Source of the DNA: Shewanella livingstonensis
GTDB lineage: Bacteria; Pseudomonadota; Gammaproteobacteria; Enterobacterales; Shewanellaceae
Assembly: GCF_003855395.1 (NCBI RefSeq)
Contig: NZ_CP034015.1
Span: forward strand, 2,180,001-2,244,000
Direction of reading: 5' to 3'
DNA: 64,000 nt
Shown here: positions 1 to 64,000 of the stretch, piece after piece
Numbering within the stretch: position 1 is the first letter of the stretch
Layout: every line of letters starts with the position of its first letter
Program-made: the position numbers and the translations under genes
Notes under the pieces: generated by a model
Told to the model about the DNA's origin: nothing
The model's input: the letters and a program-made list of their open reading frames with translations, nothing else
Database searches by the model: none

Positions 1-260
1 CTATTTTTTTAGTAGGTTTTATCGCGTGTAGTGCCCCGTTAACTTTCGAAATTTGGAGTGGCTTATTTAGCTCGCTTCCAATGAAAGTCTTTACCCTATT
101 AACGTTGATTGCTTTACTTATCCATGCTTGGATTGGTGTATGGCAAGTGTTGACCGATTACGTCAAACATACAGCGTTACGCGGTGTATTACAGTTTACC
201 TTTGTTATGGTCGCAATGAGTTATTTGGCGTCAGGCATTGTAATAGTGTGGGGTGTTTAA
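1..260 (+). CDS. sdhD: Succinate dehydrogenase membrane anchor subunit SdhD (5'-truncated by window)
   Basis: The reading frame is open from base 3 and stops with TAA at 258-260, directly before sdhA. About 85 C-terminal residues are present, with two hydrophobic segments and the stretch HAWIGVWQVLTDYVK, typical of SdhD just before its last transmembrane helix. SdhD and SdhC anchor SdhAB to the inner membrane and bind heme b and quinone. The 5' end, and sdhC and the gltA/sdh promoter region, lie outside the window. The zero-base spacing to sdhA supports cotranscription and translational coupling. Identity rests on position and on this C-terminal pattern. Confidence 0.9.
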   Translation, partial: IFLVGFIACSAPLTFEIWSGLFSSLPMKVFTLLTLIALLIHAWIGVWQVLTDYVKHTALRGVLQFTFVMVAMSYLASGIVIVWGV

Positions 261-2027
261 GTGAGTATTCCAGTACGTGAATTTGATGTAATCGTAATCG
301 GCGCCGGCGGTGCAGGTATGCGAGCAGCATTACAGATTTCTAAAGAGGGTAAGAGCTGTGCGCTGTTATCTAAAGTATTCCCGACTCGTTCACATACCGT
401 TTCTGCTCAAGGTGGTATCACCGTAGCATTAGGTAATGCGCACGAGGATCATTGGGAACAACACATGTACGATACGGTTAAAGGTTCTGATTTTATCGGC
501 GACCAAGAAGCCATTGAGTTTATGTGTCAAACCGGTCCTGAAGCGATTATTGAACTTGAGCAAATGGGTTTACCTTTCTCTCGTTTCGACGATGGTACAA
601 TTTATCAACGTCCTTTTGGTGGCCAGTCAAGAAACTTTGGCGGCGAGCAAGCGGCTCGAACTGCAGCTGCTGCTGACCGTACAGGTCATGCATTACTTCA
701 TTGTTTATATCAACAAAACGTTAAACATAAAACTGACGTTTATTCTGAGTGGTATGCCTTAGATTTGGTTAAAAATGAAGATGACGTTGTAGTGGGTTGT
801 ACCGCAATTGAAATTGAAACAGGCGACATTGTTTATTTCAAAGCCAAAGCAACGATACTAGCAACGGGTGGTGCAGGGCGTATTTATGCTTCGACCACCA
901 ACGCTCATATTAACACCGGTGATGGTGTAGGTATGGCAGCACGTGCTGGCATTCAATTACAAGATATGGAAATGTGGCAGTTCCACCCAACGGGTATTGC
1001 TGGTGCAGGTACCTTAGTCACTGAAGGTTGTCGTGGTGAAGGTGGTTATTTATTAAATAAAGACGGCGAACGCTTCATGGAGCGCTATGCGCCGAACGCT
1101 AAGGATTTAGCATCGCGCGACGTGGTAGCACGTTCAATGATGACTGAAATTCGTGAAGGTCGTGGTTTAGACGGTCCTTTAGGCCCTCATTTGTTACTAA
1201 AGCTTGATCATTTGGGCAAAGAAACCCTTGAAGCACGTCTTCCTGGAGTGTGTGAATTATCACGTACTTTCGCTCACATCGATCCGGCTGATGGCCCTAT
1301 TCCTGTATTGCCTACGTGCCACTACATGATGGGCGGTTTACCGACTAAAGTGAGCGGTCAAGTTATTCGTCAGAATAAAGATGGCAGTGAGCAGGATGTA
1401 TTAGGTTTATTTGCTGTTGGTGAGATTGCTTGTGTATCAGTACACGGTGCTAACCGTTTAGGCGGTAACTCATTACTCGATTTAGTGGTCTTTGGACGTG
1501 CTGCAGGTCAACATTTAGGTAAGGCGTTAGACGCTACACCTGATCCAAAACTCGCATCAGATATAGAAATAAATGCATCACTTGCTCGTCTTAATCGTTG
1601 GGAAAGCAACAAAGATGGCGAAGAACCTGCGGTTATTCGTAAAGCGCTTCAATTGTGTATGCAGTTAAATTTCTCCGTTTTCCGCAGTGGTGAAGCCATG
1701 GCAGAAGGTTTAGAACAGCTACAAGCTATTCAAAAGCGGCTTGATAATGCTAAGTTATCTGACAATTCAACAGAATTTAATACGCAACGTATTGAGTGCT
1801 TAGAATTAGATAACTTAATGGCAACAGCGCTGGCAACTGCCTATTCAGCTAACTTCCGTACTGAAAGTCGTGGTGCGCATTCTCGTGAAGATTATTTAGA
1901 ACGTGATGATGACAATTGGTTATGTCATAGCTTATTTGACCCAGTGACTAAGAATATGAGCAAACGTGATGTCAACATGACACCTAAATTACGTGATGCA
2001 TTTCCACCAGTAAAACGTACCTATTAG
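261..2027 (+). CDS. sdhA: Succinate dehydrogenase flavoprotein subunit
   Basis: The 588-residue protein is full length for SdhA, the catalytic subunit of complex II that oxidises succinate to fumarate in the TCA cycle and passes electrons to SdhB. The N-terminal dinucleotide motif [10 protein letters not shown] (about 14-23) and [10 protein letters not shown], with His45 in the position that carries covalent FAD, are visible. Later blocks include HPTG and the C-terminal RGAHSREDY. The start is GTG at 261, immediately after the sdhD stop, so it is probably coupled to sdhD translation. The order sdhD-sdhA-sdhB is the usual one. Confidence 0.97.
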
Positions 2028-2043
2028 GCAGGAGTTGCAAAAG

Positions 2044-2751
2044 ATGAAATTAACATTTGCATTGTATCGTTATAATCCTGATGTAGATACAAAGCCTTAC
2101 ATGAAGGATTACACCCTAGAAGTGCCTGACGGTTCTGATATGATGGTGTTAGATGCGTTAATTAAACTGAAAGAACAAGACTCAACGATTGCGTTCCGTC
2201 GTTCATGCCGTGAAGGTGTGTGTGGTTCTGACGGTATGAACATGAATGGTAAAAATGGATTAGCGTGTATTACGCCAATATCGACCTTTAAAGGGAAGAA
2301 AATTGAAATCCGTCCTTTACCAGGCATGCCAGTAGTGCGAGATTTGGTCGTTGACCTAACTCAATTCTACAAGCAATACGAAAAAATTAAGCCTTATCTG
2401 ATCAATGATGAAAAGGCGCCTGCTCGTGAACATATTCAATCACCTGAAGAGCGTGCTCATTTAGATGGTTTATACGAATGTATTTTGTGTGCATGCTGTT
2501 CAACCTCGTGTCCATCTTTCTGGTGGAATCCGGATAAGTTTATCGGTCCAGCTGGTTTGTTGCATGCTTATCGTTTCTTGATTGACAGCCGCGACACGGC
2601 CACTGAGGAGCGTTTATCTGACCTAGATGATGCTTATAGTGTATTCCGTTGCCATGGCATTATGAACTGTGTTGATGTTTGTCCTAAAGGATTAAACCCA
2701 ACTAAAGCGATTGGTCATATTAAGTCGATGTTGTTAAAGCGAGCGGTTTAA
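2044..2751 (+). CDS. sdhB: Succinate dehydrogenase iron-sulfur subunit
   Basis: The protein has about 235 residues and carries electrons from SdhA to quinone. It shows the N-terminal [2Fe-2S] site (Cys55, Cys60, Asp63, Cys75 in SCREGVCGSDG...GLAC), where Asp replaces the third Cys as in Escherichia coli. The ferredoxin-like C-terminal half carries CILCACCSTSCP and CHGIMNCVDVCPKG. The frame opens earlier at a TTG (2035), but that codon abuts the GGAG at 2031-2034. The ATG at 2044 lies 9 bases downstream of it and gives MKLTFALYRYNPDVD, the expected family start. Confidence 0.96.
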   Translation: MKLTFALYRYNPDVDTKPYMKDYTLEVPDGSDMMVLDALIKLKEQDSTIAFRRSCREGVCGSDGMNMNGKNGLACITPISTFKGKKIEIRPLPGMPVVRDLVVDLTQFYKQYEKIKPYLINDEKAPAREHIQSPEERAHLDGLYECILCACCSTSCPSFWWNPDKFIGPAGLLHAYRFLIDSRDTATEERLSDLDDAYSVFRCHGIMNCVDVCPKGLNPTKAIGHIKSMLLKRAV

Positions 2752-2793
2752 TGCACCAAGTAGAGCAAAATAGTCTGACTTATTAGCTCTTTA

Positions 2794-2828
2794 AGAGTCA
2801 TCTTCATTATTGGGGATGGCTCTTTTGT
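2794..2828 (+). terminator. Stem-loop between sdhB and sucA
   Basis: AGAGTCATC (2794-2802) pairs with GATGGCTCT (2815-2823), with one G-T wobble, and is followed by a short T run (TTTTG). It resembles a weak intrinsic terminator 42 bases after sdhB. Together with the 200-base gap before sucA, it suggests that sucABCD may have its own promoter or only partial read-through from sdh. Confidence 0.6.
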
Positions 2829-2951
2829 GTGTTTATGTAATACCTCCTGTTATCATTTTTTTAGATAATAACAGTCTACGTGTGATGTAACGTAAGTTAC
2901 TCACTGTTATGTTTATGGCTAGTACGTGTATCAAGTTTGAAAGGAATAACA

Positions 2952-5774
2952 ATGCACCAAGGCATCATGAAAGCCTGGCTCGAGTCGTCACATTTAAGTG
3001 GATCGAACTCGACCTACGTAGAAGAGATGTATGAAGCCTATCAAGAAGATCCGCAATCAGTGACTGCTGATTGGCAGCTTGTTTTTGATAATCTCCCTCC
3101 GGTTAACGGTACCTCAGAAGACGTACCCGAAACTTCTCACTCTAAAGTTCGTGACTATTTCCGTAGCTTAGCCCTCCAAGGTCGTTTAAAAAACGCTACC
3201 AGCGTAAGCGATCCAGAGCTAGATGCGAAGCAAGTTAAAGTCCTGCAACTGATCAACGCCCATCGTTTCCGTGGCCATCAAAATGCCAATTTAGATCCAT
3301 TAGGATTGTGGAAACGTGAGGTTGTTCAGGAGTTGGATCCTGCTTATCACGGCTTAACTACTGAAGACATGCAGCGTCAGTTCAATACTGGTTCATTCGC
3401 CTTAGGCGGAGAGACCATGAAGCTTGCTGATATTATTCATGCATTAAAGAGCACTTATTGTGGTTCTATTGGTGCTGAATACATGCATATTACTGATACC
3501 GATGAAAAGCGTTGGATCCAACAACGTCTTGAACCCACATTAGGTAAAGCCCAATACGGTAACGACGTTAAAAAGCGTATTCTTGAAGGGTTGAATGCAG
3601 CAGAAGGTATCGAAAAATACCTTGGTGCTAAATTCCCTGGAGCTAAGCGTTTCTCGTTAGAAGGTGGTGACTCGCTGGTTCCAATGATGCGTGAAATTAT
3701 TTATCGCGCCGGTGAAGCAGGCACTAAAGAAATCGTAGTCGGTATGGCTCACCGCGGTCGTTTAAACTTGCTCATTAACGTGCTCGGTAAACGTCCTGCA
3801 GAACTGTTTGATGAGTTTGCGGGTAAGCATGCCGACATTCACGGTTCTGGTGATGTTAAATATCATCAAGGTTTCTCATCTGATTTTGAAACGCCTGGCG
3901 GCAATGTTCATTTAGCGTTAGCTTTTAACCCGTCTCATTTAGAAATTGTTAACCCAGTAGTCATTGGTTCTGTGCGCGCGCGTCAAGACCGTCGTGGTTG
4001 TAAAGATGGGTTACAAGTCATGCCTATCACTATTCATGGTGATTCTGCTATTACTGGTCAAGGCATTGTGCAAGAGACGTTTAACATGTCTCAAACACGT
4101 GGTTTTACTGTTGGTGGTAGCATTCGTATTGTGGTCAATAACCAGGTTGGTTTTACCACATCTAACCAGGCAGACACTCGTTCAACAGAATACTGCACTG
4201 ACATCGCTAAGATGGTTCAGGCGCCAATTTTCCATGTCAACTCAGATGATCCTGAAGCCGTTGCGTTTATTTCTCAACTTGCTGTTGATTATCGTAATGA
4301 GTTTAAACGTGATGTGGTTGTTGATTTAGTGTGTTATCGCCGCCATGGCCATAACGAAGCTGATGAGCCTAGTGCTACACAGCCGCTAATGTACGCTAAA
4401 ATTAAAAAACACCCTACACCACGTAAAATCTATGCAGATAAGTTAATCGCTGAAAACAGCATTCCAGCCGATGAAGTGACTGGTTTGATTAATCATTATC
4501 GTGATGCTTTAGATGCTGGTGATTGTGTGGTGAAAGAATGGCGTCCAATGACGCTGCATACTGTTGATTGGACACCGTATCTTAATCGCGAATGGGATGA
4601 AGATTATGCGGGTGCTATGTCGATGGAACGTCTACAAAACTTAGCCAATAAGTTAGTCGATATTCCTGAAAATCATACGCTTCAATCGCGTGTTGCCAAA
4701 ATTTGTGGCGACCGAACTGCGATGGCTAAAGGCGAAAAGTTATTAGACTGGGGTTTCGCTGAAACGTTAGCCTATGCTTCTATCCTTGAAGACAAAAAGC
4801 GTGTGCGGATTACCGGCCAAGACTCTGGTCGCGGTACGTTCTTCCATCGTCATGCGGTATTGCATAGCCAAAAAGACGGCACCACCTATTTACCATTACG
4901 TAATGTTGCTGATGAGCAAGGGCCAATTGATATTATTGACTCAGTATTATCTGAAGCATCTGTGTTGGCATTTGAATACGGTTACGCTACAGCAGAACCG
5001 GGTGGCTTGACCATTTGGGAAGCGCAGTTTGGTGATTTCGTCAACTGTGCCCAAGTTGTTATAGATCAATTCTTATCATCTGGTGAGCAAAAGTGGGGCC
5101 GTTTATGTGGTCTAACGATGCTATTACCTCATGGTTATGAAGGCCAAGGTCCTGAGCATTCAAGTGCACGTTTAGAGCGCTTCTTGCAATTATGTGCTAA
5201 CCACAACATGCAAGTGTGTGTGCCATCAACTCCGGCGCAGGTTTATCACATGTTGCGTCGCCAAGTGGTACGCCCAATGCGTCGTCCGTTAGTGGTTATG
5301 TCGCCTAAATCTTTACTACGTCATCCTTTGGCGGTGTCTACTTTAGAAGAACTTGCTGAAGGGACTTTCCAAAATATCATCGGTGAGATTGATACTTTAG
5401 ACGCCAGCCAAGTTGACCGCGTAGTATTTTGTAGCGGCAAGGTGTATTTCGAGTTACTTGAAAAACGTCGTAAAGAGAATGTCACTAACGTTGCCATTGT
5501 TCGTGTTGAGCAGCTGTATCCATTCCCTGATGTGGAATTGCGTGCGGCATTAGCAACATATCAACATGTTACTGATTTTGTTTGGTGTCAAGAAGAGCCG
5601 CAAAACCAAGGTGCATGGTACTGTAGTCAGCATCATTTCTGGGCTAATATTCCTGCAGGCGGTCAATTAACTTATGCCGGTCGTGAAGCTTCTGCTGCAC
5701 CAGCATGTGGTTATCCTGGTTTGCATGTACAGCAGCAAGAATCATTAGTAAATAGCGCATTAAAACTGTCGTAA
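2952..5774 (+). CDS. sucA: 2-oxoglutarate dehydrogenase E1 component
   Basis: The thiamine-diphosphate E1 subunit decarboxylates 2-oxoglutarate and transfers succinyl groups to SucB. The protein has about 940 residues, near the usual 930-940. Recognisable blocks are the N-terminal SNSTYVEEMYEAYQ peptide (E2 interaction region), FSLEGGDSLVPMM, GMAHRGRLNLL, and the C-terminal transketolase-like part with GYEGQGPEHSSARLERFLQL. A TTG at 2937 extends the frame, but ATG 2952 has an AAGGA-type ribosome site (2942-2946) at proper spacing and gives the family start MHQGIMKAWLESSHLSG. It is followed closely by sucB, with a 28-base gap. Confidence 0.97.
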   Translation: MHQGIMKAWLESSHLSGSNSTYVEEMYEAYQEDPQSVTADWQLVFDNLPPVNGTSEDVPETSHSKVRDYFRSLALQGRLKNATSVSDPELDAKQVKVLQLINAHRFRGHQNANLDPLGLWKREVVQELDPAYHGLTTEDMQRQFNTGSFALGGETMKLADIIHALKSTYCGSIGAEYMHITDTDEKRWIQQRLEPTLGKAQYGNDVKKRILEGLNAAEGIEKYLGAKFPGAKRFSLEGGDSLVPMMREIIYRAGEAGTKEIVVGMAHRGRLNLLINVLGKRPAELFDEFAGKHADIHGSGDVKYHQGFSSDFETPGGNVHLALAFNPSHLEIVNPVVIGSVRARQDRRGCKDGLQVMPITIHGDSAITGQGIVQETFNMSQTRGFTVGGSIRIVVNNQVGFTTSNQADTRSTEYCTDIAKMVQAPIFHVNSDDPEAVAFISQLAVDYRNEFKRDVVVDLVCYRRHGHNEADEPSATQPLMYAKIKKHPTPRKIYADKLIAENSIPADEVTGLINHYRDALDAGDCVVKEWRPMTLHTVDWTPYLNREWDEDYAGAMSMERLQNLANKLVDIPENHTLQSRVAKICGDRTAMAKGEKLLDWGFAETLAYASILEDKKRVRITGQDSGRGTFFHRHAVLHSQKDGTTYLPLRNVADEQGPIDIIDSVLSEASVLAFEYGYATAEPGGLTIWEAQFGDFVNCAQVVIDQFLSSGEQKWGRLCGLTMLLPHGYEGQGPEHSSARLERFLQLCANHNMQVCVPSTPAQVYHMLRRQVVRPMRRPLVVMSPKSLLRHPLAVSTLEELAEGTFQNIIGEIDTLDASQVDRVVFCSGKVYFELLEKRRKENVTNVAIVRVEQLYPFPDVELRAALATYQHVTDFVWCQEEPQNQGAWYCSQHHFWANIPAGGQLTYAGREASAAPACGYPGLHVQQQESLVNSALKLS

Positions 5775-5802
5775 TAGATAATTTATATAAGGGAAGCTTT
5801 CC

Positions 5803-6996
5803 ATGAGTATCGAAATTAAGGTACCCGTATTACCAGAATCTGTTGCTGATGCAACTATTGCTACTTGGCATGTTAAACCTGGTGAGCAGGTCACTCGCGA
5901 TCAAAACTTAGTTGATATCGAGACTGACAAAGTTGTGCTAGAAGTGGTTGCACCTGAAGACGGTTCAATCTCTGAATTGTTATTCCAAGAAGGTGACACC
6001 GTTTTAGGTGAGCAAGTGATTGCTAACTTTGTCCCTGGTGCCGTGTCTGGCCAAGAAGTGACTAAAGCTGAAGCATCAGCACCTTCGGCTGCAGCAACAA
6101 CTGAAGCAACTGCTGATGAATCTAATGATGCATTAAGCCCATCGGTTCGTCGTGTTATTGCTGAGCACAATCTTGATGCAAGCAAAATTAAAGGTTCTGG
6201 CGTGGGTGGACGTGTAACTAAGGATGATGTCGATGCATTCCTTAAGTCTGCACCGGCTAAAACCGCGCCAGCTACACCAGTAGCACCGTTAGAAGGTCGT
6301 AGCGAGAAACGTGTTCCAATGTCTCGTCTTCGTAAAACGATTGCTAAACGTCTATTAGAAGCGAAAAACTCAACGGCAATGTTAACTACGTTTAATGAAG
6401 TTAACATGAAGCCAATTATGGATATTCGCAAGCAGTACCAAGACATTTTCGAAAAGCGTCATGGTATTCGTTTAGGCTTTATGTCTTTCTATATCAAAGC
6501 AGTGACAGAAGCGCTAAAACGCTTCCCAGAAGTTAACGCCTCTATTGATGGTGATGACATTGTGTATCACAACTATTTTGATATTAGCATTGCAGTATCG
6601 ACGCCACGTGGCCTGGTAACGCCAGTATTACGTGACACCGATACCATGAACTTAGCTGAGATTGAGAAAGCAGTACGTGAATTAGCCCTTAAAGGCCGTG
6701 ATGGAAAACTGTCTGTTGCAGACATGACTGGCGGTAACTTCACTGTGACAAACGGTGGTGTTTTTGGCTCGCTAATGTCTACACCCATTTTGAACCTGCC
6801 ACAAAGCGCAATCTTAGGCATGCATGCCATTAAAGATCGCCCAATGGCAGTCAATGGTCAGGTTGAAATCCTGCCTATGATGTACCTAGCACTCTCTTAC
6901 GATCACCGTATTGTTGATGGTCGTGAGTCAGTTGGCTTCTTAGTCGCTATTAAAGACTTCTTAGAAGATCCAACTCGTCTGCTACTTGATCTATAA
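5803..6996 (+). CDS. sucB: Dihydrolipoamide succinyltransferase (E2 of 2-oxoglutarate dehydrogenase)
   Basis: This 397-residue protein is the core acyltransferase of the 2-oxoglutarate dehydrogenase complex. Domains in order: an N-terminal lipoyl domain with the lipoylated Lys in ETDKVVLEV (about residue 44), an Ala/Pro/Thr-rich linker, the peripheral subunit-binding domain ([32 protein letters not shown]), a second flexible linker, and the C-terminal catalytic domain ending [11 protein letters not shown] with the active-site His. There is one lipoyl domain, as in other SucB proteins. A purine-rich ribosome site (AAGGGAAG) precedes ATG 5803. Confidence 0.97.
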
Positions 6997-7018
6997 GTAG
7001 TTAGATAAACCCTCGTCG

Positions 7019-7037
7019 CTGGCTCATATTGAGCCAG
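7019..7037 (+). other. Intercistronic hairpin between sucB and sucC
   Basis: CTGGCTC (7019-7025) and GAGCCAG (7031-7037) form a perfect 7-bp stem with a 5-base loop. No T run follows, so it is unlikely to be a terminator. It may protect the 3' end of the sucAB part of the message or separate its decay from sucCD. The function is inferred from position only. Confidence 0.5.
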
Positions 7038-7071
7038 TTGGATTTGATTAGAAGTATATGGATAGATCATC

Positions 7072-8238
7072 ATGAATTTGCATGAGTATCAGGCAAAATC
7101 TTTATTTGCCGAATATGGTTTACCAGTCTCTGAAGGCTTTGCGTGTGATACTGCTCAAGAAGCAGTTGAAGCAGCTGGCCACATTGGCGGAAACTTATGG
7201 GTTGTTAAGTGTCAAGTACACGCAGGCGGCCGTGGTAAAGCAGGTGGCGTTAAAGTTACCGGTAGTAAAGACGAAATCAGAGCATTCGCTGAAAACTGGT
7301 TAGGCAAGAACTTAGTAACGTACCAGACTGACGCTAAAGGTCAGCCAGTTGCTAAAATTCTAGTTGAAAGCTGTACTGACATCGCTAACGAATTGTACCT
7401 AGGTGCAGTAGTTGACCGTAGCACTCGTCGCGTTGTGTTTATGGCGTCGACTGAAGGTGGTGTTGATATCGAAACTGTGGCTGAACATACGCCAGAGCTT
7501 ATCCACACAGCTATCATTGATCCGTTAACAGGTCCTCAAGCTTTCCAGGCTCGTGATCTTGGCTTCAAGTTAGGTTTAAACCCAACTCAAATGAAGCAGT
7601 TCACTAAGATCTTTATGGGTCTGGCGAACATGTTCAACGACCATGATTTTGCATTATTAGAAATCAATCCACTTGTTATCACAACCGAAGGCAACCTTCA
7701 CTGTTTAGATGGCAAAATCGGTATTGATGGCAATGCATTATATCGTCAGCCAAAAATCAAAGCGATGCACGATCCATCACAAGATGATGCTCGTGAAGCG
7801 CATGCTGCTAAATTTGAATTAAACTATGTTGCTTTAGACGGTAACGTAGGTTGTATGGTTAACGGTGCCGGCCTAGCAATGGGTACAATGGACATCGTAA
7901 ATCTACACGGCGGCAAGCCAGCTAACTTCTTAGACGTTGGCGGTGGAGCAACGAAAGAACGTGTTGCTGAAGCCTTTAAGATCATTCTTTCTGATAGCAA
8001 TGTTAAAGCGGTATTGGTTAACATCTTCGGTGGTATCGTACGTTGCGATATGATCGCTGAAGGTATTATCGGTGCGGTTAAAGAAGTTGGCGTTAAAGTG
8101 CCAGTAGTTGTACGTCTTGAAGGTACTAACGCCGAATTAGGTCGTGAAGTATTGGCGAAATCTGGTCTTGATATCATCGCGGCTACAAGTCTTACTGACG
8201 CGGCTGAACAAGTTGTTAAAGCTGCGGGAGGCAAATAA
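7072..8238 (+). CDS. sucC: Succinyl-CoA synthetase beta subunit (ADP-forming)
   Basis: This 388-residue protein has the family length. It forms an alpha2beta2 or alpha-beta enzyme with SucD and makes ATP (or GTP) while splitting succinyl-CoA. It starts [19 protein letters not shown]. The ATP-grasp region ([16 protein letters not shown], about 46-61) and the C-terminal CoA-ligase-like domain ([27 protein letters not shown]) are clear. The stop TAA overlaps the sucD start by one base (TAATG), so the two subunits are translationally coupled. The hairpin upstream separates it from sucB by 75 bases. Confidence 0.97.
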
Positions 8239-9110
8239 TGTCTGTTTTAATTAACAAAGATACCAAGGTAATCTGTCAAGGTTTCACTGGTGGTCAGGGT
8301 ACTTTCCACTCTGAGCAGGCGATTGCTTATGGCACGCAAATGGTTGGTGGTGTTTCTCCTGGCAAAGGTGGTCAAGTTCATTTAGGCCTTCCAGTATTTA
8401 ACACTGTTAAAGATGCAGTAGCTCAAACAGGTGCAACTGCCTCTGTTATCTATGTACCTGCACCATTTTGTAAAGACGCTATCCTTGAAGCAATCGATGC
8501 TGGCATTGAGCTAATCGTTTGTATCACTGAAGGCATCCCTACACTTGATATGCTACAAGTGAAAGTGAAGCTAGAAGAAACTGGCGTTCGCATGATCGGT
8601 CCTAACTGTCCAGGTGTTATCACTCCGGGTGAATGTAAGATTGGTATTATGCCTGGTCACATTCACTTACCTGGAAAAGTCGGTATTGTTTCTCGCTCTG
8701 GTACATTAACGTACGAAGCGGTTAAGCAAACGACTGATGAAGGTTTCGGCCAATCTACTTGTGTAGGTATCGGTGGCGACCCAATTCCTGGTACTAACTT
8801 CATCGACGTATTGGAAATGTTCCAAAACGATCCACAGACTGAAGCGATTGTTATGATCGGTGAAATCGGTGGTAATGCTGAAGAAGAAGCGGCTGCTTAT
8901 ATCAAAGCACACGTGACTAAGCCTGTGGTATCTTACATTGCTGGTGTTACTGCACCAGAAGGTAAGCGTATGGGTCATGCTGGCGCAATTATCGCCGGCG
9001 GTAAAGGTACTGCTGAAGATAAGTTTGCCGCTCTTGAAGCTGCAGGCGTAACAACTGTTCGCTCTTTAGCTGACATTGGTAAAGCATTGCGTATCCGTAC
9101 TGGTTGGTAA
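8238..9110 (+). CDS. sucD: Succinyl-CoA synthetase alpha subunit
   Basis: This 290-residue protein matches the family. The N-terminal CoA-binding fold contains [21 protein letters not shown] and [13 protein letters not shown]. The C-terminal part has [11 protein letters not shown] and [12 protein letters not shown], and the phosphorylated active-site His is in MGHAGAII (about residue 246). It partners SucC; its start overlaps the sucC stop, with a GGGAGG ribosome site inside the end of sucC. It is the last gene of the sdh-suc cluster and is followed by a strong intrinsic terminator. Confidence 0.97.
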
Positions 9111-9129
9111 TTATTACCTTACTAGTTTA

Positions 9130-9153
9130 AAAGGCGCTTAGGCGCCTTTTTTG
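9130..9153 (+). terminator. Intrinsic terminator of the suc operon
   Basis: AAGGCGC (9131-9137) and GCGCCTT (9142-9148) form a GC-rich stem with a 4-base loop, followed by TTTTTT. It lies 20 bases after the sucD stop. Confidence 0.9.
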
Positions 9154-9227
9154 TTGCTGGTTTTTCTGCACCGCTAATCGTTATTGTTTATTCTTTGTGG
9201 TAGTTTTTCAGTATTAATAAGGTTGTT

Positions 9228-10154
9228 ATGCACATAGTCAGTATTATTTTCCCATTAATGTTTATGGTAACTCTTGGCTATGGATTAACTCGAGCGGGCT
9301 TTTTTACTCAACAACATATTGCAGGCATTAGTAAATTCACTTTTTATGTCAGTATTCCAGCGTTTTTATTTATCAATATGTTAGCCGCGCCGCTAGCACA
9401 AAGTATTGATCCGTTCGCGTTGCTGGCTTTTTATCTACCAGTAGTATTGGTGTTTGCTATTGGTTATCACATCAATCGGTATTGTAGTCCTACTGCAGAG
9501 CAAGGCCGTGATGCCAGTGCCGTTTTTGCCTTAGGCAGCAGTTATTCTAATACCGTATTGGTAGGATTGCCGATTATTATCGCCGCTTTAGGTGAAGCGA
9601 TGATAGGGCAGGTTTTTATGATCATTACTTTTCATAGTGCAACCTTGTTTGCGTTAACCTTTATCTTAGCCGCACGCGGACAAAGCCAAGGTTTTTCATG
9701 GCGTCGCTTTACTCGTTCTATGCTACTTAATCCGGTGGTGATGAGTATTGGTTTGGGGATCCTCGCTAATGCATTACGTCTTCAGTTAGGACAGCAACTT
9801 AATGAGGGTCTAGCGCTACTGGCTAAACCAGCATTAGCATGTGCATTATTTGTCTTAGGAGCTAATTTAAGTTTTTATAGGATCGGCGATCATTGGCGCT
9901 TAGCATTAATCGCCAGCAGTTTGAAAATTATACTGTTACCCGCACTAGTGTATGTGATGGCGCATGTTGTATTTGGGTTAGCATCGCAAAATACAGCGAT
10001 GTTGGTGTTGCTAAGCGCCTCACCACTTGGCGTTAATGCTTATTTAATTGCTGCAGAGCTTAAGCAGCATGAATCAACCTTAGGTAGCACGGTGGTATTA
10101 TCGACACTGTTATCGGTATTGAGTTTTAGTTTATGGCTAACATTGTTGATTTGA
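9228..10154 (+). CDS. AEC (auxin efflux carrier) family transporter
   Basis: The 308-residue protein is strongly hydrophobic, with about ten predicted membrane segments arranged as two halves. The N-terminal pattern (IIFPLMFMVTLGYGLTRAGFF, then KFTFYVSIPAFLF) and the mid-protein GLGILANALRL followed by a second hydrophobic bundle fit the AEC family of secondary carriers. Substrates in this family include malonate, malate and other organic acids; nothing in the sequence fixes the substrate here. It stands alone, between the suc terminator and the convergent fur gene, and probably has its own promoter. Confidence 0.82.
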   Translation: MHIVSIIFPLMFMVTLGYGLTRAGFFTQQHIAGISKFTFYVSIPAFLFINMLAAPLAQSIDPFALLAFYLPVVLVFAIGYHINRYCSPTAEQGRDASAVFALGSSYSNTVLVGLPIIIAALGEAMIGQVFMIITFHSATLFALTFILAARGQSQGFSWRRFTRSMLLNPVVMSIGLGILANALRLQLGQQLNEGLALLAKPALACALFVLGANLSFYRIGDHWRLALIASSLKIILLPALVYVMAHVVFGLASQNTAMLVLLSASPLGVNAYLIAAELKQHESTLGSTVVLSTLLSVLSFSLWLTLLI

Positions 10155-10289
10155 TAATACTTTTCAATAATCTTTCTTTATCAATGGATTATATTTGCTA
10201 TATGAATAAATTTTGATACTGTCTGCTAAACGTTTTTGTGCCATGCTATTTATACAAAATGAGTCAAACAGATGATAAATATCAGCCAA

Positions 10290-10319
10290 TAAAAAACCAG
10301 CAAAATTGCTGGTTTATTT
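10290..10319 (-). terminator. Intrinsic terminator downstream of fur
   Basis: AAACCAGCA (10294-10302) and TGCTGGTTT (10307-10315) form a 9-bp stem. On the minus strand it is followed by a T run (10289-10293 read in reverse), placing it correctly about 20 bases after the fur stop. The plus side (TTTATTTG) could also stop the AEC transcript. Confidence 0.8.
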
Positions 10320-10335
10320 GTTATCCAAATATAGA

Positions 10336-10767
10336 CTATTCGTCAGCATGATCACAGGTATCATTGGTACAACGTCCATAAAGGTACAGGCTATGGTGAG
10401 TCAGTTTGATATTGTGTCGCATGGCGATTTCGTCTTGGCGACGTTCAATGACATCGTCAGTAAACTCAATTACTTTATCGCAGGTTAAACACACCAAATG
10501 ATCATGGTGTTGTTGAGTGGATAATTCAAACACCGCTTTACCACTTTCAAAATGATGACGATTAAGAATGCCCGCATCATCAAACTGGTTTAATACTCTA
10601 TACACTGTAGCAAGGCCAATTTCTTCGCCAATTTCGAGTAACTTTTTGTATAAGTCTTCTGCACTGATGTGCTGATTATCAGTTTCTTGCATCAGTTCTA
10701 GAATTTTAACTCGCGGCAGAGTTATTTTTAATCCGGCTTTTTTTAGCGTTTGATTTCCATCTGTCAT
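10336..10767 (-). CDS. fur: Ferric uptake regulator Fur
   Basis: The protein has about 143 residues. Fur is the iron-dependent dimeric repressor of iron acquisition genes. The N-terminal winged helix (LKKAGLKITLPRVKILELM, then GLATVYRVLNQFDDAGI) is followed by the metal-binding dimerisation region with HHDHLVCLTCDKVIEF and a second Cys pair (CTNDTC). The open frame extends 18 codons upstream, but the ATG at 10765-10767 gives MTDGNQTLKKAGLKITLPR, the standard Fur start. It is divergent from cobB with a 360-base spacer. Confidence 0.95.
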   Translation of the reverse strand: MTDGNQTLKKAGLKITLPRVKILELMQETDNQHISAEDLYKKLLEIGEEIGLATVYRVLNQFDDAGILNRHHFESGKAVFELSTQQHHDHLVCLTCDKVIEFTDDVIERRQDEIAMRHNIKLTHHSLYLYGRCTNDTCDHADE

Positions 10768-11127
10768 TGCTAATCTCTTGATTGCAGAACCAATCGGTTC
10801 ATCGGTGGATATTCTAATCATTATATGTCTTGAGTCTCAAAACATAAACCTCTTAAGGTGCTTAATCAACCAATATGGAAGATATTTAGTAAAACATCCA
10901 CTTAAGTTGATATTATTTGTTATACATCGCTCAATAAACTTACTTATACTAAGGGATTATTGTGATAATTTTGTTATCCGATATCATGATGAGATCTATA
11001 AAATGATTTGTTTGTGATTTTTTATATTCTCTAATGACAACATTTTGTAACGTGAGAGCGTATTTTTGATATGGTTATAGAACGTTAATGGCATTGTATT
11101 TTACACCATCAAAATAAAGGACAAACA
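10768..11127. promoter_or_regulatory. Divergent fur-cobB control region
   Basis: This 360-base AT-rich region has no convincing gene. Reading toward fur there is a TATAAT hexamer (10820-10825), embedded in ATAATGAT, which resembles half of a Fur box. Nearer cobB, GATAA (10964-10968) and TTATC (10974-10978) form an inverted repeat that also resembles a degenerate Fur box. Fur autoregulation is common in the family; these sites are pattern matches only. Confidence 0.35.
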
Positions 11128-11850
11128 ATGTACCGGCAAATTGTCGTGCTGACCGGCGCAGGTATTTCAGCTGAATCGGGAATGAGCACATTTAGAGACC
11201 AACATGGTTTATGGGAGCAGCATCATATTGAAGATGTTGCTACTCCTGAAGGCTATGCTAGAGATATCGAATTAGTCGAGCGTTTCTATAATAGTCGCTG
11301 GCAGCAATTACTCAGTGATGACGTTACTCCTAATGCAGCCCATTTAGCACTAGCGAAACTTGAAACAGAATTTACCGGCGAACTGTTAGTCATAACTCAA
11401 AATGTTGACGATTTACATGAGCGAGCAGGCTCTAAACGATTACTGCATATGCACGGTGAATTAGCAAAAGGTCGATGCCCACAATCGCTGCAAACCTTTG
11501 TATTACGTGAACCTTTCGGTGTTGATAATTGCTGCACCTGTTGCATACCCGGTAAGCGCCTGCGGCCACATATTGTGTGGTTTGGGGAAATGCCTTTTGG
11601 TATGGACAGAATTCACGATGCCTTAGATAATTGTGACTTATTTATTGCGATTGGTACATCGGGTACGGTTTACCCTGCGGCAGGTTTTGTCGATAGTGCC
11701 AATCATCAAGGTGCTCAAACCGTGGAGGTTAACCTTGATCCTGCAGATCGCCATAGCCAATTTCAATACCATTTTACCGGTAAAGCGGGTGCTATCTTAC
11801 CTAAGTTAGTCGACGATATTTTAGCGGGTAAGGTGATTGGTAGTGAGTGA
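11128..11850 (+). CDS. cobB: NAD-dependent protein deacylase (sirtuin)
   Basis: The 240-residue class III sirtuin removes acetyl and, in this subgroup, succinyl groups from lysines using NAD. Visible: GAGISAESGMSTFRD (about 10-24), TQNVDDLHERAGS, the catalytic His in HMHGE, zinc-binding Cys residues (C.., CCTCC), and WFGEMPFGMD. Tyr54 and Arg57 (FYNSR) match the YxxR pair that recognises acidic acyl groups in E. coli CobB. Its end overlaps the next gene by 8 bases, so the pair is cotranscribed. The start ATG follows AAAGGACAAACA, with AAAGGA as ribosome site. Confidence 0.93.
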   Translation: MYRQIVVLTGAGISAESGMSTFRDQHGLWEQHHIEDVATPEGYARDIELVERFYNSRWQQLLSDDVTPNAAHLALAKLETEFTGELLVITQNVDDLHERAGSKRLLHMHGELAKGRCPQSLQTFVLREPFGVDNCCTCCIPGKRLRPHIVWFGEMPFGMDRIHDALDNCDLFIAIGTSGTVYPAAGFVDSANHQGAQTVEVNLDPADRHSQFQYHFTGKAGAILPKLVDDILAGKVIGSE

Positions 11851-12328
11851 AACATTATTAGAGCAAGCCGTTAGTGACGTGATGCCGACAAAGCTGGCGA
11901 TTATTATGCGTGGTTTGCCTGGCAGTGGTAAGTCTTATTGGGTTGAACAATTTATAACGACTCAAGGTGTTGAACGGGCTATTCATATCCGTCAATGTGG
12001 CCTATTTTCAACGGATAGGTATTTTTATGAGCAAGGGCACTATCGTTTTAATCCACAGAAAATTGGTCAATTTCATCAGGCTAATTTAACCGCATTTATT
12101 CAGGCCATGGCCAATAGTGAACCGATTGTGATTTGTGATAATACTAATATCGCAAAGTGGGAGTTTATGGCTTATGAGGCTGCAGCCAAAGCATTGGGTT
12201 ATCAAGTTAACGTGGTGCAGATAGGACAACCTAATAATGATCAACATCAACAACTTTGCGCCCAACGAAATCAACATCACGTTTCATTAGTGCATATTAA
12301 AAAAATGGCTCAGTTGTTTGAACCATAG
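11843..12328 (+). CDS. P-loop AAA/kinase-like ATPase, polynucleotide-kinase-like fold
   Basis: The protein has about 161 residues with a clear Walker A motif GLPGSGKS near residues 24-31, STDRYFYEQGHYRFN after it, and VICDNTNI as a probable Walker B/D block. This arrangement is typical of small N4BP2/polynucleotide-kinase-type P-loop proteins of unknown substrate. The start is uncertain. GTG 11843 has AAGGTG upstream and overlaps the end of cobB, which I prefer; ATG 11882 would still keep the P loop but has no visible ribosome site. Overlap with cobB suggests cotranslation. The specific function is unknown. Confidence 0.75.
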   Translation: MSETLLEQAVSDVMPTKLAIIMRGLPGSGKSYWVEQFITTQGVERAIHIRQCGLFSTDRYFYEQGHYRFNPQKIGQFHQANLTAFIQAMANSEPIVICDNTNIAKWEFMAYEAAAKALGYQVNVVQIGQPNNDQHQQLCAQRNQHHVSLVHIKKMAQLFEP

Positions 12329-12353
12329 TCGTTACAGTCAGAGTTGTTTAGAT

Positions 12354-12380
12354 AAAAAAGGCGCATAATGCGCCTTTTTT
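12354..12380. terminator. Bidirectional intrinsic terminator
   Basis: GGCGCA (12360-12365) and TGCGCC (12369-12374) form the stem, with six A on the left and six T on the right. It serves both the cobB operon (plus) and the convergent nucleotidase gene (minus). Confidence 0.9.
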
Positions 12381-12399
12381 ATGGTTGATTTGCGAGTAA

Positions 12400-14499
12400 C
12401 TATTTCGCGGCAACAGGTGTTGTTAAGTCGATGCTATAAATCGCAAAGCCAGCTACAACATCAGCTGTTTTAGGTAACTTCACCATTTTACGTTGTTGAT
12501 TATCAGCAACGAACTTGTCGGCAACATCGCTGTCTTGGGTTTCAAAACGAATGTCTAATGCAACAGTCGCATTATCAATAGTTTTAAAATCCCAGTTGTA
12601 ATCAGCTGATGGATCAACCATAGCATCATATCCGCCGGTAGCATTAGGTTGTGATTGTTCAGTGATATAAGCAGACAATGCATCACGGTTAGTATCAGGC
12701 AGTTCAAGCACCACGTGGTCAGAACCGGTACCGGCAAATGAACCACCAAAAGCACGGTAGTTATTTGATGCCACAACAAATGACATCGCTGCTAATTCAT
12801 CACCCGTAATAACCGTTCCGTCAGGTGCTGTGTATGTTAAGTCAACAATACGATTTGCGTCAGCATTAACAACTGCGCAGTTACGGTCAAACTTAGTGGG
12901 TTGAGTTACATCAATTTTGTACGTTAAGCCATCGATAACATCGAAATTATAGGTTGGGTGACCTGCGCGATTAATCAAATTTTGTGGAGCACTAACGCTT
13001 GGGTCAATTTGATTAAACTGATTTGCAGAACATTCTAACCAATCTTTTAACTCCGCACCGGTCGCTTTAACTGCAACCATGGTATTTGGGTAAAGGTATA
13101 AGTCTGCTGCGTTCTTGTATGAAAGGTCGCCAGCATCAACTTGTACATATTGGCTTGCATCTCCTTCGGCATAACGTCCACCGGCTTTAAATGGTGCCGA
13201 TGCTGACAAGATTGGCAAATCTTTTAGATCATCAGTGATTAATGTTTTAACACGCGCTATTTGAGCATTAGATACAATCTGAACGGTTGGATCATCTTGT
13301 ACTAAGGTTAAGAAGCTGTACATGTCAGCCGCTGCAACACCAATAGGTTGGCTGACATATTCGATAGTGCCATTATGTTCAACTTCAATCGCATCGCGTA
13401 AGCTTGCTTCGCCAGTGACTAATTCAACTTTATTAGCATTGTCGTAAATAGGACGCGCTTTTGCTGTTGATTCCTCATGAATAACAGTCCATTTACCTTC
13501 TACTTGACGTACGACTAAATCAACCACACCTAGGTTATCACCCCAACGTCCTGGCATTACTGCTGGTACGCCGTTTAATAAGCCTTTAGTGACATCGGTG
13601 TTTGGTAAATCGCTATAGGTTGCAGAAGGGAACACAGAGTGGCTGTGACCAAAGAAAATAGCATCAATACCATCGACGTTGGTTAATGCATAGGTTGCGT
13701 TTTCTGCCCATGGGTCGCCAGGGTTTTCGCTTGAACCAATACCAGAGTGCGGAATCGCTAAAATAATATCAGCGCCTTCAGCTTTCATTTGTGGCACAAA
13801 TTTATTGGCCGCTTGAACAATACCTAGTACTTCAACTTTACCGTCTAAGTTTGCTTTGTCCCATTGTAAAATCTGTGGTGGAACAAAACCGATATAACCA
13901 ATTTTAATGGTTTGCTCATTACCGTCTACGTCAGTCACGACTTTCTCTTTGATGATATAAGGCGTGAACATGTTTTCATTAAATAATACGTCATCCCAAC
14001 AACCGTCTTTGTCAGCACAAATAACGTTAGCATTAATATAAGGGAAGTTTGCACCGTCTATTGATTGCTCTAGGAATGATAAACCATAGTTAAATTCGTG
14101 GTTACCGATATTACCGACTTCATAGTCTAAGGTATTCATTGCTTTGTAAACTGGGTGGGTATCGGTAAGCATGTTGCTATCAGTTTTGAATTTATTGGCA
14201 ATATAGTCGCCCATAGGGCTGCCTTGTAATAAATCGCCGTTATCAACCAATACTGAGTTGGTGACTTCAGCTCGTGCAGCATTGATTAAACTGGCGGTAC
14301 GTACAAGTCCAATTGTCTTGTCTTCTTTACCTGAATAATAGTTATAATCCATCATATTAGTATGAAGATCAGTCGTTTCCATAACTCTTAATTTGATATC
14401 AGCAGCAACGGTGATTTTTTCATCGTTATTATCTGAATTACAACCGCCCAGTCCCATTGCGCTAGCGATGACTACGGCAAGTATTTTTTTATTTAACAT
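12400..14499 (-). CDS. Lipoprotein 2',3'-cyclic-nucleotide 2'-phosphodiesterase/3'-nucleotidase (CpdB-like)
   Basis: This 699-residue exported protein begins with a lipoprotein signal, lipobox LGGC near residue 20, so it is probably anchored to a membrane and faces the periplasm or outside. The N-terminal metallophosphoesterase domain shows TTDLHTNMMDY, DNGDLLQGSPMGDY, IGNHEFNYGL and FFGHSHS, matching the binuclear metal site. The C-terminal 5'-nucleotidase domain follows (DLYLYPNTMVAVKATG, SNNYRAFGGSF). It probably degrades 2',3'-cyclic and 3'-nucleotides to nucleosides and phosphate. A divergent paralog starts at 15332 with a similar signal peptide (MLNKK). Assignment to cpdB rather than another member of the superfamily is likely but not proven. 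Confidence 0.85.
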   Translation of the reverse strand: MLNKKILAVVIASAMGLGGCNSDNNDEKITVAADIKLRVMETTDLHTNMMDYNYYSGKEDKTIGLVRTASLINAARAEVTNSVLVDNGDLLQGSPMGDYIANKFKTDSNMLTDTHPVYKAMNTLDYEVGNIGNHEFNYGLSFLEQSIDGANFPYINANVICADKDGCWDDVLFNENMFTPYIIKEKVVTDVDGNEQTIKIGYIGFVPPQILQWDKANLDGKVEVLGIVQAANKFVPQMKAEGADIILAIPHSGIGSSENPGDPWAENATYALTNVDGIDAIFFGHSHSVFPSATYSDLPNTDVTKGLLNGVPAVMPGRWGDNLGVVDLVVRQVEGKWTVIHEESTAKARPIYDNANKVELVTGEASLRDAIEVEHNGTIEYVSQPIGVAAADMYSFLTLVQDDPTVQIVSNAQIARVKTLITDDLKDLPILSASAPFKAGGRYAEGDASQYVQVDAGDLSYKNAADLYLYPNTMVAVKATGAELKDWLECSANQFNQIDPSVSAPQNLINRAGHPTYNFDVIDGLTYKIDVTQPTKFDRNCAVVNADANRIVDLTYTAPDGTVITGDELAAMSFVVASNNYRAFGGSFAGTGSDHVVLELPDTNRDALSAYITEQSQPNATGGYDAMVDPSADYNWDFKTIDNATVALDIRFETQDSDVADKFVADNQQRKMVKLPKTADVVAGFAIYSIDLTTPVAAK

Positions 14500-15331
14500 A
14501 TTAGTCTCTCTGTTTGTTTGACCCCGAGGCGTATTTATTATTATTTGCCTCTAACGTAGTGTTAACATTCTTTATCTATTTTGATAATAAAATGAAAACA
14601 CCTAGGCGATTATAAACCTAATAAATGAACTAATTGTGATGAAGCGCTAAATAAAATTAATTAATAAGTGATGTCGCACGATTTTTGAACGTGAAAGATG
14701 ATAGGTAATAAATTGCATGTTGCTTAAATTAATATGATTTTATTCAGTTAAACATTTCAGCTTTATATAGACACTTACTTTGACGCAAGATAAAAAATGT
14801 TTGTATGAGATAAGACTAAATAGTGTTAAACATTCAAAAAATTAACGTTTTTAAACATATTTTTATTTTAATAAATTGATTTCATTATGGATACTGCTCA
14901 ACTAACGCTGTTGGGCAGCAATCGTGAAGTAGGTTTTTTAAGGATATTACAACACCAACTTAAGCACTTGATAGTTTACTTTTCAAGCTAATAAATAGTA
15001 AATTGATTATATTTCATTCTTTGAAAAGTGATTTATATCAATTTTATTTATTGGTCTATTAATTCAATATGTCTCTTAGTGACGGCAATATGCTTAAGTA
15101 AAAATAATGGCTACATTTTCTAAAAATATTAACTTAGTTGCCAGAATGTGAGTCCGCCATCCTTATTAATTAGAGTTTTTGCACTAGGTCACGTTATTTT
15201 TGACTAACGTTCTTATAATCGAACACTAGTTGGTCATGGCGAACAATACGTCAAATAGATAATTACAATAGGCTGACAAAGTTCAGAAGGGATTTCTTCT
15301 GGGGTCAAATGACACATTAAGAGTAATGGAT
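14500..15331. other. Long AT-rich divergent intergenic region
   Basis: About 830 bases separate two divergent nucleotidase genes. It must hold both promoters. I see no open reading frame with a ribosome site, no RNA gene and no clear Pho box or CRP site. Scattered TGTGA half-sites occur (for example near 14636 and 15147) without a matching second half. Its length is unusual for this otherwise compact genome. Confidence 0.5.
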
Positions 15332-17524
15332 ATGCTAAATAAAAAAGTATTAGCGGTAGTGATTTCTGCTGCACTGGGACTAACGGCTTGTAATGGTGAT
15401 GATGAGATTGTTTATGTTGATAAACCGGTAGATAGTGCTACATCGTCAGTGGCTGTTGAAGGTAAGACACTTTCGAACACCCCTGATGTCATTGTAAAAA
15501 GTGCGATTCAAGATGCGAACGAAGTGACTATCACTATCGCGGCCACATCTGATTTACATGGGCGTCTGTTTGGTTATGATTATGCTATCGATGGCGAAGA
15601 CAAAGATGCCGGTCTAACGCGTATCGCCACTTTGTTGAAGGCAGAGCGTGCTAAAAATCCTAATATAATCTTGATCGATATCGGTGATACAGTTCAAGGA
15701 AACTCTGCACAGTTATTTAATGATCATCCCACCCATCCAGTGGTTTCAACACTAAACGCCTTAGATTATGATTTATGGGTGCCTGGTAACCATGAATTTA
15801 ACTTTGAAAGAGAGTTTGTAGACCGCAATCTAGAACATTTCAATGGTGCTGTAGTATCAAACAATATCAAGTGGGAAGAGAGTAATACTAATTATTTACG
15901 CTCTTTCCAAGTATTTGAAGTTAATGGGGCGAAAGTTGCCATTGTGGGTCTAACGCCTTCAAATATACCTAACTGGGAAGCTTCCGCTCCAGAACATTTT
16001 AAAGGGTTAAAGTTTGAGGAAGAATTAGCATCAACCCAAGCTGCAGTGGCTACATTAGTAAAAGAGTTTCAGCCTGATGTTATCGTTGGCGCTTTCCATT
16101 TAGGCAGAACGTCTGGTGGTGGCACCGGTGTTTATAAAGTAGCGGCTGTAATGGCTGATCAATTCGATGTTATTCTCGCTGGCCATGAACACGCAACGTA
16201 TATTGAAAGTATCACTAAAGGTGACGTTGGCGCCGATGTTGTGACCAAAGATATTTCAGTAGAAGCTAAACACTATGCTGAAGATAAAAGTCTAGCCGGT
16301 GTTTATGATGAATCTAACCGCGCTAATAGCGTTAAAATTATTGAACCTGGTAAATGGGGCTCAGCATTAGCTACAGCAGATATTAAGCTTAAAAAGAATA
16401 CTGCTGGTAAGTGGGAAATGGTCGACACCACGCTTGCAAATATTTCAACCAAGGATATAGAACAAGATGCAGATATAAGTGCACAGTACCAATATGTCGA
16501 TGATATGGCTAAAACTGATGCACAAGAAGTGATTGGTAAAGTTGTTGGTGTGTTTACTCCAGGTATAGGCGCAGATGAAGCGGTTCATGAAGATCTTAAT
16601 AATGAAGTAGGCAGACTTTATACCACTATTCATACCGCTAAAGTACAAGATACCCCGTTAATGGATTTCATTAACACTATTCAAATGCAAAAGTCTGGTG
16701 CTGATATTTCAGCTGCATCATTGTTCTCTGATGGCTCAAATCTTATTGACGGCCAAGAGTACGCTAAAAAAGATTCTACTCGTTTGTACCTCTACGATAA
16801 CACCTTAATCGGTGTCAATATTACAGGTGAGAATCTAAAACGTTATATGGAATGGTCATATAGCTATTTCAACCCATACCAAGATGGTGACATTACGGTG
16901 TCATTCCGTAAGGGCGCTAAGTCTTACAACTATGACCAATTTGATGGCAACATTAAGTTTGTCGTAGATCTTACTGGTGATGCACTGGCACAAACTAAGG
17001 GAGATGATGGCAAGTATCAAGTTACTAATGAAGGTAGCCGGATTGATATTTCTGAAATTAATGGCGAGCCATTTGATCCTAAGGCGACATATAAACTAGC
17101 AATTAACAGCTACCGTTACGGTTCTCAATTAAAAATGTATGGTTGGGTCTCTGCGACTGGAGAAGATAAATTCTTTGATTCGGTCAATGAAAGCGTCTAC
17201 GCAATTCGTGACATGTTAACGGAATATATACTCACCAATCAGTCAGTTAATGCAAGTGACTACACTAACAACAACTGGGAATTTAAACAGTACCAAGCGA
17301 ACGGTGCCATTACACTTGCACGTACCGATAAAGGTGCAGGTCAAGCTCTTTGGACTCAACTGGTGAACAAGGAAATTTGTGTCAAGATTGATCCAGAAAA
17401 CCCTAAATATCCAGGGATCCTTTACTCAGTTAACTTTAATGATGCTACAAGTTACTTTGCGAATCCTAACAAAGGTAATGCAGATCAAAATAAAGTCTAT
17501 GAAGGTTGTGTAGAAGCTGAATAA
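15332..17524 (+). CDS. Lipoprotein 5'-nucleotidase/cyclic phosphodiesterase family protein
   Basis: About 730 residues. A lipoprotein signal (MLNKKVLAVVISAALGLTAC) is followed by a metallophosphoesterase domain with ATSDLHGRLFGYDY, IDIGDTVQGNSAQLF, VPGNHEFNFERE and AGHEHATY, then a 5'-nucleotidase C-terminal domain. It is a diverged paralog of the CpdB-like gene across the intergenic region, and carries an extra C-terminal tail with Cys residues. The frame opens at ATG 15326, but ATG 15332 is better spaced from the AAGAG at 15319-15323 and matches the neighbour's MLNKK start. Likely role: extracellular nucleotide hydrolysis; the exact substrate is unknown. Confidence 0.82.
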   Translation: MLNKKVLAVVISAALGLTACNGDDEIVYVDKPVDSATSSVAVEGKTLSNTPDVIVKSAIQDANEVTITIAATSDLHGRLFGYDYAIDGEDKDAGLTRIATLLKAERAKNPNIILIDIGDTVQGNSAQLFNDHPTHPVVSTLNALDYDLWVPGNHEFNFEREFVDRNLEHFNGAVVSNNIKWEESNTNYLRSFQVFEVNGAKVAIVGLTPSNIPNWEASAPEHFKGLKFEEELASTQAAVATLVKEFQPDVIVGAFHLGRTSGGGTGVYKVAAVMADQFDVILAGHEHATYIESITKGDVGADVVTKDISVEAKHYAEDKSLAGVYDESNRANSVKIIEPGKWGSALATADIKLKKNTAGKWEMVDTTLANISTKDIEQDADISAQYQYVDDMAKTDAQEVIGKVVGVFTPGIGADEAVHEDLNNEVGRLYTTIHTAKVQDTPLMDFINTIQMQKSGADISAASLFSDGSNLIDGQEYAKKDSTRLYLYDNTLIGVNITGENLKRYMEWSYSYFNPYQDGDITVSFRKGAKSYNYDQFDGNIKFVVDLTGDALAQTKGDDGKYQVTNEGSRIDISEINGEPFDPKATYKLAINSYRYGSQLKMYGWVSATGEDKFFDSVNESVYAIRDMLTEYILTNQSVNASDYTNNNWEFKQYQANGAITLARTDKGAGQALWTQLVNKEICVKIDPENPKYPGILYSVNFNDATSYFANPNKGNADQNKVYEGCVEAE

Positions 17525-17542
17525 GCTACACATAACATACTC

Positions 17543-17568
17543 AAAGGCTCGGTAACGGGCCTTTTTTT
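17543..17568 (+). terminator. Intrinsic terminator after the nucleotidase gene
   Basis: AAAGGCTCG (17543-17551) pairs with CGGGCCTTT (with one G-T wobble) around a GTAA loop and is followed by a T run. It lies about 18 bases past the stop. Confidence 0.88.
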
Positions 17569-17859
17569 GACTCTATTTCCAATTTGACTCTACTGACAAG
17601 TACGTTTGTTTTAAAAATATCATAAATAATAAGCTTTTATATCACTTCAACTCTACTGGAGGCAGGTTACAGATAACAAATTTTACAACTTTTTATCTAT
17701 AACAGCTTAAGGTTTTAGTGGAGGTTATTTAATTATAGATTTTGGAGCCTGTAAATAATTTGATGCCCTTGCTAATAAAATTCATCACCAAATTTGAATC
17801 AACGTCAATCAACGTCAATCATACTTACTTTATTGAGGCTTTTTAATTAAAGGCAGCCT
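17569..17859. other. Intergenic region with a short tandem repeat
   Basis: AT-rich spacer upstream of the YibE/F gene. A 10-base unit AACGTCAATC is repeated exactly in tandem at 17801-17820, about 40 bases before the start codon. It could be a regulator site or a replication slip. No gene is seen. Confidence 0.4.
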
Positions 17860-19086
17860 ATGTTAAAAGACTACCGTTTTGCTATCCTGATCACCCTCAT
17901 TTCAACAATGTTGTTTTACTTCTCTCCTAGCTTGAGTGATAACTTTAAAGCAAAATCGTCATTGAAACAGAGTTTTGTTGACGCTAGAGTGACGAACATT
18001 ATCAGCAACGAACTGGCTCCTGATGTCAAAGTACCTTCAATATTAACCGGTAAACAAGTTTTTAATGCTGAAATATTGGAAGGCCCTGAAATAGGAACAA
18101 TAGTCGAAATTCAAAATCCACTGAGTCGCCAACATAATGTGTTGGTTGAAACTGATGATGTTTTTATCTTGATGATCCGTACTACAGATCGAGAAAAAGT
18201 TTACTGGGCCTATAATCACAAACGCTCAACGGCCATTTATTGGATGGGATTTTCTTTTGTACTACTGCTACTTTCCTTCGGTAAAAAGGAGGGGCTTCAT
18301 TCTATTGTGTCACTTTACTTTACCGCAGCGCTTATTATTGGAGTACTGATTCCAAGTATTTTTGCAGGATTCAATCCTGTGCCTATCACTATCGTGTTGA
18401 TGGGTATTAAAATTGTGGTTAATTTTATTTTAGTATCGGGCTATAACCGCAAAAGTTTTTGCGCTATGGGTGGAACCTTGCTGGGGGTTATTGCTGCAGG
18501 CGTAATGGCGCAAGTATTCGGTGAATTTGCTCATCTATCTGGTATTTACCTCGATAAAGGCGAGGACGTTATCTATATATCTAATCAAGTCATACAGGTT
18601 AGATGGTTAATGTTTGTTGCCATTATGATATCGGCATTAGGTGCGGTTATGGACGTAGCCATCTCCATTGCTTCTGCTTATAACGAGCTGAGAATTACTG
18701 ACCCAAAACTTTCACCAACCCAGTTAATGCGAGCCAGTATGAACATCGGTAGAGATATTATGGGAACGATGACAAATACGCTAATCTTAGCTTTTGCAGG
18801 TAGCTCTCTCACTACCATTATGATGGTGTGGGGCTTAGATATGCCTCTGACACAATTTATCAATACTCCGGTTATCGCATTGGCAATTATCCATGCATTA
18901 GCGGGTAGTGTAGGGATTGTGCTTACGATTCCACTGACGGCATGGCTAGCGAGATATATGCTAAGTCCACCAAGTATACCGCCAGTAACTGACAACGAAA
19001 CAGTGTCAATACCCTCTATTGATGAGATGGTTACTCATTCGATTAACGTTGATCCCACCATGGTCATTAGCTCAGGCAATGAATAA
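17860..19086 (+). CDS. YibE/F family membrane protein
   Basis: The 408-residue protein has an N-terminal membrane anchor (about 9-26), an extracytoplasmic domain of roughly 100 residues, then about seven to eight transmembrane segments. The block MDVAISIASAYNELRITDP followed by GRDIMGTMTNTLILAFAGSSL is characteristic of the YibE/F family. Members have been linked to divalent metal or other transport, but the function is not firmly established. It stands alone between terminators or gaps. The Shine-Dalgarno sequence before ATG 17860 is AAAGG (AAAGGCAGCCT). Confidence 0.8.
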   Translation: MLKDYRFAILITLISTMLFYFSPSLSDNFKAKSSLKQSFVDARVTNIISNELAPDVKVPSILTGKQVFNAEILEGPEIGTIVEIQNPLSRQHNVLVETDDVFILMIRTTDREKVYWAYNHKRSTAIYWMGFSFVLLLLSFGKKEGLHSIVSLYFTAALIIGVLIPSIFAGFNPVPITIVLMGIKIVVNFILVSGYNRKSFCAMGGTLLGVIAAGVMAQVFGEFAHLSGIYLDKGEDVIYISNQVIQVRWLMFVAIMISALGAVMDVAISIASAYNELRITDPKLSPTQLMRASMNIGRDIMGTMTNTLILAFAGSSLTTIMMVWGLDMPLTQFINTPVIALAIIHALAGSVGIVLTIPLTAWLARYMLSPPSIPPVTDNETVSIPSIDEMVTHSINVDPTMVISSGNE

Positions 19087-19624
19087 TGATGCTTAAAAAT
19101 AGGGATACGATATAAATTGTTTAGCTTATTGTTTCAACTAGGTGGCAAGGTGTTGGAATGTATTTTACCTGGATGGCCACAATACCAAATATAATTAACC
19201 TCAATAGTATTCACCAAAGTAGGGCTTGCTGGACATTAACTATTATCATGATTTATTGCAGTAATAATGCAATTTTTGCTTACATACGAGTAAATAATCT
19301 ACAGTGTTGATGTAGGCAAAAGGAAATTGGGTTGATGATGTCTTATGAGATAAAAAAGGATTTTCTATATCATGTGGCGTTATCAGTTCTGCGTTAAATC
19401 ATATGTCACTGGTGTATATTGAAATAGTGACATTGAGCAGGCATTTTGGCCTAACACTATGGCAATGTTGGGCTGCCGCAGTTTAGAAAGAAAACGTTAT
19501 TATGAAATCCTTTTGATTTTATATTCGAAATCGAGTCATAAGATGTTGCTAATTTAATCGTTTGCATGCTTTTAAAATCTTATGCTACCTATTGGGGCAT
19601 AAAGGTTTTCATTAGCGTGTAACA
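19087..19624. other. Non-coding spacer, about 540 bases
   Basis: No open frame with a ribosome site was found on either strand, and no repeat, RNA gene or recognisable gene remnant. It separates the YibE/F gene from the terminator of the convergent porin operon. Confidence 0.4.
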
Positions 19625-19627
19625 AAA

Positions 19628-19660
19628 AAAGCCGAGCAACCATTTGGCTGTTCGGCTTTG
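19628..19660 (-). terminator. Intrinsic terminator of the porin/PstS-like operon
   Basis: AAAGCCGA (left) and TCGGCTTT (right) form the base of a stem with a short extension and loop around 19636-19650. On the minus strand the stem runs into a T run (the A run at 19623-19629 read in reverse). It lies about 40 bases after the last gene. Confidence 0.8.
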
Positions 19661-19696
19661 CAACAATGACTTTAGGAGTGAATTAACACCTTGTTA

Positions 19697-20092
19697 TTAT
19701 GGCTTAATAATAACTTTTACTGTGGCATCAACATCAGCTTCATCAATATAGCCAATAGCATTAGGATTAGTGGCTATTACAGATTTCATTGCACTGGCAC
19801 CTGCAACAGTCGCGGGTGGAGTACCTTTACCGGTAAAAACTTGCTTAGACCAAAATGCTTTAAGCTGTGCATCTGATTTACCGGTTACGGCTTGATGAAA
19901 CTCGCTGCGTACTGGATTGCCTTCTTCTAACTCGTAAACCACGACTGAAGAATCACCTTTACCTAAAAAAGCTTTTTTAACATCATTAATTGAGATGTCT
20001 GCAGCAGCAGGATTGCCAATGACCACAACCGCAGCATTAGCTGAGGTAACGGCGGTTAAACTTAGTACTAAAATAGTCAGTAACTTGTTCAT
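19697..20092 (-). CDS. Small periplasmic phosphate-ABC-type substrate-binding protein (PstS-like)
   Basis: About 131 residues with a cleavable signal peptide (MNKLLTILVLSLTAVTSANA). The remainder resembles half of a PBP-like domain: DISINDVKKAFLGKG, FWSKQVFTGKGTPPATV, and AIGYIDEADV near the end. These features occur in short phosphate-binding-protein relatives that lack the rest of an ABC system. The start at 20092 is preferred over 20098 because AAGGGG lies 7 bases upstream of it. It follows the porin gene by about a dozen bases, so the two are cotranscribed. Phosphate as ligand is a family inference, and no pst permease genes are nearby. Confidence 0.75.
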   Translation of the reverse strand: MNKLLTILVLSLTAVTSANAAVVVIGNPAAADISINDVKKAFLGKGDSSVVVYELEEGNPVRSEFHQAVTGKSDAQLKAFWSKQVFTGKGTPPATVAGASAMKSVIATNPNAIGYIDEADVDATVKVIIKP

Positions 20093-20103
20093 TATCATAC
20101 CCC

Positions 20104-21333
20104 TTAAAATACTGCGTCGAATTTAACGGTGTAAATCAAGGTGTCATCATAGGTAAACTTACCTGTTGATGTGTCGATGCTGTTGCCCGAGAATCCGCCT
20201 GAAGTGTCACCAAAATCATCAGCATAAGTGACATCAAATTTTACCGCGACGTTATCAATAGCATCCCAACGTAAACCTAGGCTGTAAGCCATACGTTCAG
20301 CATTAAAGGCAACCATTTGAACTGCAGCCGCTTGAGATAGTGGCAGACGCTCGTCATTATCCTGAGTTTTCATGTAAGCAACAGTCACATAAGGCGTAAA
20401 TTCTTTAATACGATAACCTAGTGTCAAATAACCTGAATCAGTATCTGGGTATGCCCCATCAACTTCAACACGGGTCAATTCTGTCACAGCGATAACTTCA
20501 CCGTTATCATAACTTGCACCTACACCTGCGAAAGTACCTTTCTCATCATTGAGTTCTAAAACGATATAATCTGCTTGGGTAATCACACCTGGCGCTAATT
20601 CAACATCTATTTCACTGTTAGCGCTACCATCAAGCTGTGCTTGACCGTACACAGCACGTAAAGTCCATATTTCATCTGTCCAGCTGACATTAGCACCCAT
20701 TAAATTACTGACATCAGTGCCAGTACTTTTAACTGTTGATTCGCCGCCAAATATTTGCATTGTTAGGGTTGAGTCATCATAGTCGACATCATATGATGCA
20801 CCTGCACCTGTGTATGATGAGAACGGCACTGCACCGTAAACTTCTTCTGGTGGGCGCGCAAATGGTTGTGCGTATCCCACATCTAAATAGTCAGAATACA
20901 TGAATAATGGCACACGAAGTTTACCACCACGAAGCTTAATACCATTCTCAAAACGGTGTGATAAATAAGCCCATTCAGCTTCAACTTCCCAGTCATATTC
21001 GCCACGCATCATTAACTGTAAAACAGCTTGAGTGCTGTCAGAAATATCGAATGTTGCTTGTAAGCCAACTTTGCTGTCTTCACTAAAGTTTGCACTTGAA
21101 TCAGCACTGTTATAGCCAACGTCATTGTCTGAGCTAATATAAGCGCCGCTAACAAAACCATTAAATTTAACTTTGTCTGTTAGGCTCGCATTTTGCTGCG
21201 ATTGCAAAGCTTGTACTTGCTGTTCTAGTTTAGCGATTTTAGCATCAGCAGCTTCATCTGCTACTGCTACTGCTAAACTTGGAACCATTGCCATTGATAT
21301 TGCAACAGATAATACTTTTAAATTAAACTGCAT
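20104..21333 (-). CDS. Outer membrane porin
   Basis: The 409-residue protein has a signal peptide (cleavage near ALAVAVADEA), a short coiled coil (IAKLEQQVQALQSQQ, about 33-47) and a long stretch of alternating beta-strand pattern ending in a C-terminal Phe (YTVKFDAVF), the signature for outer-membrane barrel insertion. The N-terminal coiled coil resembles trimeric porins of marine gammaproteobacteria. It heads a two-gene unit with the PstS-like gene, suggesting uptake of an anionic solute such as phosphate, but the sequence alone does not show selectivity. Confidence 0.82.
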   Translation of the reverse strand: MQFNLKVLSVAISMAMVPSLAVAVADEAADAKIAKLEQQVQALQSQQNASLTDKVKFNGFVSGAYISSDNDVGYNSADSSANFSEDSKVGLQATFDISDSTQAVLQLMMRGEYDWEVEAEWAYLSHRFENGIKLRGGKLRVPLFMYSDYLDVGYAQPFARPPEEVYGAVPFSSYTGAGASYDVDYDDSTLTMQIFGGESTVKSTGTDVSNLMGANVSWTDEIWTLRAVYGQAQLDGSANSEIDVELAPGVITQADYIVLELNDEKGTFAGVGASYDNGEVIAVTELTRVEVDGAYPDTDSGYLTLGYRIKEFTPYVTVAYMKTQDNDERLPLSQAAAVQMVAFNAERMAYSLGLRWDAIDNVAVKFDVTYADDFGDTSGGFSGNSIDTSTGKFTYDDTLIYTVKFDAVF

Positions 21334-21412
21334 AGTGTTACTCCTTGATCATCAATCATCATGCCCTTAGGGCTTATCTTTTTTGTTTCTGGTACAGCAT
21401 TTACAATCAATC

Positions 21413-23029
21413 TCACACCTTAAATTGATTTGTAATTGATTGTAATTTTTCACTAATATTTTGGATGTCGACACTAATACCGCCCATATCAGCGGTAGTC
21501 GCCCTAACTTTTTGTGCGCCGCTTTCCATTTCGGTCACATATTGCTGGATCAAAACTGAAGTATTGTGTTGCTCTTCAGTTGCGGTGGCAATTTGGTCAT
21601 TTACTTCAGATATTGCACTGACTTTATGCGTAATACTGGTAAGAGCATCACCTGCCATTGACGTTGATTTAACACCTTTATCCGCAGTTTTAATACCACG
21701 CTGCATAGCATCAACAGCTTGTTTTGAGGTCGTCGTTAACTCTTTAAGTACTTTTTGTATTTCTTGTGTCGATGTTTGAGTGCGAGACGCTAATGTTCTT
21801 ACTTCGTCGGCAACCACAGCAAATCCACGACCATGTTCACCCGCTCTGGCTGCTTCAATGGCGGCATTTAAAGCCAATAAATTTGTTTGGTCTGCAATGC
21901 TGCTTATGCTCCCCAAGATATCGTTTACTTTATGAGTAAAAGCATCTAATTGGTTCACTACAACAGCTGTTGTTTGTACTTCATCCGCCAACTCTTTGAT
22001 GGTATTTACCGCATCATTGACAATCACAAACCCTTTTTTTGCTTCTGTGTTGGCATTCTCTGCTTCCAATGCCGCGCTGGAAGCATATTCAGCAATATGA
22101 GTGACGCTTACAAACATTTCTTTCATCGCTTGCGATATCTGCTCTATGGCCTCATTTTGTTGTTGTACATTGAGTTCACTGTACTGACTGCCACTAAGTA
22201 ACGTTGCCGCAACTTCGGTTAAATGTTCAGTGGTATTCTTTGTATCGGCAATAGATGATTGAAGTTTAGATACAAATTGATTAAACCAGTAAACAAGTTG
22301 GGCTATTTCATCTTTGCCTGCATAGTGGATCCGTGCACGCAGATCACCTTCACCTTCGGAGATATTACGTAAAGACTGAGTCACACTGTCAATAGTATTA
22401 ATGATGGAGCTATTAACTAATAAGCCCATGATAACCATCAACACAGTCGCAATTACACCAATCAGTAGGACACTATTTTCTGCCTGGCTTGAACTGGCGA
22501 TAGTTGCTTGAATACTTTGCTGAAATTGTTCAGATAAAAGTGATTTTTTATCGGCAAATTGTTTGACTAATGTTTGGTATCGCTTTGCATTTTCAGCCGC
22601 TTGAAGCTGTATTTTGCTAAAGTCGACATCATCTTTAATAAATTCAGCGGCTAAACTACGAGCATTATTATAATAGATGCTAACGTCATTATTCAGTTGT
22701 CTAGCAGTACTGGCTTCTTCTGGCAGTAGTTCAACAAGTTGGCGCAAATTAGTTGAAATTTGCAATACCATAGTATTGGCGACGTCTAAGGCATCCTCTT
22801 CCCCCGTGGTAATTGCCGACTGGATAGTTTGATCTAATTGTAATATTAGGCCTTGATTCACTGTCGCAAGATTTAAGGCTGGATAAAGTTGATTTTGAAG
22901 TCCATTTAAGCGTTGTGCATTATTTTTGCCGGTTTGATTATTGATGATAATCGAAATGACAAATGACACGATAGCGACAAACGTTAGCAGGGCAATTCTA
23001 TGCCTGATTTTTAAATTAATTAGCTGCAT
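21413..23029 (-). CDS. Methyl-accepting chemotaxis protein
   Basis: About 538 residues. A transmembrane helix lies near residues 13-29, a periplasmic helical sensor domain covers about 30-185, a second transmembrane helix about 185-205, then a HAMP linker and the cytoplasmic signalling domain with the hairpin tip [37 protein letters not shown]. It senses a ligand and controls CheA activity. The frame starts earlier at a TTG (23071), but ATG 23029 with AAGG upstream removes an unlikely N-terminal extension. The ligand is unknown. cheV, also chemotaxis, is encoded 16 kb away at 39520. Confidence 0.9.
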
Positions 23030-23410
23030 ATGGCCTTGTGTTAATTTAGTTAAGTCGAAACTGGTGGACAATAATAACAGTTTCGATTGTTACTTAAAAT
23101 TATTAACGTTTGCTTAACGGTTAATATATAGGTGTAAAAAGAGTTGTGGCGGATAGAAAAGTGAGTTGTTATTCGTTATAGCGTTTAAAACGGTTGTTGC
23201 TGTAACTGTTTTTTTTACTAATAATTTGATTTAGATAGTTTTTTTTGTTGTTACCTGGGGAGGGTTATCATTAAATCTGTTTATATTTTGAGGTTGGTTA
23301 GGATGATTTTGGCTATAAAATTATTATGCAAAGTGTTACGGTTGAGTAACACTAAGCTGATAAATATTAAGTCGAGTTATAAGTTATTTATTGTTGTTAT
23401 TAATAATTAA
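23030..23410. other. Spacer between ggt and the chemoreceptor gene
   Basis: About 380 AT-rich bases upstream of the chemoreceptor (minus) that must contain its promoter. I see no gene, and no sharp sigma-28 flagellar promoter (TAAA-N15-GCCGATAA) on reading. Confidence 0.4.
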
Positions 23411-23443
23411 TGAGAACAGCTTTACATTATGTAAAACCGTTCT
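23411..23443 (-). terminator. Imperfect hairpin downstream of ggt
   Basis: GAGAAC and GTTCTC bracket an inner TTTACAT/ATGTAAA stem (23411-23443), about 28 bases after the ggt stop. The following T content is modest, so termination is probable but not certain. Confidence 0.5.
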
Positions 23444-23470
23444 CACTTTTATAAGCTATGGCTTAGTGAT

Positions 23471-25222
23471 CTAGTAGCCAATCGCCGCAGAACCTGCGCG
23501 TCTTGGGTCTGAAGCACCAAAAAGACCTTGTTCTGTCATCATTATCGATTGAGTACTGCCGATCGACTCTTGCACTTTCACTTTGTGACCTTTGGCTTCA
23601 AGTAATGAAATTGTATCGCGATTCAATGTATGTTCCACCCAAATAAAATCAGGTAACCATTGGTGATGCATACGTGCAGCAGCGGTTGCTTCTGCAATGT
23701 TTAAGTTATGATCAATAATGTTCATAATCATTTGCAAGGTAATTGTAATAATTCGCGAGCCACCAGGGCTGCCGGTAACAATGAAAGGTTTACCATCTTT
23801 CATCACCATGGTTGGACTCATCGAGCTAAGAGGGCGCTTATTTCCTTGCACTGCATTGGCTTCTCCACCAATTAAGCCATAACCATTAGGGATACCTGGT
23901 TTAACCGAAAAATCATCCATTTCATTGTTTAATAAAATCCCCGTGCCTTTAGCGACTAAGCCCGAACCATAACTAAAATTAAGGGTATAGGTATTCGCAA
24001 CGGCATTGCCCCATTTATCGATAACCGAGAAGTGGGTAGTTTGATCGCTTTCATAGGGTGCCAGTTTCCCCGGTTTAATTTCACTGCTGGGTGTCGTTTT
24101 ATTTATCGAGATTTTGCTGGCAATCTCTTTAGCGTATTCTTTGCTAGTCAATTGTTTAACTGGCACGGTAACAAAATCAGGGTCACCTAAATACTCACTA
24201 CGGTCGGCATAGGCGTATTTCATCGTCTCCGCCATAAGATGTAAGGTATCTGCGGTATTGTGGCCTAATTTATCAATAGGGAATTGTTCAAGTACATTGA
24301 GCATTTCGATAATATGAATCCCACCAGATGATGGCGGTGGCATTGATACCACTTCGTAGCCGCGATAATTACCTCTAACCGGTTCGCGCTCAACCACTTT
24401 ATAGTTAGCGAGATCAGTTAAACTCATCACACCGCCAGCATTTTTGACCGCGGAGACAATTTTTTCTGCTGTTTTACCCTGGTAAAATCCTTTGCTGCCT
24501 TTCTGGGCAATTAATGATAATGACTGCGCTAATTCAGGTTGCTTGAATAATTCATTGACCTGATAATTACTGCCATCGGCATGGTAGAAGATTTCTGCTG
24601 AACTTGGCCATTGGGTAATACGAGTTTTAAGACCAGCTAAAGAGTTTGATAGATCTGAAGTGACTAATATACCCTCTTTGGCAAGCTTAATAGCAGGCTT
24701 AATGACTTGAGCCATGGTCATGGTGCCATACTGTGTTAATGCTACTTCCATCCCCATGACGGTCCCCGGAACACCAACCGCTAAACCATGCTCACGACTG
24801 AGCTTATCGACGGCATTGCCTTGTTTATCAAGGAAGATGTCTTTGTGTGCTTTTGCCGGAGCCGTTTCACGGTAATCGATAGCAATGGTTTTATTTTGCT
24901 CTGCTATATGCACCAGCATGAAACCACCGCCACCGATATTACCCGCTCGAGGTAAGGTTACTGCAAGGGCATAGGCCACTGCTACGGCCGCATCGACCGC
25001 GTTGCCACCTTGTTTTAAAATATCAACGCCAATTTGGCTGGCTAATGCTTCTTGGCTTGAAACCATGCCGTGCTTAGCATAGATTGGCTGAGCCGTTGCC
25101 ATTTCACTGAAAATTGAAATGTCGTTTGCTTGGCTGTTAGCAATATGAACTGCGGGGTAACAAAGCGTCAGCGTTAATGCGCTGCTTAATAGAAGTGGTG
25201 TTAATTTAGGGAATCGTGTCAC
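23471..25222 (-). CDS. ggt: Gamma-glutamyltransferase
   Basis: About 583 residues, exported. It hydrolyses or transfers the gamma-glutamyl group of glutathione in the periplasm and self-cleaves into two subunits. GMVSSQEALASQIGVDILKQGGNAVDAAVA marks the N-terminal part. DQTTHFSVIDKWGNAVANTYTLN holds the nucleophile Thr that becomes the small-subunit N-terminus, and PLSSMSPTMV and GSPGGSRI follow. The open frame extends 28 codons upstream, but GTG 25222 has AAGGA 6 bases upstream and gives a normal signal peptide (TRFPKLTPLLLSSALTLTLCYPA). Confidence 0.93.
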   Translation of the reverse strand: MTRFPKLTPLLLSSALTLTLCYPAVHIANSQANDISIFSEMATAQPIYAKHGMVSSQEALASQIGVDILKQGGNAVDAAVAVAYALAVTLPRAGNIGGGGFMLVHIAEQNKTIAIDYRETAPAKAHKDIFLDKQGNAVDKLSREHGLAVGVPGTVMGMEVALTQYGTMTMAQVIKPAIKLAKEGILVTSDLSNSLAGLKTRITQWPSSAEIFYHADGSNYQVNELFKQPELAQSLSLIAQKGSKGFYQGKTAEKIVSAVKNAGGVMSLTDLANYKVVEREPVRGNYRGYEVVSMPPPSSGGIHIIEMLNVLEQFPIDKLGHNTADTLHLMAETMKYAYADRSEYLGDPDFVTVPVKQLTSKEYAKEIASKISINKTTPSSEIKPGKLAPYESDQTTHFSVIDKWGNAVANTYTLNFSYGSGLVAKGTGILLNNEMDDFSVKPGIPNGYGLIGGEANAVQGNKRPLSSMSPTMVMKDGKPFIVTGSPGGSRIITITLQMIMNIIDHNLNIAEATAAARMHHQWLPDFIWVEHTLNRDTISLLEAKGHKVKVQESIGSTQSIMMTEQGLFGASDPRRAGSAAIGY

Positions 25223-25328
25223 GATTAATCCTTGGCGTAAATAGAAAAGATATTGTGGTAGAACATGCCACATGATAACAAAAATTGGTATGAGTTTTAG
25301 TAGCAAAGCGTTAATTATTATAGGGTAG

Positions 25329-26516
25329 GTGTGGGTGAAACAAGTAAAATCACAAGGGTATCAATATAAGTTTGTTAATAGTATTAACACCATAGATTGT
25401 TCTATATGGAATGAGATTTTTGGGGTGTCTCACCCTTTTACCCGCCATGAATATTTATCTGCACTTGAAATGAGTGGTTGTGTCAGCACTGAAACGGGTT
25501 GGACACCGATGCATCTTGTGGTGCTGGATATTGATAATATTATTGCCTTGATGCCTTTGTACCTTAAAACGCATTCTTGGGGTGAGTATGTGTTTGATTG
25601 GGCTTGGGCTGAAGCCTACGAGCGCAATGATATAGAATACTATCCTAAACTTGTTGGCAGTATTCCGTTTACGCCCACCACAGGTCGGCGTGTGGGTTTT
25701 AGTACTGCTTTAGCAATAACAGAGCAGCAATCGGTAATAGAGAGTATTCAACACTTTTTATCGCAGACCGTGATTGAACAGAACTGGTCGTCTTGGCATT
25801 GCTTATTTACCGATACTGTACAACAGCAGCAGTTTTCTCAAGCAGGAGTTATGCAACGAGTGGGTTGCCAGTTTCATTGGCACAACCAAGCTTACACTGA
25901 CTTTAATGATTTTTTAGCCACATTAACTTCACGCAAACGTAAAAATATTCTCAAAGAGCGGACTTTAGCCAGGCATGCGTTACAGTTCCGTTTTGTTGAT
26001 GGCGATAAGGCCAGTAATGAACAGTGGCAGAGTTTTGTTCGTTGTTATCAAAGTACTTATTTAAAACGTTCTGGTCATGCAGGTTATTTATCACCTGCAT
26101 TTTTTGAGCAAATAGCGGCAACCATGGGCGCGTCGATACGTTTATTGATTATTGAGGATACAGTCGGAGAACTCGTTGCTTCGGCATTGTACTTAGTGTC
26201 AGACACACATTTATTTGGCCGCTATTGGGGAGCCTTAACCGAATGTGATGGATTGCATTTTGAGGCATGTTACTACCAAGGAATTGAGTTTGCTATTGCC
26301 AATCAATTAAGCGTATTTGATGCCGGCGCACAAGGTGAGCATAAAGTGATGCGAGGATTTCTACCGGTGAAAACTTACTCCAACCACTTTATTGCTCATG
26401 AAGGCTTTAATAGTGCAATTAGCCACTTTTGTCAGCAAGAACAAGCGCACATTGATATTTATATGCAACAAATGTGTCAGCAACTGCCGTATAAGTCGAT
26501 TGAAGCTCAGTCATAG
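25329..26516 (+). CDS. GNAT/FemAB-like acyltransferase (peptidoglycan-recognition DUF482 type)
   Basis: The 395-residue protein shows HPFTRHEYLSALEMSGCV..TGWTPMHLVV, FDWAWAEAYERNDIEYYPKLVGSIPFTPTTGRR, then SRKRKNILKERTLA and the C-terminal FDAGAQGEHKVMRGFLPV. This layout is that of the family annotated as peptidoglycan biosynthesis/recognition or GNAT family N-acetyltransferase (PF04339). The acyl acceptor is not known. The start is GTG 25329 or GTG 25335, both preceded by TAGGG-type purines. It is divergent from ggt by about 106 bases. Confidence 0.78.
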   Translation: MWVKQVKSQGYQYKFVNSINTIDCSIWNEIFGVSHPFTRHEYLSALEMSGCVSTETGWTPMHLVVLDIDNIIALMPLYLKTHSWGEYVFDWAWAEAYERNDIEYYPKLVGSIPFTPTTGRRVGFSTALAITEQQSVIESIQHFLSQTVIEQNWSSWHCLFTDTVQQQQFSQAGVMQRVGCQFHWHNQAYTDFNDFLATLTSRKRKNILKERTLARHALQFRFVDGDKASNEQWQSFVRCYQSTYLKRSGHAGYLSPAFFEQIAATMGASIRLLIIEDTVGELVASALYLVSDTHLFGRYWGALTECDGLHFEACYYQGIEFAIANQLSVFDAGAQGEHKVMRGFLPVKTYSNHFIAHEGFNSAISHFCQQEQAHIDIYMQQMCQQLPYKSIEAQS

Positions 26517-26530
26517 TTATTCTGTATCGG

Positions 26531-27148
26531 TTAGCCTAGTGCTAACCAAATACCAACCACTATCATTAAACTTCCGGCGATACGGTTCATCCAACGGATA
26601 TTATCGCCGCGGCTTAAAAATAGCCGTAAGCTTTTACCGCCACTAGCATAAGCCAGCATAGAGACACTTTCGGTGATCATTATAATTCCGAGTAACACAG
26701 CAAGTTGCGGGCCTACGGCATTATCGACATTTATAAATGGTGGTAATAACGAAATCATAAAAGCCCAACCTTTAGGATTGGCTATAGCGGTAATAAATCC
26801 TTGGCTGATTAAACTGACACGACTGGTTTTTACTTCAATATTATTAATGATGGCCATTCTGCCTTTTGCGCGCCACATATTAACACCAATGTAGCCAAGG
26901 TATGCCCCTCCAACCCACTTAAGGATATCAAATACCTGTGGGTAATTGAGCATGATGCTGGCAACCCCAAGTACTGCTGCAATAGCGACTAAGGCCACAC
27001 CGACTAATTCACCCAGCATCATCCATAACGTTTTACGTACACCAATACTCATCCCTAGGGTCATGGCCAATGTCATGCACATTCCAGGGGTGATAGACAC
27101 AAAAAAGAACGTCGGGATAAAAACGGCAAGCACAGCATAATCTGGCAT
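26531..27148 (-). CDS. LysE/RhtB family amino-acid exporter
   Basis: The 205-residue protein has about six transmembrane segments. The N-terminal FFFVSITPGMCMTLAMTLGMSIGVRKTLWMMLGE matches the family pattern (TPGP..-like motif with G..GR). LysE/RhtB proteins export amino acids such as homoserine, threonine or lysine; the substrate here cannot be read from sequence. It is convergent with the preceding GNAT-like gene with 14 bases between stops, and follows hpd-hmgA on the same strand but behind a terminator, so it is probably a separate unit. Confidence 0.85.
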   Translation of the reverse strand: MPDYAVLAVFIPTFFFVSITPGMCMTLAMTLGMSIGVRKTLWMMLGELVGVALVAIAAVLGVASIMLNYPQVFDILKWVGGAYLGYIGVNMWRAKGRMAIINNIEVKTSRVSLISQGFITAIANPKGWAFMISLLPPFINVDNAVGPQLAVLLGIIMITESVSMLAYASGGKSLRLFLSRGDNIRWMNRIAGSLMIVVGIWLALG

Positions 27149-27203
27149 GAGTAAAGTCTTTGATTAACGATATGGATGGCAGAGTGTAATAGGCTAAAAT
27201 GAT

Positions 27204-27229
27204 AAAAACCAGCAATTTGCTGGTTTTTA
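27204..27229. terminator. Intrinsic terminator between hpd and the LysE gene
   Basis: AAAAACCAGCA (27204-27214) and TGCTGGTTTTT (27218-27228) form an 11-bp stem with a tiny loop and T/A runs on both sides. It lies about 25 bases after the hpd stop on the minus strand. Confidence 0.85.
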
Positions 27230-27252
27230 TGTATCACTTCGTGTCTATAAAA

Positions 27253-28293
27253 TTACAGCACGCCGCGTTTCATTTGATCGCGTTCAATCGATTCAAATAA
27301 TGCGGTAAAGTTACCCTCACCAAAGCCAAGGTTATTTTTACGCTGAATGATTTCAATGAAGATTGGGCCAAACAAATTTTTAGTGAAAATTTGTAACAAG
27401 TAACCATCATCATCACCATCAACCAAAATCTGGTGATGCTTGATACGATCGTGATCTTCGCTCACCTGTGGCAACTTGTCGAAAATGGTATCGTAATATT
27501 CTGGAATAATATCCAATGTCTTGATCGATGTACCTTCCATAGCATCTAATGAGGCTACAATATCGCGGCTTCTGAACGCCAGATGTTGAACACCTGGGCC
27601 GTTGTATTCACCTAAATATTCATCAATTTGATTTTTGTTATTGCCTTTGCCTTCGTTTATCGGGATACAGAAGCTGCCATCTGGAGAACGTAGCGCATAA
27701 GACACCAGTGCTGTTTGTGCACCACTAATGTCAAAATAACGTACTTCGGTAAAACCAAAAATATCCTTATAAAAGTTAGCCCATTTTTCCATGGTGCCTT
27801 TATAGACATTATTGGTTAAATGGTCGACTTCCATAAAGCCTTTCTCTGGTGTGACAATCGGTTGCTCTAAATCAATAAAGTCAGTTTGATAAATATTGTT
27901 TTGTTCGCCAAAGACATCGATAAAATAAATTAAGCTGTCGCCAATGCCATAAATAGCCGGATAAGGCATGTCTTTATTGGCATCATCAGCCGGTTTTGCG
28001 CCACGGGCTACTGCTTCTGTAAATGCAAATTGTGCATCTTCAACACGCCAGCCCATTGAACAAATAGCCGGACCATGAGATTTAGCAAATTCAGCAGAAA
28101 ACCCTGCACGGCCTTTATTCAATAAAAAGTTAATATCATTCTGTTGGTAGTAAACAATGTCGTTATCTTTAGCTTTTTTTAACATTGAAAAACCAAAATC
28201 AATAAACACTTGATGCATATATTCAGTATCTGGACTGGCAAATTCAGTAAATTCAATGCCTAAAAGTCCCAGTGGATTAAGTTCGCTAGCCAT
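27253..28293 (-). CDS. hpd: 4-hydroxyphenylpyruvate dioxygenase
   Basis: The 346-residue non-heme iron enzyme converts 4-hydroxyphenylpyruvate to homogentisate in tyrosine breakdown. It has two vicinal-oxygen-chelate modules. The iron ligands His158 (EVDHLTNN), His237 (GVQHLAFR) and Glu314 (IFIEIIQR) are in place, as is the C-terminal NLGFGEGNFTALFESIERDQ. It lies 70 bases downstream of hmgA on the same strand, an evident operon. Imbalance between the two gives pyomelanin in related bacteria. Confidence 0.95.
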   Translation of the reverse strand: MASELNPLGLLGIEFTEFASPDTEYMHQVFIDFGFSMLKKAKDNDIVYYQQNDINFLLNKGRAGFSAEFAKSHGPAICSMGWRVEDAQFAFTEAVARGAKPADDANKDMPYPAIYGIGDSLIYFIDVFGEQNNIYQTDFIDLEQPIVTPEKGFMEVDHLTNNVYKGTMEKWANFYKDIFGFTEVRYFDISGAQTALVSYALRSPDGSFCIPINEGKGNNKNQIDEYLGEYNGPGVQHLAFRSRDIVASLDAMEGTSIKTLDIIPEYYDTIFDKLPQVSEDHDRIKHHQILVDGDDDGYLLQIFTKNLFGPIFIEIIQRKNNLGFGEGNFTALFESIERDQMKRGVL

Positions 28294-28363
28294 TTTGTTT
28301 TCCTTTATGTTATGTCAACACGCCATCACTCTTTGGTGACTTTGGTTAAAGATAAATGTGGTC

Positions 28364-29524
28364 TTAGTTTTCTAACCAAGAGCGGTTGTAATCATCACTC
28401 ATGCAATTTTTTACATGAGTTGTTAAATTAAGTGGGGCGAAGGTATCAACCATCACCGCATATTCGTAGGTTTCAGTTTTGCCTATAGAGGCTTCTGTGC
28501 GCCCAGGTTGAGGCCCATGGGGCACACCTTTTTGATGTAAGGTCATATAACCTGCTTCAATACCAGTGCGGCTCATAAAGTCACCGTCGACGTAATACAA
28601 CACTTCATCACTGTCGATGTTGTTGTGATAATAAGGTGCTGGGATCGATTTCGGATGAAAATCGTATGGGCGTGGCACAAAGTTACAAATGACAAAATTG
28701 TGTGCACTGAAGACTAAATGCTCAGACGGTGGTAAATGAATTTTGCCTACTTTGGGTGCATATTCGGTAATATTAAATGCCCATGGATATACGCAACCAT
28801 CCCAGCCCACTAGGTCAAATGGATGCCATTGCAGAGTCATTTTCTGGTAGCGATCACCAAACTTACACATTAATGGGAACTGACCTTTTTCGACCACGGC
28901 ATCAGCCAAGGTTGGGGTACGAATATCTCGCTCACAATAAGGGGCCGATTCCAGCATTTGGCCGTATTCGTTTCTAAAATGCTTAGGCACTTCTACCATT
29001 GAAGACGATTCGATAACAAATAAGCGTACATTTTGATAATCGTTAAATTTAAGTTGGTAAGTGGTCCCGCGTGGAATAATTAAGTAATCCCATTTTTTGG
29101 TATCAATGATGCCGTATTCACTCAATAATTGGCCTTCACCTTCGTGAATAAACACCACTTCGTCAGCATACGCATTGCGGTAAAACTCTTTGGTGTCTTC
29201 AGTTACTTTCGCTGTATACATCGCAACATCATTATTGAAAAATATTTTATTTCGGGCGCTAAAAAAGTTGCCTTGGCAGTCGGCTTGGCGCGAGTCTAAT
29301 TTGTAATTTTGAATTAACGAGTCTTGCCATTGTTCACCATGAGATAACGAGTAAGGTTGAACGTCTATCGCTTTAGTTGGCATGTTGTGATGATATTTAT
29401 TGGAATAAATATTCGAAAAACCATGGGTCGAGAATAATTCTTCACGGTACAACTCGCCGTTGTCCTTTTCAAAGGCAATGTGACGTTTGGTCGGGATTTG
29501 ACCCTGCTTAACATAGAATGGCAT
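28364..29524 (-). CDS. hmgA: Homogentisate 1,2-dioxygenase
   Basis: The 386-residue iron enzyme opens homogentisate to maleylacetoacetate, the step after Hpd. The C-terminal cupin-type domain shows PPSEHLVFSAHNFVICNFVPRPYDFHP and YHNNIDSDEVLYYVDGDF, which contain the His/Glu ligands of the family. The N-terminal part has STHGFSNIYSNKYHHNMP. It is of the shorter bacterial type, against about 430-440 residues in the longer group. It is first in the hmgA-hpd operon and divergent from a LysR regulator gene. The next enzymes, maleylacetoacetate isomerase and fumarylacetoacetase, are not in this window. Confidence 0.92.
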   Translation of the reverse strand: MPFYVKQGQIPTKRHIAFEKDNGELYREELFSTHGFSNIYSNKYHHNMPTKAIDVQPYSLSHGEQWQDSLIQNYKLDSRQADCQGNFFSARNKIFFNNDVAMYTAKVTEDTKEFYRNAYADEVVFIHEGEGQLLSEYGIIDTKKWDYLIIPRGTTYQLKFNDYQNVRLFVIESSSMVEVPKHFRNEYGQMLESAPYCERDIRTPTLADAVVEKGQFPLMCKFGDRYQKMTLQWHPFDLVGWDGCVYPWAFNITEYAPKVGKIHLPPSEHLVFSAHNFVICNFVPRPYDFHPKSIPAPYYHNNIDSDEVLYYVDGDFMSRTGIEAGYMTLHQKGVPHGPQPGRTEASIGKTETYEYAVMVDTFAPLNLTTHVKNCMSDDYNRSWLEN

Positions 29525-29740
29525 GTGATGTCCTACGGTGAATCGACTACGAGTGTCGTGGCGTAATATTATTTTTGTTAGGGCCTAATCGCATAGGTTA
29601 AACCAATATGTGATCTTATTAACAATTTAGTGGTAAAGATCAACAAAAAAAAGAATAATAAATAGCGCAATACTATCGATTTTTTAGATTGTTATGTTAG
29701 CTTTACATTAGTGTATCGATAACAAGACAGTGGAAACCAT

Positions 29741-30670
29741 ATGCGAATAGATATTGATGCCTTTAATGTACTGCAAGTGCTTGTTGAGGAAGGGAGTTTT
29801 TCAAAAGCTTCGGAGCGATTACATAAGGCCCAGTCGGCAGTGAGCTATCAGGTTAAAAAACTGGAGCAACATTTAGGCGTAACATTATTTAATCGAGATC
29901 ATTATCGAGCGGAATTAACACCAGAAGGTAAGGTTATTTTGGCCGAAGGGCAACGGCTGTTACAACATTTAGCCAATATTGAACATCTTGCCAGTCGCTT
30001 TAGCCAGGGCTGGGAGCCAAAGCTTGAATTGGTTATCGACGGTGCGTTACCGATGGAACCGATTATGACCGCGCTTAAGCGGATGTCAGAACATAATATC
30101 CCTACCAAAATTCAACTTAATATGGAATTTTTAGGCGGGGTGCAACATCGCTTTGAGCGTGAGCAAGCAGACTTAATGCTGGTTAAGGATTATCGTACTG
30201 GCCCCTCGTATCATCCTAAAGCTCTGCCAACCATTACCAGTGTGCTAGTGGCATCATCACAACATCCATTAAGTCAGCTTAAAGGGATTAGTTTACCTGA
30301 GTTACAACAACATGTTGAGTTAACCATTGAAGACTCATCTCCTGGTAAACGTGACCGTGATGAAATGCAATTTGGCGGTGATAAAGTATTTTATTTATCG
30401 GGCTTCATAATGAAAAAAAATGCGTTGTTAAAAGGCTTAGGTTTTGGCTGGATGCCAGATTTTTTAATTGCTGAAGAGTTAGTTAAGCAAGAGCTTATCG
30501 CGATTGATTTTATTGGCGGCAATAGATTTAGTTTTACGCCGCAATTAGTGTCAACGTTAGAACGCCCACTTGGCCGAGCGGGGCAATTATTTACCGAATT
30601 GATTCTAGAAGAGTTTGCACAATATCAACTGCAACAACAATTAGGCTTAAGTGGAGCAGGATTAGGCTAA
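29741..30670 (+). CDS. LysR-type transcriptional regulator, divergent from hmgA-hpd
   Basis: The 309-residue protein has an N-terminal winged helix (FNVLQVLVEEGSFSKASERLHKAQSAVSYQVKKLEQHLGVTLFNR, about 8-52) and a C-terminal substrate-binding domain with LTIEDSSPGKRDRDEM. LysR regulators often control the divergent unit, so hmgA-hpd is the likely target, with tyrosine-pathway compounds as possible effectors. That is inference; no regulator of this pathway was matched by name. The 216-base spacer would contain its operators. Confidence 0.85.
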   Translation: MRIDIDAFNVLQVLVEEGSFSKASERLHKAQSAVSYQVKKLEQHLGVTLFNRDHYRAELTPEGKVILAEGQRLLQHLANIEHLASRFSQGWEPKLELVIDGALPMEPIMTALKRMSEHNIPTKIQLNMEFLGGVQHRFEREQADLMLVKDYRTGPSYHPKALPTITSVLVASSQHPLSQLKGISLPELQQHVELTIEDSSPGKRDRDEMQFGGDKVFYLSGFIMKKNALLKGLGFGWMPDFLIAEELVKQELIAIDFIGGNRFSFTPQLVSTLERPLGRAGQLFTELILEEFAQYQLQQQLGLSGAGLG

Positions 30671-30842
30671 ATATTGGCGTCAGTCTGTTCTCGCGGGCAT
30701 CAATAATACATTGCTGCCATAACATACTGAAATGTTATCGTGTTAAATGGCGGTTCATTTTGTTACCTTAAATATACTCATCGAATAATGCCTCGCCGTG
30801 TTAGCCGACCACAATGAATAGATTAATTTTTAAGGAATGAAA

Positions 30843-31631
30843 ATGACCAGAAAAAGCCATGAAGTAGATTATGAGATTATCGGTTCTAGTATGCAACTTG
30901 TTGAAGTTGAACTGGATCCAAATGAAACCGTCATCGCTGAAGCTGGCGCCATGACCTATGTTGAAGAAGATATTTGTTTTGAGGCTAAAATGGGTGACGG
31001 GTCAGAGCCGGAATCAGGCTTTTTTGGCAAGTTACTTGGCGCAGGTAAACGTGCTATTTCGGGTGAAGGTATTTTTATGACTCACTTTACCAATGAGGGC
31101 CAGCAGAAACGAAAAGTGGCATTTGCCGCGCCGTATCCTGGAACTATTTTGGCGATTGACTTAGCTCAGTATCAAGGCGAGCTTATTTGTCAAAAGGACA
31201 GTTTTTTAGCCGCAGCACTTGGTACGCAGGTGAGCATGAAGTTTAATAAGCGCTTAGGAAGCGGTTTTTTTGGTGGCGAAGGATTCATTCTACAAAGCCT
31301 AAAAGGCGATGGCATGGCGTTTGTGCATGCTGGTGGGACATTAATTAAAAAAGAATTACACGGTGAAACATTGCGGGTTGATACTGGCTGCTTAGTCGGA
31401 TTTACTCCTGGTATTGATTATGATATTCAGCGTTCAGGTTCATTAAAATCAATGGTGTTTGGTGGCGAAGGCTTGTTTCTTGCCACCTTAAAAGGCCATG
31501 GTACGGTATGGTTACAAAGCTTACCGTTTTCTCGCATGGCTGACCGTATTATTGCTCATGCACCATCTAGTGGTGGTAAAGATAAAGGCGAAGGCTCTGT
31601 TCTTGGTGGAATAGGACGAATGATTAACTAA
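30843..31631 (+). CDS. AIM24/TIGR00266 family protein
   Basis: About 262 residues without signal peptide or transmembrane segments. The repeated beta pattern [62 protein letters not shown] and [22 protein letters not shown] is typical of the AIM24 family (TIGR00266), whose bacterial function is unknown. ATG 30843 is preferred over 30837 because AAGGA lies 6 bases upstream. It follows the LysR gene by about 170 bases and is probably a separate unit. Confidence 0.85.
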
Positions 31632-31646
31632 TACGGACATTATATG

Positions 31647-31687
31647 CTCAGGCTTATTTAGATAATTAAATATTATATAAGTCTGAG
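31647..31687. other. Stem-loop after the AIM24 gene
   Basis: CTCAGGCTTAT and ATAAGTCTGAG pair over 11 positions (one G-T) around an AT-rich loop. No T run follows, so it may be a processing or weak termination element. Confidence 0.4.
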
Positions 31688-31783
31688 CGGCTATCCTGCG
31701 AATAAAGAGTCTATGAGTTAAGGTGTTTACTGACTGTTTATTGATCCCCTCCAGTTGTTCATCAAAAGCATTATTTAAGGTTA

Positions 31784-32251
31784 TTAATTCGGGGTTGTTA
31801 ATTTAATAATGTGTTGATATTGCTCTTGGGAAACCGGTTGTACACTCAAGCGAGCACCTTTAGCCACTAATACCATGTTTTGCAGTGCGAGATCAGCTTT
31901 CAATTGTTTCAAGCTCACTGGCTGAGAAAGTTTGGCCATAAATTGGATATCGACTTGCCACCATCGAGGCGTATTAGTGTTAGATTTCACATCAAAATAC
32001 GGTGAACGGTTATCAAAAGCACTGATATCGATTTGAGCATCACTGCTAATTTTTGCTAAACCCACAATGGCAGGTACTTTACAGCTAGAGTGGTAAAACA
32101 ACACTACATCGCCTAAGGCAATTTGATCGCGAATATAATTACGTGCTTGATAGTTACGAATACCCTGCCAAGCAACGGTTTGCTGCTCACTCATCTGTAG
32201 ATCATCAATACTAAAGTCATCTGGTTCAGACTTCATTAACCAATAGTTCAT
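31784..32251 (-). CDS. EVE domain protein
   Basis: The 155-residue protein begins MNYWLMKSEPDDFSIDDL and continues WQGIRNYQARNYIRDQIALGDVVLFYHSS, the hallmark of the EVE (thymocyte nuclear protein 1-like) domain, which is PUA-like and thought to bind modified bases in nucleic acids. It ends VLVAKGARLSVQPVSQEQYQHI. It is a single-domain protein of normal length. In some genomes EVE domains accompany restriction systems; here no restriction gene is adjacent. Confidence 0.88.
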   Translation of the reverse strand: MNYWLMKSEPDDFSIDDLQMSEQQTVAWQGIRNYQARNYIRDQIALGDVVLFYHSSCKVPAIVGLAKISSDAQIDISAFDNRSPYFDVKSNTNTPRWWQVDIQFMAKLSQPVSLKQLKADLALQNMVLVAKGARLSVQPVSQEQYQHIIKLTTPN

Positions 32252-32341
32252 GTGATCCCATTACTTGTCATTAAAGAGGCTGAATAACCTTTTAGCGCTT
32301 AAAGATGGCAATGTACACGTTGCTGATGCGATTAGGCAAAT

Positions 32342-32376
32342 AAAAAAGCCGATAGTATTATACTATCGGCTTTTTA
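32342..32376 (-). terminator. Strong intrinsic terminator of yccF
   Basis: AAAAAGCCGATAGTA and TACTATCGGCTTTTT form a 15-bp near-perfect stem with a 3-base loop. It lies about 35 bases after the yccF stop on the minus strand and could act in both directions. Confidence 0.85.
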
Positions 32377-32409
32377 CAACAGTGGTCATTCAACGGTTAT
32401 TAATGAATG

Positions 32410-32823
32410 TTAATAAATTGGTTTGGCAATAACAGTTTGGCCAATAGGGGTTAAACTTAACAGGGCCAACTTAAGATGCTGTAACGCGAAAGGAATACCT
32501 ATAATAGTTACAAAACAAGCTAGAGCATGGACTAGATGACCAATCGCGAGCCAAATACCAAAGCACAAAAACCATATGACATTACCGACCAAACCTAACG
32601 TGCCAGTGCCAATATCTTCTTGGCCTGAAATATGTTTTCGGTTAACGGTTTCTTGTCCAAATGGCCAAAAAGCTAATTCGCCAATAACAAAACAAGCACG
32701 GCCAAATGGGATGCCAATAATACTAATAAAGCACAGTATCCCTACAAACCACCAGGCTAGCCCCATAACAAAACCACCCATTAAAAACCAAGCAATATTA
32801 AAGATTAAGCGTAAAAGTGACAT
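32410..32823 (-). CDS. yccF: YccF domain membrane protein
   Basis: About 137 residues containing two copies of the YccF-type pattern: an N-terminal hydrophobic unit ending CFISIIGIPFGRACF and a second unit ending CFVTIIGIPFALQHLKLA. Each has a membrane helix and a conserved Gly-Ile-Pro-Phe turn. Function is unknown; the E. coli homolog is an inner-membrane protein. The frame extends five codons upstream to a TTG, but ATG 32823 has AGGA about 7 bases upstream. Confidence 0.85.
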   Translation of the reverse strand: MSLLRLIFNIAWFLMGGFVMGLAWWFVGILCFISIIGIPFGRACFVIGELAFWPFGQETVNRKHISGQEDIGTGTLGLVGNVIWFLCFGIWLAIGHLVHALACFVTIIGIPFALQHLKLALLSLTPIGQTVIAKPIY

Positions 32824-33019
32824 TTTCAATCCTATCAATAGTCAATATTACTTAATGTAAGCCATATTCGTGCCATATTTTTAACCAACTGATTTTTATG
32901 AGTTAAAGTTTGTTTTTATACTGTATGGTTAATGTAGTGTGAAGATTAATACAAATGAATCGATGAGATTTATCATTTTTTAGTTAAAATGCTCATATTA
33001 CAGTTGATTGAGACAATTT

Positions 33020-33991
33020 ATGTTTTCGATAAGCCCAGTACAAGCGATGAACTTTGAAGGACGCAGTATCTACATTAAGCGGGATGATTTATTACATGCT
33101 GATTTTAGTGGTAATAAAGCGCGTAAATTTTATCATTTCTTACATCATGATTATTCACATGTTACCCAGCTCGTGGCTTCGGGCTCTGCACAAGCAAACT
33201 CCTTGTACTCATTGTCTGTACTTGCAAAGCGGCAGGGGTGGAAATTTGATTATTACGTAAGCCACATCAGCGAGTTTTTATTACAACATCCTCAGGGGAA
33301 TTATGCTGCAGCGATACAAAATGGCGCCAATATTATAGATGTTCGTCATTTGACTGATGCTGAAAACCTTGAAGGTTTGCATTTAGACGATGCGATGCGA
33401 CATATTGTTTCATCAGACCCAAGCTATGCAGATAAAAACAACGTACTTTTTATTCCGGAAGGTGGCCGTTGTGAGTATGCCGAAACTGGGATAGCACAAC
33501 TCGCCAGTGAAATTATTCAATGGGCACAAGATCAACAAAAAAATAAGCTAATGATATTTTTACCCTCAGGTACCGGCACTACTGCAGCTTATTTAAATAA
33601 ACAAATTATTCAACAACAGGCTAAATTACTATTAATGGATGTTATTGCCATAGAGGTATTAACTTGCAGTACCGTAGGAGGAGATGGATATTTACGTCAA
33701 CAACTCTCACAATTAGTCGATGAGGTTTATTTTCCTAAAATTATTAATGATGGTCATAAATATCATTTTGGGAAATTATCACGACGTTGTTTTGATATGT
33801 GGAATACTGTATGTCAGTCGGGAATTGAATTTGAATTGTTGTATGATCCCGTTGGTTTTCTAGTATTACAACATTATTTAAAAAGTAGTGCTGTTAGTGC
33901 TAGCAATATTCTTTATATCCACCAGGGAGGATTATTGGGAAATAAAACTATGTTACCTAGGTACCAACGAAAGTTCCCAAGCACTGTTTAA
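33020..33991 (+). CDS. PLP-dependent enzyme, ACC deaminase/D-cysteine desulfhydrase family
   Basis: About 323 residues of fold-type II. The N-terminal KRDDLLHADFSGNKARKF contains the PLP-binding Lys (Lys33), and FLPSGTGTTAAYL forms the phosphate-binding loop. The family includes 1-aminocyclopropane-1-carboxylate deaminase and D-cysteine desulfhydrase; which activity applies here cannot be told, and the sequence is diverged from the best-known members. A TTG at 33008 opens the frame earlier, but ATG 33020 is the natural start. The ribosome site is weak (GAG at 33010-33012). It stands alone. Confidence 0.78.
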   Translation: MFSISPVQAMNFEGRSIYIKRDDLLHADFSGNKARKFYHFLHHDYSHVTQLVASGSAQANSLYSLSVLAKRQGWKFDYYVSHISEFLLQHPQGNYAAAIQNGANIIDVRHLTDAENLEGLHLDDAMRHIVSSDPSYADKNNVLFIPEGGRCEYAETGIAQLASEIIQWAQDQQKNKLMIFLPSGTGTTAAYLNKQIIQQQAKLLLMDVIAIEVLTCSTVGGDGYLRQQLSQLVDEVYFPKIINDGHKYHFGKLSRRCFDMWNTVCQSGIEFELLYDPVGFLVLQHYLKSSAVSASNILYIHQGGLLGNKTMLPRYQRKFPSTV

Positions 33992-34108
33992 CTATATAGT
34001 GAGTGCAGGCATTAGTGGGTGTTGTAAAACGTTGGTATATAGAGTTTTTTAATAGTGAATTAAAGAGTCGTAAACAGGAATTGTGTGCTGTGAGATTAGC
34101 GAGTTATT

Positions 34109-34187
34109 CATTTTACTCTGTTTTAATAAACATCGGTAATTGAGAGGAGAATACCGAGAAATGAGTTTATTAAATAACAGAGTAAAT
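34109..34187. repeat. Long imperfect palindrome
   Basis: The arms CATTTTACTCTGTT..TTAATAAAC..ATCGGTA (34109-34138) and TACCGA..GTTTATTAA..AACAGAGTAAATG (34152-34187) are reverse complements with small bulges, giving about 28 paired bases over 79 bp. It lies just beyond the 3' end of the small minus-strand gene at 34212. It may fold in RNA or be the trace of a mobile repeat. The function is not known. Confidence 0.6.
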
Positions 34188-34190
34188 GAT

Positions 34191-34205
34191 TAACGCAAAG
34201 CGTTA
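34191..34205. repeat. Short perfect inverted repeat
   Basis: TAACGC and GCGTTA with a 3-base AAA spacer lie between the long palindrome and the stop codon of the small gene. A T run is missing, so it is only a weak candidate terminator. Confidence 0.4.
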
Positions 34206-34211
34206 GGGGGA

Positions 34212-34385
34212 TTACTTATTAGCTGACAATAACCATTTCATAAAGTTTATTGCTTCAATACGCTTTGAAAAGGTTTTTTTGTTTTTACCTAGGCTGTCGG
34301 TAAAAGCAATTGAGTTCTTGTTTGACGAAATAGAATTAACCGGAAAGCTAACTGAAATTTCGTGTCCATTCATGTTGTATGACAT
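34212..34385 (-). CDS. Small 57-residue protein of unknown function
   Basis: Reading the minus strand gives an ATG at 34385 and TAA at 34214-34212, 57 codons. AAAGGAG (34400-34394) lies 8 bases upstream of the ATG, an excellent ribosome site, which is the main reason to accept it. The product begins MSYNMNGHEISVSFPVNS, has a polar Ser/Lys-rich middle (about 18-42) and ends with a short amphipathic helix (RIEAINFMKWLLSANK). There is no signal peptide, Cys motif or transmembrane segment. I do not recognise a family. It is isolated in a 1-kb gene-poor stretch and flanked by palindromes. Confidence 0.7.
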   Translation of the reverse strand: MSYNMNGHEISVSFPVNSISSNKNSIAFTDSLGKNKKTFSKRIEAINFMKWLLSANK

Positions 34386-34541
34386 TGGTCACACTCCTTT
34401 ATATATATCCACCAATTAGGTGAGAAAATTGTTCAATAAAATATCCTTGGCATTTTTTAGTGTTGCAAAAGATTAATGTTTCGAGATTTAACTTAACCTA
34501 TCCTTAACTCACTAATCAAGTGTTGTTATGTAAATAGTTGA

Positions 34542-34590
34542 TTAAGGTCTATTTTGTGTCGGTAACGTTGACGTTACGACATGACCTTAA
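34542..34590. repeat. Nested palindrome of 49 bp
   Basis: The outer arms TTAAGGTC (34542-34549) and GACCTTAA (34583-34590) match perfectly and enclose TGTCGGTAACGT/ACGTTACGACA (34557-34581), a second near-perfect palindrome. It could be a structured RNA, a regulator site or a mobile element relic. No T run follows. Confidence 0.55.
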
Positions 34591-34948
34591 GGGACCTAAT
34601 ACATACGAGCACTTAATTTTATAAGTTAAACACAGTTTTATGACAACAATATTACGTGGATAGACATTATCATATCAACATAAATTAATTGCATATCAAA
34701 AACGATGTACAGAAGCTTGTCTTGGGTTTATTTACGAAGTGAAGTTGAGCAGACTTACTGGTAGGTGACCAAAATTAACAAGAAAACTAAATCTGTGTGG
34801 ATAATATACTGAGTGTTTGCATATGGCAATAGTCTTTTTCATATTTTAATCAAATTAATGCTGTTTTTGATAAAAAAATCTTAATCGAGAAAAATTATAG
34901 TGCTTACTCAGACTCAATAATTACATTGTAATAACCTACTTTACCCTA

Positions 34949-34980
34949 AGAACATGATGAACTTAAGCTCATCATGTTCT
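34949..34980. other. Perfect 12-bp hairpin downstream of chrR
   Basis: AGAACATGATGA (34949-34960) pairs with TCATCATGTTCT (34969-34980) around an 8-base loop containing CTTAAG. It lies about 70 bases past the chrR stop on the minus strand. There is no T run, so it may mark the 3' end by processing or be a weak terminator. Confidence 0.5.
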
Positions 34981-35047
34981 CTAAGTATATGTATTATCGA
35001 TATAAATCACACACAAAAATGAAATGTATCGCAGAAAACACTCAACA

Positions 35048-35734
35048 TTAATAAAGCAAATCGCCAATTGGGTTTAATAACTTGCTGATACCTTTAGTGA
35101 AATATAAAGGTGCATCAACAATGGTATAACACAAACAGCCTTCAAGTGTTTTAGGTGAATGTTGATGATCTTTATCAAGCAACATAAAATCACCAGGCTT
35201 ATAGGTGTTGTAACAGTCGCTAAATTCACCAGCAAGAAGCAAGGTTAACTCAGCTCCTTTGTGAGTATGTTCGGGTATTTCACCATTTGGGGCAATGTGC
35301 AATAAACTTGCTCTAGCCTGTGATTCGCCTGTATCGAGTCTTAAACGACTCACTTTGCCGATACCTTGCCATGATGCATTAATTTGTTTGCGAAATACTC
35401 TCGGTAGTGGGTAAAACTGACCTTTAATACTGACACTATTATCTTCAATACTATTGACTTTATTCGGCTGCTCGGCCACTAAGGTGTCTAATGTTGAATT
35501 TAACAACTGGTTGAGTAATTCATCTAATTGATGATTGTCATTAGTGTCCACAGATTGATGTGTCGCTGTAGACTCAAATTGTTGCTCAGAAAACGCAATC
35601 GTCATCTGATCAAGTTGTTGTTGGCAGTGTTGGCACAATTCAGCGTGGGCGGAAATAGCTATCGACATCGATAACGGTAATTCACCTTTAGCATGGAGAG
35701 ACAGCAGATGCTGGTCTGGGTGATAATTAATCAT
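35048..35734 (-). CDS. chrR: ChrR-type zinc-binding cupin anti-sigma factor
   Basis: This 228-residue protein is the inhibitor partner of an ECF sigma factor. The N-terminal anti-sigma domain has the zinc ligands His5, His30, Cys34 and Cys37 (HAELCQHC). The C-terminal cupin domain (about 118-215) carries EHTHKGAE and KDHQHSP, matching the cupin metal-site His/His/Glu/His pattern of ChrR. In Rhodobacter the pair responds to singlet oxygen and organic peroxides. Its start overlaps the sigma gene stop by 8 bases, so it is translated with it. Names are transferred from that family. Confidence 0.88.
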   Translation of the reverse strand: MINYHPDQHLLSLHAKGELPLSMSIAISAHAELCQHCQQQLDQMTIAFSEQQFESTATHQSVDTNDNHQLDELLNQLLNSTLDTLVAEQPNKVNSIEDNSVSIKGQFYPLPRVFRKQINASWQGIGKVSRLRLDTGESQARASLLHIAPNGEIPEHTHKGAELTLLLAGEFSDCYNTYKPGDFMLLDKDHQHSPKTLEGCLCYTIVDAPLYFTKGISKLLNPIGDLLY

Positions 35735-36404
35735 AATGTTTCTCCATAAAGCTTTTTAATTTTTCTAAACCTAATCTAAGTCGAGATTTAACGGTTCCAA
35801 TTGGGATATTCAGTTTGTCAGCCAGCTCTTGCTGAGTAAGCTCTTGCATATAAATACCTTGTACTACTTGTCTTTGAAGAGGGGGGAGTTCCTCTACATG
35901 CTGTAATAATGTTGCCGATAATAAAAAATCATCATCGTTATTTTCAGCATCATCAGACTCAAATAAAGGCCAAATTTCATCACCGAATGCATCTTCTCGG
36001 TTGTGTTGCACCTTTCTTAGCATGTCAAAACACTGATTACGCATAATGGTAAATACCCAGGTACTCACAGCAGCCTTGTCGGCATTGTAAAGATGGGCTT
36101 TTGTCCATACTCGAGTCATTGTCTCTTGAACTAAATCCATTGCTAAACCTTGTTGGCTTAAGCGCTGAACGCCAAAAGAATTAATTTTAGGGCCGAAATG
36201 CGAAAAAAGTTTTGCAAAAGAAGTTTTACATCGATGATTAGCCACTTGCATAATTAATGCAGCAAGTTCATCTGCCATTGGATTAGGTTCGTCTGATTTC
36301 ATAGCACCGTTTCGTTTTATTAAGGATCTTTGTGCAAGATGCCCCTTATCATAACGACTTTGTGTGCTTTGTGATTGAATATTTTCCATTATTTTCACTC
36401 GCAT
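35727..36404 (-). CDS. rpoE: ECF sigma factor of the RpoE-ChrR (ECF11) group
   Basis: The protein has about 225 residues (220 if it starts at ATG 36389). Sigma region 2 (FAKLFSHFGPKINSFGVQRL..DLVQETMTRVWTKAHLYN..VSTWVFTIMRNQCFDMLRK) and region 4 (LPPLQRQVVQGIYMQELTQQELADKLNIPIGTVKSRL) are plain; an acidic linker separates them. It directs RNA polymerase to stress genes and is held inactive by the ChrR protein encoded just downstream. ATG 36404 is kept because it opens the frame, but 36389 is a real alternative. A promoter matching its own recognition pattern lies upstream at 36500-36528, indicating autoregulation. Confidence 0.88.
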   Translation of the reverse strand: MRVKIMENIQSQSTQSRYDKGHLAQRSLIKRNGAMKSDEPNPMADELAALIMQVANHRCKTSFAKLFSHFGPKINSFGVQRLSQQGLAMDLVQETMTRVWTKAHLYNADKAAVSTWVFTIMRNQCFDMLRKVQHNREDAFGDEIWPLFESDDAENNDDDFLLSATLLQHVEELPPLQRQVVQGIYMQELTQQELADKLNIPIGTVKSRLRLGLEKLKSFMEKHYD

Positions 36405-36499
36405 CCAATAAATAAGTCATCGAGCATAAGTCATTGTGTCATTTATGCTGTGGCTAGTCTGAGCTTAAACCTTTCTAAGCAATGTCCGGTTTGATGATG

Positions 36500-36528
36500 T
36501 TATACGTAACGATATTATATTCGGATCA
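36500..36528 (-). promoter_or_regulatory. Candidate ECF11 (RpoE-ChrR) autoregulated promoter
   Basis: Read on the minus strand: TGATCC (36528-36523), 17 bases, then GTATAA (36505-36500). This fits the TGATCC -35 with a TA-rich -10 known for RpoE-ChrR type sigma factors. It sits 96 bases upstream of the sigma gene and just past the preceding gene's stop. Confidence 0.65.
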
Positions 36529-36538
36529 CTGTTGAGTA

Positions 36539-37129
36539 TTATTTTATAATGTCGAATAACAATGATTTAGCTAATTGATGATCATAGCTGTTAATACATT
36601 GGTATTTTTCCTTTGAACTCAATGGGATAATTTCAATCCAACGCTGGCATACCCACGACATATCATTAAAGCTTTCATCAGAGTAGTGGGCAAGATGTTG
36701 TGGATATTGCTGTAATATCTGCTTTAAAGTATGGCTCAATTTTTTATCTATCTCACGGTCAGCAGTGTTCTCATTTGACTGCTTGTTCTGAGGTTCCATG
36801 ATATCGCTCGGCCAAGTATCAATTAAACTAACATCCGCGCGCTTTAAACCGTCACTTTCAACGCTGATTTGATTAATAGTGAATGTTTGTTGTCCCTGTA
36901 CACTGATACCAAGTAATCCATCTTCAAGGGTTTCAAAGTCAATAATCTGGGTTAAAGTACCAATAGGTAAAATCGTTTTTTTATCATCAGCCAGCATGCA
37001 CAAACCGAATCCGCTGCCACTTTTGAGCGATTCAGCAACTAAGCGTTTATATCTTGCTTCAAAAATACGTAATTGCGTATATCCCTGAGGCAATAGGCAA
37101 ACCGGAAGTGGAAATAGTGGGATAATCAT
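36539..37129 (-). CDS. LON peptidase substrate-binding (N-terminal) domain protein
   Basis: About 196 residues made of a single Lon-N domain: IIPLFPLPVCLLPQGYTQLRIFEARYKRLVAESLKSGSGFGLC (about 2-44), then IGTLTQIIDFETLEDGLLGISVQGQQTF. There is no ATPase or protease domain, so it is a stand-alone domain protein of unknown role, common in proteobacteria. The frame opens six codons earlier, but ATG 37129 has AGAGG 5 bases upstream. It is upstream of the ECF operon on the same strand but separated by that operon's own promoter. Confidence 0.85.
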   Translation of the reverse strand: MIIPLFPLPVCLLPQGYTQLRIFEARYKRLVAESLKSGSGFGLCMLADDKKTILPIGTLTQIIDFETLEDGLLGISVQGQQTFTINQISVESDGLKRADVSLIDTWPSDIMEPQNKQSNENTADREIDKKLSHTLKQILQQYPQHLAHYSDESFNDMSWVCQRWIEIIPLSSKEKYQCINSYDHQLAKSLLFDIIK

Positions 37130-37229
37130 AACGGCCTCTGTATGCATTTTAATAAATATTCTTAATTGTTATACGCGCAGCGTTGGCTTAACGATCACCT
37201 TTCATTGGGAGCTAATCACCCCCAAATGA

Positions 37230-37666
37230 TATTATTCATATCAACAATCAAAAGCGGATAGTTCGATCATAAACGCTTTTTAACAGCAACGTGAATCGAA
37301 GGTTTGTCGATAAATTCCACACATGTTGGCTATTAAGCTCAATGATAATTTCATCTGTATATAGTCCATCAACAGATTGAACCATGTCATGTATTTGGTG
37401 CGCCATAAAAAGGCCACCCAAAATGATACTTTCACTAAGCTTTGGGTATTCATTTTTGTCAATAACATATTCTTCCAAGGCGATTGATTTTATTGTTATT
37501 TTCTTTTTTAAATCTACGACTGATAATAACTACCTTATTATTTTTAGGCCTATATTGTGCAATTATATGGGGTGTGTAGCGCTCAAATGAATGATTAAGC
37601 CAGGCAATGTCATACCAACAAGTAGCTAAGTATTGATTTGGCTCAAATGGGTTAACCACTTCAACG
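37230..37666 (-). pseudogene. Lipocalin (Blc-like) pseudogene, C-terminal part
   Basis: Read leftward from 37666, the frame gives VEVVNPFEPNQYLATCWYD and IAWLNHSFERYTPHIIAQYR, close to the bacterial lipocalin pattern (VxxFxxxRYLGTWYEIARLDHSFER). It then hits a stop at about 37459. A second frame, needing one frameshift, continues EEYVIDKNEYPKLSES..VDGLYTDEIIIELNSQHVWNLS, resembling the lipocalin YxxDxxY...LWILSRxP region. The tail is again out of frame. So the gene carries at least one frameshift besides the insertion at 37676. Lipocalins of this type are outer-membrane lipoproteins for lipid binding. Confidence 0.7.
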
Positions 37667-37675
37667 GTCTTATCG
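37667..37675. repeat. Left target-site duplication of the IS50-like element
   Basis: GTCTTATCG directly precedes the left IS end and recurs exactly after the right end at 39211. A 9-bp duplication is the size made by Tn5/IS50. Confidence 0.92.
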
Positions 37676-39210
37676 CTGACTCTTCTACACAAATCTGAAG
37701 CAAAATGAACTTTGTGACAAATCGATGATCAGATCTGGTAACTCAATCAATTTGCAGATTAATAATGTCTATTTTCAACGCAGAGCAATGGTCATACAAT
37801 CACTTTAAAAACGGTTCATTTGGTGACTCACGTCGCACTGACCGTGTCATCGAAGTTGCTGCCGACATGGCGCGTTGTAGCGGTAAGTCAATCGCTTTAT
37901 CATGTCGAGGTAATGAAGCTAAAGTTGAAGGGGCTTATCGATTGATCCGTAATGACAACATTTCTCCAGAAGTGATTAGAGCTTCTGGTTTTCAACATAC
38001 TGCAGAGCTTGCCCAGCCCTATGCTGAGATATTAGCCATTGATGACACCACTGCGTTGAGTTACAAACACCAAGTAGCACAAGAGCTTGGCAAACTTGGG
38101 ACGACGACAGATAAATCACGTGGTTGGTGGGTTCATTCAACCCTGCTATTAGACAGCTTCACGACTCAGACTATCGGGCTTATTCATCAAGAATACTGGC
38201 TTCGTCCTAATAACCCTGAAGATGCTGACGAAAAAGAAAGTGGTAAGTGGTCAGAAGCGTCCTATTTCTGCCGTCAACGCTTGGGAGACATCATGTCACG
38301 GGTCATTTCAGTGTGTGACAGAGAAGCAGATATATTGAGTTATATTCAAGATAAGCAGAAGCATAATGAACGTTTCGTTGTTCGAGCGAAACATTCAAGA
38401 GCACTGGTTGAGACAGGACCTAAGTTATTTGAACACCTTGAGTCACAAGCAGAACTGGGTGAATACACTATCGATATCGCCCAGAAAGGGACAAAAAATA
38501 GTAAAGGGAAGCCTGTAAACCGCGTAGCCAGAAAAGCCAAGCTAACCATTAAAGTGGCACAGGTTACCTTCAAAGCAAAAGGTGAAACTCAGCCTGTCAA
38601 TGTGGTGTACGCTCAAGAAAAAACATCAAAAAACGTGACCGAGCCGTTGCGCTGGATGTTATTAACAACAGAGCCAATCGATACGTTAATTCAAGCACTT
38701 CATATTATTGATATTTACACCGCAAGATGGCGAATTGAAGATTTTCATAAAGCATGGAAAACGGGTGCAGGAGCTGAGCGCCAAAGAATGACAGAGCCTA
38801 AGAATTTAGAAAGAGCGGTTTCAATCTTAGCGTTTATCGGCGTCCGTTTACTGCAACTCAGAGAAGCCATCACCCTCCCTTATTATTTACGTAAAAAAGG
38901 GCTGCTTGAGGAGGCCAAAGCAGTGGAGGCTCAACGCTGTGACACGGTGCTCGAAGAAGATGAATGGAAGGTGCTAATGCGGTTTAATAAGCCTAGAGGG
39001 CATAAAGATAAAGGAGCGCCGAGTCTGAAGTGGGCGTATCAATCAATCGCAAAGCTGGGTGGTTTCACCGATACCAAACGAACAGGGATCGCAAGCTGGA
39101 CGGCGGTTTGGGAAGGTTGGAGTACATTACAGTCTCATGTTGTAGGCTACCGAGTCGCGAAAGAAATGATTGCTGATGGCGAGAGCTTATGAGATCTGAT
39201 CAAGAGACAG
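37676..39210 (+). mobile_element. IS50/Tn5-like insertion sequence (IS4-related), 1535 bp, complete
   Basis: The left end CTGACTCTTCTACACAAAT (37676-37694) matches 17 of 19 bases of the Tn5 outside end as I know it. The right end (39192-39210), read inward, is CTGTCTCTTGATCAGATCT, all 19 bases of the Tn5 inside end. The length is within a base or so of IS50. A 9-bp direct repeat flanks it. It contains one transposase gene. GATC sites occur in the right end and just upstream of the transposase start (37728-37736), the same places where Dam methylation regulates IS50. It interrupts a lipocalin gene. Confidence 0.93.
37765..39192 (+). CDS. Tn5/IS50-type DDE transposase
   Basis: The 475-residue protein is one residue shorter than Tn5 transposase and similar along its length. 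Catalytic residues Asp94 (AIDDTTALSY), Asp185 (SVCDREADI) and Glu325 within the YREK-type motif (Tyr318, Arg321) are present, as are WWVHSTLLLD and FHKAWKTGAGAERQRM. At the place of Tn5 Met56, the start of the inhibitor protein, there is Lys53 (NEAKVEG), so that internal start is missing; Met35 is the only nearby alternative. The gene looks intact and the element may be active. Confidence 0.93.
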   Translation: MSIFNAEQWSYNHFKNGSFGDSRRTDRVIEVAADMARCSGKSIALSCRGNEAKVEGAYRLIRNDNISPEVIRASGFQHTAELAQPYAEILAIDDTTALSYKHQVAQELGKLGTTTDKSRGWWVHSTLLLDSFTTQTIGLIHQEYWLRPNNPEDADEKESGKWSEASYFCRQRLGDIMSRVISVCDREADILSYIQDKQKHNERFVVRAKHSRALVETGPKLFEHLESQAELGEYTIDIAQKGTKNSKGKPVNRVARKAKLTIKVAQVTFKAKGETQPVNVVYAQEKTSKNVTEPLRWMLLTTEPIDTLIQALHIIDIYTARWRIEDFHKAWKTGAGAERQRMTEPKNLERAVSILAFIGVRLLQLREAITLPYYLRKKGLLEEAKAVEAQRCDTVLEEDEWKVLMRFNKPRGHKDKGAPSLKWAYQSIAKLGGFTDTKRTGIASWTAVWEGWSTLQSHVVGYRVAKEMIADGESL

Positions 39211-39219
39211 GTCTTATCG
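39211..39219. repeat. Right target-site duplication of the IS50-like element
   Basis: GTCTTATCG follows the right IS end and is identical to 37667-37675. Confidence 0.92.
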
Positions 39220-39330
39220 ATTAATGTACCAGCCGATAAACTCAATGATAAAATACCGACGCTAAAATGGTGTACAGATTTTAAAAATCGTTTGATAAAT
39301 ATTATCTTTACTAGCGTTTTATGGGGATAA
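39220..39330 (-). pseudogene. Lipocalin pseudogene, N-terminal part
   Basis: When the IS and one duplication copy are removed, the minus-strand frame runs without stop from about 39330 into the C-terminal part at 37666. It encodes a hydrophobic signal-like segment (IIFIKRFLKS, then SVGILSLSLSAGTLIDK). A lipobox Cys is not seen where Blc-type lipoproteins have one, and no ATG lies in frame, so the start may also be damaged or be a non-ATG codon. Confidence 0.55.
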
Positions 39331-39519
39331 GATAGCTTGTGCCTCGGCTAAAATATTACTGATATTAAGGTTTTTTCGATCTTATGTGCCTATTTTTTCA
39401 CTTTTTGTAGAGTCGCTCTTGGTTTAATACTGTTTATTGATATTTTTTAAGTATAATTGTAACGACTAATCATGATGCATCTTTGACGTTGCTTGAACAT
39501 TTGTAGGTGGAACTCGTTT

Positions 39520-40461
39520 ATGAGAAAAGTGCTCGATACAGTTGATCAAAGAACTAAGTTAGTGGGTGAAAATCGACTAGAACTATTGTTATTTCGCATT
39601 AACTCAACCCAGTTATTTGCCATCAATGTATTCAAAGTCAAAGAGGTGGTTAAGTTACCGCTGTTAAATACCTTACCGGGCAGTAATCATAATATTTATG
39701 GCGTTGCTAATATTAGAGGTATATCAATCCCGGTGATAAATTTACGCGAAGCAATTGGTTTTTCACCTATGCCAGTAACTGACGACAGCAACTTGATTAT
39801 TACCGAGTATAATCGCAGTGTGCAGGGCTTTTTAGTGGGTAAAGTCGAGAATATAATTAACATGACTTGGAGTGATATTATGCCTCCGCCTAAAACCTCA
39901 GGTGCACATAATTACTTAACCGCGATAACCAAAATTGAAGACCAAGGACAATCTCGACTCGTGTCTATTATTGATGTAGAGAAAGTTTTAGCGGAGATTA
40001 TTGACTACGATGTTAAGTTATCAGATGGTGTGCTTGATGAAGCTCTTGTGTCTTACATGCCTGGTCGCAAAGTGCTCATTGTTGATGATTCATCTACTGC
40101 ACGAAAGCAAGTTAGAGACACATTAAGTCAACTTGGTTTGGAGATTATTGAAGCGTCAGATGGTCTACAAGCATTACGATTATTACAATCTTGGGCTGAT
40201 GAAGGTCGACATGTCGCAGATGAATTATTAATGATGATTACCGATGCCGAAATGCCGGAAATGGATGGTTATAAATTAACATCCGAAGTCCGTAATGATC
40301 CTCGAATGGCGGCATTATTTATTACACTTAATACTTCACTCAGTGGCAGCTTTAACCAAGCTATGGTGAAAAAAGTCGGTTGTAATGAGTTTATTTCTAA
40401 ATTTCAACCCGACTTATTAGTCAGCGTGGTCCAAGATCGTTTACGCACGATAATTGGATAG
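39520..40461 (+). CDS. cheV: Chemotaxis coupling/response-regulator protein CheV
   Basis: The protein has about 313 residues: an N-terminal CheW-like domain (LELLLFRINSTQLFAINVFKVKEVV..GVANIRGISIPVINLREAIG) and a C-terminal receiver domain (VLIVDDSSTARKQ; phosphoacceptor Asp in MMITDAEMPEMDGY; Lys in FISKFQPD). CheV couples chemoreceptors to CheA and can be phosphorylated. A TTG at 39493 opens the frame, but ATG 39520 has AGGTGG 9 bases upstream. No other che genes are next to it, as is common for cheV. The adjacent IS lies behind its promoter region. Confidence 0.92.
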   Translation: MRKVLDTVDQRTKLVGENRLELLLFRINSTQLFAINVFKVKEVVKLPLLNTLPGSNHNIYGVANIRGISIPVINLREAIGFSPMPVTDDSNLIITEYNRSVQGFLVGKVENIINMTWSDIMPPPKTSGAHNYLTAITKIEDQGQSRLVSIIDVEKVLAEIIDYDVKLSDGVLDEALVSYMPGRKVLIVDDSSTARKQVRDTLSQLGLEIIEASDGLQALRLLQSWADEGRHVADELLMMITDAEMPEMDGYKLTSEVRNDPRMAALFITLNTSLSGSFNQAMVKKVGCNEFISKFQPDLLVSVVQDRLRTIIG

Positions 40462-40482
40462 TGATAGAGCGTTACTTGTCAA

Positions 40483-41136
40483 TTATTGATCCATATCTTC
40501 TGTTAATTCATCAAGGATACGCCGTTGGTTTCCTGGGCTAATACCGATATTAAGCCGAGCTATTTTAACCGCATGGCCAAATTTGGCTTTGCCGAGCAAA
40601 GTAATGAGTTGCTGTAAAAATCCACTGTCTAAAGATAAGGTTTGGCTGTAATGGCTAATCGCTTTTGTTAATGAGGTAAAGACAATATCGTCAAACTCAA
40701 AACCAGTCTGATATTGACTACTGTCACCTGCTATTTCCCCCTCGAGTAATACTCCGTCAAGGCTTAATGGCCAACCTCTAGCATTCATTCTACTTTGAGC
40801 AATTTGATACATCATCCAGGCACTTTTTTTAAAGCCACCAAAAATCATACAATCAAATTCCGATTCTTTGAGTTCTTGTTCAGTCCAGTTAATGCCAATG
40901 GCCAAGTCTTTACTATAAATGTTCATTAAATTATCTTTGACCGCATCGCGACAATCCCAAATAGAGGTCAACAGGTTTTTCTTAGCTAACATATGGCATT
41001 CTTTACAAGCTGGAATGGCTAGAGAGGGATGGGGAGTATGAGTCATTCTATAGTAATCAAATATATGATTACTGGGTTCGTTGCAAAACCAACAGGTGTG
41101 GCGTTTGTCAAAAGGAATATCTATCAGTGTAGGCAT
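40483..41136 (-). CDS. Conserved hypothetical protein with a CxxC zinc motif
   Basis: The 217-residue soluble protein has an N-terminal CWFC ... CKEC arrangement (about 15-49) reminiscent of HNH-like or treble-clef zinc fingers, though a clear HNH His/Asn pattern is not evident. The rest contains DLAIGINWTEQELKESEFDCMIFGGFKKSAW and a C-terminal helical part ending GISPGNQRRILDELTEDMDQ. I do not recognise a named family. It is convergent with cheV, 21 bases apart. Confidence 0.65.
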   Translation of the reverse strand: MPTLIDIPFDKRHTCWFCNEPSNHIFDYYRMTHTPHPSLAIPACKECHMLAKKNLLTSIWDCRDAVKDNLMNIYSKDLAIGINWTEQELKESEFDCMIFGGFKKSAWMMYQIAQSRMNARGWPLSLDGVLLEGEIAGDSSQYQTGFEFDDIVFTSLTKAISHYSQTLSLDSGFLQQLITLLGKAKFGHAVKIARLNIGISPGNQRRILDELTEDMDQ

Positions 41137-41409
41137 GGGCGCAGTATCAGTGGGTGATAAAATGATGGATTAACTTAGCGAATAAGCATAAATCAACCTG
41201 AGATTTGGAATAATTGAGTTGCTATAACAGTGAGCATAAACAGAGGCTATAATTCACCAAGCAGCAGCTCAATGTTCTATCACCTCTTAAGTATGCACCT
41301 TGTATCAATAACAAGAGCAAATTTAGCGATAAAAACTAAACACAATAAATGGTAAATAGATTCCTTATCGTGCGTTTGTTATTCCAAATTCAGGTTAGAT
41401 GAATATCGA
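41137..41409. other. Short intergenic spacer
   Basis: About 270 bases between two minus-strand genes. I see no gene or strong terminator. Confidence 0.35.
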
Positions 41410-41769
41410 TTATTCTTTTTCGAAATCAACTAATTCTTTAGCTAATACAATAGGGTCGATTTCTAAGCACTCTTGCTCAGCTTCCCAGTTAACACCAATA
41501 AGTACGCCATCATCATTTAAATCACTAACCCAGTATTCTAAAAAATCAGTGAGCGTAATCGTGACCGGGTTGTAGTCAGCCCATTCGTCTGTGCAATGAC
41601 TTCTTGCTGCAGCTTCGCTTGACCAAAGTGGCATAACATCAGTTTCTTCAAATTCTGATGAGTCACATACAACCCAACCTTCACCTGTTTCATCTTGTAA
41701 GCCCCATAAGACTTGATGTTGTCTTACGCTTTCGATAAAGCTTGATAGTGCTGCAGTCTGTTCTGTCAT
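41410..41769 (-). CDS. DUF2750 domain protein
   Basis: About 119 residues. The pattern SFIESVRQHQVLWGLQDETGEGWVVCDS, then DVMPLWSSEAAARSHCTDEWADYNP and FLEYWVSDLNDDGVLIGVNW, matches the small DUF2750 family of unknown function. The frame extends 26 codons further to a TTG, but the ATG at 41769 (MTEQTAALSSF) gives the usual family start. There is no signal peptide. It is in a single-gene unit. Confidence 0.8.
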   Translation of the reverse strand: MTEQTAALSSFIESVRQHQVLWGLQDETGEGWVVCDSSEFEETDVMPLWSSEAAARSHCTDEWADYNPVTITLTDFLEYWVSDLNDDGVLIGVNWEAEQECLEIDPIVLAKELVDFEKE

Positions 41770-42156
41770 GATAAATCGCTTAAATAAGTTAGAATTAGCT
41801 TCATTATACGGACTCAAAGAATAAGGAAAAGGCTTAATTAATGACAATTATGTTTCTCTGGGTGGTGAATGGATATTTAGAGACTAAATCGATTCATTAT
41901 TGGTTCACTTTTGAGGATAAATCCAATTTTTTTATAGCGGACTAGCTTGTCAATATCGTTCGAGCCAGTCGAGGTAAACGACAAACTCACATGATAGTGA
42001 GTGAACTCATCATTATTAACAATGTTATGCAGCATATTTTTGTTTTTAATTAAATTTCACATAAATAAACAGGGTTTAATGTTATCAGCTCTTGTTTCCT
42101 GAAAGCCGATGCGTCACGATATTCAATATTCATTTTGTGTAAATTAAGTGTTGTTC
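41770..42156. other. Divergent spacer between the DUF2750 and transglycosylase genes
   Basis: About 390 bases, AT-rich, that must hold both promoters. I see no gene or clear operator. Confidence 0.4.
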
Positions 42157-43410
42157 ATGGCTCATAAAAGACGTTTATCGGTGTTTATTGCTTCAATGTT
42201 TGTATCTAGCACTTTCTTAAGTGCCTGCGCTGCGTCAGCATCTCCCGAACCTGTTGCTGAAGTTAAAGTTACTCCTGTTCAAGTACAAACAGATTTTGCT
42301 ACTTGCGTGGTTAATTTACAGCAAAAGGCGAAAGATGCAGGCATTTCACAACAGATTATTGACACTACGGTGGCTAATTTAAAATATGTCCCTAGGGTGA
42401 TTGAATTAGATAATCAACAACCTGAATTTACCACCACCTTCGGTGATTACTTTGACAAACGCGTTACTTCATGGCGAGTTGATCAAGGCCGCAAGCTTAT
42501 GGCTGAACACCATTTATTACTAAGCCGATTAACGCAACAATATGGTGTACCTGGCCAGTATATTGTCGCTTTTTGGGGTTTAGAAACCAATTTTGGCAGT
42601 TACAAAGGTAGCATGCCGGTTTTGAACTCTTTGGCTACATTGGCTTGTGACCCACGCCGAAGCGACTATTTTACTGGTGAATTACTACAAGCGCTTAAGT
42701 TAAAGCAACAGTATCAGTTTGACGATAGTAAAATGGTCGGTTCATGGGCTGGTGCGATGGGGCATACTCAATTTATGCCCACTAATTATCGAAAGTATGC
42801 AGTTGATGGCGATGGTGACGGTATTGCAGACTTGTGGAATAGTACTGATGATGCCCTGACATCGGCGGCTAACTTTTTACAACACTTAGGTTGGAAAGCG
42901 GATGAGCGATGGGGACGTGAAGTGTCTTTACCTGCCGATTATTCGTTTACTTATTTAGGTGGAAAACATCCTTTATCACTAGTTAAGTGGCGTGAGCTTA
43001 ATATAAAGCAAACTAATGGTCAGCCATTGGCTACACCAGACATGCAAGCAGCCCTTTATTTACCAGCAGGACATACAGGGCCAGCGTTTTTAGGGTATGA
43101 CAACTTTAACGTGATCATGCGTTGGAATCGATCAGAATTTTATGCCATTGCCGTGGGCCATTTGGCCGATCGTATTAATGGTGGTTTGCCATTAACTCGA
43201 GCCGTACCTCAACAACCAAAATTAAGTCGAGAAATCGTAAAGCAGTTACAACAAAAACTCAATGACGCTGGATTTGATGTCGGTAAACCAGACGGTATTT
43301 TAGGCCGTAACTCGGTGTTAGGTTTGCAAGCCTTTCAACAGCAAAAAGGGCTAATTGCGGATGGATTTCCTGATGTAGAAACATTTAACGCATTAGGCAT
43401 CAAATTATAA
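42157..43410 (+). CDS. Lipoprotein lytic murein transglycosylase (MltB-like)
   Basis: About 417 residues. A lipoprotein signal with lipobox LSAC near residue 24 anchors it to the outer membrane. The catalytic domain (FATCVVNLQQKAKDAGIS..FWGLETNFGSYKG with the acid Glu, GSWAGAMGHTQFMPTNYRKYAVDGDGDG) cleaves peptidoglycan glycan strands. A C-terminal PG_binding_1 domain (LQQKLNDAGFDVGKPDGILGRNSVLGLQAFQ) follows. Frames before ATG 42157 use GTG/TTG, and ATG gives the best signal peptide. A terminator follows. Confidence 0.88.
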   Translation: MAHKRRLSVFIASMFVSSTFLSACAASASPEPVAEVKVTPVQVQTDFATCVVNLQQKAKDAGISQQIIDTTVANLKYVPRVIELDNQQPEFTTTFGDYFDKRVTSWRVDQGRKLMAEHHLLLSRLTQQYGVPGQYIVAFWGLETNFGSYKGSMPVLNSLATLACDPRRSDYFTGELLQALKLKQQYQFDDSKMVGSWAGAMGHTQFMPTNYRKYAVDGDGDGIADLWNSTDDALTSAANFLQHLGWKADERWGREVSLPADYSFTYLGGKHPLSLVKWRELNIKQTNGQPLATPDMQAALYLPAGHTGPAFLGYDNFNVIMRWNRSEFYAIAVGHLADRINGGLPLTRAVPQQPKLSREIVKQLQQKLNDAGFDVGKPDGILGRNSVLGLQAFQQQKGLIADGFPDVETFNALGIKL

Positions 43411-43436
43411 TGGCCACCTAAATGGCCACTTTTTTG
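43411..43436 (+). terminator. Intrinsic terminator after the transglycosylase gene
   Basis: Two TGGCCA palindromes (43411-43416 and 43423-43428) pair around a 6-base loop and are followed by CTTTTTT. It begins one base after the stop codon. Confidence 0.8.
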
Positions 43437-43494
43437 TGGATGCATTAGCATGCTTTTGCTAAGCTTCGGCAAATTTTAGATTTAAGGAACGATA

Positions 43495-43977
43495 ATGAGC
43501 ATTAAAGACGATATGGTAGTGCAGTTTAATTACACGCTACGTGATGAAAAAGGCGATGTGCTTGAATCAAATGAAGGTCGTGAGCCGATTGCATATTTGC
43601 ACGGACACGACAATATGATGCCTGGTATCGAAGCTGCTATTAATGGTAAAGAAATTGGCGAGAAGTTTACTATTACTCCGCCAGCCGCTGACACTTATGG
43701 TGAACGCCAAGAAGATTCAGAGCAACGTGTATCAGTTAAACATCTTGTCGGCGCTAAAGTATGGAAGCCGGGTATGGCAGCAGTGGTGAACACTGAACAA
43801 GGCCAACGTCAAGTGACCATCTTAAAAGTGGGTAAGTTTATGGCAACGGTTGATGTCAATCATCCTCTATCTGGCCGTGAATTAACATTCGACATCGAAA
43901 TTGTCGGTGCTCGAGATGCGTCAGATGAAGAGATTGCTCATGGCCATGCCCATGGCGCTGGTGGTCATCACCACTAA
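43495..43977 (+). CDS. FKBP-type peptidyl-prolyl isomerase, SlyD-like
   Basis: The 160-residue protein has a split FKBP domain (QFNYTLRDEKGDVLESN, PIAYLHGHDNMMPGIEAAINGKEIGEKFTITPPAADTYGER) with the SlyD insert-in-flap domain after it. A His-rich tail (HGHAHGAGGHHH) could bind nickel or other metals, but it is shorter than the Cys/His-rich tail of E. coli SlyD. It folds proteins and may help metal handling. A purine-rich ribosome site (AAGGAACGATA) precedes the ATG. It is probably a single-gene unit. Confidence 0.88.
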   Translation: MSIKDDMVVQFNYTLRDEKGDVLESNEGREPIAYLHGHDNMMPGIEAAINGKEIGEKFTITPPAADTYGERQEDSEQRVSVKHLVGAKVWKPGMAAVVNTEQGQRQVTILKVGKFMATVDVNHPLSGRELTFDIEIVGARDASDEEIAHGHAHGAGGHHH

Positions 43978-44000
43978 TCTGCAAGCGTGTTTATATTCTT

Positions 44001-44035
44001 AAATCCCAGGTGAATCACTTGGGATTTTCATTTTA
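44001..44035 (+). terminator. Intrinsic terminator after the SlyD-like gene
   Basis: AAATCCCAGGTGA pairs with TCACTTGGGATTT (one G-T), followed by a T-rich stretch (TTTTCATTTT). It lies about 24 bases past the stop. Confidence 0.75.
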
Positions 44036-44063
44036 TGGCTATCTATTATTACGAGGATAGGGC

Positions 44064-44291
44064 ATGGTCATCGATTTTTCAATCGGCAAACTCATTGTTA
44101 CAATCAATGAAATTCAATGCCGTTTTCATGATAACCAGATTGTTTTGACCGCTTCGGTTGATGATATCAGTTGTTTTCATCAGGGTTTAGTTATTGCTGC
44201 TGACGGCGGTACTGTGAGGTGGAGTATCAAGCTCGACAATGCAGTGCAATTGGAACAAGTATTAGATGTTACTGGTATTCAAGCACAGTAA
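44064..44291 (+). CDS. Small conserved protein, DUF3389-like
   Basis: The 75-residue protein starts MVIDFSIGKLIVTINEI and contains GGTVRWSIKLDNAVQLEQ. The pattern and length resemble the DUF3389 family found in Vibrio and Shewanella, function unknown. The family name is from memory and moderately certain. The ATG is preceded by GAGGATAGGGC, a good ribosome site. There is no membrane segment or signal. Confidence 0.7.
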   Translation: MVIDFSIGKLIVTINEIQCRFHDNQIVLTASVDDISCFHQGLVIAADGGTVRWSIKLDNAVQLEQVLDVTGIQAQ

Positions 44292-44409
44292 TATTTAACC
44301 TTATAGATATGCAAGAGTAATCAGACAGACTAATCATTACTGTTTTATTTAAGTGGCAAGTCAGCCATTTGATTTAATCAATAGTGTGCGAATAAATAGG
44401 ATAATGTTG

Positions 44410-45075
44410 ATGGCTTCTTTAGAAAAAATGGTAATCGAACCGCAAACATCTGCTACGGCATGCGTTATTTGGCTCCATGGTTTGGGTGATTCAGGTGCAG
44501 GCTTTGTGCCAGTAGTTCCTGTACTGGGTTTAGCTGCTGCTCATAGTATTCGTTTTATTTTCCCCCATGCACCAGAGCAAGCCGTAACCATCAATGGCGG
44601 TTTTGTGATGCGTTCATGGTACGACATTAAAAGTATGGATTTACATGATCGCGCCGATATACAAGGCGTTATGGCGTCTGAGCAAGCTATCCGTCAGTTA
44701 GTTGTCGATCAAATTAATAGTGGTATACCTGCGAATAAAATCGTCTTAGCCGGTTTTAGTCAAGGTGGGGTAATGAGTTTGTTTACGGGGCTGCGTTTTG
44801 AACAGCAGCTTGCAGGTATTATGGCTCTTTCTTGTTACTTACCCGGTGGTGATAAATTACCAGAACAACTCGCTGAAGCCAATCGTACTACACCAATATT
44901 ACAAAACCATGGTGAGCAAGACGATGTTGTCCCCATGTTTGCAGGTAAAATGGCAAATGATGCATTGATTGCGCAAAATTATCAGAGTATTTGGAAAACC
45001 TATCCGATGGCTCATAGCGTATTACCTAATCAACTTGTTGATATTGGTCAATGGTTACAGCAAGTATTGAAATAA
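44410..45075 (+). CDS. Carboxylesterase/phospholipase family alpha/beta hydrolase
   Basis: About 221 residues of the alpha/beta hydrolase fold. CVIWLHGLGDSGAGFVPV (oxyanion region), the nucleophile Ser in GFSQGGVMS, an acidic residue in HGEQDDVVP and a His in MAHSVLP form the expected triad. It belongs to the carboxylesterase 2/acyl-protein thioesterase-like group and acts on short esters or acylated proteins. The frame opens at 44353 with a GTG, but ATG 44410 has AGGA 8 bases upstream (ATG 44404 is too close). It is followed by a terminator. Confidence 0.85.
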   Translation: MASLEKMVIEPQTSATACVIWLHGLGDSGAGFVPVVPVLGLAAAHSIRFIFPHAPEQAVTINGGFVMRSWYDIKSMDLHDRADIQGVMASEQAIRQLVVDQINSGIPANKIVLAGFSQGGVMSLFTGLRFEQQLAGIMALSCYLPGGDKLPEQLAEANRTTPILQNHGEQDDVVPMFAGKMANDALIAQNYQSIWKTYPMAHSVLPNQLVDIGQWLQQVLK

Positions 45076-45150
45076 CACACTTTCAACATTGTTCTTATTT
45101 AAAGACAATGGCTGACATTGTGTATGATTTAAAAAACCATTCTATTTAAG

Positions 45151-45188
45151 TGGCTTAGCAATTAAAATGCTGAAGCCATTTTTTTTAC
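45151..45188 (+). terminator. Intrinsic terminator after the carboxylesterase gene
   Basis: TGGCTTAGCA (45151-45160) pairs with TGCTGAAGCCA (45168-45178, one bulged G), followed by TTTTTTTT. Confidence 0.82.
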
Positions 45189-45283
45189 TTTAAGTTAACA
45201 TGTCTATTAACATGACAATTGTTTTGCTCAAGAAATTGTCAAAGTGATAAGTCATTGTTAAATAGTGTATTAAGAATCACATT

Positions 45284-45301
45284 CTGTCATAAAAATGACA
45301 T
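45284..45301 (+). promoter_or_regulatory. Candidate Pho box upstream of the UshA-like gene
   Basis: CTGTCATAAAAATGACAT matches 16 of 18 positions of the E. coli Pho box (two CTGTCAT-like 7-mers spaced by 4 bases). It also reads as an inverted repeat TGTCAT-N4-ATGACA, so another dimeric regulator cannot be excluded. It is about 90 bases before the start codon. Confidence 0.55.
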
Positions 45302-45389
45302 CAAAAAGCGTCAATCTTTGTTATCATTCTGGCCGTGGATAGGATAATTCACGGATTTAAAAATATAAATTATAACATCGGGGTAAATC

Positions 45390-47111
45390 ATGACAAATAT
45401 GTTAATTAAAGGATTAGTCGCAACGGCTGTACTAGCAGCGTTAACCGGTTGTGGCAGTGACGACGACAAAGCAGCCGTCGTCGAACCGACAACATGTGCC
45501 GAAGCGGGCGCAGATTGTAAAATATTCACCGTATTACACACTAATGATAACCATGGCCGTTTCTGGTCTAACAGTGATGGCGAATATGGTATGTCAGCGC
45601 GCAAGACGTTGATCGACCAAATTCGTGCTGAAGTCAGTTCAAATGGTGGCGAAACATTATTGTTATCTGGCGGTGACATCAACACAGGTGTTCCAGAGTC
45701 TGATTTACAAGATGCTGTGCCTGATTTTATTGGTATGAATGAAATTGGTTACGATGCTATGGCAGTAGGTAACCATGAGTTTGATAACCCATTAGCTGTA
45801 TTAGATTCACAACGTTCAATTGCTAATTTCCCAATGCTTGCGGCAAACATTTATAAGAAAGATGGCACACGTTATTTTGATGCCTACAAAGTATTTGATG
45901 TTAATGGCGTTAAAATTGCTGTTATCGGTCTAACCACCGAAGATACCGCTAAAATTGGTAACCCAGAATTTATCGGTGATTTAGATTTTAAAGATCCAAA
46001 AGAGGAAATTGTCAAAGTAATAGCAGAAATTAAAGAAGCAAAATCTGCAGATTTAATCTTCGCAACGACTCACATGGGTCACTATGCTGATGCTGCAAAT
46101 GGCAGCAACGCCCCAGGTGATGTCGCCATGGCTCGTGCGTTAGCTAAAGGTGATTTACAAGCTGTTATCGGAGGCCACTCACAGAATCCAGTATGTATGG
46201 AGCCAGGCACCAATAACTATGATGCTGAGTTTACTCCAGGTGCTGACTGTACACCTGATATGCAAAATGGCACTTACATCATGCAAGCTCACGAATGGGG
46301 TAAGTACGTAGGCCGTGCTGATTTTGAATACTTCAACGGTGAAATGCATTTAGTAAGCTATAAGCTAATACCTGTTAATTTGAAAAAATCAGTAACCGAT
46401 GCTGCTGGTGTTAAAACTAAGGTATTGGTTGCTGATGCAATCGAAGAAGATGCAGCATTAAAAGAATTGCTAAAATACTATCAAGATCAAGGTAGCGCTA
46501 AGTTAGGCGAAGTGATTGCAACCACTGATGGATTGTTAGATGGTGAGCGTGCAAATGTACGTAACATGCAAACTAATTTAGGCCGTTTACTTGCAGATGC
46601 ACAGCGCACAAAAGTTAACGCTGACATTGGTGTGATGAACTCTGGTGGCGTTCGTGCCTCTATTCAAGCTGGTAATATTTCTTACCGTGACGTACTAACT
46701 GTGCAGCCTTTTGGTAACATGGTAACGCTAAGCACAATGACTGGTGCAGAAGTCACTGAATACTTAAACACAGTAGCATCTTTCCAACGTGGTTCTGGTG
46801 CTTATGCACAAATCACGGGTGTGAAAATGACGGTAGATTGTACTGCACAAACAGTCGCTATCAGCGAAATCAATGGTAAAGATTACAGTGCCACTGATTC
46901 TTATAGCTTCACAGTGCCAAGCTTTAACGCTGCTGGCGGTGACGGTTATCCAAAACTTAACCCAGTACAAACAGGCTATGTTGACGCTGAAGTGTTATAC
47001 ACTTTCTTCAAAGACAAAGGCACTATTGTTGCAGCAGATTATGCGCCAATGGGTGACATTGTTTATGAAAACTCAAACAGCCCACTAGGTTGTGAAGTTA
47101 CGGCAAACTAA
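45390..47111 (+). CDS. Lipoprotein 5'-nucleotidase/UDP-sugar hydrolase family (UshA-like)
   Basis: The 573-residue exported protein has a lipobox LTGC near residue 21. Its N-terminal metallophosphoesterase domain shows VLHTNDNHGRFW, LSGGDINTGVPESD, VGNHEFDNPL, TTHMGHY and IGGHSQNP. Its C-terminal 5'-nucleotidase domain shows VMNSGGVRASIQAGNISYRDVLTVQPFGN and FNAAGGDGYP. It likely hydrolyses extracellular nucleotides to nucleosides and phosphate. It is the third member of this superfamily in the window. A Pho-box-like site upstream suggests phosphate control. A strong terminator follows. Confidence 0.87.
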   Translation: MTNMLIKGLVATAVLAALTGCGSDDDKAAVVEPTTCAEAGADCKIFTVLHTNDNHGRFWSNSDGEYGMSARKTLIDQIRAEVSSNGGETLLLSGGDINTGVPESDLQDAVPDFIGMNEIGYDAMAVGNHEFDNPLAVLDSQRSIANFPMLAANIYKKDGTRYFDAYKVFDVNGVKIAVIGLTTEDTAKIGNPEFIGDLDFKDPKEEIVKVIAEIKEAKSADLIFATTHMGHYADAANGSNAPGDVAMARALAKGDLQAVIGGHSQNPVCMEPGTNNYDAEFTPGADCTPDMQNGTYIMQAHEWGKYVGRADFEYFNGEMHLVSYKLIPVNLKKSVTDAAGVKTKVLVADAIEEDAALKELLKYYQDQGSAKLGEVIATTDGLLDGERANVRNMQTNLGRLLADAQRTKVNADIGVMNSGGVRASIQAGNISYRDVLTVQPFGNMVTLSTMTGAEVTEYLNTVASFQRGSGAYAQITGVKMTVDCTAQTVAISEINGKDYSATDSYSFTVPSFNAAGGDGYPKLNPVQTGYVDAEVLYTFFKDKGTIVAADYAPMGDIVYENSNSPLGCEVTAN

Positions 47112-47178
47112 TTAAACTCAATTTAGGTTAATAGATGGGTGCCCATTCATTATTCTGAGTTAAGGTTAGATTACAAAC

Positions 47179-47206
47179 AAAGGCAGCTTCGGCTGCCTTT
47201 TTTATT
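47179..47206 (+). terminator. Intrinsic terminator of the UshA-like gene
   Basis: AAAGGCAGC and GCTGCCTTT form a perfect 9-bp stem around a stable TTCG tetraloop, followed by TTTATT. Confidence 0.92.
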
Positions 47207-47309
47207 GGTGATAGTTTGGTTGACTCACGATTTAGTAAAGCGATAATGTAATCAATATTCTTTGTTACTATTATTGAACAGTACATTTATAGGGTTGAGA
47301 GAAATTAAT

Positions 47310-47483
47310 ATGAAAGGTACCTACAGATTATTGTTGTTAGTCACTTTAATCGTGCTTGCACTAACGTGTTATTTAGCCGGTAGCCAAACGGGAGCGGTCA
47401 CTTTTTTTGTGGCTGGAGCATTACTTGAATCAGCCTTTTGGTTTGGCTTGTTTAGACGGTCTAAAAATACAAGCATTAGTTAA
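47310..47483 (+). CDS. Small membrane protein, two transmembrane helices
   Basis: 57 residues: helix one about 6-22 (YRLLLLVTLIVLALTCYLAG), helix two about 28-45 (VTFFVAGALLESAFWFGLF), ending with basic RRSKNTSIS. ATG 47310 has GAGAG about 8 bases upstream; earlier codons in the frame lack a ribosome site. No family recognised. It is a separate unit between two hairpins, so it could be a small inner-membrane protein with its own promoter. Confidence 0.6.
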   Translation: MKGTYRLLLLVTLIVLALTCYLAGSQTGAVTFFVAGALLESAFWFGLFRRSKNTSIS

Positions 47484-47565
47484 CCTTCGGTTATAAGATG
47501 CTGCTTGTTGATTTTCTTACTATGATAGTGAGCAGAGTATTGAAATTGCAAATGGATATTTGAAA

Positions 47566-47597
47566 GTAGACAAGGCAACTTTGGTTGCCTTGTCTAC
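47566..47597. other. Perfect 14-bp hairpin between convergent genes
   Basis: GTAGACAAGGCAAC and GTTGCCTTGTCTAC pair without mismatch around a TTTG loop. It lies between a plus gene (ends 47483) and a minus gene (ends 47664). A T run is lacking on either side, so it probably works as a poor intrinsic or processed 3' end for both. Confidence 0.6.
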
Positions 47598-47663
47598 TAT
47601 AAAGCGATGACACTTTTTTAATGGCGGTTAATTATCGCTGTTTATCTCACTCAATGAGGTATG

Positions 47664-48509
47664 TTATTTCCAGCCGATATGAGTGGTTAATGTGTGGCTT
47701 TGTCCTGGCGCTAATACCACGCTGTCGCCTAGTACGTTGGCCGCCTCTAAACACACCATGGTTAAATAATCATCGTGATTAAACCGAGACAAACGCGTCG
47801 ACTTATCAATCCAAGGATTCCATAACACCGCCGATTGGCTGTTTTCACGACTGACCACAATAGTACCATTTTGTGTATGTAACTCCTGAGAATTACCTAA
47901 TTGGGTGTAAACTCTATCGGTTTCTCGTTCAAACTTGACGACATCATCGACTTGTTTAAACGGCCCTTCACCAAACTCGATGTATTGCGACCCAGTAAAG
48001 CCACTCGCTTTCAATTGGTGAATATCTTCAATAGGAAAGTAGCTATGCAATGCTTGGGTAAGCTTTACCTCATCATCTCCATTATTAGTATTCACCAAGC
48101 TGACTGATAAGGTTTCGCCTAAAGTGAATAACACCTTTACTTGGGTATTATGGGGCCAATATTGTTTATCCATTTCACTGGCAGGCAGGGTGAATACTAA
48201 GTCTACTAATTGGTTACGCATTTTGACAGATTCAAGCGACCAGGTTTTGTTTCGTGCAAAGCCATGCTGCGGAAATCCTGGAGTGTCGCTCATGCCAAAC
48301 CAAGGCCAGCAAATGGGGATTCCACCTCTTATACCATTACCGGGTTGATAATCATCTGCACTTGATACCCATAAAAGTGGAGCTTTGTTCGCGGGGGTAA
48401 ATTGATCTATTTGTGCTCCCTGCATAAAAATTCGTGCTTGGCAAAGTGCTGTATCAATAGCAACATAATCAAGACCATTGGGATGTCTTTTAGTGGTAAC
48501 TGAACCCAT
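47664..48509 (-). CDS. D-hexose-6-phosphate mutarotase (YeaD family)
   Basis: The 281-residue aldose-1-epimerase-like protein shows NKAPLLWVSSADDYQPGNGIRGGIPICWPWFG and FPQHGFARNKTWSL, then LTQALHSYFPIEDI, the YeaD-type signature, and WNPWIDKS near the end. It interconverts anomers of hexose 6-phosphates. No sugar-metabolism genes are adjacent (in E. coli yeaD is next to gapA; here gapA is not visible). The start ATG 48509 is the only clear one. Confidence 0.88.
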   Translation of the reverse strand: MGSVTTKRHPNGLDYVAIDTALCQARIFMQGAQIDQFTPANKAPLLWVSSADDYQPGNGIRGGIPICWPWFGMSDTPGFPQHGFARNKTWSLESVKMRNQLVDLVFTLPASEMDKQYWPHNTQVKVLFTLGETLSVSLVNTNNGDDEVKLTQALHSYFPIEDIHQLKASGFTGSQYIEFGEGPFKQVDDVVKFERETDRVYTQLGNSQELHTQNGTIVVSRENSQSAVLWNPWIDKSTRLSRFNHDDYLTMVCLEAANVLGDSVVLAPGQSHTLTTHIGWK

Positions 48510-48794
48510 AAACCTGTGTCCTTGTGTATTTTGACCCTAGCAGATAGCTTACAAGGTTTCTCGTAAGCAAGTCACTCATCGTTTGGATGATTTACGTTTA
48601 ACTTCAGCTCTATTAATAATAAGCTGTTATCAAATAGCGATTGATGAAGCTAAAAGTGTTTTGTATTCACTTAGCATCAATAGGCTATTAATGTGCAATA
48701 AGCTTAGGTGAGCACACGAGTAATATAAAACGCAAATTTGATATCAAACATTTAGTCTATTATCAATTTGTCGTATCTCAACGTCGTGTCGTGT

Positions 48795-49409
48795 TTATTT
48801 AATAAAATGTAGCAGTCTATTATTGGCAGGCATAGCAATATCTTCTTGAAGTGTTAGCCCTTGTAGCTTTGCTAATTGGCTGATCCATTCAATATCGCGG
48901 ATACCACTATCAGGGTTATTATGTTGCAGCCATAAATTAAATTGTTGATTACTGTCACTGGTAAATTGGCCCTGATAATTAAATGGACCATAGATGACCA
49001 GTGAGCCGGAGTCAGCCAATACATGACCAACACCGACAAAAAAAGCTTCAACCATTGTCTTACTCATAATATGCAGCGTATTTGCGGTGAATATAGCGTC
49101 AATTTGTGACGTAAACTGAGGCCAAGGTTGTATTACATCCAGTGGGATAGCATGTTGTAAATTGGGTGATGTTTGTATATTGAGCCGAGATTGCAGGGTA
49201 GGCAAATAATGTTGTTGATCGCTGGGTTGCCAGCGTGCATGCGGAAGATGCTTGGCAAAGTAGACGCTGTGTTGACCTGTGCCACTGCCTATTTCGAGTA
49301 TATTAACCCTATTGGCAAACCACTCTGCTAATAGAGTTAATATTGGCTGCTTATTATTGTCACAAGCTTGTGAAAAAGGCAGTTGTTCTAATGATAATGA
49401 TTGAGGCAT
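48795..49409 (-). CDS. DUF938 SAM-dependent methyltransferase-like protein
   Basis: 204 residues. LPFSQACDNNKQPILTLLAEWF, then ILEIGSGTGQHSVYFAKHLP (SAM-binding motif I, about 37-56), FTANTLHIM and VIYGPFNYQGQFTSDSN are the DUF938 pattern. The target is unknown. Its ATG overlaps the stop of the LuxR gene by one base (TAATG), so the two are cotranscribed and coupled. Confidence 0.87.
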   Translation of the reverse strand: MPQSLSLEQLPFSQACDNNKQPILTLLAEWFANRVNILEIGSGTGQHSVYFAKHLPHARWQPSDQQHYLPTLQSRLNIQTSPNLQHAIPLDVIQPWPQFTSQIDAIFTANTLHIMSKTMVEAFFVGVGHVLADSGSLVIYGPFNYQGQFTSDSNQQFNLWLQHNNPDSGIRDIEWISQLAKLQGLTLQEDIAMPANNRLLHFIK

Positions 49410-50071
49410 TACGAGATATCAATTCTATCCATTTCTAATTGCTGTAATGCTATCACCGCTTGGGTACGATTGCGAACGCCTAGTTTACGAAATATTGCCG
49501 TTGCATGCGCTTTAATAGTAGCTTCTGACACCCCAAAATCATAAGCAATTTGTTTGTTGAGTAAACCTTCAGCAAACATCTGTAACACCCGATATTGTTG
49601 CGGGGTTAAATCAGATAATCGATTAGCCATTTTGTCAGTTGGATCATCAGGGACTTTCACAATCTGAGTCCCTTTTGGTAACCAAATATCACCATCTAAT
49701 ACCGCATTTAGCGCATCGGTCAAGGCTTCCATGGAAGCTGACTTAGGAATAAAGCCACTGCTACCATAATGAATTGCTCTGCTTATGGTATTGATGTCTT
49801 CATGGGCAGAAATCACAACTACAGGGATGTCAGGATGATGAGTTCTAAGGTGGATAAGTGTTGAGTAACCGTGTGAACCTGGCATTTGTAGGTCAAGTAA
49901 AATCAAGTCAAATGAGGTCTCTTTTTCATCAAGAACCTTTTGTAATGCTTCGGCACTGTCTGCCTCAAACCATTGCGTGTTTTCAAATGCATTACTCAGT
50001 GCTAGCCTTAAGGCGTTACGAAATAATGGATGGTCATCGGCAATGATGATGTTTAAATTTTCGAGCTTCAT
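49409..50071 (-). CDS. NarL/LuxR-type response regulator
   Basis: About 220 residues: receiver domain (IIIADDHPLFRNALRLAL, phosphoacceptor Asp in DLILLDLQMPGSHGY, later GSSGFIPKSAS) and a C-terminal LuxR helix-turn-helix (LTPQQYRVLQMFAEGLLNKQIAYDFGVSEATIKAHATAIFRKLGVRNRTQAV). The partner kinase is not visible nearby. The frame opens at a GTG (50095); ATG 50071 (MKLENLNIIIADDH) fits the family, although no good ribosome site is seen for either. It is coupled to the downstream methyltransferase gene. Confidence 0.87.
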   Translation of the reverse strand: MKLENLNIIIADDHPLFRNALRLALSNAFENTQWFEADSAEALQKVLDEKETSFDLILLDLQMPGSHGYSTLIHLRTHHPDIPVVVISAHEDINTISRAIHYGSSGFIPKSASMEALTDALNAVLDGDIWLPKGTQIVKVPDDPTDKMANRLSDLTPQQYRVLQMFAEGLLNKQIAYDFGVSEATIKAHATAIFRKLGVRNRTQAVIALQQLEMDRIDIS

Positions 50072-50217
50072 GGCGTTTTTTATTCTATGTTGCACGTGAA
50101 GATAAACTCAATGTAACAGAAAAGTAATCGAGTATTCTATTGCTTTATACCACTTTGTGATTGATTTTGAATAAAAACAGTAAAACTATAGACTTTAGTC
50201 GAGTGAATAAAATGATA

Positions 50218-50237
50218 ATGCAGCCAACAGGCTGCAT
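50218..50237 (-). terminator. Probable terminator of the thioesterase gene
   Basis: ATGCAGCC and GGCTGCAT (8 bp) around an AACA loop, 15 bases past the stop on the minus strand. Only a modest T content follows (ATTATCATTTTATT). Confidence 0.55.
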
Positions 50238-50252
50238 TAGAAAACGCGTATA

Positions 50253-50690
50253 TTAATTGTGCGGCCACACTTGGGTTGGATTTCTGTCTTCATCTACTGC
50301 AACAAAAGTAAACACTCCACGTATGGCATGTTCGCGATGATCTGTGTACATATCTTCTACATAAATGTTCACTTCAACTTTGAGGGATGTATTACCGACA
50401 TAAATCACATTGGCAATGAGTTCTGCCAAGCTGCCAGCGGGTATCGCCTTTTTAAAATCGATACGATCGGAACTCACAGTCACTAACGATTTACGGCAAA
50501 AACGGGTGGCGGCGATAAAGGCTGTTTCGTCCATCCATGCTAACGCATCACCACCAAATAAGGTGTTATGGTGATTGGTATTAGAAGGGAAAATGGCCTT
50601 AATAACACGCGCTTCAGATTGAGAAATACGTGCTGCAATGTCATCAGGGAAATGGTTTTGTGTTTGTGCGGGGTTTTGAGCAAGGGACAT
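50253..50690 (-). CDS. Acyl-CoA thioesterase (hotdog fold)
   Basis: About 145 residues. FPSNTNHHNTLFGGDALAWMDETAFIAATRFCRK holds the Asn/His..Leu-Phe-Gly-Gly and Asp pattern of the acyl-CoA hydrolase family, followed by VTVSSDRIDFKKAIPAGSLAELIANVIYVGNTSLKVEV. It hydrolyses acyl-CoA to free fatty acid and CoA; the chain length preference is unknown. The frame continues 26 codons upstream, but ATG 50690 has AGGT upstream and gives a normal N-terminus. Confidence 0.87.
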   Translation of the reverse strand: MSLAQNPAQTQNHFPDDIAARISQSEARVIKAIFPSNTNHHNTLFGGDALAWMDETAFIAATRFCRKSLVTVSSDRIDFKKAIPAGSLAELIANVIYVGNTSLKVEVNIYVEDMYTDHREHAIRGVFTFVAVDEDRNPTQVWPHN

Positions 50691-50857
50691 ACAACTACCT
50701 AATGTTATGCAGATCAATAAAGAATTAAGCGAAAAAAGCAGCGTATTGTACTGTATTGAGCTTATCAATGTCGATGTTGTAGTCCTTATTTAGCAGGTAA
50801 GGGCCTACAGGTGTAAACCCTTATCGTTAATTACGTTACTGAATCGTGTCAACGGTA

Positions 50858-51124
50858 TTATTCAATTAGCGTAATGTGGGTAAATGAGGGATTTTTACTG
50901 AGCACGTCAATTGATTTTATATCGGTTAAAATCACTTCTACCGCTTGCTGTTGTTGATTAATGCCTGCGATGGCTTCGTGTTTTTGTTGATCGCGGCTAA
51001 TATACAATGTTCGATCAAATTGACCTTGTATATGGGTTCCATCTGTTAATGTCAGCTTAACCATATAGCGATATAAACAGATGATCTCGATGTAATCGTA
51101 ACTCTCACATTTAATAGGGCTCAT
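50858..51124 (-). CDS. rof: Rho-binding antiterminator (Rof family)
   Basis: The 88-residue protein with SPIKCESYDYIEIICLYRYMVKLTLTDGTHIQGQ and DIKSIDVLSK resembles E. coli Rof, which binds Rho and inhibits termination. The Sm-like beta pattern and length fit. ATG 51124 has AGGA about 6 bases upstream. It is the last gene of a three-gene unit with the SIMPL and histidine phosphatase genes, 19 bases after the latter. Confidence 0.78.
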   Translation of the reverse strand: MSPIKCESYDYIEIICLYRYMVKLTLTDGTHIQGQFDRTLYISRDQQKHEAIAGINQQQQAVEVILTDIKSIDVLSKNPSFTHITLIE

Positions 51125-51143
51125 GTCATTTCCTATTTAGCGA

Positions 51144-51677
51144 TTAATAACGTAGTAATACTGTTGATACCATTTGCTTGTTTGCATTTAGAGTCACAAT
51201 ATATAAACGATCAAACTCACTGGCGTCATCAATTGGTAGCTGCTTGTCAGCTCCGAGTCCTTCGACTAAACCTGTCGAAGTATTACTGTGACCGACCACC
51301 AGAATATTCCCTTGCTCAGTTAATAGCTGTTGGGTAAAAGCGGCCATATCGCGAGGATCATAAATACTCAATTCCACTTGTTGATCTTGGGTAACGGCAG
51401 TGGCCGTTTCACGAGTTCGGTTATAGTCTGTTGAGTACACTTTATTTAACGACGTGCTGGATAACACTGTCGCTAAACGTAGGGCTCGTAATTTTCCTTG
51501 TTCGGATAAATCGGGATCTTTACCGTCAAGTTTTTCTGCATGTCGAACTATAAAAATAACTTGATTGCTGGTGGCATTGTTAAGCGTAACTTGAGCGGTT
51601 ACTGGCGATTGCGCCATTAACGATACACTTATTAAGCTCATAAAGCCGATAAGTATTCTGGTGGTTGATTGTCTCAT
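51144..51677 (-). CDS. Exported histidine phosphatase family protein
   Basis: The 177-residue protein has a signal peptide (MRQSTTRILIGFMSLISVSLMA..). The core is VIFIVRHAEKLDGKDPDLSEQGKLRA with the catalytic RHA/E motif, then YSTDYNRTRETA and VVGHSNTSTGLVEGLG (second catalytic His). It is a phosphoglycerate-mutase/SixA-like phosphatase located in the periplasm; the substrate is unknown. It begins 4 bases after the SIMPL gene and precedes rof. Confidence 0.85.
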   Translation of the reverse strand: MRQSTTRILIGFMSLISVSLMAQSPVTAQVTLNNATSNQVIFIVRHAEKLDGKDPDLSEQGKLRALRLATVLSSTSLNKVYSTDYNRTRETATAVTQDQQVELSIYDPRDMAAFTQQLLTEQGNILVVGHSNTSTGLVEGLGADKQLPIDDASEFDRLYIVTLNANKQMVSTVLLRY

Positions 51678-51681
51678 GTTA

Positions 51682-52398
51682 TTAATCCGCTAAATAATAT
51701 TCGATGGTTGATACCACACGTACCTGCTTGATGTAGGGCGTATTCTTATCTCTATTATTAATGCTAAATTGACCCTGTGTGGCTTTTTTTATTTTCCCTA
51801 AGCGGCTTTGTGAGTCCTTGGCAAACTTTTCAGCAACAGAGCGTGCATTAGTGGTCGACTCTTCAATCATTTTAGGTTTTACGTCATTTAATCGGCTAAA
51901 AATATACTCGACCTGAGCATCATAGTTATTTTGAGCGAAAACGATGCCCATTCTTCCTAGCTCAGTTAATTTAGGCATTGCATCACGTACTTTGTCGATG
52001 TCATTGGAATATACCGTAATGGTTTGTATCGCGGTATAGCGTAATTCTATTGGTTGATTACCACCATATTGTTGCGCCAATTTATCGGTAATAGTGGGCG
52101 CGGTGAGGGTGATTTCTTTTGGATCGATATGCTGTTCAGCTAAAAAGTTCACCACTTGGTTGTTTTGTGCTTCAAGCTGTTTGTAGAGTTCGTCGAGATT
52201 ATTATTAGCCGCTGTAAACTGAATAGGCCAAATGACAATGTCGGCAGGATATTCATTTTCTGCCAAGCCTTTAACCGTGACACTGCGGTCGAGTAACTTA
52301 TACTCAACAATGGCTTGCTTAAGCAACATGCCCAATGCTCCTAAGCCCAAAGCCATTAATATTCCGAAAATAGCAGCACTACGAGACGAACTTGGCAT
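51682..52398 (-). CDS. SIMPL domain protein
   Basis: 238 residues with an N-terminal membrane anchor (about 8-27) and a periplasmic SIMPL domain: RSVTVKGLAENEYPADIVIWPIQFTAANNNLDELYKQLEAQNNQV, LRYTAIQTITVYSNDIDKVRDA and ARSVAEKFAKDSQSRLGKIKKATQGQFSI. The function is unknown (the family includes proteins linked to oxidative stress or signalling). An AAGGA ribosome site lies at good distance. First gene of the operon SIMPL-phosphatase-rof. Confidence 0.87.
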   Translation of the reverse strand: MPSSSRSAAIFGILMALGLGALGMLLKQAIVEYKLLDRSVTVKGLAENEYPADIVIWPIQFTAANNNLDELYKQLEAQNNQVVNFLAEQHIDPKEITLTAPTITDKLAQQYGGNQPIELRYTAIQTITVYSNDIDKVRDAMPKLTELGRMGIVFAQNNYDAQVEYIFSRLNDVKPKMIEESTTNARSVAEKFAKDSQSRLGKIKKATQGQFSINNRDKNTPYIKQVRVVSTIEYYLAD

Positions 52399-52771
52399 AA
52401 CAATATCCTTATCAATAGGGGGGGAATGATTAATTTGGGACTGAGCCTAATGCAACTATTTGTTACTATGTCTTAATTAGAGTCTCGGCCAGTCATGAAA
52501 CTTCATCATTATGGTTGATATTATGCGTTATCAACAAAGATAAGCATCTTATTTAGTGACAATCATAATCGAATATGGACCAAATGTAGGTTTTATGGAT
52601 TATTTTTAATCCTAGTTTTGCGTAATGCTCGTCCAGCAACAATACTGATGATGACAACATACTGCTTAAGTATGTTGTACTAATGAGTTTAATCTAGTTT
52701 TAAATTAGTTAGTTTACGTCGTGAATAAAATTCAATACTGCTTGAAATACGCCATTTTAAAAGGAATTAAT
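52399..52771. other. Divergent region upstream of the SIMPL and HD-GYP genes
   Basis: About 370 bases. Nearest the HD-GYP start a perfect 10-bp inverted repeat (52654-52663 with 52669-52678, 5-base loop) is present, listed separately. No gene is seen. Confidence 0.4.
52654..52678. promoter_or_regulatory. Perfect inverted repeat upstream of the HD-GYP gene
   Basis: ACAACATACT and AGTATGTTGT with GCTTA between, about 95 bases before the start codon. No T run follows. It could be an operator or a 5' leader hairpin. Confidence 0.45.
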
Positions 52772-53995
52772 ATGTCTTCTCGTGTAACTGCACAGCTTAT
52801 TCTTGATGGTTTTGATGATGCGTTACCAACATGGCGTCGAGTTATTTTTAAGCGACTGTTTAGCGTGTTAGCGTTGTTATCTATTCCGCTTTATATCACC
52901 AGCGTTTATTTGTGTATGGTTAAAAACCTGTGGGGTATGGCTGTATTTGATACTGCAGCTTACGCGATATTATTATTTATTTTGTATTATCCTGCTATTA
53001 GCGACAAACAAAAGTTTACCATTGGTTGCTATCTTTCATTTGGTATTGGCATTGGTTTTTTACTTGCTATTGGCCCATCCGGTGCTGGTTTTTTTTGGCT
53101 ATTTGTATTTCCACCTCTGTGCAGTATTTTGCTCGGTGAGAAAATGGCGATAGTGGCCCAAATAACCAATGGGGTTTCGTTATTGTTAATTGGTCTTGCC
53201 TATCATTACCAATTTGTTGATTGGCCGAATATAAGCGGGTTTTCGACTTTAATTTGGTATGTCGTAGTGATTAACTTTCTCGTAACAAATGCGATTGTTA
53301 CTCAGTCTACGTCATATTTATTGGGTAAACTAACCCACTCTTTAGAGTCTACCTTAGCGTCACGTAAAGCGACCGTCATGGGGTTAGCGAAATTGGCTGA
53401 ATACCGTGATAATGAAACCGGCGCGCATCTTATTAGAATGCAGCAGTATGCCAATATGTTGGCCAGACAAAGACTAACCGATGAACATGTTCCCGAAGAG
53501 TTAACCGAAGCTTTTATTCAAGATATCAGTCTTTCAGCCATTTTGCATGATATTGGTAAAGTGGGTATTGCAGATAATATTCTATTAAAACCTGGACGCC
53601 TTACAGCAGAAGAGTTTGAACAGATTAAGGCTCATCCTGTGATTGGAGAAAAAGTGCTTAATAGTTTATTGGCCTATGCGCCTCAGTGTTCCTTTATTCG
53701 AATGGGACGAGATATTGCAGGCGCTCACCATGAAAAATGGGATGGTAGTGGTTACCCTGTTGGGTTAATCGGGGAGTCTATTCCCTTGTCGGCTAGAATT
53801 GTTGCCCTTGTCGATGTTTATGACGCGTTAACATCACCAAGATGTTATAAGAGGCCTTTTAGCCATGAAGAAGCGATGATGCTTATTATTGAAGGCAGAG
53901 GTAAACACTTTGACCCTAAATTGGTCGACAGTTTTTTAGTGATTAGTGAACAATTTGGCGTGTTATCAAAAGCGTCTTTACAGGAAGACATTTAA
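52772..53995 (+). CDS. Membrane HD-GYP domain protein (likely c-di-GMP phosphodiesterase)
   Basis: About 407 residues. The N-terminal half has five to six transmembrane helices (about 30-180). The C-terminal HD-GYP domain shows GLAKLAEYRDNETGAHLIRMQQYANMLA, ILHDIGKVGIADNILLKPGRLT, and AGAHHEKWDGSGYPVGLIGESIP, with metal ligands and the HD and GYP motifs intact. It probably degrades cyclic di-GMP and senses through the membrane part. The frame starts earlier at 52721, but ATG 52772 has AAGGA 6 bases upstream. Confidence 0.88.
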   Translation: MSSRVTAQLILDGFDDALPTWRRVIFKRLFSVLALLSIPLYITSVYLCMVKNLWGMAVFDTAAYAILLFILYYPAISDKQKFTIGCYLSFGIGIGFLLAIGPSGAGFFWLFVFPPLCSILLGEKMAIVAQITNGVSLLLIGLAYHYQFVDWPNISGFSTLIWYVVVINFLVTNAIVTQSTSYLLGKLTHSLESTLASRKATVMGLAKLAEYRDNETGAHLIRMQQYANMLARQRLTDEHVPEELTEAFIQDISLSAILHDIGKVGIADNILLKPGRLTAEEFEQIKAHPVIGEKVLNSLLAYAPQCSFIRMGRDIAGAHHEKWDGSGYPVGLIGESIPLSARIVALVDVYDALTSPRCYKRPFSHEEAMMLIIEGRGKHFDPKLVDSFLVISEQFGVLSKASLQEDI

Positions 53996-54141
53996 GCTTA
54001 TTGTTTAGGCTAATTCACGAATAGCGAGGACTGAATAGCGAGAACAGAAGGGTTATAAATGAATGGTTATAAATGACAATACCAGTCATAAATGACTGGT
54101 ATTGTTAAAAGCTATTTCACTGTAAATAAGATCGTTAGCGG

Positions 54142-55206
54142 TTATTTTGCAAGTAATGCTTTACGTTCTTTCGATGCTTGAGCTAAATCGCGCAACAGTT
54201 TTTCAGAGTCAGCCCAATGTAAACAGGCATCGGTAATACTTTGGCCATAAACTAAAGGCTCGCCTTTAACGACTTTCTGATTACCTTCAATCATAAAGCT
54301 TTCTGCCATAATCCCGGCAATGGCGGTACTACCACTGCGTAGCTGCGCGATGATGCTATCGGCAACATTCAATTGGTTTTTGTGCTGCTTTTCACTATTG
54401 CCATGGCTAAAATCAACCACCATGCGTTGTGTTACGCCAACTTGTTCAAGCTGGGCACGCGCGACTTCAATATCATCGGCTGAATAATTAGGCGTTTTAC
54501 CACCACGTAAAATAATATGCCCAAATGGGTTGCCATGAGTACGATAAACCGCCATAGCGCCATCTTTATCTGGGGAATAAAAAATATGCGGTGCTTGTGC
54601 TGCGCGAACAGCATCAACTGCGATATTGATATTGCCATCAGTACCATTTTTAAAACCAACAGGACAAGATAAAGCAGAAGCCATTTCACGGTGAATTTGA
54701 CTTTCTGTAGTGCGAGCACCAATGGCGCCCCAGGTAATAAGGTCTGCAATGTACTGACCGTTCACCATGTCTAAAAATTCCGTGGCAATAGGTAACTTGA
54801 GTTCAGTGATTTGTTGTAATAACTGACGCGCCATGCGCAAGCCTTTATTTGGGCTAAAACTGCCGTCTAAATCGGGATCAGAAATTAATCCTTTCCAACC
54901 AACAATAGTACGAGGTTTTTCAAAGTAGACACGCATTAAAATGCATAAGTCATCTTTTAACTCGTGGTGTAATGCCGATAAGCGCTCTGCATATTCGAGT
55001 GCGGCTTTAGTGTCATGGATTGAGCACGGTCCAATAATCACTAATAAGCGTTGGTCTTCGCCGGCAATAATCGCTTCAACTTCTCGGCGCTGGGCGACAA
55101 GATAATCTGCTGCATCTTGAGTCAAAGGGTATTCTGATGCCAGCTGAGCGGGTGAAATGACTTTGCTTAAAAGGGTAGTTCGTAGTTCATCTGTTTTAAT
55201 TGTCAT
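54142..55206 (-). CDS. 3-deoxy-7-phosphoheptulonate (DAHP) synthase, class I
   Basis: The 354-residue protein matches the AroF/G/H type. LLVIIGPCSIHDTKAALEYAERL, LMRVYFEKPRTIVGWKGLISDPDLDGSF, EFLDMVNGQYIADLITWGAIGARTTESQIHREMASALSCPVGFKNGTDGNI and VVDFSHGNSEK are all family blocks. It joins PEP and erythrose 4-phosphate in the first step of aromatic amino acid synthesis. Which amino acid gives feedback cannot be told. No TyrR box was recognised upstream. PEP synthase next door supplies its substrate. Confidence 0.93.
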   Translation of the reverse strand: MTIKTDELRTTLLSKVISPAQLASEYPLTQDAADYLVAQRREVEAIIAGEDQRLLVIIGPCSIHDTKAALEYAERLSALHHELKDDLCILMRVYFEKPRTIVGWKGLISDPDLDGSFSPNKGLRMARQLLQQITELKLPIATEFLDMVNGQYIADLITWGAIGARTTESQIHREMASALSCPVGFKNGTDGNINIAVDAVRAAQAPHIFYSPDKDGAMAVYRTHGNPFGHIILRGGKTPNYSADDIEVARAQLEQVGVTQRMVVDFSHGNSEKQHKNQLNVADSIIAQLRSGSTAIAGIMAESFMIEGNQKVVKGEPLVYGQSITDACLHWADSEKLLRDLAQASKERKALLAK

Positions 55207-55258
55207 GCATATTACCGAGAAATCGTGAGATGCATCTGCATCATATTGTCTGAGATTA

Positions 55259-55296
55259 TATACCCAAAGAAGTTCAAGATGCGAGGCTTAGCCTCG
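55259..55296. repeat. Probable short dispersed repeat with a hairpin
   Basis: TATACCCAAAGAAGTTCAAG (55257-55276 approximately) followed by CGAGGC TTA GCCTCG (55282-55296). The first part resembles a TATACCC..CTTCAAGATGC sequence I recall from intergenic regions of marine gammaproteobacteria. Only one copy is in this window. Confidence 0.4.
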
Positions 55297-55333
55297 GATT
55301 CTATCGGTTAAAAAACAGATTGCCGTAAAAGAC

Positions 55334-55366
55334 AAAGACGAATCAACCTAGGTTAAGTTCGTCTTT
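55334..55366 (-). terminator. Probable intrinsic terminator of ppsR
   Basis: AAAGACGAA (55334-55342) and TTCGTCTTT (55358-55366) form a 9-bp stem around a loop holding the palindrome AACCTAGGTT. On the minus strand it lies about 45 bases after the ppsR stop and is followed by a fairly T-rich stretch. Confidence 0.65.
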
Positions 55367-55412
55367 TGCAGGTTTTTTATTCTATTTCAGGTCAAAAATG
55401 ATTGTTTATAAA

Positions 55413-56225
55413 TTAGAACATATGGCGTTCTAAACCGGTCATATCGAGAATTTTTGTGGCAATTTCTTCAACCGAATGATTCGTGGTATTCACAAACGGA
55501 ATACGCTCTTTTTTATACATCATCTCGACTTCTTTTACTTCAAGTCGACACTGTCTTAATGATGAATAACGGCTGTTTTCCATGCGACTTTGACGAATTT
55601 CATGTAAGCGATGCGGGTCTATTGTTAAGCCAAATAATTTAGACTTATTGCGCTTCAATGCTTCAGGCAAATGCAGATTGTCCATGTCATCTTCAGTAAA
55701 AGGGTAGTTTGCCGCCTTTATACCAAACTGCATTGACAGATATAAGCTTGATGGGGTTTTACCGCAACGCGACACGCCTAATAAAATAATGTCGGCTTTA
55801 TCCATATGTTTCATGGTTTGACCGTCATCATTTTCCATAGTGTAGTTAATTGCATCTATACGGGTTTCGTAACCGTGGTTACTTTTACCATGAGTTCTGT
55901 GCAATAAAGGTTTAGCTTGCACACCTAAGTGTTGTTCGAGTGGCGCAACAAAGGTGTTCAAAAAGTCGTAATCAACACATTCACTCGAAAAAATCACATT
56001 GCGAATTTCTGGATTAATGATCGAGTGGAACACAAGTGGTCTTTCGCCTGTTGTAATAAAACAATCATTTATTTGTTGCTTAACTTTTTGGGCTTTTTGA
56101 ATTGTTTCCACAAATGGAATCGTAAGTGCTTCAAATTCTATAGGAAATTGCGATAGTACGGCATGACCAAAAACCTCTGCTGTGATCGCGGTCCCATCTG
56201 AAATGTAGAATACTTTTGGTGTCAT
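55413..56225 (-). CDS. ppsR: PEP synthase regulatory protein (kinase/pyrophosphorylase)
   Basis: The 270-residue bifunctional protein inactivates PpsA by ADP-dependent phosphorylation and reactivates it by phosphate-dependent dephosphorylation. It starts [24 protein letters not shown]. The P-loop-like [27 protein letters not shown] (about 155-180) and the C-terminal [18 protein letters not shown] are typical. It is divergent from ppsA, its target, with a 126-base spacer, the usual arrangement in gammaproteobacteria. Confidence 0.95.
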
Positions 56226-56351
56226 TCTGACCTCTTGTAGTAATAAAATTACAAATAAAATTATAGATTTACGCGTCTTGTATGGGAGTGTAAGATGCTA
56301 TTGCCCTCGTGTGAAGTGGCCACTGAAATAAAAACTTGCGGAGATAAAACT

Positions 56352-58721
56352 GTGCAGCAATACGTACTCTGGTATCAAGAATTAGGCATGGGTGATGTAG
56401 ACAAGGTTGGCGGAAAAAACGCATCCCTTGGAGAGATGATCAGCAATCTGGCTAATGCAGGGGTTCAAGTTCCTGGCGGTTTTGCAACAACCTCGCATGC
56501 GTTCAATGAGTTCCTTGAACAAAGCGGAGTTAACCAGAAGATTTTCGACATTCTGGCGACATTGGATGTTGATGATGTCAATGAACTGGCAAAAGTAGGT
56601 GCTCAGATCAGACAATGGGTTATCGATACCCCTTTTCAACCAGCATTAGAAGTCGCTATTCGAGAAGCTTACGAGCAATTGTCGAGCGAAACTAAAGAGG
56701 CATCATTTGCAGTGCGTTCATCAGCTACAGCTGAAGATATGCCAGATGCATCTTTTGCTGGCCAACAAGAAACATTTTTAAACGTTAAAGGCTTTGATGC
56801 CGTCATGCTAGCGATTAAGCATGTCTATGCATCATTGTTTAACGACCGTGCAATTTCTTATCGTGTTCATCAAGGTTACGAACATCAAGGCGTTGCTTTA
56901 TCTGCTGGCGTACAACGTATGGTACGTTCAGACAAAGCCGCTTCTGGTGTCATGTTTACCATGGACACTGAATCAGGTAACAATGACGTTGTATTTATCA
57001 CTTCATCTTTTGGCTTAGGTGAAATGGTTGTACAGGGTGCTGTTAATCCAGATGAATTCTATGTGCACAAACCGATTTTAGCGCAAGGGCATCAGGCCGT
57101 TGTGCGTCGTAATATCGGCAGTAAGTTGATTCAGATGGTTTACTCTGATGATGCGGCTCATGGCAAGCAAGTTAAAATTGAAGATGTTGCTGCTGAGCAG
57201 CGTCGCATGTTTTCTATTAATGATGAAGAAGTCATGGAGCTTGCTAAACAAGCCGTGGTTATTGAAAAGCATTATGGCCGTGCGATGGATATAGAATGGG
57301 CAAAAGACGGTAACGACGGTAAGTTGTATATTGTTCAAGCTCGTCCTGAAACTGTCCGTAGTCGTGAAGACGTGCAGTTAATTGAACGTTATCATTTAAA
57401 AACTAAAGGTGACGTAATCTGTGAAGGCCGTGCTATTGGCCACAAGATTGGTACCGGCGTTGCCAAGGTATTAACCTCGATTGATCAGATGGACCAAATT
57501 AAGCCTGGTGATGTACTGGTGACTGACATGACAGACCCGGATTGGGAACCTATTATGAAACGCGCTAGTGCGATTGTGACTAACCGTGGTGGCCGTACTT
57601 GCCATGCTGCGATTATTGCACGCGAACTAGGTGTACCGGCTGTTGTCGGTTGTGGTGATGTGACTGACCGTATTAAAACCGGCGACATTGTTACTGTATC
57701 TTGTGCAGAAGGTGATACCGGTTTAATTTACTCTGGTACCCAAGAGTTTGAAATCATCACTAACCGTGTTGATACATTACCGCCTTTACCAATGAAAATT
57801 ATGATGAACGTCGGTAACCCTGATCGTGCATTTGATTTTGCTCGTTTACCTAACGAAGGTGTTGGTTTAGCGCGTTTAGAGTTCATCATAAACCGCATGA
57901 TTGGTATTCATCCTAAAGCGTTGCTTGATTTTAATGGTCAAACTGCTGAGCTGCAAACTGAAATAAACGAAATGATCGCGGGTTACGACTCACCTGTTGA
58001 GTTCTACATTGCGCGTCTTGTTGAAGGTATTGCTACTATCGCATCGGCGTTTTATCCGAAAAAAGTCATCGTGCGTATGTCAGACTTTAAGTCAAACGAG
58101 TATGCAAACTTAGTCGGTGGTGATCGCTACGAGCCAGACGAAGAAAACCCAATGCTGGGTTTCCGTGGTGCTAGCCGTTATATCTCTGAAGCATTCCGCG
58201 ATTGTTTCGCGCTTGAATGTGAAGCGATTAAACGCGTTCGAAACAAAATGGGCTTAACTAACGTTGAAGTGATGATCCCATTTGTTCGTACCGTAAGTGA
58301 AGCATCTCAGGTGATTGAATTACTCAAAGAGCAAGGTCTAGAGCGCGGTAAAGATGGTTTACGCGTCATTATGATGTGTGAACTACCGTCGAATGCTTTG
58401 TTAGCAGACCAGTTCCTTGAGCATTTTGATGGTTTCTCTATCGGCTCAAATGACTTAACTCAGTTAACACTAGGCCTTGATCGTGACTCAGGTATTATCA
58501 GTCACTTGTTTGATGAGCGTAATGATGCCGTTAAAGCATTATTGTCTATGGCCATTAAAGCGGCTAAAGCCAAAGGCGCTTATGTTGGTATTTGTGGACA
58601 AGGCCCATCGGACCATGCTGATTTTGCATCTTGGTTAGTTGAACAAGGTATCGATAGCGTGTCACTTAACCCTGACACCGTGATTGATACTTGGTTATAT
58701 TTAGCCAAAGATAACGCATAA
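56352..58721 (+). CDS. ppsA: Phosphoenolpyruvate synthase (pyruvate, water dikinase)
   Basis: About 789 residues. The gluconeogenic enzyme converts pyruvate and ATP to PEP, AMP and phosphate. The N-terminal ATP-binding part shows [11 protein letters not shown] and [24 protein letters not shown], the phospho-His domain [21 protein letters not shown] (about His421), and the C-terminal PEP-binding barrel [30 protein letters not shown] and CGQGPSDH. The frame begins at 56295, but GTG 56352 has GGAG upstream and gives the family N-terminus [20 protein letters not shown]. Confidence 0.95.
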
Positions 58722-58781
58722 CTTTCATTGAAATTACAGGTGTTTTAGTCTCAAACCTGTACTTTTTATCAAGTAGTTAGA

Positions 58782-58809
58782 AAAGCCGCTTTTTAGCGGC
58801 TTTTTTTTG
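58782..58809 (+). terminator. Intrinsic terminator of ppsA
   Basis: AAAGCCGCT and AGCGGCTTT form a 9-bp stem with a TTTT loop and are followed by a long T run (58798-58808). Confidence 0.92.
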
Positions 58810-58850
58810 TTTATAATGGCTATAACGTGCCAATAAATAATAAGTCCTCT

Positions 58851-61800
58851 ATGTTACCTTTGCTATCACATAAACAAACATTAGAACCTATCTACCTTGA
58901 GTATCTTGACGCGCTTGAGCAAAGCGAGTTTGAAGGTGAAATAGACAAGCGTTACAGTGCGCGGCTTATTCAGGCAACCGATAACTCGGTATACCAATTC
59001 TTACCACAAGCGGTGATTTACCCGCTGCATCAACAAGATGTTGAGCTGGTGTTATCGTTAGCAGCGCAACCGCAATACAAACAAGTCACTTTTAGTGCAC
59101 GCGGCGGCGGTACCGGCACGAATGCCCAGTCATTAACTCACGGATTAATTTTAGATGTGTCACGCCACTTAAACCAAGTGCTGGAGATTAATGCCAAAGA
59201 GGGATGGGCGAGGGTACAGGCTGGTGTGGTAAAAGATGCGCTAAATGATGCATTACGCCCACATGGTTTTTTCTTCAGTCCAGATTTATCTACGTCTAAT
59301 CGCGCTACCGTTGGCGGCATGGTCAATACCGATGCCTCTGGTGCTGGCTCACTGGTTTACGGCAAAACCTCGGATCACGTGTTAGGGCTAACCAGTGTAC
59401 TCATCGATGGCAGTGTATTGACCACAATGCCGATTAATCATGACAAGGTTGACCAACAACCTTTTGGCACTAATTTACTTGGCAATAGTATCGCCAGCCA
59501 AGTGGCGGCTATTTGCTTACAACAACGTGACACTATTATTGATCGCTTCCCTAAATTGAACCGCTTTTTAACCGGTTATGATTTAAAACATGTGTGGAAC
59601 GATGACCTGAGTCAGTTTGATTTGTCGCGTATTTTAACGGGCTCAGAAGGTACGCTTGCGGTGATCACCGAAACCAAGCTAAACCTGACTCCATTGCCGA
59701 AAACCCGCATGATGGTCAACATCAAATATGATTCATTTGAATCAGCATTACGTCATGCTCCATCATTAGTACAAGCCAATGCCACCGTTGTTGAAACCGT
59801 AGACTCTAAAGTGCTTAACCTTGCGCGCGAAGATATTATTTGGCACTCGGTTGCCGATCAAATTAAAGCCGTACCTAATAAGATTATTGAAGGTCTTAAT
59901 ATGGTTGAGTTTGCTGGCGAAGATGTTGATGTAAAACATAAGGTTGTGTTACTAGAAGAGATGCTCAGTGGCCAACTCAAACAACCGCAAGTTGGCTTAG
60001 TCGGTTTTCAAATTATTACCGACAGAAATGATATTGACAGTATTTATGCCATGCGCAAAAAGGCCGTTGGCTTATTAGGCGCCACCAAAGGCACGCGTAA
60101 ACCGTTAGCGTTTGCTGAAGATACTGCGGTACCGCCAGAAAATCTAGCCGACTATATTATGGAGTTTCGTGCGCTGCTCGATAGCCATAATTTGCAATAC
60201 GGTATGTTTGGTCATGTGGATGCTGGTGTGTTGCACGTGCGACCCGCATTAGATATGTGTGATGTTGCCGACGAGCAATTACTGAAAGTGATATCAGATC
60301 AAGTTGCCGCATTAACGCTTAAGTATGGCGGCTTAATGTGGGGCGAACACGGTAAAGGGGTTCGTGGTGAATACGGACCAGCGGTATTTGGTGATGAGCT
60401 TTATGGTGTACTTGAGCAAATTAAAGGTTGGTTTGATCCAGATAACCGCCTTAATCCTGGCAAGTTAGTGGCGCCGCCAAAGTCAGGCCCATTAATGTTT
60501 AATGTCGACAGCGCCAAACGCGGCAGTTTCGACCGGCAAATTCCTGTGCAAGTGCGTAATGCTTTTCCTGATGTAATGAACTGTAATGGCAATGGCTTAT
60601 GTTTTAATTACAGCAGTTATTCACCAATGTGTCCGTCGTTTAAAGTCACTGGTGACAGAGTGCAATCACCTAAAGGCCGTGCTGGTTTAATGCGTGAATG
60701 GTTGCGCTTACTTGAAGCTGAGGGTGTTGATGTTGACGCGTTAGCAAAATCTAAACCGTTAGGGTGGATGCAACGGATTCAGAATACCATCAACAACGAA
60801 CGCGACTATGACTACTCACACGAAGTGATGGAGTCGCTTAAAGGTTGCCTGGCCTGCAAAGCGTGCTCTGGTCAATGCCCGGTTAAAGTTGATGTACCCA
60901 AATTTAGAGCACAATTTTTTAATATATATTACAAACGTTATTTACGGCCTGCAAAAGATTATTTAGTGGCAGGTATTGAAGACTCATTGCCACTGATGGC
61001 GGCAATGCCAAAATTAACTAACTTAGCCTCGCAAAATCCACTGAGTCAATGGGTGATTAAAAAAGCCATTGGTTATGTCGATGCACCAAAATTATCTGTT
61101 CCAACACTTAAGCAGCGTTTAGACGGTCATTCAAGCCGTGGATACGATTTAGATTCCTTGTATACCATCCCAGAAAATCAGCGCAGCCAATATGTGCTGG
61201 TAGTACAAGACCCGTTTAATAGCTTTTATGACGCTGAATTAGTTTATCGGTTTATTCAGTTAATCGAAAAGCTCGGCTTTAAACCAATATTATTACCGTT
61301 TAAACCTAATGGTAAACCGACGCATATTAAAGGTTTTTTAGACAAGTTTGCTAAGACCGCACAAAACAGTGCTGATTTCTTAAATCTTGTTTATGCTCTT
61401 GGTATGCCGATGGTCGGTATCGATCCAGCATTGGTATTGTGTTATCGCGATGAATATAAAGAAGCATTAGGTCAGCGCCGTGGTCCATTTGAGGTGTTAT
61501 TAGCCAATGAATGGTTAACAGATGTTGTCGCTAGCCGATGTGAAGCGCCAGTGTTAGCAAAAGATGCTCCACAATATACCTGGTTTAGTCACTGCACCGA
61601 ATCTACAGCCAAGCCAAATACAGCGAATGAATGGAAAGCTATTTTTAGTCATTTTGGCGCTAAGTTGAACAGTGTTAATTTGGGGTGTTGTGGTATGGCT
61701 GGCACTTATGGTCATGAACTTGAAAATCTTGAACGTTCAGAAAAACTGTTTGAAATGTCTTGGCAGCCCAGCATTGAAAAAATTGCTGAACACAGCCAGG

Positions 61801-61898
61801 TATTGGTATCAGGTTATTCTTGTCGTAGCCAGGTGAAACGTTTTGCTGGTTTTAAACCGCAACATCCAATAGAAGCATTACTTAAGTTGCTGGCATAA
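58851..61898 (+). CDS. ydiJ: FAD-linked oxidase with Fe-S domain, YdiJ family
   Basis: The large protein (about 1015 residues) is similar along its whole length to E. coli YdiJ. The N-terminal FAD-binding domain shows FSARGGGTGTNAQSLTHGLILDVSRHLN and GGMVNTDASGAGSLVYGKTSDHVLG; the FAD-oxidase C-terminal domain has WGEHGKGVRGEYGP; then come CLACKACSGQCPVKVDVP and the C-terminal GCCGMAGTYGHE. It probably oxidises a D-2-hydroxy acid; YdiJ-type enzymes have been reported as D-2-hydroxyglutarate dehydrogenases. ATG 58851 (MLPLLSHKQ) aligns with the E. coli N-terminus better than GTG 58827. Confidence 0.92.
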   Translation: MLPLLSHKQTLEPIYLEYLDALEQSEFEGEIDKRYSARLIQATDNSVYQFLPQAVIYPLHQQDVELVLSLAAQPQYKQVTFSARGGGTGTNAQSLTHGLILDVSRHLNQVLEINAKEGWARVQAGVVKDALNDALRPHGFFFSPDLSTSNRATVGGMVNTDASGAGSLVYGKTSDHVLGLTSVLIDGSVLTTMPINHDKVDQQPFGTNLLGNSIASQVAAICLQQRDTIIDRFPKLNRFLTGYDLKHVWNDDLSQFDLSRILTGSEGTLAVITETKLNLTPLPKTRMMVNIKYDSFESALRHAPSLVQANATVVETVDSKVLNLAREDIIWHSVADQIKAVPNKIIEGLNMVEFAGEDVDVKHKVVLLEEMLSGQLKQPQVGLVGFQIITDRNDIDSIYAMRKKAVGLLGATKGTRKPLAFAEDTAVPPENLADYIMEFRALLDSHNLQYGMFGHVDAGVLHVRPALDMCDVADEQLLKVISDQVAALTLKYGGLMWGEHGKGVRGEYGPAVFGDELYGVLEQIKGWFDPDNRLNPGKLVAPPKSGPLMFNVDSAKRGSFDRQIPVQVRNAFPDVMNCNGNGLCFNYSSYSPMCPSFKVTGDRVQSPKGRAGLMREWLRLLEAEGVDVDALAKSKPLGWMQRIQNTINNERDYDYSHEVMESLKGCLACKACSGQCPVKVDVPKFRAQFFNIYYKRYLRPAKDYLVAGIEDSLPLMAAMPKLTNLASQNPLSQWVIKKAIGYVDAPKLSVPTLKQRLDGHSSRGYDLDSLYTIPENQRSQYVLVVQDPFNSFYDAELVYRFIQLIEKLGFKPILLPFKPNGKPTHIKGFLDKFAKTAQNSADFLNLVYALGMPMVGIDPALVLCYRDEYKEALGQRRGPFEVLLANEWLTDVVASRCEAPVLAKDAPQYTWFSHCTESTAKPNTANEWKAIFSHFGAKLNSVNLGCCGMAGTYGHELENLERSEKLFEMSWQPSIEKIAEHSQVLVSGYSCRSQVKRFAGFKPQHPIEALLKLLA

Positions 61899-61909
61899 GG
61901 ATAAGTATA

Positions 61910-62365
61910 ATGACAGATGAAACAGCAGCATTAAGTTCGTTTATCCAGCCAGATGGTATGGCATTGTGCAGTGATGATGCGCTGTTTCATATTCAAGCCA
62001 ATGGTGATTGGTTGTATTTAGGCAGTCCGTTGCCTGCAAAGTTTGCTTCCCTGTTCAGTAGTATTTTGCATTGTATTGATGCAGAGTATTTTTTGATAAC
62101 ACCAGTCGAAAAGGTCAAAGTAACAGTTGAAGCTTACCCTTTATTGCTGGTGGATTACCAAGCAAACGTTATTGATGCAACCGCGAACAAGCTAACTCAA
62201 TTGGTCTTTACAAGCAGCATAGGCACACAACTACCGGCAATTGACGCGAGTGGTATTATCGTCACAGACGAGGGAATTTATGCACCGTTAGTTCGGGGCT
62301 TGGTAGGGCAATTAAACCGAGCCTGCTATTATCGTTACATTAATCAGTACTTATCTTTTGACTAA
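61910..62365 (+). CDS. DUF1285 family protein
   Basis: 151 residues. ALFHIQANGDWLYLGSPLPAKFASLFSSILHCIDAEYFLITPVEKVKVTVEAYPLLLVDYQ is the DUF1285 pattern; the N- and C-terminal parts are less conserved. The function is unknown. The gene is 11 bases downstream of ydiJ on the same strand and probably cotranscribed; AAGGA upstream of ATG 61910 (GGATAAGTATA spacing) is adequate. Confidence 0.82.
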   Translation: MTDETAALSSFIQPDGMALCSDDALFHIQANGDWLYLGSPLPAKFASLFSSILHCIDAEYFLITPVEKVKVTVEAYPLLLVDYQANVIDATANKLTQLVFTSSIGTQLPAIDASGIIVTDEGIYAPLVRGLVGQLNRACYYRYINQYLSFD

Positions 62366-62490
62366 AAGAGCTTTTCTTAACCTGTAGAGATAGTCATCTA
62401 AAATTTGTTCAAGTGTGGCTGAATTTCAGTGTAGGCTTAGTATTTTTTAACACAGTCAATTTATCTCACTGACGATGTAGGAGGTATCAT

Positions 62491-62900
62491 TTGAAACGCT
62501 TTGAAAGTTTAAGTTAGCTGATTTCTCATCTTAATATTGCCTTACAGCAAGAGCTCGATGCACATTTAAAGCGTTATGAGTTGGACTGTAAACTTTGGCC
62601 GATATTGTTTGCACTATGGCAAGAAGAAGGCTTGAGCAAAACTGAGTTATCTAAACGTTGTGATATAGCCTACTACACCATGACGCGCCTTTTGGACAAT
62701 CTACAAATTCAAGGGTTTATTACCTGCCATTAAGAGGCCGACAATCGTCGGGCTTTTCAACTGACAACAGTAAAGCACTATAGCAAGACTTAGTACACGA
62801 AGCCGAGTAGGTAAATGAACGCTTTTAAACTGCGCTAAATCATGCTGAACAGGATGAATTTATGCGTTTGTTGAATAAAATTAATCGATTTAGCCAATAA
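62491..62900 (+). pseudogene. MarR-family regulator pseudogene with several in-frame stops
   Basis: A TTG at 62491 preceded by GGAGG opens a frame reading KRFESLS, then a TAG (62515). The frame continues LISHLNIALQQELDAHLKRYE..LWPILFALWQEEGLSKTELSKRCDIAYYTMTRLLDNLQIQGFI, the MarR winged-helix pattern, then stops with TAA (62731), continues ADNRRAFQLTTVK, and hits TAG (62791). A residual tail (MRLLNKINRFSQ, to 62900) is in a different frame. At least three nonsense codons and one frameshift make a functional protein implausible. Confidence 0.85.
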
Positions 62901-63230
62901 GATTTAATTGCAGCGGCTACCAAGAGAGTTTTGGAGATAGTTTGCTCTGTATATCCCGATCCCGCCATCACTTCCCCCTTTACGTTACCTGTACTGTACA
63001 TCCATACAGTTATAATGGATTTTGAATGAATTACAATAAAACGTGTACAAAAAGCAATCTAAAGTGCTAGAGATGAATAAATAGATAAAATCTAATCTAT
63101 TGATATTAGGTGATTAATTTTTTTAGTATTTAATTTTGGCACTTTTAACGCGCAATCGAAGTTTTATCTCAGAGGTTACGTTTCATTAAATGGCTTTACA
63201 TCAATGAGATAGAGAATGTAGGATGATATT
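62901..63230. other. Region between the MarR pseudogene and the first attC-like site
   Basis: About 330 bases with no gene. It holds the LexA-box-like site at 62992-63011 with an adjoining TATAAT. An 11-base word GCTACCAAGAG at 62916-62926 recurs exactly at 63287-63297, directly after the cassette boundary. An integron integrase gene would be expected to the left on the minus strand, but none is present. Confidence 0.5.
62992..63016. promoter_or_regulatory. LexA-box-like site overlapping a TATAAT promoter element
   Basis: CTGT-N8-ACAG (62994-63009) in TACTGTACATCCATACAGTT matches 16 of 20 bases of the LexA consensus and abuts TATAAT (63011-63016). On the minus strand a GGGGGA and an ATG follow closely (around 62970), with a short open frame. 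SOS control is inferred. Confidence 0.55.
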
Positions 63231-63287
63231 AATCAATAACTTAAACGGCCGGCTTTATTGGGCGAGCCGTTGAATAAGCTGTTAGAG
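63231..63287 (+). other. attC/attI-like recombination site preceding the first cassette
   Basis: An imperfect palindrome CTTAAACGGC ... GCCGTTGAATAAG leads into GTTAGAG (63281-63287), the core where a cassette would join (G^TTAGAGC). The spacing TTGAA-N6-GTTAG is the same as in the aadA-type attC sites. The left core is degenerate, so it may be a decayed attC or an attI. Confidence 0.55.
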
Positions 63288-63717
63288 CTACCAAGAGGAT
63301 GGTGATGGATTCTAGGGAATTGAATGAAATATATGGTTATGAAGCTAGGGTTCAACTGAGCTTTATTTCTTATATGAAAATAGCTTCGATAATTTGTTTT
63401 ACCTTTGCAATTATCGTAACTGTATTTCTTCGCACAATAGTTATTACAACAACCGAACCCGGTATTAATGAATCAACATTAAATACTTGGATGGCTGTTT
63501 ATATGCTTGTTGGCTTTTTCCTTAGTAGCTTTATAAGTTCGGCTATTTCTTATCCCTTATATTCTTTTATCTGTTCTAAACAGAAAGGACAAAGAGTAAC
63601 TGGTAAATTTGCAGTGTTGGTAAGTAGCTCTAACAAGCAAATAAACAAGGACTAAAAACAGCGGGCTGTTCGCTTCGCTCCATTTTAGCCCACTATTTTT
63701 AGCCTGTTATTTGGGCG
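63282..63717 (+). mobile_element. Integron-type gene cassette, complete, 436 bp
   Basis: The cassette begins TTAGAGC after the core G at 63281 and ends with the core G at 63717. Its own attC left core reads GCTCTAAC (63627-63634), the exact complement of the cassette's first bases GTTAGAGC, as expected for a cassette that circularises. It carries one gene and an attC that overlaps the gene's 3' end. This internal match is strong evidence for a real cassette. Confidence 0.75.
63305..63655 (+). CDS. Cassette-encoded membrane protein, unknown function
   Basis: 116 residues with two hydrophobic segments (about 20-44: MKIASIICFTFAIIVTVFL; about 58-85: WMAVYMLVGFFLSSFISSAIS). The N-terminus is charged (MDSRELNEIYGYEARVQ) and the C-terminus basic. 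No family recognised. ATG 63305 is preferred over 63299 because AAGAGG (63293-63298) then has a 6-base spacing. The stop lies inside the attC left arm. Small membrane proteins are common cassette cargo. Confidence 0.65.
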   Translation: MDSRELNEIYGYEARVQLSFISYMKIASIICFTFAIIVTVFLRTIVITTTEPGINESTLNTWMAVYMLVGFFLSSFISSAISYPLYSFICSKQKGQRVTGKFAVLVSSSNKQINKD

Positions 63718-63723
63718 TTAAAT
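63627..63723 (+). other. attC recombination site of the first cassette
   Basis: The left arm GCTCTAACAAG-CAAATAAAC-AAGG and the right arm CCTGTTATTTG-GGC-GTTAAAT pair, then ACTAAAAACAGCGGGCT pairs with AGCCCACTATTTTTAG. The arms cover about 35 paired positions with small bulges and end in TAAC and GTTA core boxes. The R' core is GTTAAAT (GTTRRRY). This is the architecture of an integron attC. Confidence 0.75.
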
Positions 63724-64000
63724 GCCTCTAATCTATAGCACGTATTAGTTTTTGAATTGTGTATTTGAGTTTCAGTGAATTGTGTTTCGTTCGTAAATTG
63801 GTGCGTTGTGGTTTTTCTAAATACGCCCATTCCGTTGAAGCAGACTATTTACTAACAGTCGCCAGTGTAAATTTTAATATCGGAATGCAAAGTAGATTAA
63901 GGCTCCGTTTTTCTTGGTTTTGGTCACTAGCGGAAATTCTGTTTTTAGTTTCTGATTGTTAAATATTGAATGTGTCATATTTTCAAAATATTGAACTAGT
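63718..64000 (+). mobile_element. Second cassette, partial (runs out of the window)
   Basis: It begins TTAAATGCC after the attC core. Its own attC should contain GGCATTTAAC, which is not in the remaining 283 bases, so the cassette continues beyond the window. A frame from GTG 63759 to 63962 exists, but it has no ribosome site and an unusual composition, and I do not call it a gene. Confidence 0.5.

What the first reader, a model, noticed from the sequence alone, without database searches (positions are those of the whole stretch)
63231..64000. Integron-type gene cassette with a full attC and no visible integrase
The attC at 63627-63723 has paired arms of about 35 positions, TAAC/GTTA cores and a GTTRRRY junction. 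The cassette's first bases GTTAGAGC are the exact complement of its own attC left core GCTCTAAC, which is what a circularised cassette requires. Its cargo is a small two-helix membrane protein that I do not recognise. No intI is present within the 900 bases to the left, where the family layout would put it, so this may be an integrase-less cassette cluster (CALIN) or an array whose integrase lies to the right.
Basis: partly seen in the sequence, partly recalled or inferred. Interest (0 to 1): 0.75.

Follow-up and report, generated by a model that had tools for sequence, protein, structure and literature searches.

The report
One integrase, many scattered integron platforms
The gene cassettes at the window's end sit on a copied integron landing site that lacks its enzyme gene; this genome has about 14 such sites and one enzyme gene, and many related genomes also carry many sites, so a bacterium may load captured genes at many chromosome places at once.

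Summary
The attC is real: 94.2 bits, E 1.1e-19, with a Shewanella-trained covariance model (the site is in the training set). Two more attC follow to the right. No intI is near; the genome's only match over the intI cut-off lies 1.15 Mb away.

Window 62950-63284 is a 96.7% copy of the DNA between that intI and its first cassette: six intI codons, a LexA box and attI, ending at the crossover G^TT. The locus is an integrase-less integron with its own attI.

It is not alone. This genome holds 14 strong attI copies; all 13 attC found lie downstream of one, same strand. Of 129 Shewanella-genus genomes, 23 carry at least 5 copies of this attI and 21 others at least 5 of the different SonIntIA-type attI. 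Related copies match to the crossover, then diverge (130 of 151 pairs). Near-identical elements occupy several platforms of one genome.

Best reading: a distributed integron loaded in trans by one IntI. Activity is inferred, the spread of attI is unexplained, and 13 of 44 attI-rich genomes show no intI.

The parts
62950..63284 (+). copied integron platform: intI 5' end, intI promoter region and attI up to the crossover
   Evidence: 96.7% identity over 335 bp to genome 1090805-1091139, which lies between the only intact intI and its first cassette
62951..62968 (-). remnant of the intI start (ATG and five further codons, MAGSGY); homology to the own-genome intI stops at 62950
62994..63009 (.). 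LexA-box-like palindrome CTGTACATCCATACAG (motif recalled), at -291 from the crossover as in the intI-bearing copies
63189..63285 (+). attI core, best-conserved block of the dispersed copies
   Evidence: model R1, 100.9 bits, E 1.5e-28; one of its 13 training sequences
63195..63224 (+). possible cassette promoter Pc (TTTACA, 18 nt, TAGGAT) inside the attI core
   Evidence: consensus match 9 of 12; number of such matches in the region no higher than in shuffles; block conserved among copies
63281..63288 (+). junction GTTAGAGC; crossover between G 63281 and T 63282
   Evidence: homology to the other attI copies ends here
63282..63717 (+). gene cassette 1
   Evidence: bounded by the attI crossover and the attC crossover
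63299..63655 (+). cassette 1 ORF, 118 aa, two hydrophobic stretches (by eye), function unknown
   Evidence: no Pfam match; 6 relatives at E <= 0.001, three at 82-96% identity
63626..63723 (+). attC of cassette 1
63718..64000 (+). start of cassette 2; its attC is outside the window at genome 2244073-2244174

Best explanation
The locus is an integron platform without its integrase: a recent copy of the genome's intI-attI intergenic region, followed by at least three cassettes. It is one of about 14 attI platforms in this Shewanella-genus chromosome. One IntI, made at 1.09 Mb from a promoter with a LexA box, binds attI at any platform and inserts circular cassettes at G^TT. The cassette is then placed behind a promoter in the conserved attI block. 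Shown: the sequences, their number, the precise breakpoint at the crossover, cassette-type ORFs behind most sites, and the same element at several platforms of one genome. Inferred: that IntI acts on the copies in trans, that the block carries Pc, and that the platforms arose as partial copies of an intI-bearing one.
For: The window copy is 96.7% identical to the intI-linked attI. The genome has 14 attI matches at E<=5e-8 and one weaker, against one intI over the cut-off. All 13 attC matches (12 at E<=1.1e-7, one at 0.002) lie 342 to 5542 bp downstream of an attI on the same strand. Of 151 site pairs with more than 330 bp of left homology, 130 end within -5..+6 of the crossover and none passes +22. 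In 55 of 65 sites an ORF of 60 aa or more starts within 120 bp, against 33% of random positions. An intact LexA box at -290 to -294 remains in 15 of 60 copies without intact intI. The pattern repeats with the SonIntIA-type attI: up to 16 copies per genome, none for the reversed pattern; 181 of 200 pairs end at +1..+7; 30 of 40 sites have a near ORF against 34% in the control. A 330-bp ORF-less element has 10 full or nearly full copies in G074 and G058: nine start at an attI crossover, one of them intI-linked, and the tenth starts at the G^TT of an attC-like site. A 2362-bp element is 100% identical at the intI-linked and one dispersed attI of G069.
Against: No recombination was measured. 13 of the 44 attI-rich genomes show no intI match at E<=1e-40, so use in trans cannot be going on there now unless a divergent or imported IntI acts. 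The attC model R2 finds no attC behind 7 of the 14 own-genome attI. Nine of the 13 own-genome attC were in its training set, which came from loci fetched for their attI; the four others also lie downstream of an attI. The 2362-bp element encodes its own recombinase and may move by itself. Site pairs are not independent. The greater conservation of the attI block (88.7% against 80-84% further upstream) is biased because the block was used to find the sites.
Confidence: 0.78

Rival explanations
1. Graveyard: each dispersed attI is the rest of a separate complete integron that lost intI. Cassettes were loaded in cis before the loss and the sites are now inert.
For: intI start codons and LexA boxes remain in families A to C; locus L092 keeps a decayed intI fragment, residues 68-94; 13 of 44 attI-rich genomes lack an intI match.
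Against: Of 65 sites in the held loci only 5 have intact intI, all of family A with homology through intI; in these loci no other family shows intI, yet their first cassettes differ between species. Near-identical elements at several platforms of one genome suggest loading after dispersal.
Confidence: 0.15
2. The attI unit is the right end of an independent mobile element that inserts at random, and the DNA to its right is host DNA rather than cassettes.
For: Upstream homology of several families stops at a family-specific distance, about -400 to -435 in three of them.
Against: attC downstream, ORFs starting close to the crossover, and conserved DNA on both sides of a variable middle in pairs such as L104/L118 and L093/L115.
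Confidence: 0.04
3. Cassettes were inserted at attG sites, ordinary genomic sequences that IntI uses at low frequency.
For: attG insertion is in print (named in PMC12901181 and PMC12444791, passages read; the original paper was not read).
Against: The sites share a block of about 97 bp and often 190-1500 bp further upstream with one another; attG sites are described as divergent from classical att sites (PMC12901181).
Confidence: 0.02

Closest known systems
[quoted passage not shown]
   Same: An integrase-less array starting at a copy of the attI of an integron in the same genome.
   Different: A single case in a cryptic prophage; no further copies, orthologous loci or turnover discussed in what I read.
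CALINs and SALINs of Shewanella (PMC9229058, section 3.4 and passages read)
   Same: Clusters and single attC scattered through Shewanella genomes with and without intI.
   Different: Defined by attC only; the passages shown for the word attI do not tie it to CALINs.
Sedentary chromosomal integron (general knowledge, recalled)
   Same: intI with LexA box, attI, cassettes with similar attC.
   Different: One platform beside intI expected; here many without it.
Delta-attI gene cassettes of class 1 and 2 integrons (PMC12901181, abstract and passages read)
   Same: attI sequence found away from its usual place and usable by IntI.
   Different: There attI replaces attC at the 3' end of a cassette; here attI precedes the first cassette.

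Membership tests
Complete integron | intI next to attI | tested here: not met
   six codons of intI remain; the intact intI is 1.15 Mb away
Complete integron | attI | tested here: met
   96.7% copy of the intI-linked attI
Complete integron | cassettes with attC | tested here: met
   attC in window and two to the right
Complete integron | promoter Pc driving the cassettes | tested here: inconclusive
   consensus match, no more than in shuffles
CALIN | two or more attC in one array without intI nearby (threshold of 2 as in passages of PMC12444791 and PMC9892861) | tested here: met
   three attC within 5.3 kb; no intI over the cut-off nearby
attG insertion | insertion point unlike attI | tested here: not met
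   335-bp attI copy
Delta-attI gene cassette | attI in place of attC at the cassette's 3' end | tested here: not met
   cassette 1 ends in attC; its attI is upstream
Distributed integron (proposed) | IntI recombines dispersed attI in trans | not testable with these tools
   needs a recombination assay

The most novel reading that the evidence does not exclude
In Shewanella the integron is a distributed system: promoter plus attI is a unit that multiplied to as many as 16 chromosomal platforms, with two different attI types and so perhaps independently in two integron lineages. One LexA-controlled IntI loads cassettes, even the same cassette several times, onto all of them. Scattered CALINs and SALINs of this genus would then be working output sites rather than debris.
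Probability: 0.6. Interest if true: 0.88.

Novelty: new variant of a known kind. Interest (0 to 1): 0.77.

Why it matters
Integrons are usually described as one intI with one adjacent attI, so cassettes near that attI are the ones taken to be expressed. If attI is dispersed and loaded in trans, a cell can express many first-position cassettes at once and can place the same cassette in several contexts. This offers an origin for part of the integrase-less arrays. [quoted passage not shown]

Tried and rejected
An integrase to the right: rejected; the tyrosine recombinase there is below the intI cut-off and lies beside an ORF resembling an IS91-type transposase (resemblance recalled; no family search was run on it).

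A strict RYYYAAC/GTTRRRY search for attC in 17 own-genome loci found nothing: this cassette's first bases do not fit it exactly. A relaxed search gave 78 hits, both strands counted, against 33 in one set of mononucleotide shuffles, too unspecific; replaced by models from aligned sites.

Rfam at gathering thresholds: 0 matches in the window.

Empty-site comparison: genome G122 has only about 205 bp between the left and right neighbours of the array, so the array is an insertion, but the G000 junctions could not be placed to the base. In G079 a different, decayed attI (family B) sits in the same gap.

Left ends of the attI units: family-specific, no common terminal repeat seen; mechanism of spread unresolved.

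Defence cargo: the PADLOC scan of 55 first-cassette ORFs (first 25 of 134 families shown) lists at most 3 of 55 members for a family, chiefly AAA or OLD-like ATPases; not pursued.

Counts: the 65 sites are those in loci I fetched, chosen mainly from the best-scoring lines, not all sites of the genus; 13 are from this genome and 52 from nine others. In one search the conservation figures use 64 pairs, after dropping same-genome pairs, pairs above 94% identity and pairs with short left homology. In one search cross-genome pairs of the Son type under 345 bp were dropped from the print. Of the Son-type sites I fetched 7 of 7 in G074, 10 of 13 in G058, 10 of 11 in G040, 9 of 10 in G051 and 4 of 6 in G044.

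Full report
Observation. The attC at 63626-63723, the cassette start GTTAGAGC and the 118-aa ORF are as described. The covariance model was built from 30 sites of this genus, this one included; 13 of its 16 pairs show compensatory changes. Two more attC follow to the right of the window, the first directly before a group II intron-like reverse transcriptase ORF (identity of the ORF by resemblance, no family search).

The genome. The window is 2180001-2244000 of a single 4.84-Mb contig. The genus is Shewanella by inference: same-genus genomes G031 and G066 have contig lengths equal to those of S. frigidimarina KCTC 23109 and Shewanella sp. KJ10-1. The only match over the intI cut-off is at 1089873-1090805, 352.8 bits.

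The copied platform. Window 62950-63284 is 96.7% identical to 1090805-1091139, the stretch between that intI's start and its first cassette. The homology begins six codons into intI and ends at the crossover. The LexA box is kept. Over about 340 bp the window copy is 97% identical to its own genome's attI and 92% to the orthologous attI of G069 and G071, so the copy looks younger than those splits. Relative G122 lacks the array between the same neighbours.

Many platforms. A sequence profile from 13 own-genome copies finds 14 sites at E<=5e-8 and a fifteenth at 0.004; 150 of 3733 first-look candidates were scored. All 13 attC matches in the genome lie 342-5542 bp downstream of an attI on the same strand. 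Nine of the 13 were training sequences of the model; the other four also lie downstream of an attI. That search scored 150 of 2434 candidates, so more attC may exist. Conversely 7 of the 14 attI have such an attC behind them and 7 do not. In the genus 35 of 129 genomes have this attI, 23 of them at least five copies. In a sample of 394 genomes of the order, 16 match: 15 of this genus and one of another at a borderline E of 6e-5.

Behaviour of the sites. The loci I fetched hold 65 sites. Five have intact intI upstream, one a fragment. The upstream regions form families shared between species. In 151 pairs with more than 330 bp of left homology (16 within one genome), 130 end within -5..+6 of the crossover, 21 elsewhere between -19 and +22, none beyond. 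With the left requirement lowered to 60 bp, 4 of 1815 aligned stretches run past +60: three pairs among L090, L091 and L116, which carry the same 2.36-kb element, and L030/L101 at 68% identity. In some pairs the right flank resumes after different cassettes: L104/L118 at 94% and L093/L115 at 95%. In 55 of 65 an ORF begins within 120 bp, against 1715 of 5200 random positions, 33%. Cargo is mostly unnamed; the named ones include an OLD-like ATPase, an Mrr-like endonuclease and acetyltransferases, and three of the 55 are the tyrosine recombinase of the 2.36-kb element.

A second attI type. The SonIntIA-type attI core, printed in PMC9892861, was sought with up to 3 mismatches. It is in 50 of 129 genomes, 21 with at least five copies, the most 16, and no reversed-pattern control match. 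None of these 21 is among the 23 above, so 44 of 129 genomes carry at least five copies of one type. Outside the genus 6 of 364 sampled genomes have 1-3 copies. Of 40 sites in five genomes, 30 have a near ORF (control 1064 of 3120, 34%); of 200 pairs with more than 250 bp of left homology 181 end at +1..+7, 11 at other places from -38 to +25, and 8 run on to +328..+334. The queried core reaches +2, so an end at +2 or later is partly built in. All 8 that run on are pairs carrying the 330-bp element. One pair, L156 of G040 and L166 of G051, has the same 3-kb downstream DNA at 97%, so turnover is not universal.

Same element, several platforms. A 330-bp element without an ORF of 60 aa begins exactly at the crossover at four platforms of G074 (100% identical at three, one of them beside intI; 96% at the fourth) and five of G058. 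Of its 10 full or nearly full copies in these two genomes nine are at attI. The tenth, 4.3 kb downstream of such a site, begins at the G^TT of a sequence that looks like an attC. Two further G058 matches are partial; G112 and G084 have none. That is what a cassette moved by IntI would do. In G069 a 2362-bp element with a tyrosine recombinase is 100% identical at the intI-linked and a dispersed attI; at the latter a second copy follows in tandem, 99.95% identical over the 2108 bp held.

Against the reading. 13 of the 44 attI-rich genomes show no TIGR02249 match at E<=1e-40: G031, G089, G119 and G007, G021, G023, G040, G051, G056, G083, G103, G112, G126. G035 and G122 have intI, but not beside this attI. 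Platforms therefore outlive the integrase, and a short or decayed intI could have been missed at that limit. Activity in trans is an inference from sequence.

Literature. Searches of open-licence PubMed Central papers turned up one precedent, an attI at a CALIN in a Shewanella prophage. In the listings and passages I saw there was no description of many dispersed attI. I did not read those papers whole, and subscription papers are mostly not held, so this is no proof of absence.

Noticed in passing
window 63628-63721: The attC of cassette 1 is 94.7% identical over 94 bp to a site at the gene for metallo-beta-lactamase VMB-1 on two Vibrio plasmid records, hinting that this resistance cassette carries a Shewanella-type attC.
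   Followed up: no
window 62493-62900: A MarR-like gene (name recalled, not searched) just left of the platform appears interrupted: the longest ORF listed there has 50 aa, while relatives keep homologous DNA through its end.
   Followed up: partly
L017:6078-8138 and L019:13108-15167: A stretch with an attC followed by a group II intron-like reverse transcriptase is shared by this array and the intI-linked array at 97% identity.
   Followed up: no
L017:8494-10928: An element with a tyrosine recombinase and an IS91-like transposase ORF (resemblance recalled) lies within both arrays at 94% identity. Another element with a tyrosine recombinase sits directly at attI crossovers in G069 and G031.
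   Followed up: partly
L101:1790-2100 and L030 downstream of attI: Short pieces of about 300 bp follow attI in both; the one in L101 has the same two ends as the 2.36-kb recombinase element of G069 and may be a derivative without the gene.
   Followed up: no
L095:3223-5603: Three attI in tandem within 2.4 kb, with an attC ending about 90 bp before the second.
   Followed up: partly
L150, L172, L173, L179, L184 upstream of attI: Upstream regions of SonIntIA-type attI copies contain internally repeated stretches of about 80-350 bp.
   Followed up: no
genome, up to 1.1 kb upstream of attI at 120691, 2866991, 3157553 and 4513176: A repeated sequence recurs about 260-1030 bp upstream of several attI.
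   Followed up: no
L079 to L088: The gap between the MarR-like gene and the NUDIX-like gene (names recalled) holds about 3 to 31 kb of differing DNA in most close relatives: an insertion hot spot.
   Followed up: partly
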